42,376 nt of DNA from Chloroflexota bacterium. Lineage in GTDB: Bacteria; Chloroflexota; Dehalococcoidia; Lucifugimonadales; UBA3495. Of the stretch, positions 1-42,376 are shown piece by piece. How positions within the stretch are numbered: the stretch's first letter is position 1; every line of letters begins with the position of its first letter. Made by a program: the position numbers and the translations under genes. The stretch covers positions 1 through 42,376 of the forward strand of contig JAPOQH010000022.1 of NCBI GenBank assembly GCA_026710825.1. The letters are read 5' to 3'. The notes below the pieces were generated by a model that saw only the letters and a program-made list of their open reading frames with translations, ran no database searches and was not told the origin of the DNA.

Positions 1-2
1 AA

Positions 3-146
3 CGCCACGGGAATTCCATGCTGGGCAGCGACCCCAATGCCCGTGATCGCGGCGGCCGGCGGCCGTCCGGCGGTCGGCCCCCGTCTGGTAATCGCACCAA
101 TCCGTCGGATCGCCGTTTCCTGGGCGGTGGTGGTGCCCGTCGCTAG
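3..146 (+). CDS. C-terminal tail of an unidentified protein (5' end outside window)
   Basis: An open frame enters from the left edge and ends at TAG 144-146, giving 47 residues with no start. The tail is very rich in Gly, Arg, Ser and Pro, with repeated GGR/RPSGG-type motifs and a GGGGARR end, so it is probably a disordered, basic tail. Such tails occur on RNA helicases, ssDNA-binding proteins and other nucleic-acid-binding proteins, but nothing here identifies the family. A hairpin follows the stop, which supports this being a true gene end. The parent domain lies outside the window. Confidence 0.5.
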   Translation, partial: RHGNSMLGSDPNARDRGGRRPSGGRPPSGNRTNPSDRRFLGGGGARR

Positions 147-155
147 GTTCACCAA

Positions 156-185
156 GAGAGGGCAGACCGCTTGGCCTGCCCTCTC
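156..185 (+). terminator. Terminator-like hairpin after the first gene
   Basis: A perfect 10-bp stem (156-165 GAGAGGGCAG with 176-185 CTGCCCTCTC) has a 10-nt loop and lies 10 nt after the stop codon at 146. There is no T-run behind it, so it is either a weak intrinsic terminator or a 3'-end stabilising hairpin. Confidence 0.5.
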
Positions 186-326
186 ATCTGGAACTCCCGC
201 TCCCTGTCCTGCGGACGAACACCCCTGACCTGATCCGCCGGGTGTCTGTGTTATCATCGTATTAGTTTGGTCCCATTGCAGGCAAACGGTTTACGATGAG
301 CCTTCGGCGGACGGGGAGGACACGTT

Positions 327-1016
327 ATGCCAGTAATAACCATCAATGGCCCCATCGGCGCTGGATCGATCGCTGTGGGCCAACTCGTCGCCCAGAATTT
401 GCATCTGAATTACGTGGATCGCATGGTGTTTGCCGAAGCGGCGCGTATCATTGGATCCCCGGTTTCCATTCTTATGGCCAAGGAACAACGCGTCGAGCGG
501 TTCGGCGATCGGGTCACCGCGCTGCTGGGCCGAGTGCTCGAGCGCGCCGCTGTGTCCGGCGACTACGACCTGGGAGTTGGGATTGAAACGCTCCCCGAAA
601 CGTACCATGAACTGGCTGGAGAATCGTCGTCTCGCGTGCAGCGAGTCAATGACCAGCTTTTCATTGACACCACTCGCGAGGTCGTGCGTACCCTAGCGCA
701 GGCCGGCCACGTGGTGATCATCGGTCGTGGAGCGAACGTCATCCTCGGCGACACCCCTGGTGTGCTGCACGTCGGGATGCTGGCGCCAATGTCCAAGCGT
801 GTCGAAACCATCATGGAGCGGGAACACTTGGGCGAATCCGAGGCTCGCGAGTATCTCGAAGGACTGGAGGAAGCGCGCGTGCGGTTTTTCCAGAAATTCT
901 TCAAGGTCTCTCCCGATGACGCGACTCTCTACCACATGATGCTCGATATGGGTCACATGAGCGACGAAACCGCCGCCAGGATCATCGAGCACGCCACCGG
1001 CGACCTGGAGCACTAA
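327..1016 (+). CDS. Cytidylate kinase-like family protein
   Basis: A 229-residue protein resembling the cytidylate-kinase-like family (P-loop NTPase fold, PF13189 type). The N-terminus is beta strand ITING, then a glycine-rich loop PIGAGSIAVG (about residues 9-18), then a helix and YVDR, where the family usually has a nucleotide-binding Tyr/Asp strand. The canonical P-loop lysine is absent; the family often has GSGGRE there, so this is common but leaves kinase activity unproven. A second strand, HVVIIGRGAN (about 128-137), matches the internal GRGA segment of the family. The start is chosen because GGGGAGG sits 8-14 nt upstream of ATG 327. It stands alone between two hairpins. Substrate unknown. 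Confidence 0.8.
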   Translation: MPVITINGPIGAGSIAVGQLVAQNLHLNYVDRMVFAEAARIIGSPVSILMAKEQRVERFGDRVTALLGRVLERAAVSGDYDLGVGIETLPETYHELAGESSSRVQRVNDQLFIDTTREVVRTLAQAGHVVIIGRGANVILGDTPGVLHVGMLAPMSKRVETIMEREHLGESEAREYLEGLEEARVRFFQKFFKVSPDDATLYHMMLDMGHMSDETAARIIEHATGDLEH

Positions 1017-1102
1017 ATTCAACATTCATCGGCTATCAGTCGTGAAACGCGTTCAACGCTTCGTTTCACGACAGGCGCTTATTTCAAGGAGGTCATTGAA
1101 AC

Positions 1103-1396
1103 ATGTTCATCCGAATGGTCTGGGGGAAGCTCCGGGCGGGATCCTGGGAGGAATTCGAGCGGCATTATCACGAGCGCGTGACCACCGGTACCAAGCCCAA
1201 GGGGCTGCGCGAAAGGCAGTTGATTCGCAGTACTGAAGATCCCGATGAAGGGGTCAGCGTAAGCGTGTGGGATACCCTGGGGGACCTCCGAGCCTACGAG
1301 ACCAGCGACTTTCGCGCCAATATCGCCCGCGAGGTCGAACACCTCTATCGCGGCGAGTATTGGGTGAAGCATTTCGAGGTGTCGTCAACCGACTAA
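1103..1396 (+). CDS. Antibiotic-biosynthesis-monooxygenase-like dimeric barrel protein
   Basis: A 97-residue protein with the pattern of stand-alone dimeric alpha/beta-barrel (ABM-type) domains: FIRMVWGKLRAG strand, a helix WEEFERHYHERV, a strand with the VSVSVWDT motif, a further helix and a final strand WVKHFEV. These proteins act as small cofactor-free monooxygenases, heme-degrading enzymes or simply ligand-binding dimers, so the reaction cannot be told from sequence. AAGGAGG (1086-1092) gives a strong ribosome site for ATG 1103. The gene is monocistronic and closed by a strong terminator at 1417-1455. Confidence 0.7.
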   Translation: MFIRMVWGKLRAGSWEEFERHYHERVTTGTKPKGLRERQLIRSTEDPDEGVSVSVWDTLGDLRAYETSDFRANIAREVEHLYRGEYWVKHFEVSSTD

Positions 1397-1416
1397 CGCC
1401 CCGTCAACCAATATGG

Positions 1417-1455
1417 AAGGAGCCCTCCCGACATGATCGGGAGGGCTCCTTTTTT
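1417..1455 (+). terminator. Rho-independent terminator
   Basis: A perfect 15-bp stem (1417-1431 with 1437-1451) closes a 5-nt loop CATGA and runs into six T residues (1450-1455). It ends the plus-strand gene at 1103-1396 and lies between convergent genes. The minus-strand side has no comparable T-run. Confidence 0.92.
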
Positions 1456-1478
1456 GACCCTTGTTTCTGTGCGCCCGA

Positions 1479-1898
1479 CTATCGGCTGGCGCTGGCCCCC
1501 GAGACCCTGGCGATGCCGGCTCGCGAACAGTCCTCGTCCTCCTGGGCCGTACCTCCGCTACCTCCAACGGCGCCAATCAGTTCGCCGTTCATGTAGATCG
1601 GCAACGCCCCTTGCCCGGGTACGAATTCGCCGCGCTCAACCTCCATCACTGCCCGCATGATCGGCGTGGTGGATCGCTCGGTCAGGTCCCCGCTGGGTTC
1701 ACCGAAACACGCGGAAGCGCGGGCTTTGCCGCGAGACACGTACGGCGTGCGCCACGCCGAACCGTCCATCTTGCACATCGTGATCAGGTCCCCGCGTGCA
1801 TCGACTACTGAAAAACTGAATGCCTTGCCCAAATCTAGGGCGGCGGCCTTGGCGCCGGCGAGGACGGCCTCGGCCTGTTCGAGAGTGATGTTAGGCAT
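1479..1898 (-). CDS. GlcG/HbpS family heme-binding-like protein
   Basis: A 139-residue protein of the GlcG/HbpS family (PF03928): helical N-terminus LEQAEAVLAGAKAAALDLG, then strand FSFSVVDARGDLITM, the helix-turn with KARASACFG, and the late glycine-rich strand IGAVGGSGG. Members bind heme or small ligands, or occur as accessory subunits beside glycolate and diol catabolism. No catalytic residue can be named. The start has AAGGAG 9 nt upstream. Upstream on the same strand are an extended -10 element and an inverted repeat (1951-1988), so expression is probably controlled by a repressor or activator. It is a single-gene unit converging on the terminator at 1417-1455. Confidence 0.85.
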   Translation of the reverse strand: MPNITLEQAEAVLAGAKAAALDLGKAFSFSVVDARGDLITMCKMDGSAWRTPYVSRGKARASACFGEPSGDLTERSTTPIMRAVMEVERGEFVPGQGALPIYMNGELIGAVGGSGGTAQEDEDCSRAGIARVSGASASR

Positions 1899-1950
1899 AA
1901 CGACGAATCTCCTTGGTTCTTTGCAAAGTGGTTGGTGTTGGTTGTCGACG

Positions 1951-1988
1951 CCGGTTGAGGCTGGTCAACCGGCTGCGCTATTATAGCA
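1951..1988 (-). promoter_or_regulatory. Extended -10 promoter with operator-like inverted repeat
   Basis: On the minus strand, TGC-TATAAT (1988 down to 1980) is a perfect extended -10. No good -35 lies 17 nt further up. Directly downstream, where transcription would start, is a perfect inverted repeat CCGGTTGA-6 nt-TCAACCGG (1951-1958 and 1965-1972). A protein bound there would cover the start of transcription of the GlcG/HbpS-like gene. Operator function is inferred from position and symmetry only. Confidence 0.6.
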
Positions 1989-2051
1989 GGGCCAATTCCT
2001 CCGCCATTATTTCCCCTCCGTGCGCTTTCGTACTGCGGTTGTTTCTCTGTC

Positions 2052-2174
2052 ATGATCAGTTTCTTCCAGTCATTTAACAAAGGTTGCGGCTGCGTTCTTG
2101 GGTTGGTGGCGGGTTTGATTATCGCCTCCATTATCCTCACCCTGTTCTTCGGTGATTTCAACGTCGGTTATTGA
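2052..2174 (+). CDS. Small single-pass membrane protein (40 aa)
   Basis: A short frame ATG 2052 to TGA 2174 encodes 40 residues: a short polar N-terminus with FNKGCGC, then about 20 continuous hydrophobic residues (VLGLVAGLIIASIILTLFF), then GDFNVGY. This is the composition of a one-helix membrane protein with a positively charged N-terminus and two cysteines at the membrane face. There is no clear ribosome site, which lowers confidence. It ends 26 nt before the LLM oxidoreductase at 2201 and could be its leader cistron. No family recognised. Confidence 0.5.
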   Translation: MISFFQSFNKGCGCVLGLVAGLIIASIILTLFFGDFNVGY

Positions 2175-2200
2175 CCGACCGCCCACTCTGGAGTATCGCA

Positions 2201-3145
2201 ATGCAGTTCGGGTTTTATCTCCCCAATCATGGCCCCAACGCACAGCCGGGTCCACTGGCCCAGATCGCCCAAACCGGAGACCGACTGGGATTCTATTGCA
2301 TGGTCGCGGGCGACCATGTCCTCGTGCCCAACCGTATCGACTCTCCCTATCCGTACACCGTGAGCGGCGAGTTCCCGACCGGGGAAAGCGGAGAATATTT
2401 CGAACAGCTAACTCTCCTGACCTACCTGGCCGGCGTCACCGAGAACATCCGCATGGTTCCCAGCGTGATGATCGTGCCCTATCGCCCCCCGATCTTGGCA
2501 GCCAAGATCCTGGCGACCCTCGATGTTCTCTCACAGGGCCGGCTTATCCTGGGTGTCGGCGTGGGCTGGATGGAGGAGGAATTCGAAGCTCTCGGTACTC
2601 CGCCATTCGCCGAGCGCGGGCCCGTCACCGACGAGTACCTGCGCGCCTACAAGGAACTGTGGACCAGCCCCAATCCGGAATTCGACGGCAAGTACGTTCA
2701 GTTTTCGGGTATCCAGTTCCTGCCCAAACCCATCCAGAAACCGCACCCGCCCATCTGGGTTGGCGGTCAGAGCCGCCCTGCCATCCGGCGCGCCGCGACC
2801 ATCGGCGACGGCTGGCATCCCGTGGGCACGATCCCCGCGGCCACCATGGAACCCGAGGAACTCGCCGGCGACATGGTGACCCTCAACCGGTTCGCCGAGC
2901 AGGCCGGCCGCGACCCTGCCGAAATCGAAATTTCGATGAAGGCGCCGCTATACGATCCGGGAACTATGCAATCAGGCCCGCGCCGCCGCTTCTCCGGATC
3001 GCCCGATGCCATCATGGAAGACGTGCAGACTTACTCCGAGATCGGCGTGTCGCACATCATTTTTGACATCCGCGGCAGCGATCTCAATCAGGCCATCGAG
3101 CGCCTGGACTGGTTTGCCGGTGACATAATGCGTCACGTCGATTGA
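2201..3145 (+). CDS. LLM class (F420-dependent-type) oxidoreductase
   Basis: A 314-residue luciferase-like TIM-barrel oxidoreductase. Visible family marks are the N-terminal strand MQFGFYLPN, the segment TLDVLSQGRLILGVGVGW (about 108-125) which is the hallmark of LLM/F420 enzymes, and the C-terminal PKPIQKPHPPIWVGG and AATIGDGWHP (about 173-210). Enzymes of this type use F420H2 or FMNH2 for hydride transfer or monooxygenation. The substrate cannot be predicted. The frame is open upstream to TTG 2171, but ATG 2201 is preferred because TGGAG lies 8 nt before it and the family starts here. The family is often expanded in SAR202-type Chloroflexota. Confidence 0.9.
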   Translation: MQFGFYLPNHGPNAQPGPLAQIAQTGDRLGFYCMVAGDHVLVPNRIDSPYPYTVSGEFPTGESGEYFEQLTLLTYLAGVTENIRMVPSVMIVPYRPPILAAKILATLDVLSQGRLILGVGVGWMEEEFEALGTPPFAERGPVTDEYLRAYKELWTSPNPEFDGKYVQFSGIQFLPKPIQKPHPPIWVGGQSRPAIRRAATIGDGWHPVGTIPAATMEPEELAGDMVTLNRFAEQAGRDPAEIEISMKAPLYDPGTMQSGPRRRFSGSPDAIMEDVQTYSEIGVSHIIFDIRGSDLNQAIERLDWFAGDIMRHVD

Positions 3146-3180
3146 TGTCCAGCTGAACGCACTCGCGATCAGCGTGTTGC

Positions 3181-3213
3181 AAAAAAGTAGGGGCGCATAA
3201 TCATGCGCCCCTA
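3181..3213 (-). terminator. Intrinsic terminator of the minus-strand acyl-CoA operon
   Basis: A 10-bp perfect stem (3188-3197 with 3204-3213, TAGGGGCGCA/TGCGCCCCTA) with a 6-nt loop is followed on the minus strand by one C and then T6 (3186 down to 3181). It lies 26 nt after the stop of the CoA-transferase ending at 3239. The same type of palindrome recurs at 10581 and 31962. Confidence 0.85.
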
Positions 3214-3238
3214 TCAGTTTCCGCCTTGCGGGATATAG

Positions 3239-4453
3239 CTAGCCGGGGATTTCGTCGTAGTGGTCGAAGTTCCCGATCACGTTGGCCTCGTACAGCGCCT
3301 GTACCTCGTCCTCCGAGTAGTCCAGCAGGCCCGTGAGCACGTCTTCGTTGTGCTCGCCGACGCGCGGGGTCGTACCCACGACGGCCGGCGTGCGGCTGAA
3401 GTGCCAGAAATCTCCGGACACGGCAATGGAGCCGGCCAGGAAGTCGTCGACCTCGACCATGGCGCGACGCTCCCACGGATGCGGGTCAGCGGCGGCTTGG
3501 GCGATGGTGTTGACCGGAGCGGCAACCACGTCGTGGTGCGTGAAGTGCGCGATGGCTTCCCTCATGCTCATGTTGGCCATGAGATCACGCATCGCTTGGT
3601 TCACAGTTTCGCCATTGCGGCCGCGCTCGTGGCGCGTGGTGAACCGAGGGTCTTCCAGCCATTCCGGCTTGCCCAGCGCGTTGCAGACGCGATGCCAGTG
3701 GTGCTGGTCGCCCGCGGATATGAGAACCCAACCGTCCGCGCAGGGATACGTGCCCGAAGGCGGCGCGGCCGACTCGCCGCGGCGTGGCTCGATGCCCGCG
3801 CCGTGGTAGGCGGTGATCGGGATTTCGGTGTAGCTGTAGCCGGTGTCGGCCAGGCACGCGTCGATGCACTGTCCCTGTCCCGACGACTCGCGCTCGTGCA
3901 ATGCCGCCAGCGTTCCGATGGCCGCGTGCAGGGCGGTGGTCCGGTCGATGATCGGCACGCCGGCGCGGATCGGAGGCATCCCCTCTTCACCAGTCACCAT
4001 GGCGATGCCGGACATGGTCTGACCGATGGGGTCGTAGCCGATCTGGTCCCGGTACGGGCCAAACTGACCGTAGGCGGACACGTTCACCATGATGATTCGG
4101 GGGTTCAACTCGTACAGCACGTCGTAGCCAAAGCCCATGACGTCGATGGTGCCGGGCCGGAAGTTCTGCAGCAGCACGTCCGACACTCCCACCAGCTTTT
4201 TGAGGACGTCCTTGCCGTCCTCCTTCCGCAGGTCGATGCTCAGGCTCTTCTTGCCACTGTTGTACTGCACCCAGTAGGCGGACTGCTTGCGAACCCAGGG
4301 AGCGTGGTAGCGGGTCTCTTCGCCGCCCAACCGTTCGACCTTGATCACTTCCGCGCCCAGCCGAGCCAGCACTTGGGCGCAACGCGGACCGGCCTGGTGC
4401 CGACCCAGGTCAATTACTCGTATCCCGTCCAGGGGGCCTTTCGCTTCTGCCAT
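3239..4453 (-). CDS. CaiB/BaiF (family III) CoA-transferase
   Basis: A 404-residue family III CoA-transferase. Signature parts are GIRVIDLGRHQAGPRCAQVLARLGAEVIKVE at the N-terminus (Rossmann-like CoA site), SLSIDLRKEDGKDVLKKLV, then VLLQNFRPGTIDVMGFGYD, and the catalytic aspartate, placed at Asp170 in PIIDRTTALHAAIGTL by comparison with formyl-CoA transferase Asp169. The family moves CoA between carboxylic acids through an aspartyl-CoA thioester. Acceptor and donor cannot be read from sequence. AGGAG lies 7 nt before the ATG. It is the last gene of the minus-strand run beginning at the mutase (10269) and is followed by the terminator at 3181-3213. Confidence 0.93.
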   Translation of the reverse strand: MAEAKGPLDGIRVIDLGRHQAGPRCAQVLARLGAEVIKVERLGGEETRYHAPWVRKQSAYWVQYNSGKKSLSIDLRKEDGKDVLKKLVGVSDVLLQNFRPGTIDVMGFGYDVLYELNPRIIMVNVSAYGQFGPYRDQIGYDPIGQTMSGIAMVTGEEGMPPIRAGVPIIDRTTALHAAIGTLAALHERESSGQGQCIDACLADTGYSYTEIPITAYHGAGIEPRRGESAAPPSGTYPCADGWVLISAGDQHHWHRVCNALGKPEWLEDPRFTTRHERGRNGETVNQAMRDLMANMSMREAIAHFTHHDVVAAPVNTIAQAAADPHPWERRAMVEVDDFLAGSIAVSGDFWHFSRTPAVVGTTPRVGEHNEDVLTGLLDYSEDEVQALYEANVIGNFDHYDEIPG

Positions 4454-4608
4454 AACCGGTTCTCCTAATGAATTGTTTCGTTAGCCGCAGTTGTGACAAG
4501 CCGAAAGCGCGAGCGACCTTGGCGTCGCGGCAACTATCAGGCGCGGCGTTTCTAGGTGTCGTAATTCTACGCCGCGAGTCCGCAATGGGCAAGCGTGCCG
4601 GTCTGCGG

Positions 4609-5884
4609 TCACACCGCGCCGTCCGCCTCCAGCGTCGACAATTGCTCCGGCGTGAGTCCGCCCAACGTGCACAGGATCTCTGCGTTGTGTTCGCCCAGCT
4701 TCGGAGGCGTTTCGGCCGGCGCTTGCTCGCACGCCGTCAGCCGCAGCGGCGTGGCCAGCGACCGGAAAGATCCGCCCAGCGTGTCGCTCGTACTCACGTA
4801 CATGCCTCGCGCCTCGAGTTGCGGACAGTCCGCCAGGTCGGCCACGCTCTGGGTCACGCCCATGGAAAACCCGATCTCGGTTAGCCTGCCGGCTACCTCC
4901 CACTTGGGCCGCTGCGACGACCAGCCCTCTATCGCGGGGATAACTTCCTCAAACACGAAATCGGCGTCCGGGAATTGCTGCAGGTACCGGTCGTCACTCT
5001 CGGGCAGGTCCGTGCGTCCGATCAGTTCCCACAATGCTGCCAGCCGCTCGCGAGTGCGAACGCCTGCCATGATGACATAACCATCCGCAGCTTGGAAAAC
5101 GAAGCCTGGATTCAACGAAGCCTGGATTCAACGAAGCCTGTCGCGTTCGCCCCGGCGTCTGCCCCGTTGCCTGGTAGGCGTTCATGTTGCTGATCACGTG
5201 GGACGCCATGCAGTCGTACATCGACACGTCCACGTGCTGCCCTTTTCCGGTCTGCCGCCGCGTTTCCAGCGCCAGCACGATGCCCAAAGCAGTCCAGACC
5301 CCGGGCACTGAGTCCCCCATGTTGTCGCCCACCGCCTGCGGCCTGCCGCCCGGTTCTCCCGTTAGCTCCATCCACCCCGACATCGCCTGTATCGCCAGGT
5401 TGTTCGCTGGCCAGTCCGAGTATGGCCCCCGCGCTCCGTCGCTGTCTCCGTACCCCGTGATCTCAGCGTAAATCAGCCGCGGGTTGATCTCACTCAAGCG
5501 GTCGTAGCCCAGCCCCAGCCGGCGAAAGGCGCCCGGCCCCCAGTTGTCCAGCAGCACGTCGGACTCGGACACCAGGTTTTCAAAGGCTTGCTTGCACGTC
5601 GGATTCCGCAGATCCAGCGTCACCGACTTCTTGTTGCGGTTCACCCCCAGGAATCGGCTGCTCATCTGCCCGGTGTCGGCATCGCCGATGAACGGCCCTC
5701 GGCCTCGTGCCAGGTCTCCCGTCCTCGGTCGCTCGATCTTGATCACCTCCGCGCCCATGTCCGCCAGGATCAAAGAGCAGAACGGCCCCGCGACGATATG
5801 TGTCGCGTCCAACACACGGATTCCCTTCAATGGGAGCGGCAGGTTCTCGGCTGAATCGTTGCGATCAAATACCTCGTCAGACAT
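4609..5884 (-). pseudogene. CaiB/BaiF CoA-transferase broken by a 16-bp tandem duplication
   Basis: Two overlapping minus-strand frames together make one full-length family III CoA-transferase of about 430 residues. The first (from ATG 5884, AAGGA 9 nt upstream) carries GIRVLDATHIVAGPFCSLILADMGAEVIKIE and the catalytic region NMGDSVPGVWTALGIVLAL. It then runs into nonsense after TPGRTRQASLNPGF. The second (from about 5115 to stop at 4609) resumes with NPGFVFQAADGYVIMAG, the normal continuation. The join is a tandem duplication of a 16-bp unit (5101-5132), and removing one copy restores a seamless frame. As read, the product is truncated. It may be a recent inactivation, a population variant, a reversible slip or an assembly error. 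It lies between the metallo-hydrolase and the intact paralogue at 3239. Confidence 0.88.
5101..5140. repeat. 16-bp tandem repeat, 2.5 copies, inside the CoA-transferase gene
   Basis: The unit GAAGCCTGGATTCAAC occurs at 5101-5116 and 5117-5132, followed by the half copy GAAGCCTG at 5133-5140. Because 16 is not a multiple of three, the extra copy shifts the reading frame of the surrounding CoA-transferase. An ancestral state with 1.5 copies gives a continuous protein. Confidence 0.97.
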
Positions 5885-5934
5885 GCTCCATCGTCCTTGG
5901 TTGAGATTGCCCACCCCGTCACGCGGCGGGTGGT

Positions 5935-6720
5935 TCAGGATACAAATTCGGCCAACGACCGCAACGCCGCCCGCGCTCCCTTACGCATCGGCTCAAAGTG
6001 GCTAAAGCAGAGTATCTCAAAATCGATGGAAGCTAGCTTCTGCACTGACTTTTTCGCCGCTTCCATGTCGCTGGAAAACCAACGCGACGGCAGTGTTAAT
6101 CGCTCCTGGTAACGTTGTATCGCGTCGGCTACCAGCAGCACCCCCTCGTTGGGAAAATGCAGACTGATGCTTCCCGGAGTGTGTCCCGGTGTATGCAGCA
6201 CTCTGGCGCCGCCCAACAGCGGCAGGCAATCACCATCATCGAGTATGGTCGTCACCGGAAAATTCGGTGGGGACATCGGCGCCATGAGCGGCCAAAACAA
6301 AGGACGCAGCCAGAGTGGTTTGACCGGATTGGGAATCTTCCTGCCCGGCTCACCGGCCAGGTACGGGGCCTCCAGCCGATGCGCCGACACCGGCGCTCCG
6401 GTCGCCCGCCGCAGGCCCGCCATACCGCCCACGTGGTCCGGATGATAGTGCGTGGATATCAACCGACACACCGAATCCGTACCGTATCCCAACTCGCGCA
6501 GATAATTCAGCACCGGCCGATTGTGTAAAAGACGCCACCCCGCGTCCACCACCGTAATTGACGACTCTCCGCTTTCAGCATCGGGTGTTATTACGATGAA
6601 AGCGCTGGTGGTAACCATTGCACGCTGGTGCAGGCCAGGCACAACTTCACCTACCTCCGCTCGTGGTCCCGGCACACTGGGCGGTCGGTATATTAACTGT
6701 TCAGGAATGGGCCATTCCAT
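5935..6720 (-). CDS. MBL-fold metallo-hydrolase
   Basis: A 261-residue metallo-beta-lactamase-fold hydrolase. The metal site is complete: HYHPDH with His91, His93, Asp95, His96, then His180 in LHTPGHTPGS, Asp199 in VADAI, and a late FSHFEP histidine. Family members hydrolyse thioesters, lactones, lactoylglutathione or other esters. In this operon a CoA-thioesterase or lactonase-like role is plausible but not shown. ATG 6720 is used; an internal Met35 is an alternative because the first 25 residues are Pro-rich and no strong ribosome site is visible. It sits 31 nt after the PaaK-like ligase and is probably cotranscribed with it. Confidence 0.88.
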   Translation of the reverse strand: MEWPIPEQLIYRPPSVPGPRAEVGEVVPGLHQRAMVTTSAFIVITPDAESGESSITVVDAGWRLLHNRPVLNYLRELGYGTDSVCRLISTHYHPDHVGGMAGLRRATGAPVSAHRLEAPYLAGEPGRKIPNPVKPLWLRPLFWPLMAPMSPPNFPVTTILDDGDCLPLLGGARVLHTPGHTPGSISLHFPNEGVLLVADAIQRYQERLTLPSRWFSSDMEAAKKSVQKLASIDFEILCFSHFEPMRKGARAALRSLAEFVS

Positions 6721-6751
6721 ACATCACGTATGTGGAGAACATCGAGGCAAG

Positions 6752-8152
6752 TTACTCTCTCCGGTCAATCACCCGCCGGGCTTTGAACTGCGTACGCTCA
6801 AACTCCCCTTCGGGTTTCAATTCGACCGATACCCCGACTCCCAACGCCCTGCGCAGCGTGTCTCCCACCTGTCCACGCAACGCCTCCAGACCCTGCGGAC
6901 CGCTCTCCCCGGCGGCTGCCCAGACACCTGCCGAAACCTCCGTCTGCACCGTCAATCGGTCCAGGTAACCGCGTTCCCTCTCTACCACCATGCGGAACTC
7001 GCCGCCGAATTCGTCCCAACCTCGCAGAACGTCCTCCACCCGCGAGGGAAACACGTTCTGCCCCCGGATGATCAGCATGTCGTCTTCGCGACCGTATATC
7101 CCGGACGTCAACGTGGGGTACGTCCGCCCGCATGCGCAGTCGATCATCTCCCAGCGCGCGATGTCCCCCGACCAGTATCGGATCATCGGCTGCGATTCCC
7201 GCTCCAGGTGAGTGTAAACGGGCACGCCTTCGCCCCCCATCGGCGTGAGCTCGTGCGTCTCTGCGTCAACCAGTTGCGTGTAGACGATGTCCTGCCAGAG
7301 GTGCATCCCCCGCTCCAGGTGCCGACACCCGCCGTTCGTCATCCACGGTGTCATTTCGGCCATGCTGCCTTGATCCACCACGTAACACCCGTAGGCGTCC
7401 TCGATAGCCTGGCGGGTCGCCGGCACGCTCGCCCCCGGCTCACCGCTGAAGAACATCACCCGGAACGCGAAATCCGTCCGCGGGTCTATTCCCATTTCCC
7501 GCGCCGTCTCGGCCATGTACAGCGCGTACGACGGCGTGGCGTACAGTGCCGCCGGCTTTACCATCTCCGCCCACTCCACCGCTCGTTCCGTCTGCCCCGG
7601 TGCCCCCGCTCCGAATGGGAAGCACGTTGCTCCCAGCCGTTCGGCGCCTACCAGCGCTCCCCAACTTCCCACATACAGGCTGAACACTGCGGCCACCATC
7701 ACCGTATCTGCCGGCCGTATCCCTGCGCCCCACAGAATCCGCGCGTGCGCCTCGCTTATTCTGTCCCAGTCTCCTCGGCTGATGCCGAACACCGTGGGCC
7801 GCCCGGTGGTCCCCGAGGTCCCGTGGATCCGGTACACCTCCTCCGGCGACACGCACAGGAAACGCCCGTACGGCGGGTGCGCCTCCTGCTCCTGCCGGAC
7901 TTCCTCCTTGGTCAGGATGGGAAGTTGCGCGAACTCGTCCAGGCTTTGGAGATTAGCCGGATCTACCGGCGCGTCGTCCCAAAACTCCCGGTAAAACCCC
8001 GAACGCTCCCAGGCGTACCGGACCTGCCCCCGCAGTTTCTCCAGGATGACCGCATCCCGCTCTGGCGGCGGCATAGTTTCCAGTCGCTTATCCCAATGTT
8101 CCGCGCTACCCGGGGGGACATACGACAGGTCATATTTTGGCGGCCATGACAT
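6752..8152 (-). CDS. PaaK-like AMP-forming CoA ligase (candidate 2-hydroxy-acid-CoA ligase)
   Basis: A 466-residue adenylate-forming ligase of the phenylacetate-CoA ligase type. It has the P-loop HGTSGTTGRPT (110-120), the acyl-pocket and hinge segments, RYWSGDIARW, CACGRTYPTL, and the C-terminal GREDDMLIIRGQNVFPSRVEDVL that carries the lid. It makes acyl-CoA from a carboxylate, ATP and CoA via an acyl-AMP. Phenylacetate is unlikely to be the substrate: the next two genes upstream are a B12-dependent acyl-CoA mutase pair of the 2-hydroxyisobutyryl-CoA type, and known 2-hydroxyisobutyrate-CoA ligases are PaaK-like enzymes encoded beside that mutase. Substrate assignment is therefore inference from context. 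It begins 6 nt after the small mutase subunit ends. Confidence 0.88.
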   Translation of the reverse strand: MSWPPKYDLSYVPPGSAEHWDKRLETMPPPERDAVILEKLRGQVRYAWERSGFYREFWDDAPVDPANLQSLDEFAQLPILTKEEVRQEQEAHPPYGRFLCVSPEEVYRIHGTSGTTGRPTVFGISRGDWDRISEAHARILWGAGIRPADTVMVAAVFSLYVGSWGALVGAERLGATCFPFGAGAPGQTERAVEWAEMVKPAALYATPSYALYMAETAREMGIDPRTDFAFRVMFFSGEPGASVPATRQAIEDAYGCYVVDQGSMAEMTPWMTNGGCRHLERGMHLWQDIVYTQLVDAETHELTPMGGEGVPVYTHLERESQPMIRYWSGDIARWEMIDCACGRTYPTLTSGIYGREDDMLIIRGQNVFPSRVEDVLRGWDEFGGEFRMVVERERGYLDRLTVQTEVSAGVWAAAGESGPQGLEALRGQVGDTLRRALGVGVSVELKPEGEFERTQFKARRVIDRRE

Positions 8153-8158
8153 CTCCGG

Positions 8159-8605
8159 TCACCGCCCCAGCGATTCGTTGATGAATTGCACCATCTCCCC
8201 GGTGAAGGTTCCCACCGGGAATACTCCGTCGATGCCCATCTCGCGCAGGTCGTCAACATCTCCGTCGGGAATCGTCCCTCCCACCAGCAGCATCACGTCG
8301 TCCGCGCCCCGTTCGCCGCGCAGGCCATGCCGCTCCAGCGCGTCCACCATCCTTGGCATCAGGCGCATGTGCGCGCCGGACAGGATGCTGATGCCAACCA
8401 CATCCACGTCCTCCTGTGCTGCCGCCGCGGCCACTTGGTCTGCCGTAACCCGCATGCCCAGGTACACCACCTCCATGCCCGCATCCCGCAGCGCCCGTGC
8501 AATCACCTTCACTCCCCGGTCGTGCCCGTCCAGCCCAAGCTTGGCCAGCAGCACCCGTGGCGGATTTGTGCGCGCATCTTGTCCCGACGAAACCATGTCT
8601 TGCAT
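8159..8605 (-). CDS. B12-binding small subunit of an acyl-CoA mutase (HcmB/IcmB-like)
   Basis: About 148 residues forming one cobalamin-binding domain. It shows the base-off/His-on signature DGHDRG (Asp26, His28, Gly31 from the chosen start), GISILSGAHM contacting the lower nucleotide tail, and GGTIPDGD followed by GIDGVFPVGT. The domain is free-standing, as in isobutyryl- and 2-hydroxyisobutyryl-CoA mutases, and is not fused to the large subunit. The frame opens up to 8674, overlapping the large-subunit gene by 34 nt, but ATG 8605 or ATG 8596 fit the family better. Neither has a strong ribosome site. It lies between the large subunit and the ligase in one minus-strand operon. Confidence 0.9.
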   Translation of the reverse strand: MQDMVSSGQDARTNPPRVLLAKLGLDGHDRGVKVIARALRDAGMEVVYLGMRVTADQVAAAAAQEDVDVVGISILSGAHMRLMPRMVDALERHGLRGERGADDVMLLVGGTIPDGDVDDLREMGIDGVFPVGTFTGEMVQFINESLGR

Positions 8606-8640
8606 CCGGACGACACTATAACGCAGACCGGTGTTATCGT

Positions 8641-10269
8641 CTAAAACACGCCCGGGTCCACGTACTCGCCCCACTCTTCCCGCAGCGCCCCCATGATCTC
8701 GCCCTCCGTGACTCCCTCGGCCACCGCCGACAGAATCGACGGCATGAGGTTGCCATCAGCGCGCGCGGTCTTGCCGATCTCCCGAAGGCAGCGCGCCGCA
8801 TCCGATTCGCTCCGACCCTGACGGCTCGTAACGAGCCGTTCTATCTGCCGTTCCTCCTCCGCATAATCGAACTCGAACAACTCAAGCGATCCAGCCGATG
8901 CCGCCTCATCGCGGTATTCGTCGTTCACGCCAACTATCGTGTAGTCTCCTGACTCCACCCTCTGCTGATAGCGATACGACGCCTGCGCGATTTCGCTCTC
9001 TATGTACCCGTTCCCAACCGCTTCCAGGACCCCGTCCAACATGCTCCCGTTGCCCATCCCGTCGATCCGTTCGATGTAGGCCATGGCCGCTTCTTCCAGC
9101 CGGTTGGTCAACGTCTCCAGGTATGCTGAACCTCCCAGCGGGTCTGGAGTTGCAGCAACGCCCGATTCCTCAGCCAGTATCATCTGCGTCGCCAGCGAGA
9201 TCCGCATCGCCTCCTCAGACGGTATGTCGTACGCCTCGTCGTAGCCGCTCACGTGCAGCGACTGCGTGCCCCCCAGCACCGCCGCCAGCGCCTGCAACCC
9301 GCCCCGCAGGATGTTGTTCAGCGGGTCCTGCCGTACCAGGGTGGACCCCAGCGTCTGCGTGTGGAACCGCATCCGCATCGATTCGGCGCGTGTCGCGCCA
9401 TAGCGGTCTCTCATCAACCGCGCCCACATCCGGCGCGCCGCCCGGAACTTGGCGATCTCCTCGAAAAAGTCGTTGTGTACACCGAAGAAGTGCGACAGTC
9501 GGGGCGCGAACGCGTCCACATGCAGTCCTCGTCGCTGCGCCGATTCCACGTAGGCCATGCCCTGAGCAATGGTAAACGCCAACTCCTGCACCGCGTCGGA
9601 ACCGGCCTCCCGCGTGTGGTAGCCGCTGATCGATATCGTGTACCAGTTGGGCACGTGCTCGGTGCAGAACTCAACGACGTCCGTGGTCAACTTCAGCGCC
9701 GGAGCCGGCGGGAGCGCGAACGTCTTCTGCCCGTGAAACTCCTTGAGCGAGTCGTTCTGCACGGTTCCCCTCAGCGCGGCCCACGGCGTCCCCCGCCGCT
9801 CAGCGGTATGCAGGAACATCGCCAGCAGCACGATGGCGGGATGGTTGATCGTCAGCGACACGCTGGCCTGATCCAATGGTATCCCGTCAAACAGTTCGCC
9901 CATGTCGGCGGCGGTGTCAATCGCCACGCCCAGGCGCCCAACCTCGCCCTCTGCCAACTCGTGGTCCGAGTCATACCCGGTCAGCGTCGGGTGATCAAAG
10001 TCGGTGCTCAACCCGGTCTGTCCGTGCGCCAGCAGGAACCGGTAGCGTTCGTTGGTAGCCCGTGCCGTCCCGAAACCGGCGATCTGCCGCCGCGTCCACA
10101 GCCGCCCCCGGTACATGGTCGGATACGCCCCGCGCGTGAAGGGGAATTCACCAGGCTTCCCCAGGTCCCGCTCCGCGTCAAAATCCGCGGCAGCCAACCC
10201 GTCGGGTGTGTAAAGAGACTCCACAGGCACGCCGGAAAGCGTGCGGTGTTCGTTGGGATCGCTTGTCAT
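8641..10269 (-). CDS. B12-dependent acyl-CoA mutase large subunit, 2-hydroxyisobutyryl-CoA mutase-like
   Basis: A 542-residue TIM-barrel mutase subunit: FTRGAYPTMYRGRLWT, GYDSDH, TISISGYHTREAG (proton-donor-type His218), FFEEIAKFRAARR, the QALAAVLGGTQSLH stretch and DPLGGSAYLE. At the residues that set substrate class it has Ile63 (Tyr in methylmalonyl-CoA, Phe in isobutyryl-CoA mutase), Asp90 and Gln181. Their spacing (27 and 118) equals that of Ile90, Asp117 and Gln208 in 2-hydroxyisobutyryl-CoA mutase as I recall it. This points to interconversion of 2-hydroxyisobutyryl-CoA and 3-hydroxybutyryl-CoA or a close analogue. Odd features are His93 (FDHPT) and His143 (TINHPA), where relatives carry apolar residues. 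ATG 10269 has AGGA 6 nt upstream. No MeaB-type chaperone gene is in the window. Confidence 0.85.
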   Translation of the reverse strand: MTSDPNEHRTLSGVPVESLYTPDGLAAADFDAERDLGKPGEFPFTRGAYPTMYRGRLWTRRQIAGFGTARATNERYRFLLAHGQTGLSTDFDHPTLTGYDSDHELAEGEVGRLGVAIDTAADMGELFDGIPLDQASVSLTINHPAIVLLAMFLHTAERRGTPWAALRGTVQNDSLKEFHGQKTFALPPAPALKLTTDVVEFCTEHVPNWYTISISGYHTREAGSDAVQELAFTIAQGMAYVESAQRRGLHVDAFAPRLSHFFGVHNDFFEEIAKFRAARRMWARLMRDRYGATRAESMRMRFHTQTLGSTLVRQDPLNNILRGGLQALAAVLGGTQSLHVSGYDEAYDIPSEEAMRISLATQMILAEESGVAATPDPLGGSAYLETLTNRLEEAAMAYIERIDGMGNGSMLDGVLEAVGNGYIESEIAQASYRYQQRVESGDYTIVGVNDEYRDEAASAGSLELFEFDYAEEERQIERLVTSRQGRSESDAARCLREIGKTARADGNLMPSILSAVAEGVTEGEIMGALREEWGEYVDPGVF

Positions 10270-10580
10270 ATTGTTCCTGCTCTGCATCTGTGGGAAACCG
10301 AAGTGCCCGCCCCGAACTGCTTGCGGGTTGTTCACCCTTCGGTCCGTGCCACGGCATGTCGTATTGGTTGAACAGTTTAGCCGAAAGCATGCGCATAGGG
10401 TTCGATGATGGTAATCGCGTGCCCGCCATAGTTGTGCGCATGTTGCATACCCTTCACTTCCGGGTCATGGCCAACCGGAGGGCATAGGATAACGCCCTGG
10501 CTTGAATACAGCGACTCTCGATAATTTCCACGCGCTGACGTGTTCCGCTCATGGTAAGCCCGACCAACCACTTCCCCATC

Positions 10581-10604
10581 GTAGGGGCGAATCATCATTC
10601 GCCC
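10581..10604. repeat. GTAGGGGCGAAT-type intergenic palindrome
   Basis: An 8-bp stem GGGCGAAT/ATTCGCCC (10585-10592 and 10597-10604) with a 4-nt loop, preceded by GTAG. It resembles the palindromes at 3188-3213 and 31962-31993 in core (GGGGCG...CGCCCC), suggesting a dispersed repeat family. Confidence 0.6.
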
Positions 10605-10661
10605 AACCCTCCCCCCACACCATCCCTCCGTGACCCGAACCCAAGCCCAATCACGAAAAAA

Positions 10662-10697
10662 TCCTGTCCATCCCGGTCATCCTGTTCATCCCGGTAA
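10662..10697. repeat. Degenerate 9-bp tandem repeat (4 copies)
   Basis: Four consecutive 9-mers TCCTGTCCA, TCCCGGTCA, TCCTGTTCA, TCCCGGTAA fill 10662-10697. Related copies occur near the right end at 41916-41940 and in looser form around 41683-41715. All are in intergenic DNA. Confidence 0.85.
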
Positions 10698-10719
10698 AAT
10701 ATATTTCTGACACTACCAC

Positions 10720-10775
10720 TTGACATCACCCATAAGAACGTATATCCTAACTGTGTCTAGACCAAACGTACGTTT
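10720..10775 (+). promoter_or_regulatory. Sigma70-like promoter followed by a perfect palindrome
   Basis: TTGACA (10720-10725), a 17-nt spacer and TATCCT (10743-10748) form a good housekeeping-type promoter. The 12-bp perfect palindrome AAACGTACGTTT at 10764-10775 falls just after the expected start site and is a candidate operator. The next plus-strand gene begins at 11237, so the transcript would have a leader of about 480 nt or be a separate RNA. Confidence 0.55.
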
Positions 10776-11236
10776 ACCCCAACACCAGCGAGGCAGGATT
10801 CCCAGCATCGACGGCCAACCCCGTCAGTAAAAATCGCAACCGATCCAGGTGGCTGCGTGTCGCTCTCGGACCAACTATTCAACGACGGTGCCACACTAGG
10901 ATCACCGGGACCGTTCGGGCCCGCGTGTACATTGGCGTAACATATCGTCTGAGCCACGGAACTACCGTCCCTCAATAGTTGCGTACCCCCGGCCGTACGC
11001 TGACAACGATGCCAAGGGAATCCTGCCTCCCCAACCAACCAAACCCCAAAAGGAGAAACCGCCAACCCAAACACCAGCGAAAACCCATCCAACCCGCAGT
11101 AGACCCCGTACACTGGGGTCCATCTATACAAGCACAAAATTCACCAGGGTCAAACGTGTTTCATCCGATGGAGACTGAAACCGTTGATCCTGGGCCATCC
11201 TTATTTGGTTTTCAATTGCTTTTGAGAGGCCTCACC

Positions 11237-11632
11237 ATGCTGATCGCCCGCACAACCCTCGGCGTCCTGTGCCTGTTGACGGCACTGGTCACCTTGGGAT
11301 TGTATTACTTCAACGCCGTGGACCCGGTGGCGGCGATACCCATCTGGTTCGTCGTCGACATATTCATCGCCGTCGCCATACTCCTGACCGTGGTGGTCAA
11401 CGTCTGCGATTCCCTGCGCATCCGCAGGGACCCTCAGGCCCACTTGCGACAACTGCCCCGCGATGTCATCACGGTAATCGCCGGCCTGGTGCTGATGCTG
11501 TTCCTGCACAACCACCTGCTGTTCGCCCTAGAACCCGGATCCGAAAACGTCGGACTGTGGCTCTACCTCGACCCCGTATTGATCGCAGTGCTCACCTGGG
11601 AGGGCATTGCCCTGGTCCGGTCGCGCTACTAG
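11237..11632 (+). CDS. Four-helix integral membrane protein, function unknown
   Basis: A 131-residue protein with four predicted membrane helices: residues about 2-24, 36-57, 77-95 and 109-125. A charged cytoplasmic loop between helices 2 and 3 contains SLRIRRDPQAHLRQLPRD. The open frame extends upstream to 10979 but that part is low-quality sequence. ATG 11237 is chosen because GAGAGG lies 7 nt before it and the hydrophobic region starts immediately. No family is recognised. It converges on the LLM gene ending at 11668. A promoter candidate lies at 10720. Confidence 0.72.
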   Translation: MLIARTTLGVLCLLTALVTLGLYYFNAVDPVAAIPIWFVVDIFIAVAILLTVVVNVCDSLRIRRDPQAHLRQLPRDVITVIAGLVLMLFLHNHLLFALEPGSENVGLWLYLDPVLIAVLTWEGIALVRSRY

Positions 11633-11667
11633 CCTGTGTGAACCGACCGCCAGCCGTACACTCGAGG

Positions 11668-12717
11668 CTAATCAGCCGCCAGCGCTGGGATGATGTGGTC
11701 TCCAAACGCCCGCACCTCCGTTTCCGGTGGCGCGAAGGTCAGGCACGGCATCAGGTAAATCTGGTTCACTCCGTGCTTGGACATCTCGCGAATCCTCTCG
11801 GTGCAATGCTCCGGCGTGCCCACCAGTCCCATCGCGTCGCACAGTTGGGTGTTCACGTCGTCGCTCACGAACTCCGTCAGGTCGATCGCTTCCTCCCAGT
11901 TCGGTGCATGGCCCAGGTCAGGGTAAACGTCGCGAACCGCCTGCGGAACCTCGTAGTCCGGCATGTCAACGTCGGAATACGGCAGCCAGTTCGGCCCTCC
12001 CCATAGCAAGCCCCAGTGCACCGACACCGGTCGCGCTAGCATCCTGGCATCATCGTTGGAATCAGCGATGCACGTGCGCACCGCGAACACCACGTCCAGG
12101 TCGTCCAGGCTGCGTCCGCTCCGCCTCGCGCCCGTCTCCAGATGCTCCAGTGCCTTCCCTACAATCCCCGGCGTGTATCCCACCAGCACCAGCGCGCCGT
12201 CTGCCACCTCGCCGGCCAGTTCCAATGAACGCGGACCCGACGCCGCCATCATGACCGGCACGCCCGCGCCGCCGTCGCTTCCTGCGAAATCCAGCCTGTT
12301 GGTCATCCCGTCGTAGTCCACCGACTCTCCGGCCAGCAACGCCTTCACCTCCATGATGCACCGGCGCATCTGCCGCAGCGTGGCCGGCCTGCGCCCAATT
12401 GTGCTGGCCGACGTGTACCCCGTCCCGATTATGAACTTGGTCCTGCTAGGCGCGATCTCGGCAACAGTCTGCGCCGCTCCCGCCAGCACCGACGGAATCC
12501 TGCCAAACGGGTTCGTCACCGCAGGGAACAGGTTCAATCGACTGGTCCGGCTGGCTGCCAGTCCCATGGTCACAAATGTGTCCCGGCAGATCATCTGGCT
12601 GTCCAGGATACCCGCCCCGTCGAATCCCGCCTCCTCAATCCTGTTGATCATCGCCAGCAGTTCCGGCATCGGCGACGTGCCCGGCACGCGCATGGAAATC
12701 TTGATATCGTCCGACAT
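11668..12717 (-). CDS. LLM class flavin/F420-dependent oxidoreductase
   Basis: A 349-residue luciferase-like enzyme. It has an N-terminal IKISMRVPGTSPMPELLAMI segment, AGFDGAGILDSQ, SRTKFIIGTGYTSAST in place of the usual LGxGxGW-type motif, PVMMAASGPRSLELAGEVADGALV (cofactor-binding region in this family), and a C-terminal GTPEHCTERIREMSKHGV that is typical of methylene-H4MPT-reductase-like members. It would use F420 or FMN; the substrate is unknown. It is divergent from the LLM protein at 2201 and belongs to another subgroup. GAGGGGAAG precedes the ATG, and an extended -10 element lies at 12770-12778. It appears monocistronic. Confidence 0.9.
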   Translation of the reverse strand: MSDDIKISMRVPGTSPMPELLAMINRIEEAGFDGAGILDSQMICRDTFVTMGLAASRTSRLNLFPAVTNPFGRIPSVLAGAAQTVAEIAPSRTKFIIGTGYTSASTIGRRPATLRQMRRCIMEVKALLAGESVDYDGMTNRLDFAGSDGGAGVPVMMAASGPRSLELAGEVADGALVLVGYTPGIVGKALEHLETGARRSGRSLDDLDVVFAVRTCIADSNDDARMLARPVSVHWGLLWGGPNWLPYSDVDMPDYEVPQAVRDVYPDLGHAPNWEEAIDLTEFVSDDVNTQLCDAMGLVGTPEHCTERIREMSKHGVNQIYLMPCLTFAPPETEVRAFGDHIIPALAAD

Positions 12718-12769
12718 GAGCTTCCCCTCGTTTCAACAGTTAGGAAATGGGTTTGTATCGCAGTGCGTC

Positions 12770-12778
12770 AGTATAACA
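12770..12778 (-). promoter_or_regulatory. Extended -10 promoter candidate for the LLM gene
   Basis: On the minus strand TGT-TATACT (12778 down to 12770) is a TGn-extended -10, 53 nt before the ATG at 12717. No good -35 hexamer is present. It would start transcription inside the gap between the ABC permease and the LLM gene. Confidence 0.45.
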
Positions 12779-12875
12779 ATCTGCGGTTGCGATGCACCCA
12801 GAAGCAGGAACCGGCGCTGAACTCTACATGAGCACGCGCCGGTCCATTCGGGTCAAGCCGTTTGGGAGTCCTGCG

Positions 12876-13769
12876 TCACCGGAGTCGTCTCAGTTTCGGG
12901 TCCAGCGTGTCCCGCATCCAATCCCCGAACAGGTTGAGCGCCATCACCACGACGGTGATCGCCAAACCGGGCAACAACGACAGCCACCAAAGGTCGATGA
13001 GGTTGTTCCGGCCCTCCGCCACCATGATGCCCCACGCGGGTTCGCCCGGAGGGACGCCGACGCCGAGAAAGCTGAGGGAGGCTTCGAGGAGAATCGTCTG
13101 CCCAACCAACAGGCTGATGATCACCAGCACCGTGTTGACCACGTTGGGGAAAATATGCCGCCACATGATGACGTGGGGCGGTACGCCGGCGACGATCGCC
13201 AGCGTGACGAAGTCGCGTTCCTTGATGCTGAGGACCTCGCCGCGCACCTGCCGCGCAAACCGCGCCCACACCGTCGCCATGATCGCGATGACCACGTTCT
13301 GAATGCCGGCGCCCCCTTGGATCGCGACTATGATCAGCGCTAGAAGGATGGTGGGAAATCCCATGACCCCGTCGCACACCCTCATCAGAAATGCGTCAAC
13401 CTTCCCGCCCAGGTAACCGGACGCCACGCCCAGCGCCGTGCCAACCAAAGCGCCGAAACCCAGTGAAATCAGGCTGATGAACGCCGAAATACGGGCGCCG
13501 TGGATGAGCCGGCTCAAAATGTCCCGTCCCAGCACGTCCACTCCCAATGGATTCTCAGAGGTGGTGAAGGGTCCTATCCTTTGGACTCCTTTGAGCACAT
13601 CCGGTTCCTGCGGATCATAAGGCGCCAGCCAGGGAGCGAACAGCGCGCAGATCATCAGCACCAGCAGGACCACAATAGGGATCCACGGGATTCGCGTCCC
13701 TCGCATGCTTCGGATGCCGCGCCACGCGGTGTCCAGGGTTGTCCTGGTAGTTGCAGTTTGTGCTGCCAT
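12876..13769 (-). CDS. ABC transporter permease, DppC/OppC type
   Basis: A 297-residue inner-membrane permease of the peptide/nickel importer class. It has an N-terminal helix IPIVVLLVLMICALFAPWLAP (about 30-50), the class motif NPLGVDVLGRDILSRLIHGAR, further helices, and the EAA-like loop VTLAIVAGVPPHVIMWRHIFPN which docks to the ATPase. The C-terminal region has LSFLGVGVPPGEPAWGIMVAEGRN, typical of DppC. It pairs with the DppB-type permease whose gene ends 12 nt upstream and shares an operon with the binding protein at 14779. No ATPase genes follow: the next gene downstream is an unrelated LLM enzyme. Confidence 0.93.
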   Translation of the reverse strand: MAAQTATTRTTLDTAWRGIRSMRGTRIPWIPIVVLLVLMICALFAPWLAPYDPQEPDVLKGVQRIGPFTTSENPLGVDVLGRDILSRLIHGARISAFISLISLGFGALVGTALGVASGYLGGKVDAFLMRVCDGVMGFPTILLALIIVAIQGGAGIQNVVIAIMATVWARFARQVRGEVLSIKERDFVTLAIVAGVPPHVIMWRHIFPNVVNTVLVIISLLVGQTILLEASLSFLGVGVPPGEPAWGIMVAEGRNNLIDLWWLSLLPGLAITVVVMALNLFGDWMRDTLDPKLRRLR

Positions 13770-13781
13770 GTGCCGGCTCCG

Positions 13782-14699
13782 TTACTGGTACCTGATCCGC
13801 GGGTCCACGTAGGCGTACAGGATGTCAACGACCGTCGACAGCACAACGTAAATGAACCCGGAGGTGAGGATAGTGGCCATGATGACCACCGTGTCCCGCT
13901 CTCGTATGGCGTCCAGCATCAGGCGGCCCAGCCCAGGCCATGCGAACACCACCTCCACCACTATCGCCCCGTTGAGCAATCCGGCAAAACTCACCCCGCC
14001 GAACGTCAACACCGGTATGATGGCGTTCTTCAAGGCATGCTTGAAGATTACCAACCGTTCCTGCAGCCCTTTGATGCGCGCGAACTTGACGAATTCGCTG
14101 TCCAGCACTTCCAGCATACTGGAGCGCGTCAGCCGCATGAATCCCGCCATCACGAAAAGCGAAATCGCAATGCCCGGCAATATGTAGTGGTCAATGCCGC
14201 CCCTCCCGTAGGTGGGCAGAACTTTCAGCTGCGCTCCGAAGAACATGATCAGCATGATCGCGACCCAGAACTGTGGCGCAGACATGCCTATGATGGCGAA
14301 CAGCTTCGCCAATTGGTCCAGGATGGTATTGCGCTTCACCGCCGCAAGCACCCCTAACGGGATGCCGAAAAGCATCGCTAGGAATAGACCCACCCCAGCC
14401 AGTTGGAGCGTCGGAGGAATGCGCTCCGCCATCATCGCGCTGACCTGCCGTCGGCTGGTCCCAGACACTCCCAAATCACCCTGCACCAGGTTGAACAGGT
14501 ATCGTCCGTACCTTTCGTAGGCCGGCCGATCTAGCCCGAACTTGCGCCGGATTTCCTCCAGCTCTGCTTGGGTGGTATCCGCCGTGGCCATGGCCAAAGC
14601 GATGTCTCCCGTCAACTCGGACCCAAAGAACACCACCATGCTCAGGATGAGCAGGGTGATGATCGATTGCGCGATGCGGGCTGTGGCGAAGCGGAGCAT
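13782..14699 (-). CDS. ABC transporter permease, DppB/OppB type
   Basis: A 305-residue permease with the class layout: first helix IITLLILSMVVFFGSELTG, then periplasmic part, helices LAGVGLFLAMLFGIPLGVLAAV and LFAIIGMSAPQFWVAIMLIMFF, and the coupling loop FVKFARIKGLQERLVIFKHALKNAIIPV. It ends VLSTVVDILYAYVDPRIRYQ, which is the usual DppB end. It forms a heterodimer with the DppC-type gene product. Start ATG 14699 has GAGG 10 nt upstream. It is separated from the binding protein gene by 79 nt holding a stable hairpin (14734-14756). Confidence 0.93.
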   Translation of the reverse strand: MLRFATARIAQSIITLLILSMVVFFGSELTGDIALAMATADTTQAELEEIRRKFGLDRPAYERYGRYLFNLVQGDLGVSGTSRRQVSAMMAERIPPTLQLAGVGLFLAMLFGIPLGVLAAVKRNTILDQLAKLFAIIGMSAPQFWVAIMLIMFFGAQLKVLPTYGRGGIDHYILPGIAISLFVMAGFMRLTRSSMLEVLDSEFVKFARIKGLQERLVIFKHALKNAIIPVLTFGGVSFAGLLNGAIVVEVVFAWPGLGRLMLDAIRERDTVVIMATILTSGFIYVVLSTVVDILYAYVDPRIRYQ

Positions 14700-14733
14700 C
14701 GAAACACGTCCTCGTTGGCCTTAGATCGTTTTT

Positions 14734-14756
14734 GGGGTGGGTTTGAAACCCACCCC
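14734..14756 (-). other. Intercistronic hairpin between binding protein and permease genes
   Basis: GGGGTGGGTTT-G-AAACCCACCCC is a perfect inverted repeat (about 9-bp stem plus tight loop). On the transcribed minus strand it is followed by A residues, not T, so it is not an intrinsic terminator. In ABC importers such hairpins commonly protect the binding-protein mRNA and lower expression of the permeases. That role is inferred here. Confidence 0.65.
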
Positions 14757-14778
14757 TTACTCGCAGTTGTTTGCCAGT

Positions 14779-16596
14779 CTACTGGTTGACCTCTACGGTC
14801 CACAGAGCGCTCATATACGGTGCGAGCGGCCACGGAGTCCAACTGCCTACCCGGTCGCTTACGCCGTACGGCTGATTCAGGAACCCTGGGGTGAAGTCGT
14901 AGTGCTTGTCATGAATGATGCGCAACGCGTCGTAGTACGCCTGGTGGCGCTCTTCTTGCGTGCCAATCATCGCTCCGGCGGCCAGCACCTTTTCGGCGAT
15001 GTCCGTATCGAATGCAATGTAGGCGCCCTCGCGTGCGTAGCGACCCAGCATCCGACGGCCACCGTCGTAGGTATTCTCGTTGGTGCGTACCAGGTACTGT
15101 CCGGCGATTTCACCGGCGTACTGCACTTCCTTCAGGCTCACTTCCTCACCGACGTTGACCTCGCATTCGATGCCAAGCACCGTCTCCCAACTCTGGCAGA
15201 TGAGGGTGGACAACTCCACCGTCAGCGGCGCTCCCGCGCCGGTCCAGGTGTGGATGGGGAACACCTGACCCCCGTTGAATCCCGCGCCTCCGGGATATCC
15301 CGCGTCGGCCATCAGTTGCTGTGCCTTATCGGGGTCGAAGGGGAGCGGGCCCAGGTCTGGCTCAAAGCCCAGTCCTGACGGGCTGCCGATCCCATGCATG
15401 CCATTGATCTCGAACGCGTCCGAACCCCCGTAGAGAGCCTGGATCTGCGTCTTGTCGATGGCGTAGTCCAGCGCCTGCCTGACCCGAAGGTCGTTGCACA
15501 TTATCGGAACGCCGTCGTTGTCCGTCTCACGGTTGCATCCGTTTGCGTTGATCCAGATGTGCACGGATTCCGGCGCATAGACGATGCGCCCGCCAGCGTC
15601 CTGGATCTGGCCAACCACTGTGTTGTCGGCCTCGATGATATCCACCTCTCCGGCCTGCAATGCGGCCACGCGAGTGGATAGTTCCGGCACCACCCGTAGG
15701 GAGAGGGTCTGGAACGGGAACGGCCGTTCCTGCCGCAGGAAGTAATCCTCGAAACGCTCATAGAGGATTTCTTCTTCGTAGCGGTGGCTCATCACCTGGA
15801 AAGGACCCGGCAAGCCAGGGTTCGGGTTTTCTTCGAACGCTTCCGCCTGCTGGCACACCTCAATGGGGGTACAGTTTTCTATGGTCTGCCCCAGCGGGAG
15901 GCTCTTGAAATAGTCCTCCGAGATGACCGTGCCTATCGCGGTGTTGTCCACTTCAGAGACCGCGGCGCCAAAGAACGCCAATGGTTCCTTGAACGTGTAT
16001 TTGAACGTGTCAGGCCCGGTAACCTCGCGATTGACGATTTCCCGCGCGATTCGCACCGTGGACACACCCGCTGCCTCTTCGGTAATGGACCAATTCGCCA
16101 TGAACGCCACGTCGTTGACGTCCAGTTCCTCACCGTTGTGGAACTGGATGCCGGGGCGGATGGTGAATTCCCAGGCGACACCGTCGTCCACAATCTCCCA
16201 CTTGTTGGCGATTCCAGTCGCGGGGTCAAGAACGAGGCTGCCATCTTGCAGGCTGCCGCCGACCAACCAGACCTGGGCCATCCGATGCCACAGGTTGTTT
16301 TCGCCCGCGGCATATTTGGAGTTGAACAACTCGTTGCCTTGCGTGGTGACCATGACCGTGAACTTGTCAAAGTCCTTGGACTCCATCATGGCCGGTGCTT
16401 CGGTCGGCGATGGCGCGGCAGTAGCGGCCGCTGCTGCTTGCGGAACGGCCGTCGCCGCCGGGGCCGCTGACTCGCTGCTGGCGACCTCCGGTTCCCCCGC
16501 TCCTCCGCAGGCGATGCCGACTGTGAGCATCATGGCAAGCGCAAGAGCGGCCAACAAAGGCAATTGCAACATCCGTTTAGCGAAAACAACAGGCAT
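14779..16596 (-). CDS. Peptide/nickel-type ABC importer substrate-binding lipoprotein
   Basis: A 605-residue family 5 extracellular solute-binding protein. It has a lipoprotein signal: positively charged start, helix LPLLAALALAMMLTVG, then a lipobox ending IAC with Cys30. This is followed by an Ala/Pro/Thr linker (to about residue 70). The mature part has family marks such as WEFTIRPGIQFHNGEELDVNDVAF, then VRQALDYAIDKTQI and FDPDKAQQLMADAGYPGG. It would sit on the outer face of the membrane and deliver peptides or another organic ligand to the permeases that follow. ATG 16596 is chosen over an upstream Met because AGGAGG lies 5 nt before it. A promoter with consensus -35 lies at 16681-16709. 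Confidence 0.95.
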   Translation of the reverse strand: MPVVFAKRMLQLPLLAALALAMMLTVGIACGGAGEPEVASSESAAPAATAVPQAAAAATAAPSPTEAPAMMESKDFDKFTVMVTTQGNELFNSKYAAGENNLWHRMAQVWLVGGSLQDGSLVLDPATGIANKWEIVDDGVAWEFTIRPGIQFHNGEELDVNDVAFMANWSITEEAAGVSTVRIAREIVNREVTGPDTFKYTFKEPLAFFGAAVSEVDNTAIGTVISEDYFKSLPLGQTIENCTPIEVCQQAEAFEENPNPGLPGPFQVMSHRYEEEILYERFEDYFLRQERPFPFQTLSLRVVPELSTRVAALQAGEVDIIEADNTVVGQIQDAGGRIVYAPESVHIWINANGCNRETDNDGVPIMCNDLRVRQALDYAIDKTQIQALYGGSDAFEINGMHGIGSPSGLGFEPDLGPLPFDPDKAQQLMADAGYPGGAGFNGGQVFPIHTWTGAGAPLTVELSTLICQSWETVLGIECEVNVGEEVSLKEVQYAGEIAGQYLVRTNENTYDGGRRMLGRYAREGAYIAFDTDIAEKVLAAGAMIGTQEERHQAYYDALRIIHDKHYDFTPGFLNQPYGVSDRVGSWTPWPLAPYMSALWTVEVNQ

Positions 16597-16680
16597 ACTG
16601 CCCTCCTTTGGCGGCACCGTTCACGAAAGGCCTTGAAAAACAAATTAGGCCGCAACATATTATCGGTTCACCGTTCGCGC

Positions 16681-16709
16681 AAACTATGGCAATTGGCAAC
16701 TTTTGTCAA
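16681..16709 (-). promoter_or_regulatory. Sigma70-like promoter of the ABC importer operon
   Basis: On the minus strand a perfect -35 TTGACA (16709-16704), a 17-nt spacer and TAGTTT (16686-16681) stand 85 nt upstream of the binding-protein start. The -10 is weak (3 of 6), which would allow activation. Confidence 0.6.
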
Positions 16710-16993
16710 CATATGGTTCCAAAATACTAACGCTTTGCGACATCGATATGTTCTATAATGACGATAACCAGCGTAGCGTATTGGCAAGTGGCGTGGAGCA
16801 TATCGTTAGTCAAAAGCTGTGATGGCTACGAAATGCGTTGACTTCCATGGGATAAATTTGGAGCATGACTTGGGTTGAGCGACGATTGTATTTGCAGCGC
16901 ATATACTTTCTCCGCCTCCTCGAAATTCCTCCCTTGCCACTGTTTCCAGTTGGCAGGTAAACTCTTTCCATCAGAATTCTAGGAGGAATTTTC

Positions 16994-17581
16994 ATGGTGG
17001 CCGTGAAATATACGTTGGATGATTTCGTTCAGGAAATGGATGATTTGCTCGCCACCCAACCCGACGACGAGAAAATATTTGACCGGGGTTCCGACTACCT
17101 CTCACGTCTAGTCGCCAATCCAGACGCAATTCCAGAACGTTTCCGCCAACCAGTGGGAGGCGGATCACGCGCCAATCACGGGTCTTGGCTCCTGCACCAC
17201 AGCCCCGACAGCGGACTCCTCGTTACCGCAGTGGTCTGGGGACCCGGCGACCATGCCGCGCCCCACGACCACCGCACCTGGGGCATGATCGGCGTGATGG
17301 AAAATGCCCTTACGGAGACCCGATTCCGCCGCGTCGACGACCGGCAAACAGAGGGACGGGCGCAGTTGGAACGCGACCGTTCCGCCGTGGCAAAGCCGGG
17401 TGAAATCACACTCCTGATCCCTGACGTTGACGAAATCCACCAGATGGACAATTTCACCGACCGGCCAACTGTCGAAATCCACGTCTACGGCAACGATCTG
17501 CGAGGACTCGAACGCGTGCGGTACGATCTCGAAACCGGTGCAGTCAAACGCATGGTAACCAACAAATTCGACAACTGTTGA
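16994..17581 (+). CDS. Cysteine dioxygenase-like cupin (thiol dioxygenase candidate)
   Basis: A 195-residue cupin of the cysteine dioxygenase/3-mercaptopropionate dioxygenase type. The iron-binding three-histidine set can be placed at His91 and His93 (in APHDHRTWGMIGVMENAL) and His149 (DEIHQMDN), followed by VEIHVYGNDL, a family hallmark. Such enzymes add O2 to a thiol to give a sulfinic acid. Whether cysteine, mercaptopropionate or another thiol is used is open. AGGAGG (16980-16985) precedes ATG 16994. It is the first gene of a plus-strand sulfur module, 64 nt before the four-domain rhodanese. The 16597-16993 gap holds the divergent ABC promoter and otherwise only AT-rich sequence. Confidence 0.85.
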   Translation: MVAVKYTLDDFVQEMDDLLATQPDDEKIFDRGSDYLSRLVANPDAIPERFRQPVGGGSRANHGSWLLHHSPDSGLLVTAVVWGPGDHAAPHDHRTWGMIGVMENALTETRFRRVDDRQTEGRAQLERDRSAVAKPGEITLLIPDVDEIHQMDNFTDRPTVEIHVYGNDLRGLERVRYDLETGAVKRMVTNKFDNC

Positions 17582-17645
17582 AAGACGATCTTTGGGGCTC
17601 TCCTGGCGTCCCAAGTTCGATTAGTCGCGAATACGGAGTTATAAG

Positions 17646-19265
17646 ATGTCGCAACCTGTTACCCCTGCTCGATTGTTGGATCTGATGAATGGGAGCACTC
17701 CATTCGCGTTGATTGACGTCCGCGAACCGGGTGAATACAACGCCAGCCACATACCAGGGAGCAGCCTCATACCCCGCCGCATGTTGGAATTCGATCTTGA
17801 CGCTGCCGTTCCCCATCCAGGCAGTCTCGTGGTGCTCTGCGATGATGACGGCCGCCGGGTCGCGCGTGCTGTTGAGACCGTTGAAAACATGGGTTATTCC
17901 CATGTAGCTTGGCTCGAAGGCGGAATCAACCGGTGGATGAGCCTGGATCACCCCACGGAGTGGGGAGTCAATGTGCCCAGCAAGGATTTCGGCGAAAAGA
18001 TGGAAGTTGTCCACCATGTACCCGAAATCGACGCCATTGAACTCCGCTCCCGCATGGACCGCGGCGACAAGATGGTGATCCTGGATACCCGTACTCCTGA
18101 GGAATACCGCCGTTTCTGCATACCGGGGGGCCGCAGCCTCCCCGGGGGAGAACTCGCCCTGCGCATCACCGATGTGACCGCCGATCTCGACCCGGACACC
18201 ACCGTGGTCATCAACTGCGCCGGACGAACCCGCAGCATCATCGGCACGAGGATCCTCCAGCGCATGGGCTTGGACCGCGATATCGTAGGTTTGAAAAACG
18301 GCACATCCGGCTGGGTTCTTGCCGGATATGATTTGGAGTCTGGCGCGGACCGCGACCAACTGCCCGATGTTACTGAATCCGGACGGGCTGCCGCCGAGGC
18401 TTACGCGGAACGATGTGCGATTGAAGACGGGGTCAGGTTGATCGATGTGGCCGCGCTGGACGAACTCGTCACCCGCAGCCAGCGAGAGAGCGTGTACTTC
18501 ATCGACGTCAGGACCGCGGAAGAATACGACCGGGGACGTATCAAGGGATTCCGGTGGTTCCCGGGCGGTCAATGCGTCCAACGGAGCGACGATGTGGCGG
18601 TCGTCAAAAATGCCCCCATCGTTTTTTGCTGCGACGGTAAAGCCAGGGCAACTCTCACCGCCTCCTGGTATCGGCAGCTTGGCTACGAGGAAGTGTACGC
18701 GTTGGACGGTGGCACCGGCGCGTGGGAAGCCGCGGGCCGGCCTTTGGAATCAGGCCTCAGCGTCGGGGCCTCCTTCGACGGCTCCATCAGCGGCTTGGGT
18801 GAGTCACCGCTCCTGGCCGATGCGCGCGATGCCGTTCCCCTGATCGGCGCCGGCAGTCTCAATGATGACGCATCAGCGATCGTGTTGTTCGTGGACACCA
18901 GCCGCGATTTCGCTCGCGGACACGTCCCGGGTGCCCGTTGGGTCCCGCGGGGCTGGTTGGAATGGCAGGTCGGGGAACACGTTCCATCCACGGATTCCCA
19001 GGTTGTGGTGACCTGTGGCGACGGACGCCAGTCGCTCCTGGCCGCGGCTACGCTGAAAGAAATGGGTTACTCCAACGTTGCCGCCCTGGAGGGAGGAATG
19101 CTCTCCTGGCGAGCCAGGGGTCTGCCGATCGAAGAAGGCCTCTCAGGCGTGATGCGGACGCCGGCGGACATCGTGTTCAGCGGACCCGACCGGACTTACG
19201 CCGATATGCAGCATTACCTCCGCTGGGAGACCGAACTGGGAGCCAAATACGAAACTCAATCCTGA
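17646..19265 (+). CDS. Four-domain rhodanese-like sulfurtransferase
   Basis: A 539-residue protein made of four rhodanese domains in tandem: about residues 5-105, 125-235, 265-370 and 395-490. Each keeps the IDVREPGEY/LDTRTPEEY/IDVRTAEEY/VDTSRDFARGH-type entry. Each also keeps a cysteine at the start of the active loop: Cys65 (VVLCDDDGR), Cys191 (VINCAGRTR), Cys329 (VFCCDGKAR) and Cys457 (VVTCGDGRQ). Rhodaneses pass a sulfane sulfur through a cysteine persulfide. There is no signal peptide, so it is cytoplasmic. GGAG lies 8 nt before ATG 17646. Between a thiol dioxygenase-like gene and a sulfite oxidase it probably handles persulfide or thiosulfate sulfur. Four potentially active sites in one chain is unusual. 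Confidence 0.93.
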   Translation: MSQPVTPARLLDLMNGSTPFALIDVREPGEYNASHIPGSSLIPRRMLEFDLDAAVPHPGSLVVLCDDDGRRVARAVETVENMGYSHVAWLEGGINRWMSLDHPTEWGVNVPSKDFGEKMEVVHHVPEIDAIELRSRMDRGDKMVILDTRTPEEYRRFCIPGGRSLPGGELALRITDVTADLDPDTTVVINCAGRTRSIIGTRILQRMGLDRDIVGLKNGTSGWVLAGYDLESGADRDQLPDVTESGRAAAEAYAERCAIEDGVRLIDVAALDELVTRSQRESVYFIDVRTAEEYDRGRIKGFRWFPGGQCVQRSDDVAVVKNAPIVFCCDGKARATLTASWYRQLGYEEVYALDGGTGAWEAAGRPLESGLSVGASFDGSISGLGESPLLADARDAVPLIGAGSLNDDASAIVLFVDTSRDFARGHVPGARWVPRGWLEWQVGEHVPSTDSQVVVTCGDGRQSLLAAATLKEMGYSNVAALEGGMLSWRARGLPIEEGLSGVMRTPADIVFSGPDRTYADMQHYLRWETELGAKYETQS

Positions 19266-19290
19266 CGACGTTCCACATCAGCCTTTCGCA

Positions 19291-19328
19291 TTGGGGAGGG
19301 AAAACGCACCCAGCGCGTCCCTCCTCAA
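19291..19328. terminator. Weak hairpin between convergent genes
   Basis: Arms TTGGGGAGGG (19291-19300) and CCCTCCTCAA (19319-19328) pair over 10 bp with one G-U, loop 18 nt. It follows the rhodanese stop on the plus strand and overlaps the stop of the small minus-strand gene. No T-run is present. Confidence 0.35.
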
Positions 19329-19573
19329 TTCGTGGGTACCTCGATCAGGTCTCCCTCCTCAGGGTTGGGCTCGATGCGCAGAGTCTGCACAATGCGGTTG
19401 TATATGCGCTGCTCCGAGTGGGAATCGCCTACGTGTCTGGTGGCGGCTTCTTCCGACCGGCGTCGATCGTCAAACATGTCGTACCATCCGCACTCGGCGC
19501 AGTCCACTCGCCATTCCGTTCTTCCCGTGGGCACCTGCTCCGCGATTTCCACGATGATGTGCAAAGTTGTCAT
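19325..19573 (-). CDS. Small protein with CxxC-HxxxxH putative zinc site
   Basis: An 82-residue protein. After a short strand region (TLHIIVEIAEQVP) comes VDCAECGWYDMF with a CxxC pair, and 22 residues later TRHVGDSH with two histidines five apart. This is the arrangement of a treble-clef or C2H2-like zinc site. No longer family match is recognised. AGGAG lies 6 nt before the ATG, a strong argument that it is real. It is on the opposite strand inside the sulfur module, convergent with the rhodanese gene and divergent from the sulfite oxidase gene, from which its start is 178 nt away. It could be a regulator, but that is a guess. Confidence 0.7.
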   Translation of the reverse strand: MTTLHIIVEIAEQVPTGRTEWRVDCAECGWYDMFDDRRRSEEAATRHVGDSHSEQRIYNRIVQTLRIEPNPEEGDLIEVPTN

Positions 19574-19751
19574 CGGCGTCTCCTGATTTAGTTGGCGATG
19601 GCCCGACGATTGTTGCCGTTCATCGCCGGGCTGTCAATCGCTTGAGGTACCTCCGGCCGTTGCCGGGTCTTGCCGTTGCGACCCCGGCGTGGGAAACTGG
19701 CATACCGTCGGCTTTCGGCCGGCAATTTCATCATCAGGAGAGGCCGACCCC

Positions 19752-20957
19752 ATGACCACGCAACAAAATCCGTCCCAGGCATCCGGAGATGACGCTGCTC
19801 GCCCCGACTTCCTCGAGATGGATGGCTCCCAATCCTCCGATGCTCCGGCAGATACCGACAGCTGGTACGGTTGGCCCCACCGGAAGGTCGAGCCCGTTAC
19901 CCTGCAGCGCCCCGACGGCAAGACCGAGCGTGTGCGTACCCCGGTTATGGAGTTGGAGGGGTTGATCACTCCGACCGAATTGCACTACGTGGTCCAGCAC
20001 TTCGGAATTCCCGAAACCATGCGGGCCGCCGACTGGTCGTTGTCCGTGGATGGCGAGGTGAAAAAGCCGTTGCGTCTGTCCTACGATGACGTCCGCCGCT
20101 TTCCCTCGCGTTCCGTGCGCACCGTGATGGAATGTTCCGGTAGCGACGCGACCTATTTCGAATATTTCAAAGGTGAGGGTCCCCGCCCATCACGCACGCA
20201 GGAACGAATGATACTTTCCGGCAGCGAGTGGACCGGCGTTCCGTTGGCCGCCGTTCTGAACGAAGCCGGACTGACCGGACGGGCCACGCACATCCGCGCC
20301 GAGGGATGGGACGAAGGCGTGCCCGCCACCGCCGCGGAAGGTACCGAGCCGTTTTTCTACGACAAGGGTCTCCCGATCCAGAAAGCATTGCACCCGGACA
20401 CCATTCTCGCGTACGCGCAGAACGGACAGGTTCTGGAACATCTTCACGGAGCCCCGATCAGGCTGCTGGTGCCCGGATGGTCCGGTAATTGGTCCGTCAA
20501 ATGGCTGCGTCGGCTTGAGGTGCTGGATCACGAGCCCGACTGCTGGTACCACTACAACTTCTACTATTACGGCGACTCGCCGGACGATCCCAACAAGGAA
20601 CTGATCACCACCATTGGCGTCAAATCTCTGGTATCCCAACCCAGTGATGACACGCGCACGTTGCCCGTGGGAAAGCATGTTGTCCGCGGATACGCTTGGA
20701 GTGGCGGTGGCGCCATCACCCAGGTGGACGTTAGTGTGGACGGCGGGCGGTCATGGCAGCCGGCGCGGCTCGAAGAACCCGCGGAACGCTGGATGTGGCG
20801 CCGTTGGTCGTGGGTCTGGGATGCCGCCCCTGGCGACTACACCGTGATGTCGCGTGCCACCGACAGCGTGGGCAACGTTCAGTCCCACGAACCCCGGTAC
20901 AACAACATGCGCAAAAACTTCAGCGCCATTGTGGGTTACGACATAACCATTGCATGA
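19752..20957 (+). CDS. Sulfite oxidase-family molybdenum enzyme
   Basis: About 401 residues: a molybdopterin-binding oxidoreductase domain (about 75-260) followed by a Mo-cofactor dimerisation domain (about 275-390). The Mo-ligand cysteine is Cys128 in TVMECSGSD. APIRLLVPGWSGNWSVKWL and the final DVSVDGGRSWQPARL and SRATDSVGN are family marks. Sulfite oxidases convert sulfite to sulfate. No Tat or Sec signal is present, so it appears cytoplasmic, unlike many bacterial homologues. The frame opens at 19689, but ATG 19752 follows AGGAGAGG. It lies in the sulfur module directly before the DszC-like gene (23-nt gap) and would clear sulfite from thiol or organosulfur oxidation. Confidence 0.92.
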   Translation: MTTQQNPSQASGDDAARPDFLEMDGSQSSDAPADTDSWYGWPHRKVEPVTLQRPDGKTERVRTPVMELEGLITPTELHYVVQHFGIPETMRAADWSLSVDGEVKKPLRLSYDDVRRFPSRSVRTVMECSGSDATYFEYFKGEGPRPSRTQERMILSGSEWTGVPLAAVLNEAGLTGRATHIRAEGWDEGVPATAAEGTEPFFYDKGLPIQKALHPDTILAYAQNGQVLEHLHGAPIRLLVPGWSGNWSVKWLRRLEVLDHEPDCWYHYNFYYYGDSPDDPNKELITTIGVKSLVSQPSDDTRTLPVGKHVVRGYAWSGGGAITQVDVSVDGGRSWQPARLEEPAERWMWRRWSWVWDAAPGDYTVMSRATDSVGNVQSHEPRYNNMRKNFSAIVGYDITIA

Positions 20958-20980
20958 CCTTGCCTGACGGAGACTAGTAC

Positions 20981-22135
20981 ATGACCACCATTTCATCCAT
21001 CCTGGAGCAAGCTCCGGTGGTGGCCGCCGAGTGGGCCGAAGGTCGGGCGGATCGTCAACAACGCACCAAAGGAGATCCGGCGGATTACGCTCGCCTCGCC
21101 GAAATCGGCGTTCCGCTCATGGCTGTGCCGACCGATTTGGGCGGAACCTGGGAGAGCATCGAACAGTCGGCCCGGCCGATATGCTCCTTGCTTCGTACGC
21201 TAGCCACCGGCGACCCATCCATCACTCTCGCCAGCGCCATGCATCACTTGGTTTTGTCATCGTGGCGTCTGCCGACGGTCCCCGAACCCTACACCGCCGG
21301 ATGGATCGAGCAACGCAACGCCGTATTTGACAGCGTCCACAGCGGTTGCTGGTGGGGCACCATCGTCAGTGAGCCCGGTTCCGGCGGCGACACTGCCCGC
21401 ACTGCCAGTGTCTGTGAACCGGACGGTGTCAGCGACTTCGGTTACCGCATATCCGGACAAAAGCATTTCGGCAGCGGCTCCGGCCTGACTTCCTTCATGA
21501 CTACGCGGGCCCTGGCTGCCGGCGAGGCCGCGCCTGACTTGTTCTTCATGGAGGTGCGCAATCATCCCTGGGACGGTTCCACCGGCTTGAAGCTCACCGC
21601 CGAGTGGCGGGGCCACGGTATGAAATCCACGAACAGCCACGCCTTCGAGTTCGCGAACTTTCCCGCCACCCGCGTTGCTTGGCCCAACCACCAGGCTGAA
21701 CTCATGGGAGCCAACGGAGGCCTGGGAGCCGCCGCCTTCCTGTCGGTCATAGTGGGTGTCGTCGATGCTGCCATGGATTACGTGCGGCCTCGGATTAAAA
21801 ACGGCATGGCGTCGGATCCCGGCCTCCGGGCCTACCAGCAAGTCGAATGGGCACACGCCGAGCAGGAAACCTGGCTGATCGGACAGGCATGGGAAGGCGC
21901 GCTGCGCTGTTTGGAGACCAATACTGGTCGACGCGAACTTCTGCTGGCGAAGGAGAGTGTCGCCCGGTTGTCCGAGGATTGTTTGGGACGACTCTGCAAA
22001 CTTACCGGCGGCAGTGCGTACACCCGTTATTCACCGTTATCGGTTTGGTATGACGACGTGCGCGCGTTGGGCTATCTGCGGCCACCGTGGGCATTGGCTT
22101 GGGACCAGGTGTTTCAGCAGAGCCTGGCCGAGTGA
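20981..22135 (+). CDS. Acyl-CoA dehydrogenase-fold flavoprotein, DszC/SfnB-like candidate
   Basis: A 384-residue protein with the acyl-CoA dehydrogenase fold: helical N-domain (DYARLAEIGVPLMAVPTDLGG), middle beta domain (WWGTIVSEPGSGGDTARTA, YRISGQKHFGSGSGL), and helical C-domain ending LCKLTGGSAYTRYSPLSVWYDDVRAL. Some members of this fold are not dehydrogenases but FMN-dependent monooxygenases (DszC, SfnB) that oxidise sulfur compounds. The neighbouring sulfite oxidase makes that version attractive, yet sequence alone does not decide. It starts 23 nt after the sulfite oxidase, likely in one transcript, and ends before a small hairpin at 22143. Confidence 0.85.
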   Translation: MTTISSILEQAPVVAAEWAEGRADRQQRTKGDPADYARLAEIGVPLMAVPTDLGGTWESIEQSARPICSLLRTLATGDPSITLASAMHHLVLSSWRLPTVPEPYTAGWIEQRNAVFDSVHSGCWWGTIVSEPGSGGDTARTASVCEPDGVSDFGYRISGQKHFGSGSGLTSFMTTRALAAGEAAPDLFFMEVRNHPWDGSTGLKLTAEWRGHGMKSTNSHAFEFANFPATRVAWPNHQAELMGANGGLGAAAFLSVIVGVVDAAMDYVRPRIKNGMASDPGLRAYQQVEWAHAEQETWLIGQAWEGALRCLETNTGRRELLLAKESVARLSEDCLGRLCKLTGGSAYTRYSPLSVWYDDVRALGYLRPPWALAWDQVFQQSLAE

Positions 22136-22142
22136 CCCCGCG

Positions 22143-22166
22143 GCCCAACCGCCAACGAGGTTGGGC
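22143..22166 (+). terminator. Terminator-like hairpin after the sulfur module
   Basis: GCCCAACC (22143-22150) pairs perfectly with GGTTGGGC (22159-22166), 8-nt loop, 8 nt after the stop at 22135. There is no T-run, so termination would be weak or assisted. Confidence 0.45.
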
Positions 22167-22273
22167 ATTGAGTAGTGGCAAAGAATCTCCGCAGGTTCCC
22201 GCGATTCGAAAAGCGTATCGTGTTTGTTGAAAACGTGGCAGGTTTTTCGGTCCGGTAGTAAAATGTCATCGCT

Positions 22274-22588
22274 ATGGTTGCATACGCTAGGCGCAACGCT
22301 GCTATTGCCACCTCCGTCGGCGCAATGCTGGTTTCCGTCCTGCTGATAATATTTTTTGGCGCATGGGCAGTTTCAGCAAGCAGCGAAGCCGGCGTGTCAG
22401 AGCTGGTGACTTCCGCCACCGCTGGCTTTAGCGGCAACCTGTCGTCGCCATCCATTCAGTCTGCTGCAGGTGTCGGTTCTCCCGACGGCGAAAACGTGCC
22501 GCGACTCGCTACTGACCCGTCCGGCGGCGCGACTGCTTCTGACACCTGGTGGGGCAAAGCCTTGTTGGGCGCCTGTCCGCTCCACTGA
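22274..22588 (+). CDS. Small predicted membrane-anchored protein, unknown
   Basis: A 104-residue frame: a short basic N-terminus (MVAYARRNAAIAT), a hydrophobic helix (about 14-36, VGAMLVSVLLIIFFGAWAV), then a Ser/Gly/Ala-rich, probably disordered, outward part. No family recognised and no clear ribosome site before ATG 22274. The hydrophobic segment and position, 37 nt before the MFS transporter gene, make a real gene possible. It may also be chance. Confidence 0.4.
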   Translation: MVAYARRNAAIATSVGAMLVSVLLIIFFGAWAVSASSEAGVSELVTSATAGFSGNLSSPSIQSAAGVGSPDGENVPRLATDPSGGATASDTWWGKALLGACPLH

Positions 22589-22625
22589 CTATCCCCACCG
22601 AATCGCTTGGGAGGAAATCCCTTAG

Positions 22626-24029
22626 ATGTCCATCAGTTCCCCAGTGCGACGGCCCGCCGGCCGTTTTCATTATGCCTGGATAATCCTGGGCATCCTGGCC
22701 GTGGTTCAGATATTCGGTCAGTCCATTTCCATGTCTGCTGGCATCATGGTGCCGGAACTGCGGGCTCCTCTGGATGAAGGCGGTCGATTCGGCTGGTCCG
22801 CAGGAATCATTGGAGCGGCTTTGGCCGGATATTACCTGGTCGGCTCGTTGACATCACCGTTCAGCGGTCGGATGGGCGATATCCTCGGAGCTCGCAAGCT
22901 GCTCATGGCCGGAGGCATCCTCTTCGGCAGCAGCATGATACTGATCGGCTTCATTACTCATATCTGGCAGTTTTTCCTCGTCTATAGCGTGCTGCTGGCG
23001 CTGACATCGTCCATCACCATCGTCCCGCTGATGGCCGCGATCAACCCATGGTTCCGGCGTCGCCTCGGTTTGGGAATCGGTCTGATGTGGGCCGCCGGTG
23101 GCCTGGGAGCCGCCTTGCTGGCCCCCGTGTATTCCATACTGCTGGAGTCGTTTGGTTGGACCACCACCTTTGTAATCATCGGTGCGGTGGGCGGCGGTGT
23201 GACTCTTGGCCTGGTGCCGTTCTACCGCAACCAGCCATCCGAAAAAGGCGTCAACGCTTACGGGGCCACCGCCCACGACAAGCCGGCGGCGGCGTTCAAC
23301 GCGGAGGCTGCCAAGGTTCGTCTGAAGGTATTCCAGCGTCAGATGCGTCACACCAGGGCCTTCTGGAACCTGCCCGTAATCCACGGTTTGGGATGCGCCG
23401 GGCATGGTATCGTCCTGATCTTCGTCGTTGACTTCGCCGTGCAACGCGGCATCGACTTCACAACCGGCGCGGTCATCCTCACCATCGTCCAAATATTCAG
23501 CATCGCTGGACGTTTCGCAGTCCCCATCATCACTGAGCGGATCGGCGGCAAACCCATCATGGCGACCGCTCTCGCCATTCAGGCCTTGTCAGTGGTGATC
23601 TTGTTCTTTGCGCAGGATGTATGGGCCTTCTATCTGTTCGGAGCGGTGTTCGGCCTGGGATTCGGCGGTGAGATGTCAGCGTACCCCGTCGTCAACCGGC
23701 AATACTTCGGCACCGGCCCAGTCGCCACGGTTTACGGGTTGCAGATCTCCGGCGCGATGATGGGGCACTGCATTTCCACAGTGGCTGCGGGGGTCATCAT
23801 CCAGTTCATTGGATACGAACCGGCTTTCATCCTTTCAATGGCGTTCAGCGCCTTGGGTGTGATGATCATCCTCACTCTGGAGACCACCAAGCGGGAGCTT
23901 ATACCCGACTGGGAGGACCAACTGCCACCCGAAGCTAGGACGCCGGGTCTGGTACCGGCAACCGCTCCGCCGGCTGCTGCGGCAACGGGCGTGGCATTCG
24001 GCAATGTCGCCGGTGGCGACGGCAACTGA
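22626..24029 (+). CDS. MFS transporter (monocarboxylate/oxalate-formate antiporter-like)
   Basis: A 467-residue major-facilitator protein with twelve predicted helices. The first starts at YAWIILGILAVVQIFGQSIS, the loop after helix 2 has FSGRMGDILGARKLLMAGG (the MFS motif A position), and a cytoplasmic middle loop lies at about 200-240. The C-terminal tail is an Ala/Pro-rich stretch of about 45 residues. The pattern resembles the monocarboxylate/oxalate-formate group, so an organic-acid substrate is plausible. GGGAGGAAA lies 10 nt before ATG 22626. It is followed within 15 nt by the DUF6941-like gene, so it belongs to the plus-strand run. Confidence 0.9.
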   Translation: MSISSPVRRPAGRFHYAWIILGILAVVQIFGQSISMSAGIMVPELRAPLDEGGRFGWSAGIIGAALAGYYLVGSLTSPFSGRMGDILGARKLLMAGGILFGSSMILIGFITHIWQFFLVYSVLLALTSSITIVPLMAAINPWFRRRLGLGIGLMWAAGGLGAALLAPVYSILLESFGWTTTFVIIGAVGGGVTLGLVPFYRNQPSEKGVNAYGATAHDKPAAAFNAEAAKVRLKVFQRQMRHTRAFWNLPVIHGLGCAGHGIVLIFVVDFAVQRGIDFTTGAVILTIVQIFSIAGRFAVPIITERIGGKPIMATALAIQALSVVILFFAQDVWAFYLFGAVFGLGFGGEMSAYPVVNRQYFGTGPVATVYGLQISGAMMGHCISTVAAGVIIQFIGYEPAFILSMAFSALGVMIILTLETTKRELIPDWEDQLPPEARTPGLVPATAPPAAAATGVAFGNVAGGDGN

Positions 24030-24043
24030 GGGAGTAATCTGCG

Positions 24044-24442
24044 GTGAACACCGAACTCGCTTTTCTCTGCGACTCTGCTTCCGATGATCGGGGCAAACTT
24101 CATGCCTTGGGAATCGGTATTGACAGTGTGCAGGGCGCTTCGGTGCCGCTGACCCATCCGCGATTCATCATTGTCTGCGTCGTGCGCTATTCCGCCGTCG
24201 AGTCCGGCGAGAAAACAATGGGCATCCGCCTGCTGGACCCTGACGCCCAGGACACCATCGCGCCCATTGAACAGGGGATCACGTTCTCGCCCCGAAGCGG
24301 GGTCGTCGATTCCAAGGCGCGGATCATCGTAGAGGTCAACAGCGTGACTTTCAATTCAGTGGGCCCGCACGCGTTCCACGTCGTGATCGATGGCAACGAG
24401 ATGGCGCGCCTCCCCATCAACGTCAACCTCCGGTCCGGTTGA
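24044..24442 (+). CDS. DUF6941-like conserved hypothetical protein
   Basis: A 132-residue all-beta-looking protein. The opening TELAFLCDSASDDRGKLHALGIGIDSV and the later PRFIIVCVVRY, MGIRLLDPDAQDTIAPI and GPHAFHVVIDGNEMARLPINV match the pattern I associate with DUF6941 proteins. Their role is unknown; the layout suggests a small beta-sandwich. The start is GTG 24044 with GGGAG about 11 nt upstream. The stop codon overlaps the ATG of the next gene (TGATG at 24440-24444), so translation is probably coupled. Confidence 0.7.
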   Translation: MNTELAFLCDSASDDRGKLHALGIGIDSVQGASVPLTHPRFIIVCVVRYSAVESGEKTMGIRLLDPDAQDTIAPIEQGITFSPRSGVVDSKARIIVEVNSVTFNSVGPHAFHVVIDGNEMARLPINVNLRSG

Positions 24443-25146
24443 TGGAATCACGTCAACGCCTTTCCATCCTGCTTGCCACCGGCAACGCCGATAAGCAACG
24501 GATGCTGGCGTGGCTCCTGGAAGGACTGCCTTTCGATCCGGTGTCGCCCGCTCAGGCCGGAGTGTCCGCCTCTCCCGACGAATCCGGCGAATCTCACGAG
24601 GCAATCGCGAAAGCCAAGGCAGAGGCGTGGTCCCTGGCTGCCGGTATTCCCGCAATTGCCAGCGATGGTGGACTCCTGGTTCCGGCGTTGGGCGCCAACT
24701 GGGAAAGCCGCTACACTCGTCGGTTCGCCGGCCCCGCCGCGGATGATAGCGAACGTCAGCGCCGTTTGTTGACGCTGCTGGAACGCTGCCGGGGGGCTGA
24801 CCGTGAGGCCGCTTTCGTCGAAGGCCTAGCTATCGCCGATGGTGGGTACACGCTCGCTTCGTGGGAAGCTCGCGGTGCCACGGGCCGCATCGTGAATAAC
24901 CTCGCTGATGCTGGCGACCCAACCGGTGGGGATGGCTTCTGGGTCTTTCCGCTCTGGCATTTCTCGGAGTTCGATCGCACCTACGATCGCCTGACTCAGG
25001 AGGAACGGGCCAGTTTGGGCGATCACTGGGATTCATTGCGCTCGTCGGTCCGAAGTTTTGCACAGGAGTGGGTTCCCAACAAGCAATCTGCCCACGATAG
25101 GTTAGAATGGCCATCCGACAACGCGCCCACTGGAGCTTCCCGTTGA
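24442..25146 (+). CDS. Divergent HAM1/RdgB-like NTP pyrophosphatase
   Basis: A 234-residue protein of the HAM1/RdgB (inosine/xanthosine triphosphate pyrophosphatase) type. It opens with LLATGNADKQRMLAWLLEG, matching the TxNxxK-type phosphate loop, and IASDGGLLVPALGANWESRYTRRFAG matches the DDSGLxVxAL...SARyAG region. Two usual features differ: the ENA segment reads HEAIAKAKA, and the GFGYDPIF motif is GDGFWVFPLW. It may thus have lost or changed house-cleaning activity. Start ATG 24442 overlaps the preceding stop. It precedes the MoxR ATPase gene with overlap. Confidence 0.75.
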   Translation: MESRQRLSILLATGNADKQRMLAWLLEGLPFDPVSPAQAGVSASPDESGESHEAIAKAKAEAWSLAAGIPAIASDGGLLVPALGANWESRYTRRFAGPAADDSERQRRLLTLLERCRGADREAAFVEGLAIADGGYTLASWEARGATGRIVNNLADAGDPTGGDGFWVFPLWHFSEFDRTYDRLTQEERASLGDHWDSLRSSVRSFAQEWVPNKQSAHDRLEWPSDNAPTGASR

Positions 25147-26108
25147 CTGCTGCCCAAATCGATTCAACCTCTATGCCGGAGGCGTCCGCCCCTGGCTCAG
25201 TTGAGGATGTCCAAAACCTGCTGAGAGACCAGGCCTATATCACCGACCGGGGATTGGCGATCGCCATTTTTCTGGCCCTGAAGCTCCAGCGCCCTTTGTT
25301 TCTCGAAGGCGAGGCTGGTGTCGGCAAGACGGAAATTGCGCGTGCTCTGGCATCCGGATTGCACACCGACCTGATCCGCCTGCAATGCTACGAGGGTCTG
25401 GACGTCAACCACGCGGTTTACGAGTGGAACCACACTCGCCAACTCCTGGAAATTCGCCTCATGGAGGCCCGCCGCGACAGCGAGGAATCGGCCGGCGCTA
25501 ACCTCGACCTGTTCGATCCTCAATTCCTGATCAAGCGCCCGCTGTTGGAAGCCATTGACGAATCTCGAGATCGCGCTCCCGTTTTGTTGATCGACGAACT
25601 GGACCGGGCGGACGAGGAGTTTGAGGGATTCCTCCTTGAACTGCTCGCCGATTATCAGGTAACCATCCCGGAACTTGGTACGTTCCACGCCGCCTATCCG
25701 CCGGTGGTCGTCATCACCTCTAATCGAACGCGCGAGGTTCACGACGCCCTCAAACGTCGGTGTCTCTACTACTGGGTGGACTATCCCGACTACCAGAAGG
25801 AATTGCAAATCGTCAGCGCTCGCCTGCCCGAAGCTCCAAGGCAATTGGCTCAGCAAGTCACTTCGTTCATCCAGGAACTGCGGGACACGGAACTTTACAA
25901 GATCCCGGGTGTGTCTGAAACACTTGATTGGACATCGGCCCTGATGGCGCTGAACATGCGTGAACTGGAACCCGAGGTCATCGACGACACGCTGGGAATC
26001 ATGCTCAAATATCAGGACGACATCGAAGCCGTGCGCGGCGAACCGGTCCGCGCGCTATTGGAACGTTCCCAAAATCGCGGTCCGAGGCGGGGCGGTCGCC
26101 GAGGGTAA
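25107..26108 (+). CDS. MoxR-family AAA+ ATPase (CoxD-like)
   Basis: A 333-residue AAA+ ATPase: Walker A GEAGVGKT (68-75), Walker B VLLIDELDR (159-167), sensor-1 VVVITSNRTREVHDALKRRCLYYWVDYPD. It is of the CoxD-like MoxR type, close in layout to ATPases that work with a VWA-domain partner to assemble or activate metal enzymes. The partner is encoded 3 kb downstream (29254). ATG 25107 overlaps the previous gene by 40 nt. An alternative start is TTG 25143 with GGAG 7 nt upstream, which would give TTGA coupling and lose only 12 residues before the ATPase domain. A Gly/Arg-rich tail (RGPRRGGRRG) ends the protein. Confidence 0.92.
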   Translation: MAIRQRAHWSFPLTAAQIDSTSMPEASAPGSVEDVQNLLRDQAYITDRGLAIAIFLALKLQRPLFLEGEAGVGKTEIARALASGLHTDLIRLQCYEGLDVNHAVYEWNHTRQLLEIRLMEARRDSEESAGANLDLFDPQFLIKRPLLEAIDESRDRAPVLLIDELDRADEEFEGFLLELLADYQVTIPELGTFHAAYPPVVVITSNRTREVHDALKRRCLYYWVDYPDYQKELQIVSARLPEAPRQLAQQVTSFIQELRDTELYKIPGVSETLDWTSALMALNMRELEPEVIDDTLGIMLKYQDDIEAVRGEPVRALLERSQNRGPRRGGRRG

Positions 26109-26159
26109 GTTCGGTTCGCAGCGCCGTAGGGCCGGCACTACAAGCGCGAGGAAATCCAC

Positions 26160-26702
26160 ATGGCTACCTTTTTCGACCCCATGGACATGAGCATGCTGGT
26201 GCCATTGGACGCCGAGATGGTTGAGGAGGCGCTGTCCGGTCCAAACCGTAGCGCGTCGGAACTGCTGATGCTGTATTTCGCCTGCTTGACCAACACCACG
26301 GACGAGCCGGCGATTGTGGATGCTCCGGACCGAATCGCGCTCGCCATATCCGATATGGCCGACGACGGCGACGAAGACGCCATGATGGCGATGGTCGCTA
26401 TTTCCACCCTGTCGTCGGATCATGCTCCCGAACAGGACGTGATCGTCGGCGTCTCGATGTTGAACGCCGTTACGAGTCGGCCGCTGCTCCGCGGTGTGAT
26501 TACGGGCGATCTGGACACCGATACCGCGGCCGGGGCGTTGAGCGTGATCAACATGCTCTCCACCCACTTGCTCGGCGACGTTTTGGACATTGACGACATC
26601 GATGACCTGGACCTTGATGATATCGATTTCGAAGAGTTAGCTGCCCAGTTGGGCGTGTCCGATTTTGACGAAGGCATTGATGGTGATCTGAATGGTCGTT
26701 AG
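26160..26702 (+). CDS. Acidic hypothetical protein with Asp-Ile repeats
   Basis: A 180-residue acidic protein. The first 140 residues are predicted helical with many Met and Ala. The C-terminal part contains a stretch of DIDDIDDLDLDDIDFEEL type, an Asp-Ile/Leu repeat that could bind metal or mimic nucleic acid. No family recognised. GAGG lies 9 nt before ATG 26160. It sits between the MoxR ATPase and the FAD oxidoreductase and overlaps the latter by 11 nt, so it is an integral member of the operon. Confidence 0.72.
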   Translation: MATFFDPMDMSMLVPLDAEMVEEALSGPNRSASELLMLYFACLTNTTDEPAIVDAPDRIALAISDMADDGDEDAMMAMVAISTLSSDHAPEQDVIVGVSMLNAVTSRPLLRGVITGDLDTDTAAGALSVINMLSTHLLGDVLDIDDIDDLDLDDIDFEELAAQLGVSDFDEGIDGDLNGR

Positions 26703-27876
26703 GGGCAATTCTCAACACGTTGCCGTGATCGGCGGCGGAATCGTTGGCGCCACCATCGCGTGGCGCATCGCCTCCCGGGGGGGACGGGTGACGCTGATCG
26801 ATAAAGCTGAACCGGGTAGCGGCGCCTCCAGCCACAGCTTTGCCTGGGTAAACGCCGGCGCCAAGGAACCCATCGGTTACCACAATTTGAACCGACGCTC
26901 CCTTGAAATGTGGGCTCGGTTCTCCGCGTCTCTGGGCGACGAGGTCGGCCTGCGTTGGGGCGGCAAGATAGCGTGGGAGACCGATCCAGATGCGTCAGAG
27001 CAGTTGAAAGCGCGTGTCTCCCAATTGCAGTCCTGGGGCTACCCCAGCCGCTTGGTGTCAGCGGAAGAATTGGCTGAACTCGAACCTGCCTTGGATATCG
27101 GCCCCGTCTCGGCAGCCGAGTACAGCGATAACGAAGGACAGGTTGAACCCCAAATGGTGGTGGACGCTTGCATCCGTCGTTTGCGCAAGTTGGAGTCTTC
27201 GGTACTCACCGGCGTGGACGTTGTCGGTTTCGACCGCGATTCGGCAGGCAGGATCCGTGCCATTCAAACCGGTGCGCGCGAAATCGAAGCTGACGTTGTG
27301 GTCATCGCCGCGGGCACTGACACCACCGAATTGGCGGCGAAAGCCGATGTCAAGATTCCCCAGGCCCAGAGCCCGGGCGTCGTGATCCGTACGACGCCGC
27401 TGCCGCCGCTTTTGCAGCACGTTCCGGTCGTATACGCTCCTCCGCTTGGCGATGGACGTCGGGAGATTCACCTCAGGCAGTGCGCCGATGGTCGCTTCAT
27501 GATCGGTGAAGGAGACCAGGAAAGCCTGGCCGAAGACGATACCCAGGCCCACGCCGACGACCTGCTGGCCCGCGCCGCATGCTACCTGCCTGGACTTTCT
27601 GACGCTGAAGCCATTCCGGTTCCGGTGGGCTGGCGACCGATGCCTCTGGACGGCTACCCCACTATGGGATTCACCGCCGAATCGCCCAACCTGTATGTTG
27701 CGCTGACCCACAGCGGGGTGACCCTTGCGCCGGTGTTGAGCCAGCTCGCGGCGTTGGAAATCTGCGAAAACGTCCGCGCCGACACTGTCCTGGAGCCTTA
27801 TCGCCCCGGGAGATTTGCTACCATCACCGACGAGCAAATCGCCCAGGCTGCGCACCCGAGATCTCGACACCGGTAG
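26692..27876 (+). CDS. FAD-dependent oxidoreductase, DAO family
   Basis: A 394-residue D-amino-acid-oxidase-type flavoprotein. It has the dinucleotide-binding strand-loop VAVIGGGIVGATIAWRIASRGG (from residue 9), then IDKAEPGSGASSHSFAWVNAG typical of glycine oxidase/sarcosine oxidase-type members, the second FAD segment ADVVVIAAGTDT, and a late GWRPMPLDGYPTMGF and ALTHSGVTLAPVL. It would oxidise an amine or amino acid with FAD, producing an imine and hydrogen peroxide or passing electrons on. Substrate unknown. ATG 26692 overlaps the acidic gene. The following MFS gene starts 7 nt or less after the stop, suggesting transporter and oxidase share a substrate. Confidence 0.9.
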   Translation: MVVRGNSQHVAVIGGGIVGATIAWRIASRGGRVTLIDKAEPGSGASSHSFAWVNAGAKEPIGYHNLNRRSLEMWARFSASLGDEVGLRWGGKIAWETDPDASEQLKARVSQLQSWGYPSRLVSAEELAELEPALDIGPVSAAEYSDNEGQVEPQMVVDACIRRLRKLESSVLTGVDVVGFDRDSAGRIRAIQTGAREIEADVVVIAAGTDTTELAAKADVKIPQAQSPGVVIRTTPLPPLLQHVPVVYAPPLGDGRREIHLRQCADGRFMIGEGDQESLAEDDTQAHADDLLARAACYLPGLSDAEAIPVPVGWRPMPLDGYPTMGFTAESPNLYVALTHSGVTLAPVLSQLAALEICENVRADTVLEPYRPGRFATITDEQIAQAAHPRSRHR

Positions 27877-27883
27877 CGCCGGT

Positions 27884-29158
27884 TTGGACCTGTTGCAGGG
27901 CGATCTCCCCGAAAGAACGTCAATCCGAGGTTGGACGGTCCTCCTCCTCAACCGCCTGCACTACAGCACCGTTGTCCTCGCGTCCTTCGGGTTTGGTCTG
28001 TTCCTGCCGTTCCTCCAGGAAGATCTCGGCCTGAGCTACCTGCAAATCGGTCTATTGCAGGCCGTTGCCTGGGGGACCTCCGCCGTTTGCCTGGTGCCTT
28101 TCAGCGTGCTCCTTGCCCGGTTCAATCCAAACTACCGGGTGCTGGTGGGCTTGGCGCTGATGACCCCATGTCTCTTCACCCAGGGCCTCGCCGGGGGATT
28201 TTGGACCCTGCTGGCGTCTCGATTTTTCATGGTGCTGACACAGGCTGGCATGACTCCGGCGCGACCCCTGTTGCTGCGGTGGTGGGTGGTCCCACGGCAA
28301 TACTCGAACGTGACTGCGGTTGGCCTTTCCCTCCACTCGACCTTCATGGCCGCTGCACTCACATTCAGCCCTGTGATCATTGTGATTTTGAACAGTTGGC
28401 GTCTGGCCTACTTCTTGCAGGCCGGTCTGATGGGCTGTCATTTCATGATCTGGGCGGTGTTGACCTGGAAGTCCCCACGCAGCATCGAGGAGTCCGCGGG
28501 TTCGGCCACCCGAGACGACCCGTCTCGTTCCAACCAACGGGATGAGGCCAATGGTCGAACCCCGTCGTTGGCCGCCGCGCTAGTTCGGTATCCCCACGCC
28601 TGGTTGCTCGGCGTCGTCATGCTCTGCCTCTCGGCGTCATGGACCACGGTCCTCACTTTCTTGCCCATCATCTTGGAAACCGACCGGGGAGTCTCGATCT
28701 CGGCGGGAAGTATATTGTTCGGATTCCTGTACTACGTTCTGATCCCCGGGGGATCGCTCGGCAGTTGGTTTTTCAATCACATCACCAACCGCCGTGTTAT
28801 GGTCATGTTGCCGGCCCTGCTCAACGTCGTGTCCACGCTGGGGGCATTGCTGGCCGGCAACGAATTGGTGGTTGCCGTTGCTCTTTCCGGCATGGGATTG
28901 GCATGGGCGTTCGTCCCAGCAATGGAGATTTTGCCCTTCGAGTTCCCGGAAATCCGCACCCGAGAAGTGTCTGTTATCGCCGGCCTCGTTCAAACTTTCG
29001 GCGCAATCGGATTCGGGGGCGGCCCGGTACTCGCTGGCGCGTTGGCCGAGACTACGGGTTCGCTGGTGACTGGTGTTTTGGTGGTCGGTGGATTGACCGG
29101 TTTGGCGGTTTTGGCCGCCGCGGCCTTGCCCAGTCGGTTCCGGGGCCGGCTCGTGTGA
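27884..29158 (+). CDS. MFS transporter
   Basis: About 424 residues with twelve predicted membrane helices (GWTVLLLNRLHYSTVVLASFGFGLF as helix 1, then LGLSYLQIGLLQAVAWG). A central charged loop of about 40 residues lies near residues 210-250, and the C-terminal helices are in LLAGNELVVAVALSGMGLAWAF and later. The start is uncertain: the frame is open from TTG 27815 (62 nt inside the preceding gene), while TTG 27884 and 27893 lie just after its stop. I use 27884. No ATG occurs before helix 1. Substrate unknown, but coexpression with the DAO-type oxidase suggests an amine or amino acid. Confidence 0.85.
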   Translation: MDLLQGDLPERTSIRGWTVLLLNRLHYSTVVLASFGFGLFLPFLQEDLGLSYLQIGLLQAVAWGTSAVCLVPFSVLLARFNPNYRVLVGLALMTPCLFTQGLAGGFWTLLASRFFMVLTQAGMTPARPLLLRWWVVPRQYSNVTAVGLSLHSTFMAAALTFSPVIIVILNSWRLAYFLQAGLMGCHFMIWAVLTWKSPRSIEESAGSATRDDPSRSNQRDEANGRTPSLAAALVRYPHAWLLGVVMLCLSASWTTVLTFLPIILETDRGVSISAGSILFGFLYYVLIPGGSLGSWFFNHITNRRVMVMLPALLNVVSTLGALLAGNELVVAVALSGMGLAWAFVPAMEILPFEFPEIRTREVSVIAGLVQTFGAIGFGGGPVLAGALAETTGSLVTGVLVVGGLTGLAVLAAAALPSRFRGRLV

Positions 29159-29253
29159 TAGTATTCCGGCGTCGTGGACGCATGCTTGCGTGCGGTGCCG
29201 ATCGCAGCTCAACCCAGCCGTTTCTGAAATTGACGACCAACGTTGACATAAAC

Positions 29254-30615
29254 ATGCACACCGCTCCCGCAGATGTGGGAGACGGCGCGATCCTGCCGAA
29301 CCTGCTCATGTTCGGCGAGTTGCTGCGTCGCTTGGGAATTGAGGTAGGCTCCGCCAATATGCTCGACTTGGTCCGTGCGACCGAATACGTTCCCATCGGC
29401 GGCAGTCGCAACGATTTCCGCCTGGCGGCCCGGGCCTTGTTGGTCCACAAGCAGAGCGACCTGGCGTTGTTCGATGAGGCATTCCAGGTGTTCTGGCGCC
29501 GCCCTGCCCACGGTACCAGCATGCGTGACCTGCGGTCGATGGGCGAGGAGCGACGCTATCGAGCCCCACGCGTCGTGCCGCACCGCGAGGACACCTCCGA
29601 CGGCCCACCGGGCGATCGGGAATCCGAAGACGCTGACAACAGGCAACCCGTCGTGGATTTGCAGCGCTCCTTCAGCGCTCGAGAAGTCCTGCGCCAACGC
29701 GATTTCGCCGAGTTCACCCCGGCTGAGGTACACGCCGCTCGTAGTCTCATGTCGGAGTTGGCTTGGGACTTGGGCCAACGCCGCACCCGTCGCCTCACCT
29801 GGGGCAATGGCAACGACATTGACCTGCGCCGATCCATGCGCCGCAGCCTGTCCCACGGCGGGGAAATGCTGGAACTGGCGCACCGCCGGCGAAAGACAAA
29901 ACCGCGCCCGTTGGTCCTGATTTGCGACGTCAGCGGTTCTATGGAGCGGTACACGAGAATGCTTCTCCACTTCGTGCACACCGTGGCCGTCAGCGGCCAA
30001 AACTTGGAGGCGTTCCTCTTCGCAACGCGACTCACCCGCATCACCCGACACCTCGATGCGCGTGGCGTGGACCAGGCCGTCGCCCAGGTGGCTCACGCAG
30101 TCCCGGACTGGGCCGGCGGCACTCGCATCGGCGAGGCAATCAAGAGTTTCAACTACCGATGGGCCCGGCGTGTGCTCCGCAGCGGCGCAGTCGTGCTCGT
30201 AATTTCAGACGGTTGGGATCGTGGCGACCCGGACCTACTCTCGCGGGAAATGGCTCGCTTGCAGCGCAGCTGCCATCGGCTGATCTGGCTCAATCCGTTG
30301 TTGGGCTCACCCACCTATGAACCTCTAACCCGGGGTATGCAGGCAGCGCTGCCCTACATAGACGATTTCCTCCCAGCGCATAACCTGCACAGCCTCCAGG
30401 AATTGGCTCGCCACCTGAATGAACTTTCCGACCGCAGACCCTTGCCGCCGAGTCGCCGCCCTTCGCGCGAGCATGCCGCTGAATCGACGCCAGGTACAGG
30501 TGATACCCATGACGGCACCGCTGCGGCACGATCTCGGCGCGACTTGAACCCGGCCCTGGCTCCGACGTTCCGACATCCGCTGTGGGGACACCCGAACATC
30601 CCCGGCGGTAGCTGA
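29254..30615 (+). CDS. VWA-domain protein, CoxE-like
   Basis: About 453 residues: an N-terminal helical region (ILPNLLMFGELLRRLGIEVG, typical of CoxE-like proteins), a charged linker (about 105-140) and a C-terminal von Willebrand factor A domain starting at LVLICDVSGSMERY with the MIDAS residues DVSGS (225-229), then WAGGTRIGEAIKSF and VLVISDGWDRGD. Such proteins act with MoxR ATPases. The tail after about residue 395 is Arg/Pro-rich and disordered. The frame is open far upstream (to 28639) over the MFS gene. ATG 29182 is an alternative start. I choose ATG 29254 because family members begin just before ILPNLLMFG. It is the last gene of the plus-strand run. Confidence 0.88.
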   Translation: MHTAPADVGDGAILPNLLMFGELLRRLGIEVGSANMLDLVRATEYVPIGGSRNDFRLAARALLVHKQSDLALFDEAFQVFWRRPAHGTSMRDLRSMGEERRYRAPRVVPHREDTSDGPPGDRESEDADNRQPVVDLQRSFSAREVLRQRDFAEFTPAEVHAARSLMSELAWDLGQRRTRRLTWGNGNDIDLRRSMRRSLSHGGEMLELAHRRRKTKPRPLVLICDVSGSMERYTRMLLHFVHTVAVSGQNLEAFLFATRLTRITRHLDARGVDQAVAQVAHAVPDWAGGTRIGEAIKSFNYRWARRVLRSGAVVLVISDGWDRGDPDLLSREMARLQRSCHRLIWLNPLLGSPTYEPLTRGMQAALPYIDDFLPAHNLHSLQELARHLNELSDRRPLPPSRRPSREHAAESTPGTGDTHDGTAAARSRRDLNPALAPTFRHPLWGHPNIPGGS

Positions 30616-30616
30616 T

Positions 30617-30997
30617 CTATCCGGCTTGTCCCGGCGCTACGTCGTTGTAGAGGCCGGCCAATGCCGTCGCCAGGGCCCGAGGGCGTGCCTCGTACTCTGG
30701 GGTGGGATACCACTCGTAATCAAAACTCCGCACGATCGCTCCCTCGATGCTGGTGCGCAGACTAGACACGATCACCCTGAATCCCAGCGCGTTGGTAGCC
30801 TGCTCCGCCAGTTGTTCCAGCACGACGTTCGGGCAGTCAAAGATCACCATGAACCCGCCCTCGCGATCCCCGTCGGTTACGCGCGCCCGAAAAACCTTGC
30901 CAAACAGGTCAAGGTCGACGATGGTATACCGTCGCTCTGTCGCGCCGTGGTCCGGCCATCCGATGTAAATGTCGCCGCCGACCGCCCAATGGTGCAT
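30617..30997 (-). CDS. Conserved-looking hypothetical protein
   Basis: A 126-residue protein with mixed strands and helices: GDIYIGWPDHGATERRYTIVDLDLFGKVFRARV, then a segment GGFMVIFDCPNVVLEQLAEQATNALGFRVIV and a C-terminal acidic/aromatic part FDYEWYPTPEYEARPRALATAL. No family recognised and no catalytic signature seen. GGGAGG lies 9 nt before ATG 30997. Its stop lies 2 nt from the convergent stop of the VWA gene, so the two genes share a very tight end. Confidence 0.7.
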   Translation of the reverse strand: MHHWAVGGDIYIGWPDHGATERRYTIVDLDLFGKVFRARVTDGDREGGFMVIFDCPNVVLEQLAEQATNALGFRVIVSSLRTSIEGAIVRSFDYEWYPTPEYEARPRALATALAGLYNDVAPGQAG

Positions 30998-31125
30998 TGT
31001 TGCCGACCTCCCGTTTGACAGGCGAATAAGAACATGGGTGAGGCCGCAATACGACCACCTTCAGGGTTGATTGGAGGCGGAAGCTCGGCCGCATCCGGTG
31101 CTTTGGGAGTCGGAGAGAGGGCGAC

Positions 31126-31707
31126 TCAGGCCGTGCCGTGGGATTGTTCGGCCAGGGAACTGCGCACCTCGGCCCATCCGCTCGCCATGGATCGTCCTGG
31201 GAATGGCGACTGCTCCGCCTCCGGTATCACTTTCACCGCCACCAGCACTGGCCCGGGACGGCGCATGATCTCCTCCATGCCGATCAATAGCTCTTCCAGT
31301 TTGTCAAACCGACAGGCGTGAGCGTAGCCCGCGCTCCGGGCCATGCCCTCGAAGTCTATCCGGTTGAGTCCTGGGATCGGCGTGCCGTCCGTCGAGGTGT
31401 GGTCGGCATCTTCGAGTACGAAGTGCACCAGGTTTTCCGGCGCCACTTCACCTATCGTCGCCAGGCCCGCCAGGTCTGTGCGAAGCGTGGCGTCGCAATC
31501 CAGAACCAGGATGCGTCGACCCGGTTGCGCCAGCGACAGTCCCAACCCGACGGCAGGAGCCCGGTCCATGCAGTCGGTGAGGTCCACGTCTAAGTCCCTG
31601 CGCTCCGAAACTTGGTGCCATTCGCGCAGAGCCGCGGATGTGGACACCACCAGGGCCTCCTCACGGTGGTAGTTGATGGCGCGAGCGACCTCGCGGGACG
31701 GAATCAT
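31126..31707 (-). CDS. Degenerate TPP-binding-domain protein (ComE-like paralogue)
   Basis: A 193-residue paralogue of the TPP-binding subunit at 32018-32614, aligned end to end (NYHREEALVVSTSAAL, VGLGLSLAQPGRRILVLD, TPIPGLNRIDFEGMARSAGYAHACRFDKLEELL). The thiamine-diphosphate/Mg motif is altered: GDGSLLMN of the paralogue is CDATLRTD here (71-78), and FNNG is LEDAD (about 98-102). The metal-binding Asp and an acid in place of Asn remain, but both glycines are lost, so TPP binding is doubtful. It may be a structural or regulatory subunit. Its ATG overlaps the stop of the membrane protein gene upstream (31704-31707), indicating coupled translation. It is the last gene of the operon. Confidence 0.82.
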   Translation of the reverse strand: MIPSREVARAINYHREEALVVSTSAALREWHQVSERRDLDVDLTDCMDRAPAVGLGLSLAQPGRRILVLDCDATLRTDLAGLATIGEVAPENLVHFVLEDADHTSTDGTPIPGLNRIDFEGMARSAGYAHACRFDKLEELLIGMEEIMRRPGPVLVAVKVIPEAEQSPFPGRSMASGWAEVRSSLAEQSHGTA

Positions 31708-31937
31708 TTGGTGTCATCCATTGGTATGTCGCCAGTGTCCGCGGACTCAGATTCCCTGCGGATATCTCTGCGACGAGAGGATACCATCAGGTACAGGCCG
31801 GCGGGAATCAGGACACAACCCAGCGCGGCTTTGATGAGATTGCTTTCCACAAAACCCAACCACAGGAGATAGAAGCCGGCCAACACGGCCGCTGACGCCA
31901 GGACTCGCCCGAAAATGTTGAATGGCTGGAAGCGCAT
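31704..31937 (-). CDS. Small two-helix membrane protein
   Basis: A 77-residue protein with two hydrophobic helices (about 11-29 VLASAAVLAGFYLLWLGFV and 35-52 IKAALGCVLIPAGLYLMV) joined by a short turn. A basic patch SSRRRDIRR then marks the cytoplasmic side, and the tail is acidic. No family known. It lies between the two TPP-domain genes and overlaps the second by 4 nt. A hairpin at 31962-31993 separates it from the first. It may anchor the decarboxylase-like complex to the membrane, but this is a guess from position. Confidence 0.72.
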   Translation of the reverse strand: MRFQPFNIFGRVLASAAVLAGFYLLWLGFVESNLIKAALGCVLIPAGLYLMVSSRRRDIRRESESADTGDIPMDDTK

Positions 31938-31961
31938 GGGATATCCGGACCCGCAATCAAC

Positions 31962-31993
31962 GAACGGGGGCGAATTGTGCTTCGCCCCCGTTC
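31962..31993. repeat. Intercistronic palindrome, GGGGGCGAA type
   Basis: A perfect 13-bp stem GAACGGGGGCGAA/TTCGCCCCCGTTC with a 6-nt loop. It lies between the ComE-like gene and the small membrane protein gene. Neither strand has a T-run after it, so it is not a classical terminator. It could set the ratio of upstream to downstream genes. Its core is like the palindromes at 3188 and 10581. Confidence 0.75.
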
Positions 31994-32017
31994 AAAATAC
32001 TCGCGTATCGCTGATGC

Positions 32018-32614
32018 TCAGTTATCGCCGGCCAAGGCCGCGGTGACTTCCTGATATGCCTGTTGGGCGGTGCGGGATGCGCGCTGGCGGAACTGCACCG
32101 GCGTGTTCTCGATCTCCGGCTCCACGGCCAGGTGGATGAACACGGGACCCTCAGCCGCCAGGACCTCGCCGATCCCGGTTGTGAAGTCTTCAAGGTTGTC
32201 GAAGGAGAAGACGGCGGCGTAGCCGGCGCCTCGGGCGATCTCTTGCCAATCGGTCACTCCATCGGAACCGGGAATTGGCTGACCGCCGGTTACGGCGTAA
32301 ACCCCGTTGTTGAACAGGAAGTGGTAGAAGTTCTTGGGAGCCTTGGTCGAAGTGGTGACGAGTGCGCCCAAGTTCATCAGCAGGCTGCCGTCGCCGTCCA
32401 GCACCATGACTTTCCGGCCCGGTTGCGCCAGAGCGATGCCGAGACCGACGTTGCTGGCCTTGCCCATGGCTCCGGAGATTGGGAGATCGAGGTTCTGATT
32501 GCTCGTAACGGTGGGCAGGCCAAACCGGACGTTGCCGGCGTTCATAGTGGGGACGATGACGGCGTCTTCGCGATTGTTGTCAATGACGCGGACGGCGTCG
32601 GTGTTGTTGATCAT
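32018..32614 (-). CDS. Sulfopyruvate/phosphonopyruvate decarboxylase-like TPP-binding subunit (ComE-like)
   Basis: A 198-residue protein equal in size to the beta (ComE) subunit of sulfopyruvate decarboxylase. It is the TPP-diphosphate half of a thiamine enzyme: VGLGIALAQPGRKVMVLDGDGSLLMNLGAL has the GDG motif (74-76), and FNNGVYAVTGGQPIPG (101-116) completes the metal-binding site. The matching pyrimidine-binding half is the next gene upstream (32670-33182), so the active enzyme would be a heteromer. Sulfopyruvate, phosphonopyruvate or another 2-oxo acid are all possible substrates. AGGAG precedes the ATG. It is the second gene of the operon driven by the promoter at 33248-33276. Confidence 0.85.
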   Translation of the reverse strand: MINNTDAVRVIDNNREDAVIVPTMNAGNVRFGLPTVTSNQNLDLPISGAMGKASNVGLGIALAQPGRKVMVLDGDGSLLMNLGALVTTSTKAPKNFYHFLFNNGVYAVTGGQPIPGSDGVTDWQEIARGAGYAAVFSFDNLEDFTTGIGEVLAAEGPVFIHLAVEPEIENTPVQFRQRASRTAQQAYQEVTAALAGDN

Positions 32615-32669
32615 GGAATTCGCTCCTGGCAGATATGGGCTCGGGATGCGCCGGATATGGCTGCGATGA

Positions 32670-33182
32670 CTAAGCGCCGAACTCGGTGCCGATCAGTACG
32701 GCTACGGGCCGGTTGAGGCGCTGCGACTCGTCGAATGCGATGCTGATGCGGTCAGCATCGTCGTCGGTCTCGACCAGGTAGTAGTTGATCCCCCACGCAT
32801 GGAGAATGTGCTCGATGAACCGGCCCGCCGAGTCGGGCGTGAGCCCGCGCCGGGTCCAGCCGCGATAGCCTACCAACATGACCAGGGGCTGGTTGAGGTC
32901 CAGGCAGAGGCCCCGTATGGAGTCCCCGGCCTCGAAAACGCCGGTGTTCTGGATCAAAACTACGGGGTTCGCGCCACCGACCCACAATCCGGCCGCCACC
33001 GCCATGGTCTCACCTTCGCGGCACACTGGAATTAGGTCGATGGTGGGTTCCTCCATCATCATGTTGTAGAGGAAGTTGGTCTCGCTGTCGGGCAGCCAAA
33101 CCACATGGGAAACGTTGTTCTTCTTCAGTTCGGCTACCAGAGAAGCCGGATGCAAAATAGAATCGTAGACTTCGGTTGTCAT
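32670..33182 (-). CDS. Sulfopyruvate decarboxylase-like alpha subunit (ComD-like)
   Basis: A 170-residue pyrimidine-binding (PYR) half of a split thiamine enzyme, the size of ComD. The catalytic glutamate that activates TPP is expected in CREGETMAVAAGLWVGG (Glu56 or Glu58). NPVVLIQNTGVFEAGDSIRGL and LVMLVGYRGW are typical of this fold. It pairs with the ComE-like product encoded 55 nt downstream. The frame opens further upstream but ATG 33182 follows AGGAG, 9 nt away. It is the first gene of a four-gene minus-strand operon and sits next to no sulfolactate or CoM pathway gene, so the substrate remains open. Confidence 0.85.
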   Translation of the reverse strand: MTTEVYDSILHPASLVAELKKNNVSHVVWLPDSETNFLYNMMMEEPTIDLIPVCREGETMAVAAGLWVGGANPVVLIQNTGVFEAGDSIRGLCLDLNQPLVMLVGYRGWTRRGLTPDSAGRFIEHILHAWGINYYLVETDDDADRISIAFDESQRLNRPVAVLIGTEFGA

Positions 33183-33247
33183 TCTTGAGACTCCTTGAAC
33201 GGTGCGCCGCAGTCGGCGCCAACACAATACATAATAGTCAAGCAGGC

Positions 33248-33276
33248 ATTATATGGTGTGCCAAGTAGACCGTCAA
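33248..33276 (-). promoter_or_regulatory. Strong sigma70-like promoter of the ComDE-like operon
   Basis: On the minus strand TTGACG (33276-33271), exactly 17 nt, then a perfect TATAAT (33253-33248). The start site would be near 33241, giving a leader of about 58 nt before ATG 33182. It is among the best promoter matches in the window. Confidence 0.8.
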
Positions 33277-33314
33277 CGCGACTTCCTCGGCACGCCGAGA
33301 CTACTGGGACGCGT

Positions 33315-34718
33315 TTAGAATTCTGCGTTGCGTGGTGTCCGTGGGAACGCGATGATGTCCCTGATGTTCTGCATCCCGGTGGCGAACTGAACCGTACGCT
33401 CGAACCCGAGACCGAATCCCGCGTGCGGAGTGGTGCCGTAGCGACGGAGGTCCAGGTACCACCAATAGGGTGCGTCATCCAGGCCGGCTTCCGCCATGCG
33501 CGACTGCAAGACGTCCAGCCGCTCCTCGCGCTGGCTGCCCCCGATGATCTCGCCGATCCTCGGTACCAGTACGTCTAGGGCCCTTACCGTCTGACCGTCT
33601 TCATTCAGTCGCATGTAGAAGGCTTTGATCGAACTTGGGTAGTCGGTGACAATGACCGGCCGGCCGATCTTGCGCTCGGTAAGGTATCTTTCGTGCTCCG
33701 ACTGCAGGTCAGCGCCCCAGCTTACCGGGAACTCGAACGATTCGCCGGATCCCTCCAGAACGCGAACCGCCTCCGTGTACGTCATCCGCTCGAAGTCGGA
33801 GTTCGCGATGTCCTCCAGCGTCTTGATGAGTTCCTTGTCGTAGAAACGGTTGAAGAACGCCATGTCCTCCGGGCAGGTTTCCAGTACGTAGGCAAAGATG
33901 CTGCGCAGGAAGTCCTCGGCCAGTTGCGCCAAGCCGTCCAGATCGCAGAAAGCAACCTCGGGTTCCACCATCCAGAACTCGGCCAGGTGCCGCGAGGTGT
34001 TGGAATTTTCGGCCCGGAAAGTCGGCCCAAACGTGTAAACGTCCGACATCGCCTGGGCGAATATCTCCGCTTCCAACTGGCCGCTCACCGTGAGGAAGGC
34101 AGGCCTGCCGAAGAAATCGGCATCGTTGTCCACGCGGCCGCCCTTGGTGGGCAGGTCGTCCAGGTTCAGCGTGGTCGCCCGGAACATCGCCCCGGCGCCC
34201 TCTGCGTCGCTGGCGGTGATGATCGGCGTCTGGATGTACAGGAAGCCCCGCTGCTGGAAGAACTGGTGGATGCCGAAGGCCATGGCATTCCGGACCCGCG
34301 CCACGGCTCCGAACGTGTTGGTGCGGGGACGGAGATGCGCCAATTCCCGCAGGAATTCCAGCGTGTGCCGCTTTTTCTGGAGCGGGTATTCCTCGGGATC
34401 CGCGCCGCCCAGCAGGGCAATGGAGCTTGCCACTATTTCGTAACGTTGCCCGCGGCCCAGCGATTCTTGCAAAACTCCGAAGGCGGTGACGCTGCACCCG
34501 GTGGTAAGAGCGTCCACCAATGCGTAGTCGGGGCAATTGGCGTCCACTACGATCTGGAGGTCAGCGAGGCTCGACCCATCGTTGATCTGAACGAACGACA
34601 CGCCGCCCGATGATCGTACGGTCTTGACCCACCCGTTGACCGAGACGGGATTGGGCGCATCATCCAGCCGCTCAATCGACAGGAGGTCTTTGATGCGAGC
34701 GCGTCCGGAAGTAGGCAT
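33315..34718 (-). CDS. asnS: Asparaginyl-tRNA synthetase
   Basis: A 467-residue class IIb aminoacyl-tRNA synthetase. The N-terminal OB fold has [25 protein letters not shown], the catalytic domain has motif 2 [21 protein letters not shown], and motif 3 is near the end: [21 protein letters not shown]. The Asn-type features (FRAENSNT, ending PRTPRNAEF) separate it from AspRS and LysRS. It loads asparagine onto tRNA-Asn in the cytoplasm. ATG 34718 has GGGAGG 9 nt upstream and an extended -10 at 34752-34760. Since AsnS exists here, the adjacent GatA/GatC genes probably serve Glu-tRNA-Gln. Confidence 0.97.
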
Positions 34719-34751
34719 ACCGAGGAACCTCCCGTTAGGGATGATAATCGG

Positions 34752-34760
34752 ATTCTAGCA
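34752..34760 (-). promoter_or_regulatory. Extended -10 promoter candidate for asnS
   Basis: On the minus strand TGC-TAGAAT (34760 down to 34752), 33 nt upstream of the asnS start codon. No good -35 hexamer at standard spacing. The start would give a leader of about 25 nt. Confidence 0.5.
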
Positions 34761-34815
34761 CACGACCCGTCACACTTGGCCCGCCATTTGCGGTGCTTGG
34801 ATCACCGCAGTCCGG

Positions 34816-36294
34816 TCAGAGCGACGGCCTGTCGTTGTGCCAATCCGTCGCCTGCTGGTAAGCGTGAGCGATATTCAACAGCCGGCCCTCGGACAGGTGC
34901 GGCCCGATGAGTTGCAACCCCACTGGCAGGCCATCGCTGAATCCGCATGGAACCGACATCGCCGGCAGCCCGGCTATGTTCACGGGCAGTGTGTACACGT
35001 CCACCAGGTACATGCGCACCGGGTCGTCGGTTCGCTCTCCGATTGGGAACGCCACCAGTGGTGAAACCGGCGCTGCCAGCGCGTCGACCTCCTGGAATAC
35101 CCGGTCAAAGTCTTCTCGGATCAGCGTTCGAACCTGTTGGGCCTTGTGGTAGTAGGCATCGTAGTATCCGGAGGAAAGCGCAAACGCGCCAAGCATGATC
35201 CGGCGTTTTACTTCCGGGCCGAACCCATGCTGCCGGGTGCGCTCCATGGCCTCCCACATATCGCCGTCGCCCTGATGGGAGTAGCCATATTTCACCCCAT
35301 CGTACCGCGCCAGATTCGCCGAGCATTCGGACGGCGCGATGATGTAGTAGCATGCCAGAGCGTACTCGGTCGTCGGCAGAGAAACCTCGCGCAGTTCCGC
35401 GCCCAGATCGGCCAACCGTTCAATCGCCGCAGTTACGGCCGCTCGCACGCCGGTATCCATGCCATCGGCAAAGTATTCGCTGGGCACTCCCACGCGGACG
35501 CCCGAAATGTCTCCGGTCAGGCCAGCCCGATAGTCTGGCACTGGAACGGGCAGCGAGGTGGCATCGAATCGGTCTTGTCCGGCGATGGCTTCCAGGATCA
35601 CGGCGCAGTCCGCGGCGTCCCTGGCGATGGGGCCGACCTGGTCCAGCGACGATGCGTAGGCCACCAGCCCATAGCGACTGACCCGCCCATAGGTCGGTTT
35701 CAGCCCGGTAACTCCACAGAACGACGCGGGTTGCCGGATGCTGCCGCCCGTGTCCGTGCCGAGCGCGAATGCCGCCTCACCGGCTGCCACCGCCGCCGCC
35801 GAGCCTCCGCTGCTTCCTCCGGGCACCCGTTCGGTGTCCCACGGATTCCTGGTGGGGAAAAATGCGGAGTTCTCCGTGGACGAACCCATTCCGAACTCGT
35901 CCATATTGCCCTTGCCGAGCAGGACGGTTCCTTGCTCGCGCAGTCGGCCCACTGCCGTGGCGTTGTACACCGGGACGTAACCCTCGAGCATCCGCGACGC
36001 GCAGGTGGTGGTGGTACCTTCAGTGCACAGCAAATCCTTGATTTGCATTGGGATACCGGTAAGAGCGGTGTACTCGCCCGCTGCGATGCGCCGGTCTGCT
36101 TCCTGAGCCTGCTGCAGCGCTGCGTCTGCCGTAACGGTGATGTACGCGGACAGTCGGTCGTCAACCTCCTCGATTCGTTGAAGGAACGACCGTGTTAGTT
36201 CGACGCTGCTGATCTCTTTGGCGGCCAGCAGTCGGGACGCCTCGGCAACAGTCAGTTGCCACAGGTGGTTCACGGTGTGATCAGGCACGGTCAT
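34816..36294 (-). CDS. gatA: Asp/Glu-tRNA amidotransferase subunit A
   Basis: A 492-residue amidase-signature protein. The Ser-cisSer-Lys triad is readable: Lys86 (MQIKDLLC), Ser161 ([13 protein letters not shown]) and Ser185 ([12 protein letters not shown]), with the same 75- and 99-residue spacing as in characterised GatA. It releases ammonia from glutamine for conversion of Glu-tRNA-Gln (or Asp-tRNA-Asn) to the amide form in the GatCAB complex. Its ATG overlaps the gatC stop by 4 nt, the usual gatC-gatA coupling. gatB is not in the window. Confidence 0.97.
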
Positions 36295-36581
36295 TCGTCC
36301 AGGACGGCCCGCACCTGGAATAAGTCGCCCCGGCGCCGCGGAGCGTTGAGCAAGCTTTCCTCGGACTCCAGGCTGCTCCCCGGCTCATCGTCCCGCATCA
36401 CATTGTCCAGCCCGGCAACGTGTGCTGTCGGGGTTACGCCGGTGGTGTCGAGACTCTGCAAAACCTCGAACTGGTCCAGGATATCCGATAACTGCTGGGC
36501 GAACGACTCCGTTTCGCCCTCGCTCAGCGATATGCGGGCCAAGGCCGCGATGTGTTTCACTTGCTCACGGTCTATGGGCAT
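36291..36581 (-). CDS. gatC: Asp/Glu-tRNA amidotransferase subunit C
   Basis: A 96-residue Gat[48 protein letters not shown], with DVMRDDE-like C-terminal [13 protein letters not shown], matches the family closely. It wraps around GatA and stabilises the GatCAB complex. Translation is coupled to gatA by a 4-nt overlap. No strong ribosome site is seen before ATG 36581. Confidence 0.95.
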
Positions 36582-36627
36582 TTTGACACGTCAAGATCGG
36601 TTTCGTTGTTGAGCCAGTAGTACTCGT

Positions 36628-37476
36628 CTAGCTCATCTCGGATCCGCCGGACACGCTGATGCTGAGACCCGTCATGTAGTCCGACTCCGCTGAGGATAAA
36701 AACGCCGCCATCCGGGCGATGTCGTCGCCCTGCGCGATCCGTCCCAACGGGACGCGGGTCTCGCGTTCGCGGACCATCAGGGCGCGGTGCTCCTCGCCTG
36801 ACGTGCCCTCCGGTGCCAGCGCCGCCGCTATGAAATCAACGCGCTCCGTATCGACGAGACCCGGGCAAATTGCGTTCACGTTGACTCGATAGGGCGCCAT
36901 CTCATGGGCCAGAGATTGGGTAAATCCGATGACCGCGAACTTGCTGGCGCAATATGCCCCATATCGGGCAATCCCGCGTTTGCCAGCGCCGGAGGATATG
37001 TTGATGATCTTGCCTGGCCCTCCCCGGTCGACCATGTGCCGGCAAACAGCCCGGCTGACCAGGTACGTCCCGCGAACGTTGACGCGCATCACGTCGTCGA
37101 ATGCGTCTTCCTCCAGTTCCACTATCAGCACCCGGTCGCGACCAGGCCGCGATCCGGCGTTGTTCACCAGGATATCGATCTTGCCAAACTCGCCGAGTGT
37201 ATCGGACACCATGGCGTCCACCTGACCGCTGTCCGCCACGTCGTAGTACAGCCCCACGCTGCGGCGGCCCATGTCCTGAATTTCCTTGACGACGCTGGGC
37301 AGACCTTCCCATCCGTCGAGGCGGTCCTCGGTGCGTATGGCATCCAGGGATGCCTCTACGTCGGTGACCACCACGTCCGCGCCCTCCGAGGCGAGTCGTG
37401 TGGCGATGGCGCGCCCAATGCCGTGGCGTCCACCGGCTCCGGTTACCAGGGCTGTCTTGCCGCTCAGGTCGTACAT
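36628..37476 (-). CDS. SDR family NAD(P)-dependent oxidoreductase
   Basis: A 282-residue classical short-chain dehydrogenase: TGAGGRHGIG (12-21) for the coenzyme, NNAG (105-108), Ser161/162 and the catalytic pair Tyr175-Lys179 in YGAYCASKF, then NAICPGLVDTERVDF and the C-terminal SDYMTGLSISVSGG. An insertion around residues 45-62 (RTEDRLDGWEGLPSV) is a little longer than in most family members. TDV at 38-40 with Asp39 after the second strand favours NAD over NADP. It would oxidise a secondary alcohol or reduce a ketone; substrate unknown. AGGAG lies before the ATG. Confidence 0.93.
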   Translation of the reverse strand: MYDLSGKTALVTGAGGRHGIGRAIATRLASEGADVVVTDVEASLDAIRTEDRLDGWEGLPSVVKEIQDMGRRSVGLYYDVADSGQVDAMVSDTLGEFGKIDILVNNAGSRPGRDRVLIVELEEDAFDDVMRVNVRGTYLVSRAVCRHMVDRGGPGKIINISSGAGKRGIARYGAYCASKFAVIGFTQSLAHEMAPYRVNVNAICPGLVDTERVDFIAAALAPEGTSGEEHRALMVRERETRVPLGRIAQGDDIARMAAFLSSAESDYMTGLSISVSGGSEMS

Positions 37477-37866
37477 CTTGGTCTCCTGACTGGTCGGACC
37501 TCGTGGGAGGTCGTCGTAAATTGCTGGCGTGACATGTTAACAGGTTTGGCGGCCGGACGCAGGCCAATTCGCCTTGCGTTTCCCTTTGGCGAGAAGATAG
37601 GCGGACTTGGTCGGGCCAACCACTATGTTGACGGCGGACGTACCTGTCGCAATCACATGTGCCCCGCGTCCTCGCGGTGGGACTCTCCAGATTGCCGGCG
37701 ACTGTCCCCCCACCAATCCCAGATACGCATGGGCGAAAGGCGGTCCCGGTCCGACGCGCGGCTCATGTTGACGCCCACACGCAGCAGAGCGGCCGAGCAA
37801 TCTGGCGACAAGCACACCCGGCAGCCTTGCGCAGTAGCGCCGGCCGCTGCGACCGCCGGTTGCGCT
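37477..37866. other. Spacer without a supported gene
   Basis: 390 nt of GC-rich sequence between the SDR and the ABC ATPase. Open frames here (for example minus 37537-37815) are Arg/Gly-rich, lack ribosome sites and look like shadows. I see no RNA gene and no clear terminator. Confidence 0.6.
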
Positions 37867-38730
37867 TTACTGGCGCCCGGGCCACCCTGGCCGGTGATCG
37901 TGATGGTGCAGGGCGAATGCTTCCCCCGAGGCGTGGACGACCAGCTGATGCCCGAACGCGTCTGCAAGCACCGATTCCAACAACACCTCGTCCGGAGGGC
38001 CATAGGCGATCAATTGCCCGTTGATCACCGCAACGTCGCTCGCCCGGGCGGATACGCAGGTGAGGTTGTGGGTACACATGAGAACCGTGGTCCCCACCTC
38101 GCGCAAGGCGTCGATGATATCGAGGAATCGATGTTGCGCGCTGGGATCCAGCCCGGTCAAGGGCTCGTCGAGCAGCAATAGCGAGGGTTTCGACGCGATG
38201 GCGCGGGCCAATAGCACTCGCCGTCGCTGCCCGCCGGAGAGTTCACCTATTCCTCTCTGCCTCAGGTCCGCCAAATCCACGGTTGCCAGCGCTTCAGCGG
38301 CGGCGTCTCGGTTCGCTTTGCTGTGGCCGCGGAACAGGCCCCGGCTGGGGGTGAGTCCCATCATCACCACGTCCCACACCGTGGCCGGGAAGTTCCAGTC
38401 CACCTGCTCCAACTGGGGAACGAATCCTATCGTTCGGCGCATACGGTGGCTGGGCCGTCCGTCCACCAGGACCTGGCCATGCGTCGGGTTCACAAGACCG
38501 ACTATCGTTTTGAGGAGAGTGGATTTGCCGCCGCCGTTGGGCCCGATTATTCCGGAGAAGCTTCCGTTCTCTATGGAGAATGACACGCCATGGAGAGCCA
38601 CGGTCGGACCATACTCCACGCCCACATTCTGGAATGCCACGGCCTGGTGCGTATAGACCTCATGAGCATGCGTCTGCCCGTCCCGGGAATGAGCGTGGCC
38701 GTGGGCCTCCGGCAGGGTTGGGGCGCGCAT
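37867..38730 (-). CDS. Metal (Zn/Mn-type) ABC transporter ATP-binding protein with His-rich ends
   Basis: A 287-residue ABC ATPase of the zinc/manganese type: Walker A GPNGGGKS (63-70), IGFVPQLEQVDWNFPATVWDVVMMG (Q-loop region typical of ZnuC/MntB), signature LSGGQ (164-168), Walker B LLLLDEP. The N-terminus carries a histidine-rich segment (HGHAHSRDGQTHAHEVYTH) and the C-terminus ends with ALHHHDHRPGW, which could bind metal. No permease or binding-protein gene lies in the neighbourhood, so it is an orphan ATPase here. It starts 6 nt after the stop of the VOC protein gene, so it probably belongs to the same transcript. Confidence 0.9.
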   Translation of the reverse strand: MRAPTLPEAHGHAHSRDGQTHAHEVYTHQAVAFQNVGVEYGPTVALHGVSFSIENGSFSGIIGPNGGGKSTLLKTIVGLVNPTHGQVLVDGRPSHRMRRTIGFVPQLEQVDWNFPATVWDVVMMGLTPSRGLFRGHSKANRDAAAEALATVDLADLRQRGIGELSGGQRRRVLLARAIASKPSLLLLDEPLTGLDPSAQHRFLDIIDALREVGTTVLMCTHNLTCVSARASDVAVINGQLIAYGPPDEVLLESVLADAFGHQLVVHASGEAFALHHHDHRPGWPGRQ

Positions 38731-38736
38731 CAGCCC

Positions 38737-39654
38737 CTAACTCCGGTACCAGTCATCGCCGGCTGGTGGCCACGGATTCTCGGCATCCAACACCTGCGAA
38801 AGCTGCGTGAATGCGCCCTCGAATGTCGCCGGATGCAGCCAGATGCTGTTGAAACCCAGGTTGACATAGTTATCGGTACGACGAGAGGTCGTGAACCGCA
38901 GACCGTCCAATGTCTGGAGTTGAGCGTCAGTCGCCAGCGAGTCTTCAATCTCGTAGATGGTCAGGTAGATGCCCTCGCCGTACCGTGCCAGGAACCTGCC
39001 GGACGGCGAATCGTCGCTGGTGGGCTGCGCCAGCTCGATAAACGTGTCCCCTCCTTCGAGCGGAAGCACGGCGATTTCCAGGTCGGTGAAGCTGATCTGG
39101 AACCTTCGGGTTGGTTGCAGGCCGAAGAGCGCGCTCCAATGAGCGATGGCGGCATCGAGGTCATGGACTATGACGGCGACCTGCCGCAGCTGGGTTGTCC
39201 CGGGACTGTGATCCGAATGCTCCCAGTTGTCCCCTGCCGCTGGCCAGGGGTTTCGCGAATCCGTGACCTCTATCACCTCGATGAATGCGCCGTTGCACGA
39301 TGACGGATGCAAAAACGCAGACCTCGATCCATCGTGCTCGGTCTCCCCCGTGATGCGCACGCCCCGGTCGCGTAGGTGCGGAATCAGGCGATCGTATTCT
39401 TTGGTTTCGAAGATAATCAGGTAGGGAGCGGCTCCGCGCCGCTGCAAAAATCGCGCCCCCGCCGAATCCGGACTGTTGGGCGCAAGAAGTTCGACGAACG
39501 TGCCGTTCCCAGCGGGCAGCACCGCGTTGTCAAGTCCAAACGCCGGTAGTGTGCCCGTGCGCGACGGCTCCATCCCAAGTACCCGCCCGTAGAGGTCAAC
39601 CGCCCCGGGCAGGTCTTCCACCATCATGGCGATTTGACGAAGTTTGTGGAGCAT
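38737..39654 (-). CDS. Two-domain VOC (glyoxalase/epimerase-like) protein
   Basis: A 305-residue protein with two VOC domains in tandem (about 1-135 and 150-300). Domain 1 opens LRQIAMMVEDLPGAVDLYGRVLGMEP, domain 2 opens LRQVAVIVHDLDAAIAHWSALFGLQP, and both carry the late FLHPSSCNGAFIEVIEV/WLHPATFEGAFTQLSQV strand with the metal-binding Glu or its substitute (Gln in domain 2). The family includes methylmalonyl-CoA epimerase, glyoxalase I and ring-cleavage dioxygenases. In an operon with MaoC hydratases an acyl-CoA substrate is plausible. The second domain's Glu-to-Gln change may make it catalytically silent. Confidence 0.85.
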   Translation of the reverse strand: MLHKLRQIAMMVEDLPGAVDLYGRVLGMEPSRTGTLPAFGLDNAVLPAGNGTFVELLAPNSPDSAGARFLQRRGAAPYLIIFETKEYDRLIPHLRDRGVRITGETEHDGSRSAFLHPSSCNGAFIEVIEVTDSRNPWPAAGDNWEHSDHSPGTTQLRQVAVIVHDLDAAIAHWSALFGLQPTRRFQISFTDLEIAVLPLEGGDTFIELAQPTSDDSPSGRFLARYGEGIYLTIYEIEDSLATDAQLQTLDGLRFTTSRRTDNYVNLGFNSIWLHPATFEGAFTQLSQVLDAENPWPPAGDDWYRS

Positions 39655-39722
39655 CTGAGAGCGTTTACTCCGTTTCTCGGGTGGAAGTTAGGCGCGGAGA
39701 CTGACCGCTTGGCGGTCGCGTC

Positions 39723-40163
39723 TCAGCCCCTCGAGGGCAGATTTAGCCTGGCCGTGCCGATAATGTACGGGCGGTCGGGTACCGGGCCGGTCATGGTGAT
39801 GTCGCACTGTATGTGGTTGCCCGATTCGTCCTGGTCGGTATCACTGATCTGAAAGCCCACATGCAGCGGTTGGTTGTGCGGGATCGTGCCCCGAAACACC
39901 AGGTCCAGGTCCTCTACCGTTCCCGCGCCGGCCCAGTCGGTGAGTACTCGCGACACCAGGGCCATTGACATAATGCCCGGGACGATCGGCTCGGACAGAC
40001 CCACCTTCTCGGCCTGTTCTTGGTCGGTGAACCGGTTGGGAGCGGGATTTCCCCAAAGTGAGCAGAAGTCCACCACCTGATCGTCGGCAACCGTCACGAT
40101 CGCGGGACCGATCTCATCCCCCAACTCGACATCTTCGAAATACAACCTCGCGGATTGAGTCAT
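39723..40163 (-). CDS. MaoC-like hydratase, C-terminal-type subunit
   Basis: A 146-residue hot-dog-fold protein of the MaoC/R-hydratase type: YFEDVELGDEIG at the start, then VVDFCSLWGNPAPNRFTDQEQAEKVGLSEPIVPGIMSMAL. The last part matches the hydratase motif region, where a catalytic Asp and His usually stand; here the aspartate/histidine pair is not clearly present (NPAPNRF in place of DxNPxH), so activity may depend on the partner subunit. It is 7 nt downstream of the FAS1-like partner gene, and the two probably form a heterodimer acting on 3-hydroxyacyl- or enoyl-CoA. ATG 40163 is chosen for fit to the family. Confidence 0.83.
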   Translation of the reverse strand: MTQSARLYFEDVELGDEIGPAIVTVADDQVVDFCSLWGNPAPNRFTDQEQAEKVGLSEPIVPGIMSMALVSRVLTDWAGAGTVEDLDLVFRGTIPHNQPLHVGFQISDTDQDESGNHIQCDITMTGPVPDRPYIIGTARLNLPSRG

Positions 40164-40170
40164 CTGTGCA

Positions 40171-40623
40171 TCACTCCCGTACGACCTGGGAACGCTGTAC
40201 GTCGGCGACCACAATCCCGTCCTGGTTGCGGAAGGTCGTTTCCCACACGACATGCACCATCGTCCCGGTGCGACCCGTTTTGGTGTACACGTCCTTGAGG
40301 TGGGATGATGCCGTAAGCGTATCACCGGCGACAATTGCAGCCCGCGGCTCCACCCGCTGGCCGCCGTGGAATTGGCGCCGTCCGAACTGGAGCTTGATGT
40401 CCGGCAGCTCTCCCCGCTCGAACAGGGCACACAACGTGGGCGGAGCAACTTGATCGCCGAAACCGGCCGCGCGGGCTGCGGATGCGTCAGTGAAAATCGG
40501 GTTGTCCTCTCCGACGCTGCTGGCGTAAACGTCGATAATCTCCTTGGTAACTTGGAACGGACCTGATTCGTGCTCGACTCCATAGAGCGAGTGGTCGTAT
40601 TCGTAGTCGATCTGGGTGGGCAT
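40171..40623 (-). CDS. FAS1-like dehydratase domain (MaoC N-terminal-type) protein
   Basis: A 150-residue hot-dog-fold protein: FQVTKEIIDVYASSVGEDNPIFTDASAARAAGFGDQVAPPTL is the pattern of the MaoC N-terminal/FAS1-like dehydratase half, with VGEDNPIF and the VAPPT motif, then RVEPRAAIVAGDTLTASSHLKDVYTKTGRTGTMV. It usually pairs with a hydratase-half such as the gene just downstream. GAGGAG lies 8 nt before the ATG. It is second in the minus-strand run after the PHP gene. Confidence 0.87.
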   Translation of the reverse strand: MPTQIDYEYDHSLYGVEHESGPFQVTKEIIDVYASSVGEDNPIFTDASAARAAGFGDQVAPPTLCALFERGELPDIKLQFGRRQFHGGQRVEPRAAIVAGDTLTASSHLKDVYTKTGRTGTMVHVVWETTFRNQDGIVVADVQRSQVVRE

Positions 40624-40636
40624 CTGGGGACTCCTC

Positions 40637-41302
40637 TCAGCCTACTGGCGCGGCGGCGGTTTCTTCGAGATATACGGGCCGAAATTCGCCGGATAGCAAC
40701 GCTTCGACCAATTCAGGTTCCGACCGGATTTCGGCTTTGAACTCCGTAACGGCGCGGGCAATGTGGCTAGCCAGGTGAGCGTCGCTGCCGGCTGTTCCCA
40801 GGTATCCGTTCTGTTGGCACAACGCTTGGGCGCGTTCGTTCTCCTCCGGTTTGCTGCCAGCGTTCACCAACTCGACCATGGACACATCGTCAAACGATTC
40901 GCCCTGTTCCATGTATTCGACCAGCCCGATGCCGAACCTGCCGGGGTGCGCCGGCACGACGTAACCCCCGTGGTGCCTGGCGGCCTTGATCAATTCGCGG
41001 CCGTCCATTTTCACGTCGCCGAAGTCAATGTCTTTGGCGAGTCCGCGGGTGATGTTGTACACGAGCATGTGCCCGAAGCAGGTGTCGAGCTCGGCGCCCT
41101 TGAGCACCAGCACCCCGTACTCGGCGGCCAACTGGGAGTAATCAACGTCGAAATCGAATTGTCTATGCTCGGTCAATACTATGCCGTCCACGGTATTTCC
41201 GCGCTTGCGCAGTACGTTGATGAACTTCAGGTACTGTTCCACCGTGGCGCGTGAGTCGTCCGATGCGACTGAATGGCAATGCAGGTCAAGGTACGTGGTC
41301 AA
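40637..41302 (-). CDS. PHP-domain metal-dependent phosphoesterase-like protein
   Basis: A 221-residue PHP-domain protein: DLHCHSVASDD (His8, His10) at the start, then IVLTEHRQFD, LKGAELDTCFGHML, VVPAHPGRFG and GSDAHL supply the usual metal ligands. PHP enzymes hydrolyse phosphate esters, but several act in other roles. The frame is open to 41848, but that upstream part is low-complexity. I place the start at TTG 41302 because GGAGG lies 8 nt upstream and the domain starts here. It is the first gene of the run that continues with the MaoC pair, VOC protein and metal ABC ATPase. Confidence 0.85.
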   Translation of the reverse strand: MTTYLDLHCHSVASDDSRATVEQYLKFINVLRKRGNTVDGIVLTEHRQFDFDVDYSQLAAEYGVLVLKGAELDTCFGHMLVYNITRGLAKDIDFGDVKMDGRELIKAARHHGGYVVPAHPGRFGIGLVEYMEQGESFDDVSMVELVNAGSKPEENERAQALCQQNGYLGTAGSDAHLASHIARAVTEFKAEIRSEPELVEALLSGEFRPVYLEETAAAPVG

Positions 41303-41962
41303 GAGGGGCCTCCAATGGGCGGTTCCAGTTGCCGCCAACTGGCGATTATATGGCCGTGAACGGGGTCGCGCAACCTTGACCCGAGCGGGCAGGGCCGTTC
41401 GATTATTTACATGCTGCCGACCCAGTCCGCTCATGGTGCGGAACGTCCGCCGGTGGCGGGAGCAGCCGCCGGTCCGCCTCTGGCGGATCGAACCACCAGC
41501 GGACGGTGTCGTCAGAACCGCGCTGGGCTCCAAACATTTTCTTGGTCTGGCGACAATCGAAAGAACCTGTCGAAAGACCCGGTGACAATTTCCCATTGTC
41601 CCCACGATCCCCATGTCCTTACCATCTAACTGTCCAACCGCCCAACTCCATCCCCCGCCCAACTCAAATGCGGCACCCAATCCTGAAAATCCTCTAATCC
41701 CGCAAATCCCAATTCTGGCAACCACGAACCATCCCAACCCCGCTCCGCCAAATCCTCTCACCAACCCGTCAAAACCATCAATATCGCCCCCAAAACCGCC
41801 CGATCCGCCCTCGTTTATCCTCACCGCCCACCTCCTGGCCCTACTCAAATGAGCGGAAATGACCGGAAATGAGTGGGATATTCAAGAATCGTCGCCATCC
41901 TAGTCCAATCCCTAATCCCGTCCATCCTGCCCATCCATACAAACAACTCCCCATAAGAGGTA
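41303..41962. other. Pyrimidine-rich spacer with short repeats
   Basis: 660 nt with no supported gene. From about 41580 the plus strand is strongly C-rich with many CCAATCC/AATCCT-type words, which keep all frames open but give only Pro/Asn/Ser-rich nonsense. It contains a 10-bp tandem repeat (41846-41875) and degenerate 9-bp repeats (41683-41715, 41916-41940) like those at 10662. Confidence 0.7.
41846..41875. repeat. 10-bp tandem repeat, three units
   Basis: Units CAAATGAGCG, GAAATGACCG, GAAATGAGTG follow one another. On the minus strand this reads CATTTCCGGTCATTTCCGCTCATTTG. It lies upstream of the PHP operon on the minus strand and of the hypothetical gene on the plus strand. Confidence 0.8.
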
Positions 41963-42301
41963 TTGCCCTTGACCATCTCTCAACTGCGTCGCCGCGTCGC
42001 CGCCCTCAAGCGCAGGCTCGCCCCAGAACTCGCCATCATCCAACTCCGCCGCATCGCCGAAGCCGTCGCCGACCACTGGACTCCCGACCAACCCCCCGAG
42101 CCCTCCGACGTCATCGGGGGCATCGCCAAAGCCGGCTTCCGCCTGCCCACGTTCGCCAGCCTCGGCCGCTACCTCAACGACACCCGACGCCAGGGCGACG
42201 TCCCTGAGCCTGAGTCCATCGTCCTCAGCCTCCTCCCCTGGGCCAGCAAAGACTGCTACTGCGACCTCCTTCGCTGGGCCCCCCCCGCCTCTACACGCTA
42301 G
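41963..42301 (+). CDS. Hypothetical protein
   Basis: A 112-residue frame: a basic N-terminal helix (ISQLRRRVAALKRRLAPELAIIQLRRIAEAVADHW), a Pro-rich turn (TPDQPPEPSD), VIGGIAKAGFRLPTFASLGRYLNDTRRQGDVPEP, and an end with SLLPWASKDCYCDLLRW. The sequence has normal amino-acid balance and helical periodicity, unlike its overlapping frames. No family recognised. Start is TTG 41963, or TTG 41969 with AGAGG 10 nt upstream. Confidence 0.6.
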   Translation: MPLTISQLRRRVAALKRRLAPELAIIQLRRIAEAVADHWTPDQPPEPSDVIGGIAKAGFRLPTFASLGRYLNDTRRQGDVPEPESIVLSLLPWASKDCYCDLLRWAPPASTR

Positions 42302-42303
42302 CC

Positions 42304-42376
42304 ATGCCCTCAACCTCTCGTTCCGGACCTGATCGGGAAACCGGTAACGTCATGCTGCCGCCAACGTTCCGGAACG
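42304..42376 (+). CDS. Possible 5' end of a gene running off the window
   Basis: ATG 42304 opens a frame without stop to the window edge (24 residues), starting 2 nt after the preceding stop. It has no ribosome site and too little sequence to judge. The only nearby structure is the repeated CGTTCCGGA word at 42319 and near the end. Confidence 0.25.
   Translation, partial: MPSTSRSGPDRETGNVMLPPTFRN

What the first reader, a model, noticed from the sequence alone, without database searches (positions are those of the whole stretch)
6752..10269. B12 mutase operon with the residue signature of 2-hydroxyisobutyryl-CoA mutase
The large subunit has Ile63, Asp90 and Gln181. Their spacing (27 and 118 residues) equals that of Ile90, Asp117 and Gln208 of 2-hydroxyisobutyryl-CoA mutase as recalled. 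Methylmalonyl- and isobutyryl-CoA mutases have Tyr or Phe at the first site. The separate B12 subunit and a PaaK-like ligase follow directly, the same partners known around that mutase in other phyla. The pathway would activate a tertiary 2-hydroxy acid and convert it to a 3-hydroxyacyl-CoA. Finding it in a Chloroflexota-like genome, with CoA-transferases as possible second route to the CoA ester, is worth testing.
Basis: partly seen in the sequence, partly recalled or inferred. Interest (0 to 1): 0.72.

Follow-up and report, generated by a model that had tools for sequence, protein, structure and literature searches.

The report
B12 mutase operon for 2-hydroxyisobutyrate

Summary
8641-10269(-) is a B12-type acyl-CoA mutase large subunit, 8159-8614(-) its separate B12 subunit, 6752-8152(-) a CoA ligase, 26 and 6 bases apart. 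Ile63, Asp90 and Gln181 align to Ile90, Asp117 and Gln208 of HcmA (4r3u). Methylmalonyl-type mutases have Tyr/Ala/Arg there, isobutyryl-type Phe/Ala/Gln. The ligase is not merely PaaK-like: it falls with the solved 2-hydroxyisobutyrate-CoA ligase (6hdw) in a clade (100/99) apart from PaaK. In loci not chosen through the ligase, it lay within 8.3 kb of 20 of 20 Ile/Asp/His/Gln mutases and 0 of 9 Tyr/Phe-type mutases. Correction: the mutase is no orthologue of Aquincola HcmA (47%). It is a separate deep branch with His93 where HcmA has Met120, found in Dehalococcoidia/SAR202 relatives; the same signature occurs in haloarchaea and Bacilli. An AU test rejects grouping it with the methylmalonyl-type rows, modestly (p 0.027). 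Three other Chloroflexota genomes carry the Aquincola type. No MeaB gene lies in the operon; one lies elsewhere in the genome. An MBL-fold gene and CoA-transferases follow; here the first CoA-transferase is split by a frame change. Substrate, direction and stereochemistry are predictions. New variant of a known kind.

The parts
8641..10269 (-). Mutase large subunit, 542 aa, Ile63/Asp90/His93/Gln181
8159..8614 (-). B12-binding small subunit, 151 aa as read from GTG (the start codon is uncertain)
   Evidence: PF02310 94 bits; DGHDRG motif with the His ligand; solved relatives 2yxb and 4r3u_C
6752..8152 (-). Ligase of the 2-hydroxyisobutyrate-CoA ligase clade, 466 aa
   Evidence: 6hdw_A 527 bits against PaaK 222; 31-row clade with 6hdw, 100/99
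5935..6720 (-). MBL-fold hydrolase, 261 aa, conserved neighbour in close relatives, role unknown
   Evidence: PF00753 98.2 bits; in 13 of the 29 loci compared, window included
4612..5914 (-). CoA-transferase family III gene, split by a frame change
   Evidence: Two pieces in two frames; residues 1-296 and 251-421 of a relative's protein match in different frames
3239..4453 (-). Intact CoA-transferase family III, 404 aa; a possible but untested second route to a CoA ester
   Evidence: PF02515 373.5 bits; 96% to the L006 counterpart

Best explanation
The genes at 6752-10269 encode the two subunits of a B12-type acyl-CoA mutase with the Ile/Asp/Gln residues of 2-hydroxyisobutyryl-CoA mutase, and a ligase of the 2-hydroxyisobutyrate-CoA ligase clade; together they are predicted to activate 2-hydroxyisobutyrate, or a close tertiary 2-hydroxy acid, and to isomerise it to 3-hydroxybutyryl-CoA. 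Predicted steps: the ligase uses ATP and CoA to make 2-hydroxyisobutyryl-CoA. The small subunit brings adenosylcobalamin, with His of DGHDRG as lower ligand. The adenosyl radical would abstract H from a methyl group, and the CoA-carbonyl group would move from the tertiary carbon to that methyl. Ile63 would leave room for the tertiary carbon (Tyr in MCM, Phe in ICM), Asp90 would bind the hydroxyl, and Gln181 would stand in for the carboxylate-binding Arg of MCM. His93 (Met120 in HcmA, Leu in MCM) may alter how the hydroxyl is held and so the stereochemistry. Shown: gene order, residues, phylogeny, predicted fold, operon conservation. Inferred: substrate, direction, stereochemistry, role of His93.
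For: Residue match. Ligase clade with 6hdw and apart from PaaK. Among loci with at least 4 kb on one side of the mutase, leaving out those reached through the ligase or picked after one search had shown it, the ligase is present in 20 of 20 IDHQ loci (window included) and 2 of 3 IDMQ, and in 0 of 6 YALR, 0 of 3 FAMQ/FALQ and 0 of 1 IDFQ loci; Fisher p 1.0e-7 for 20/20 against 0/9, relatedness ignored. Same-strand spacing of 26 and 6 bases. Mutase at 88% or more in 11 of 13 same-genus genomes, 5 of 22 other same-family genomes (69-74%) and 2 of 24 same-order genomes (63-67%). The own genome has separate MCM-type (YALR, L001) and ICM-type (FAMQ, L002) mutases, so this third one is not the missing MCM. 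A MeaB gene lies elsewhere in the genome. One ligase clade serves both Aquincola-type and this type of mutase. PMC7176365 reports hcl beside mutase genes or beside a 2-hydroxyisobutyryl-CoA lyase gene (passages).
Against: Overall identity does not discriminate: 47% to Aquincola HcmA, 42-59% to YALR rows and 52-62% to FAMQ rows, the 62% being a partial row. A clade with HcmA is neither shown nor rejected (92/98 for a group that also holds haloarchaeal FAMQ rows; AU p 0.455). Met120 is replaced by His. No MeaB or GntR gene in the operon. No enzyme of this branch is linked to an assay by any result here. No full-length 3HCDH-type dehydrogenase was found in the 92% complete own genome: the Methylibium enzyme has no hit at E 1e-15 and PF02737 gives five partial, borderline hits. 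The route onward from an (S)-product would then need another dehydrogenase.
Confidence: 0.73

Rival explanations
1. Same chemistry, different substrate: the branch with His93 would work on a bulkier or differently substituted tertiary 2-hydroxy acid, with 2-hydroxyisobutyrate at best a side substrate.
For: His93 replaces Met120 and the motif around Gln181 differs (NDSLKEFHGQK against ADILKEYMAQK). The branch is deep. MBL and CoA-transferase neighbours are not those of the Methylibium, Xanthobacter and Agrobacterium operons. Acetone-type clusters are also expressed on butanone (PMC7888143, passages).
Against: The ligase belongs to the same clade as the enzyme solved as 2-hydroxyisobutyryl-CoA synthetase, and that clade serves both mutase types.
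Confidence: 0.15
2. The mutase is an isobutyryl- or pivalyl-type mutase in which Ile and Asp arose for another reason, and the ligase activates an unrelated acid.
For: The group lies among FAMQ isobutyryl-type rows; Gln181 is shared with them. The best identity outside the branch is to a partial FAMQ row (62%).
Against: Ala at the Asp site in all 179 Phe- or Tyr-type rows; no HCL-clade ligase near any of 9 Tyr/Phe-type mutases (14 if my plasmid picks are counted).
Confidence: 0.05
3. The operon runs the other way or feeds from acetone: 2-hydroxyisobutyryl-CoA is made by a thiamine-dependent enzyme, or from 3-hydroxybutyryl-CoA, and the ligase is secondary.
For: Haloarchaeal plasmid L075 has a thiamine-enzyme gene directly before HCL and mutase and L076 the same order by blast; the own genome has 18 related thiamine-enzyme places.
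Against: No such gene in the operon here; the best own-genome match is 33% identical. An ATP-using ligase in the operon points to the free acid as input.
Confidence: 0.07

Closest known systems
2-hydroxyisobutyryl-CoA mutase HcmAB with ligase HCL, Aquincola tertiaricarbonis (4r3u, 6hdw)
   Same: Two-subunit mutase; Ile/Asp/Gln; predicted fold; HCL partner of the same clade
   Different: 47% identity, separate branch; His93 for Met120; gene order large-small-ligase instead of small-ligase-MeaB-large (order as seen in Methylibium, Xanthobacter and Agrobacterium); no MeaB or GntR gene; MBL-fold and CoA-transferase genes follow
(R)-3-hydroxybutyryl-CoA-forming mutase RcmAB, Kyrpidia tusciae and Bacillus massiliosenegalensis (PMC7176365, PMC9727194, passages only)
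   Same: Same reaction type; a Robertmurraya (Bacillus) massiliosenegalensis protein has the same IDHQ signature
   Different: No Kyrpidia sequence could be compared. The Bacilli IDHQ rows form their own branch. Which of the two massiliosenegalensis forms is the IDHQ one is unresolved: the wild-type letters of the engineered enzyme (PMC11599936) fit it in no register
Haloarchaeal IDHQ mutase operons (Natrinema zhouii, Halomarina plasmids)
   Same: IDHQ signature; HCL within the same subclade
   Different: Thiamine-enzyme gene and MeaB gene beside them; mutase only 55-56% identical
Methylmalonyl-CoA mutase and isobutyryl-CoA mutase
   Same: Fold, B12 subunit family
   Different: Tyr/Ala/Arg and Phe/Ala/Gln at the three sites

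Membership tests
2-hydroxyisobutyryl-CoA mutase (HcmAB/RcmAB) | Ile and Asp at positions 90 and 117, Gln at 208 (numbering recalled) | tested here: met
2-hydroxyisobutyryl-CoA mutase (HcmAB/RcmAB) | Separate large and B12 subunits | tested here: met
2-hydroxyisobutyryl-CoA mutase (HcmAB/RcmAB) | Operon with HCL | tested here: met
2-hydroxyisobutyryl-CoA mutase (HcmAB/RcmAB) | MeaB/MeaH chaperone gene in the operon (usual, PMC7176365; not defining of the enzyme) | tested here: not met
   a MeaB lies on another contig
2-hydroxyisobutyryl-CoA mutase (HcmAB/RcmAB) | One clade with characterised HcmA | tested here: inconclusive
   92/98 for a wider group; AU p 0.455 for all 38 Asp-type rows as one clade
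2-hydroxyisobutyryl-CoA mutase (HcmAB/RcmAB) | Isomerises 2-hydroxyisobutyryl-CoA | not testable with these tools
   needs an enzyme assay
2-hydroxyisobutyrate-CoA ligase (HCL) | Clade with 6hdw, apart from PaaK | tested here: met
   20 columns invariant in 31 HCL rows and absent from 7 outgroup rows
2-hydroxyisobutyrate-CoA ligase (HCL) | Activates 2-hydroxyisobutyrate | not testable with these tools
   needs an enzyme assay
Methylmalonyl-CoA mutase | Tyr89 and Arg207 (numbering recalled) | tested here: not met
   Ile and Gln instead; grouping with YALR rows rejected, AU p 0.027
Isobutyryl-CoA mutase | Phe at the first site, Ala at the second, Gln at the third | tested here: not met
   Ile and Asp instead; only Gln shared

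The most novel reading that the evidence does not exclude
A further lineage of 2-hydroxyacyl-CoA mutase, with His93 at the position of Met120, is widespread in a SAR202/Dehalococcoidia group and lets these bacteria feed on tertiary 2-hydroxy acids; its His/Asp pair holds the hydroxyl differently and gives the (R)-product or takes a bulkier substrate.
Probability: 0.35. Interest if true: 0.65.

Novelty: new variant of a known kind. Interest (0 to 1): 0.48.

Why it matters
2-Hydroxyisobutyrate metabolism has been detected in few organisms, and PMC7176365 (passages) suspects a natural source not yet identified. A mutase of this branch in 11 of 13 genomes of one Chloroflexota genus, with the ligase beside it in every relative whose flanks could be read, plus the Aquincola-type operon in three other Chloroflexota genomes, points to a non-pollutant source of such acids. 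It also offers natural variants (His, Gln, Glu, Tyr or Phe at one site) of an enzyme that is slow with its native substrate and is being engineered for synthetic pathways (PMC11599936, passages).

Tried and rejected
Rejected: methylmalonyl-CoA mutase; plain PaaK; isobutyryl-CoA mutase. His93 as a single shared gain was tested: one clade of the 19 Asp/His rows is rejected (AU p 0.0013), so the His arose more than once or was lost in several branches.

Led nowhere: the primary mutase papers are not held, so the roles of Ile90 and Asp117 in substrate fit and stereospecificity are recalled. Identifying the Kyrpidia enzyme: class and phylum searches around a Bacillota genome found no HCL at E 1e-120 (0 of 4; 0 of 398), and the letters of the engineered massiliosenegalensis enzyme fitted no row held (the one four-letter fit, P0298 at its start, is at a wrong place). 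Upstream DNA of the mutase shows no shared element by eye in 11 aligned loci. No Rfam match in the window at gathering scores. Promoter-like matches (4, against 1.5 expected) were not used. Own-genome searches for a thiamine lyase (best 33%) and for a 3HCDH-type dehydrogenase gave no clear partner. Fold comparison: families absent from the list are not excluded. A first version of the ligase count (22 of 22 against 0 of 14) included plasmid loci picked after one search had shown the ligase on some of those records; it was replaced by the count.
Full report
WHAT IS THERE. On the - strand, in order, lie a 542-aa mutase large subunit (8641-10269), a 151-aa B12 subunit (8159-8614), a 466-aa CoA ligase (6752-8152), an MBL-fold protein (5935-6720) and CoA-transferase family III genes (4612-5914, split by a frame change, and 3239-4453). 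The first four gaps are 26, 6, 31 and 20 bases. The large subunit's start at 10269 has AGGA a few bases upstream; the small subunit's start is uncertain.

RESIDUES. Ile63, Asp90 and Gln181 align to chain positions 101, 128 and 219 of 4r3u_A, that is 90, 117 and 208 in the recalled numbering. Human and M. tuberculosis MCM have Tyr, Ala and Arg; the P. shermanii entry 5req has Phe because it is the Y89F mutant (its title). Position 93 is His where HcmA has Met and MCM has Leu. I write signatures as four letters for positions 63, 90, 93 and 181. The window is IDHQ, Aquincola-type HcmA IDMQ, MCM YALR, isobutyryl-type FAMQ (the name 'isobutyryl-type' rests on recalled Phe/Gln of isobutyryl-CoA mutase). 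In one search, 360 database proteins plus 4 references gave 164 IDHQ, 114 FAMQ, 48 YALR, 16 FALQ, 8 IDYQ, 5 IDMQ, 2 each of IDFQ, IDQQ and IDEQ, 1 VDHQ, 1 FAFQ and 1 with gaps. These 360 are the best 120 of each of three searches, each of which scored about 8000 candidates, so they are not an even sample.

PHYLOGENY. In a first tree of 69 rows the Chloroflexota and haloarchaeal IDHQ rows and one IDFQ row formed a clade (99/97) sister to IDMQ/VDLQ (83/95). With wider sampling and the four trait columns masked (68 rows), the Asp-type rows and four haloarchaeal FAMQ rows fell in one group (92/98), apart from YALR (99/93). Twelve rows, eleven from Chloroflexota loci (window included) and one unnamed protein (VDHQ), were one clade (100/100). 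How that clade joins the haloarchaeal IDHQ/IDEQ, Bacilli and IDMQ rows was unresolved, so the sister relation is not firm. AU tests: all 38 Asp-type rows as one clade not rejected (p 0.455); the twelve rows with the 14 YALR rows rejected (p 0.027); all 19 Asp/His rows as one clade rejected (p 0.0013). These groups were named after seeing a tree, so the p values are lenient. Overall identity of the window protein is 47% to Aquincola HcmA, 42-59% to YALR rows and 52-62% to FAMQ rows, so identity alone would not have placed it.

LIGASE. Best solved relative 6hdw_A, named 2-hydroxyisobutyryl-CoA synthetase, 527 bits, against 222 for the best PaaK. In a 40-row tree, 31 rows including the window, 6hdw and the ligases beside IDHQ and IDMQ mutases form a clade (100/99); two actinobacterial plasmid ligases (Pseudonocardia, Rhodococcus) are next, and PaaK rows lie outside (long outgroup branches were flagged). 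NCBIfam phenylacetate models score far below their cut-offs (281 of 646 and 283 of 700 bits).

OPERON CONSERVATION. One search covered 60 genomes (own plus 59 relatives). A mutase of this branch (63% identity or more) is in the own genome, 11 of 13 same-genus, 5 of 22 other same-family and 2 of 24 same-order genomes. HCL-like ligases are in 7 of 294 genomes of the class (E up to 1e-95) and 7 of 400 of the phylum (E up to 1e-120), own included in both. In one search I looked for an HCL-clade ligase in loci with at least 4 kb on one side of the mutase: 22 of 22 IDHQ, 5 of 6 IDMQ, 0 of 9 YALR, 0 of 3 FAMQ, 0 of 2 FALQ, 0 of 2 VDLQ and 0 of 1 IDFQ loci had it (six of the 22 were confirmed as IDHQ). 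Left out there: loci with shorter flanks, four loci reached through the ligase (all have it) and one weak relative without it (L038). The 12 plasmid loci in that count were my pick of 60 listed rows, five of them made after one search had shown the ligase on the same records. Without plasmids the count is 20 of 20 IDHQ (window included), 2 of 3 IDMQ, 0 of 6 YALR, 0 of 2 FAMQ, 0 of 1 FALQ and 0 of 1 IDFQ; Fisher p 1.0e-7 for 20/20 against 0/9, or 1.4e-7 without the window, relatedness ignored. The ligase is mostly within 2.6 kb; in L010 it is 8.2 kb away on the other strand. The MBL-fold gene and a family III CoA-transferase recur in 13 of the 29 loci compared, all close relatives of the window.

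TWO MUTASE TYPES IN ONE PHYLUM. Four Chloroflexota genomes of other families, found through HCL, were read. Three carry IDMQ mutases 64-66% identical to Aquincola HcmA with the ligase beside them; the fourth contig shows the ligase alone.

OUTSIDE CHLOROFLEXOTA. Natrinema zhouii carries, in order, a thiamine-enzyme gene, HCL, mutase, B12 subunit and MeaB on a plasmid; Halomarina shows the same order by blast. Robertmurraya massiliosenegalensis and Neobacillus mesonae proteins are IDHQ as well, on a different branch. PMC7176365 (passages) says that B. massiliosenegalensis has both HcmAB and RcmAB. PMC9727194 (passages) says that its RcmAB interconverts (R)-3-hydroxybutyryl-CoA. It is tempting to equate IDHQ with Rcm, but the wild-type letters V92, E102, E137 and P163 of the engineered massiliosenegalensis enzyme (PMC11599936, passages) fit the IDHQ proteins of that species in no register. 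That paper calls its enzyme Hcm and assays it as (R)-forming. So the equation stays open.

REST OF THE PATHWAY. The own genome has a YALR and a FAMQ mutase, one good MeaB on another contig and one borderline, no hit to the Methylibium 3-hydroxybutyryl-CoA dehydrogenase at 1e-15 and only five short, borderline PF02737 hits. An (R)-product, or a short-chain-type dehydrogenase as induced in acetone-grown Desulfotomaculum geothermicum (PMC8084838, passages), would fit. That is inference, and the genome is 92% complete.

LITERATURE. Searches of the held library for 2-hydroxyisobutyryl-CoA with Chloroflexi (2 papers), 2-hydroxyisobutyric acid with Chloroflexota (1 paper, listing only), and wider mixes with SAR202, Dehalococcoidia and sponge (25 of 72 listed; 8 of 369 listed) showed no title, abstract or passage on this operon in Chloroflexota. 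Most of those papers were not opened and the primary mutase papers are not held, so a mention is possible. The SAR202 genome paper PMC5395668 (passages) has one mention of a mutase, methylmalonyl-CoA mutase, and many CaiB-type CoA-transferases.

VERDICT. The finding is real and its reading is well supported by sequence. It is a new branch of a known enzyme kind, with the substrate, direction and stereochemistry still to be measured.

Noticed in passing
window 4612-5914 (-): The first CoA-transferase family III gene after the MBL gene is split by a frame change (sequencing error or decay); relative L006 has it whole.
   Followed up: partly
L004 11694-12767, L012 11630-12707, L011 11664-12892 (similar ORFs by eye in L007 and L010): Between the two mutase subunit genes of some relatives sits an insert of two ORFs: a GHKL-ATPase-like one (above the Pfam cut-off in L004 and L012, below in L011) and a short one weakly like the STAS-like DUF4325 (below cut-off in L011 and L012, no match in L004).
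   Followed up: partly
L125 13770-14330; similar ORFs in L123, L124, L127, L128: A hexapeptide-repeat ORF (Pfam run on L125 only) lies near the mutase in one Chloroflexota family; Methylibium and Agrobacterium hcm operons also hold a gene annotated gamma carbonic anhydrase family, and Xanthobacter a similar one.
   Followed up: no
L081 and L085 (Shinella, Sinorhizobium plasmids): Val/Asp/Leu/Gln mutases nested in the HcmA clade, with aminotransferase, enoyl-CoA hydratase and AMP-ligase genes and no HCL-clade ligase: probably another substrate.
   Followed up: partly
P0121-P0131, P0272, P0273: The site of His93 is Tyr, Phe, Gln or Glu in other Asp-type mutases, so this position varies by branch.
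   Followed up: partly
upstream of the mutase in L004, L006, L008, L009, L012, L015, L016: A PLD-domain gene precedes the mutase in seven relatives but has no significant match in the window (Pfam run on L004 and L006).
   Followed up: no
window 31126-31707 and 32018-32614 (-): Two neighbouring ORFs each match the C-terminal domain of thiamine-diphosphate enzymes.
   Followed up: no
own genome: No convincing full-length 3HCDH-type dehydrogenase was found.
   Followed up: partly
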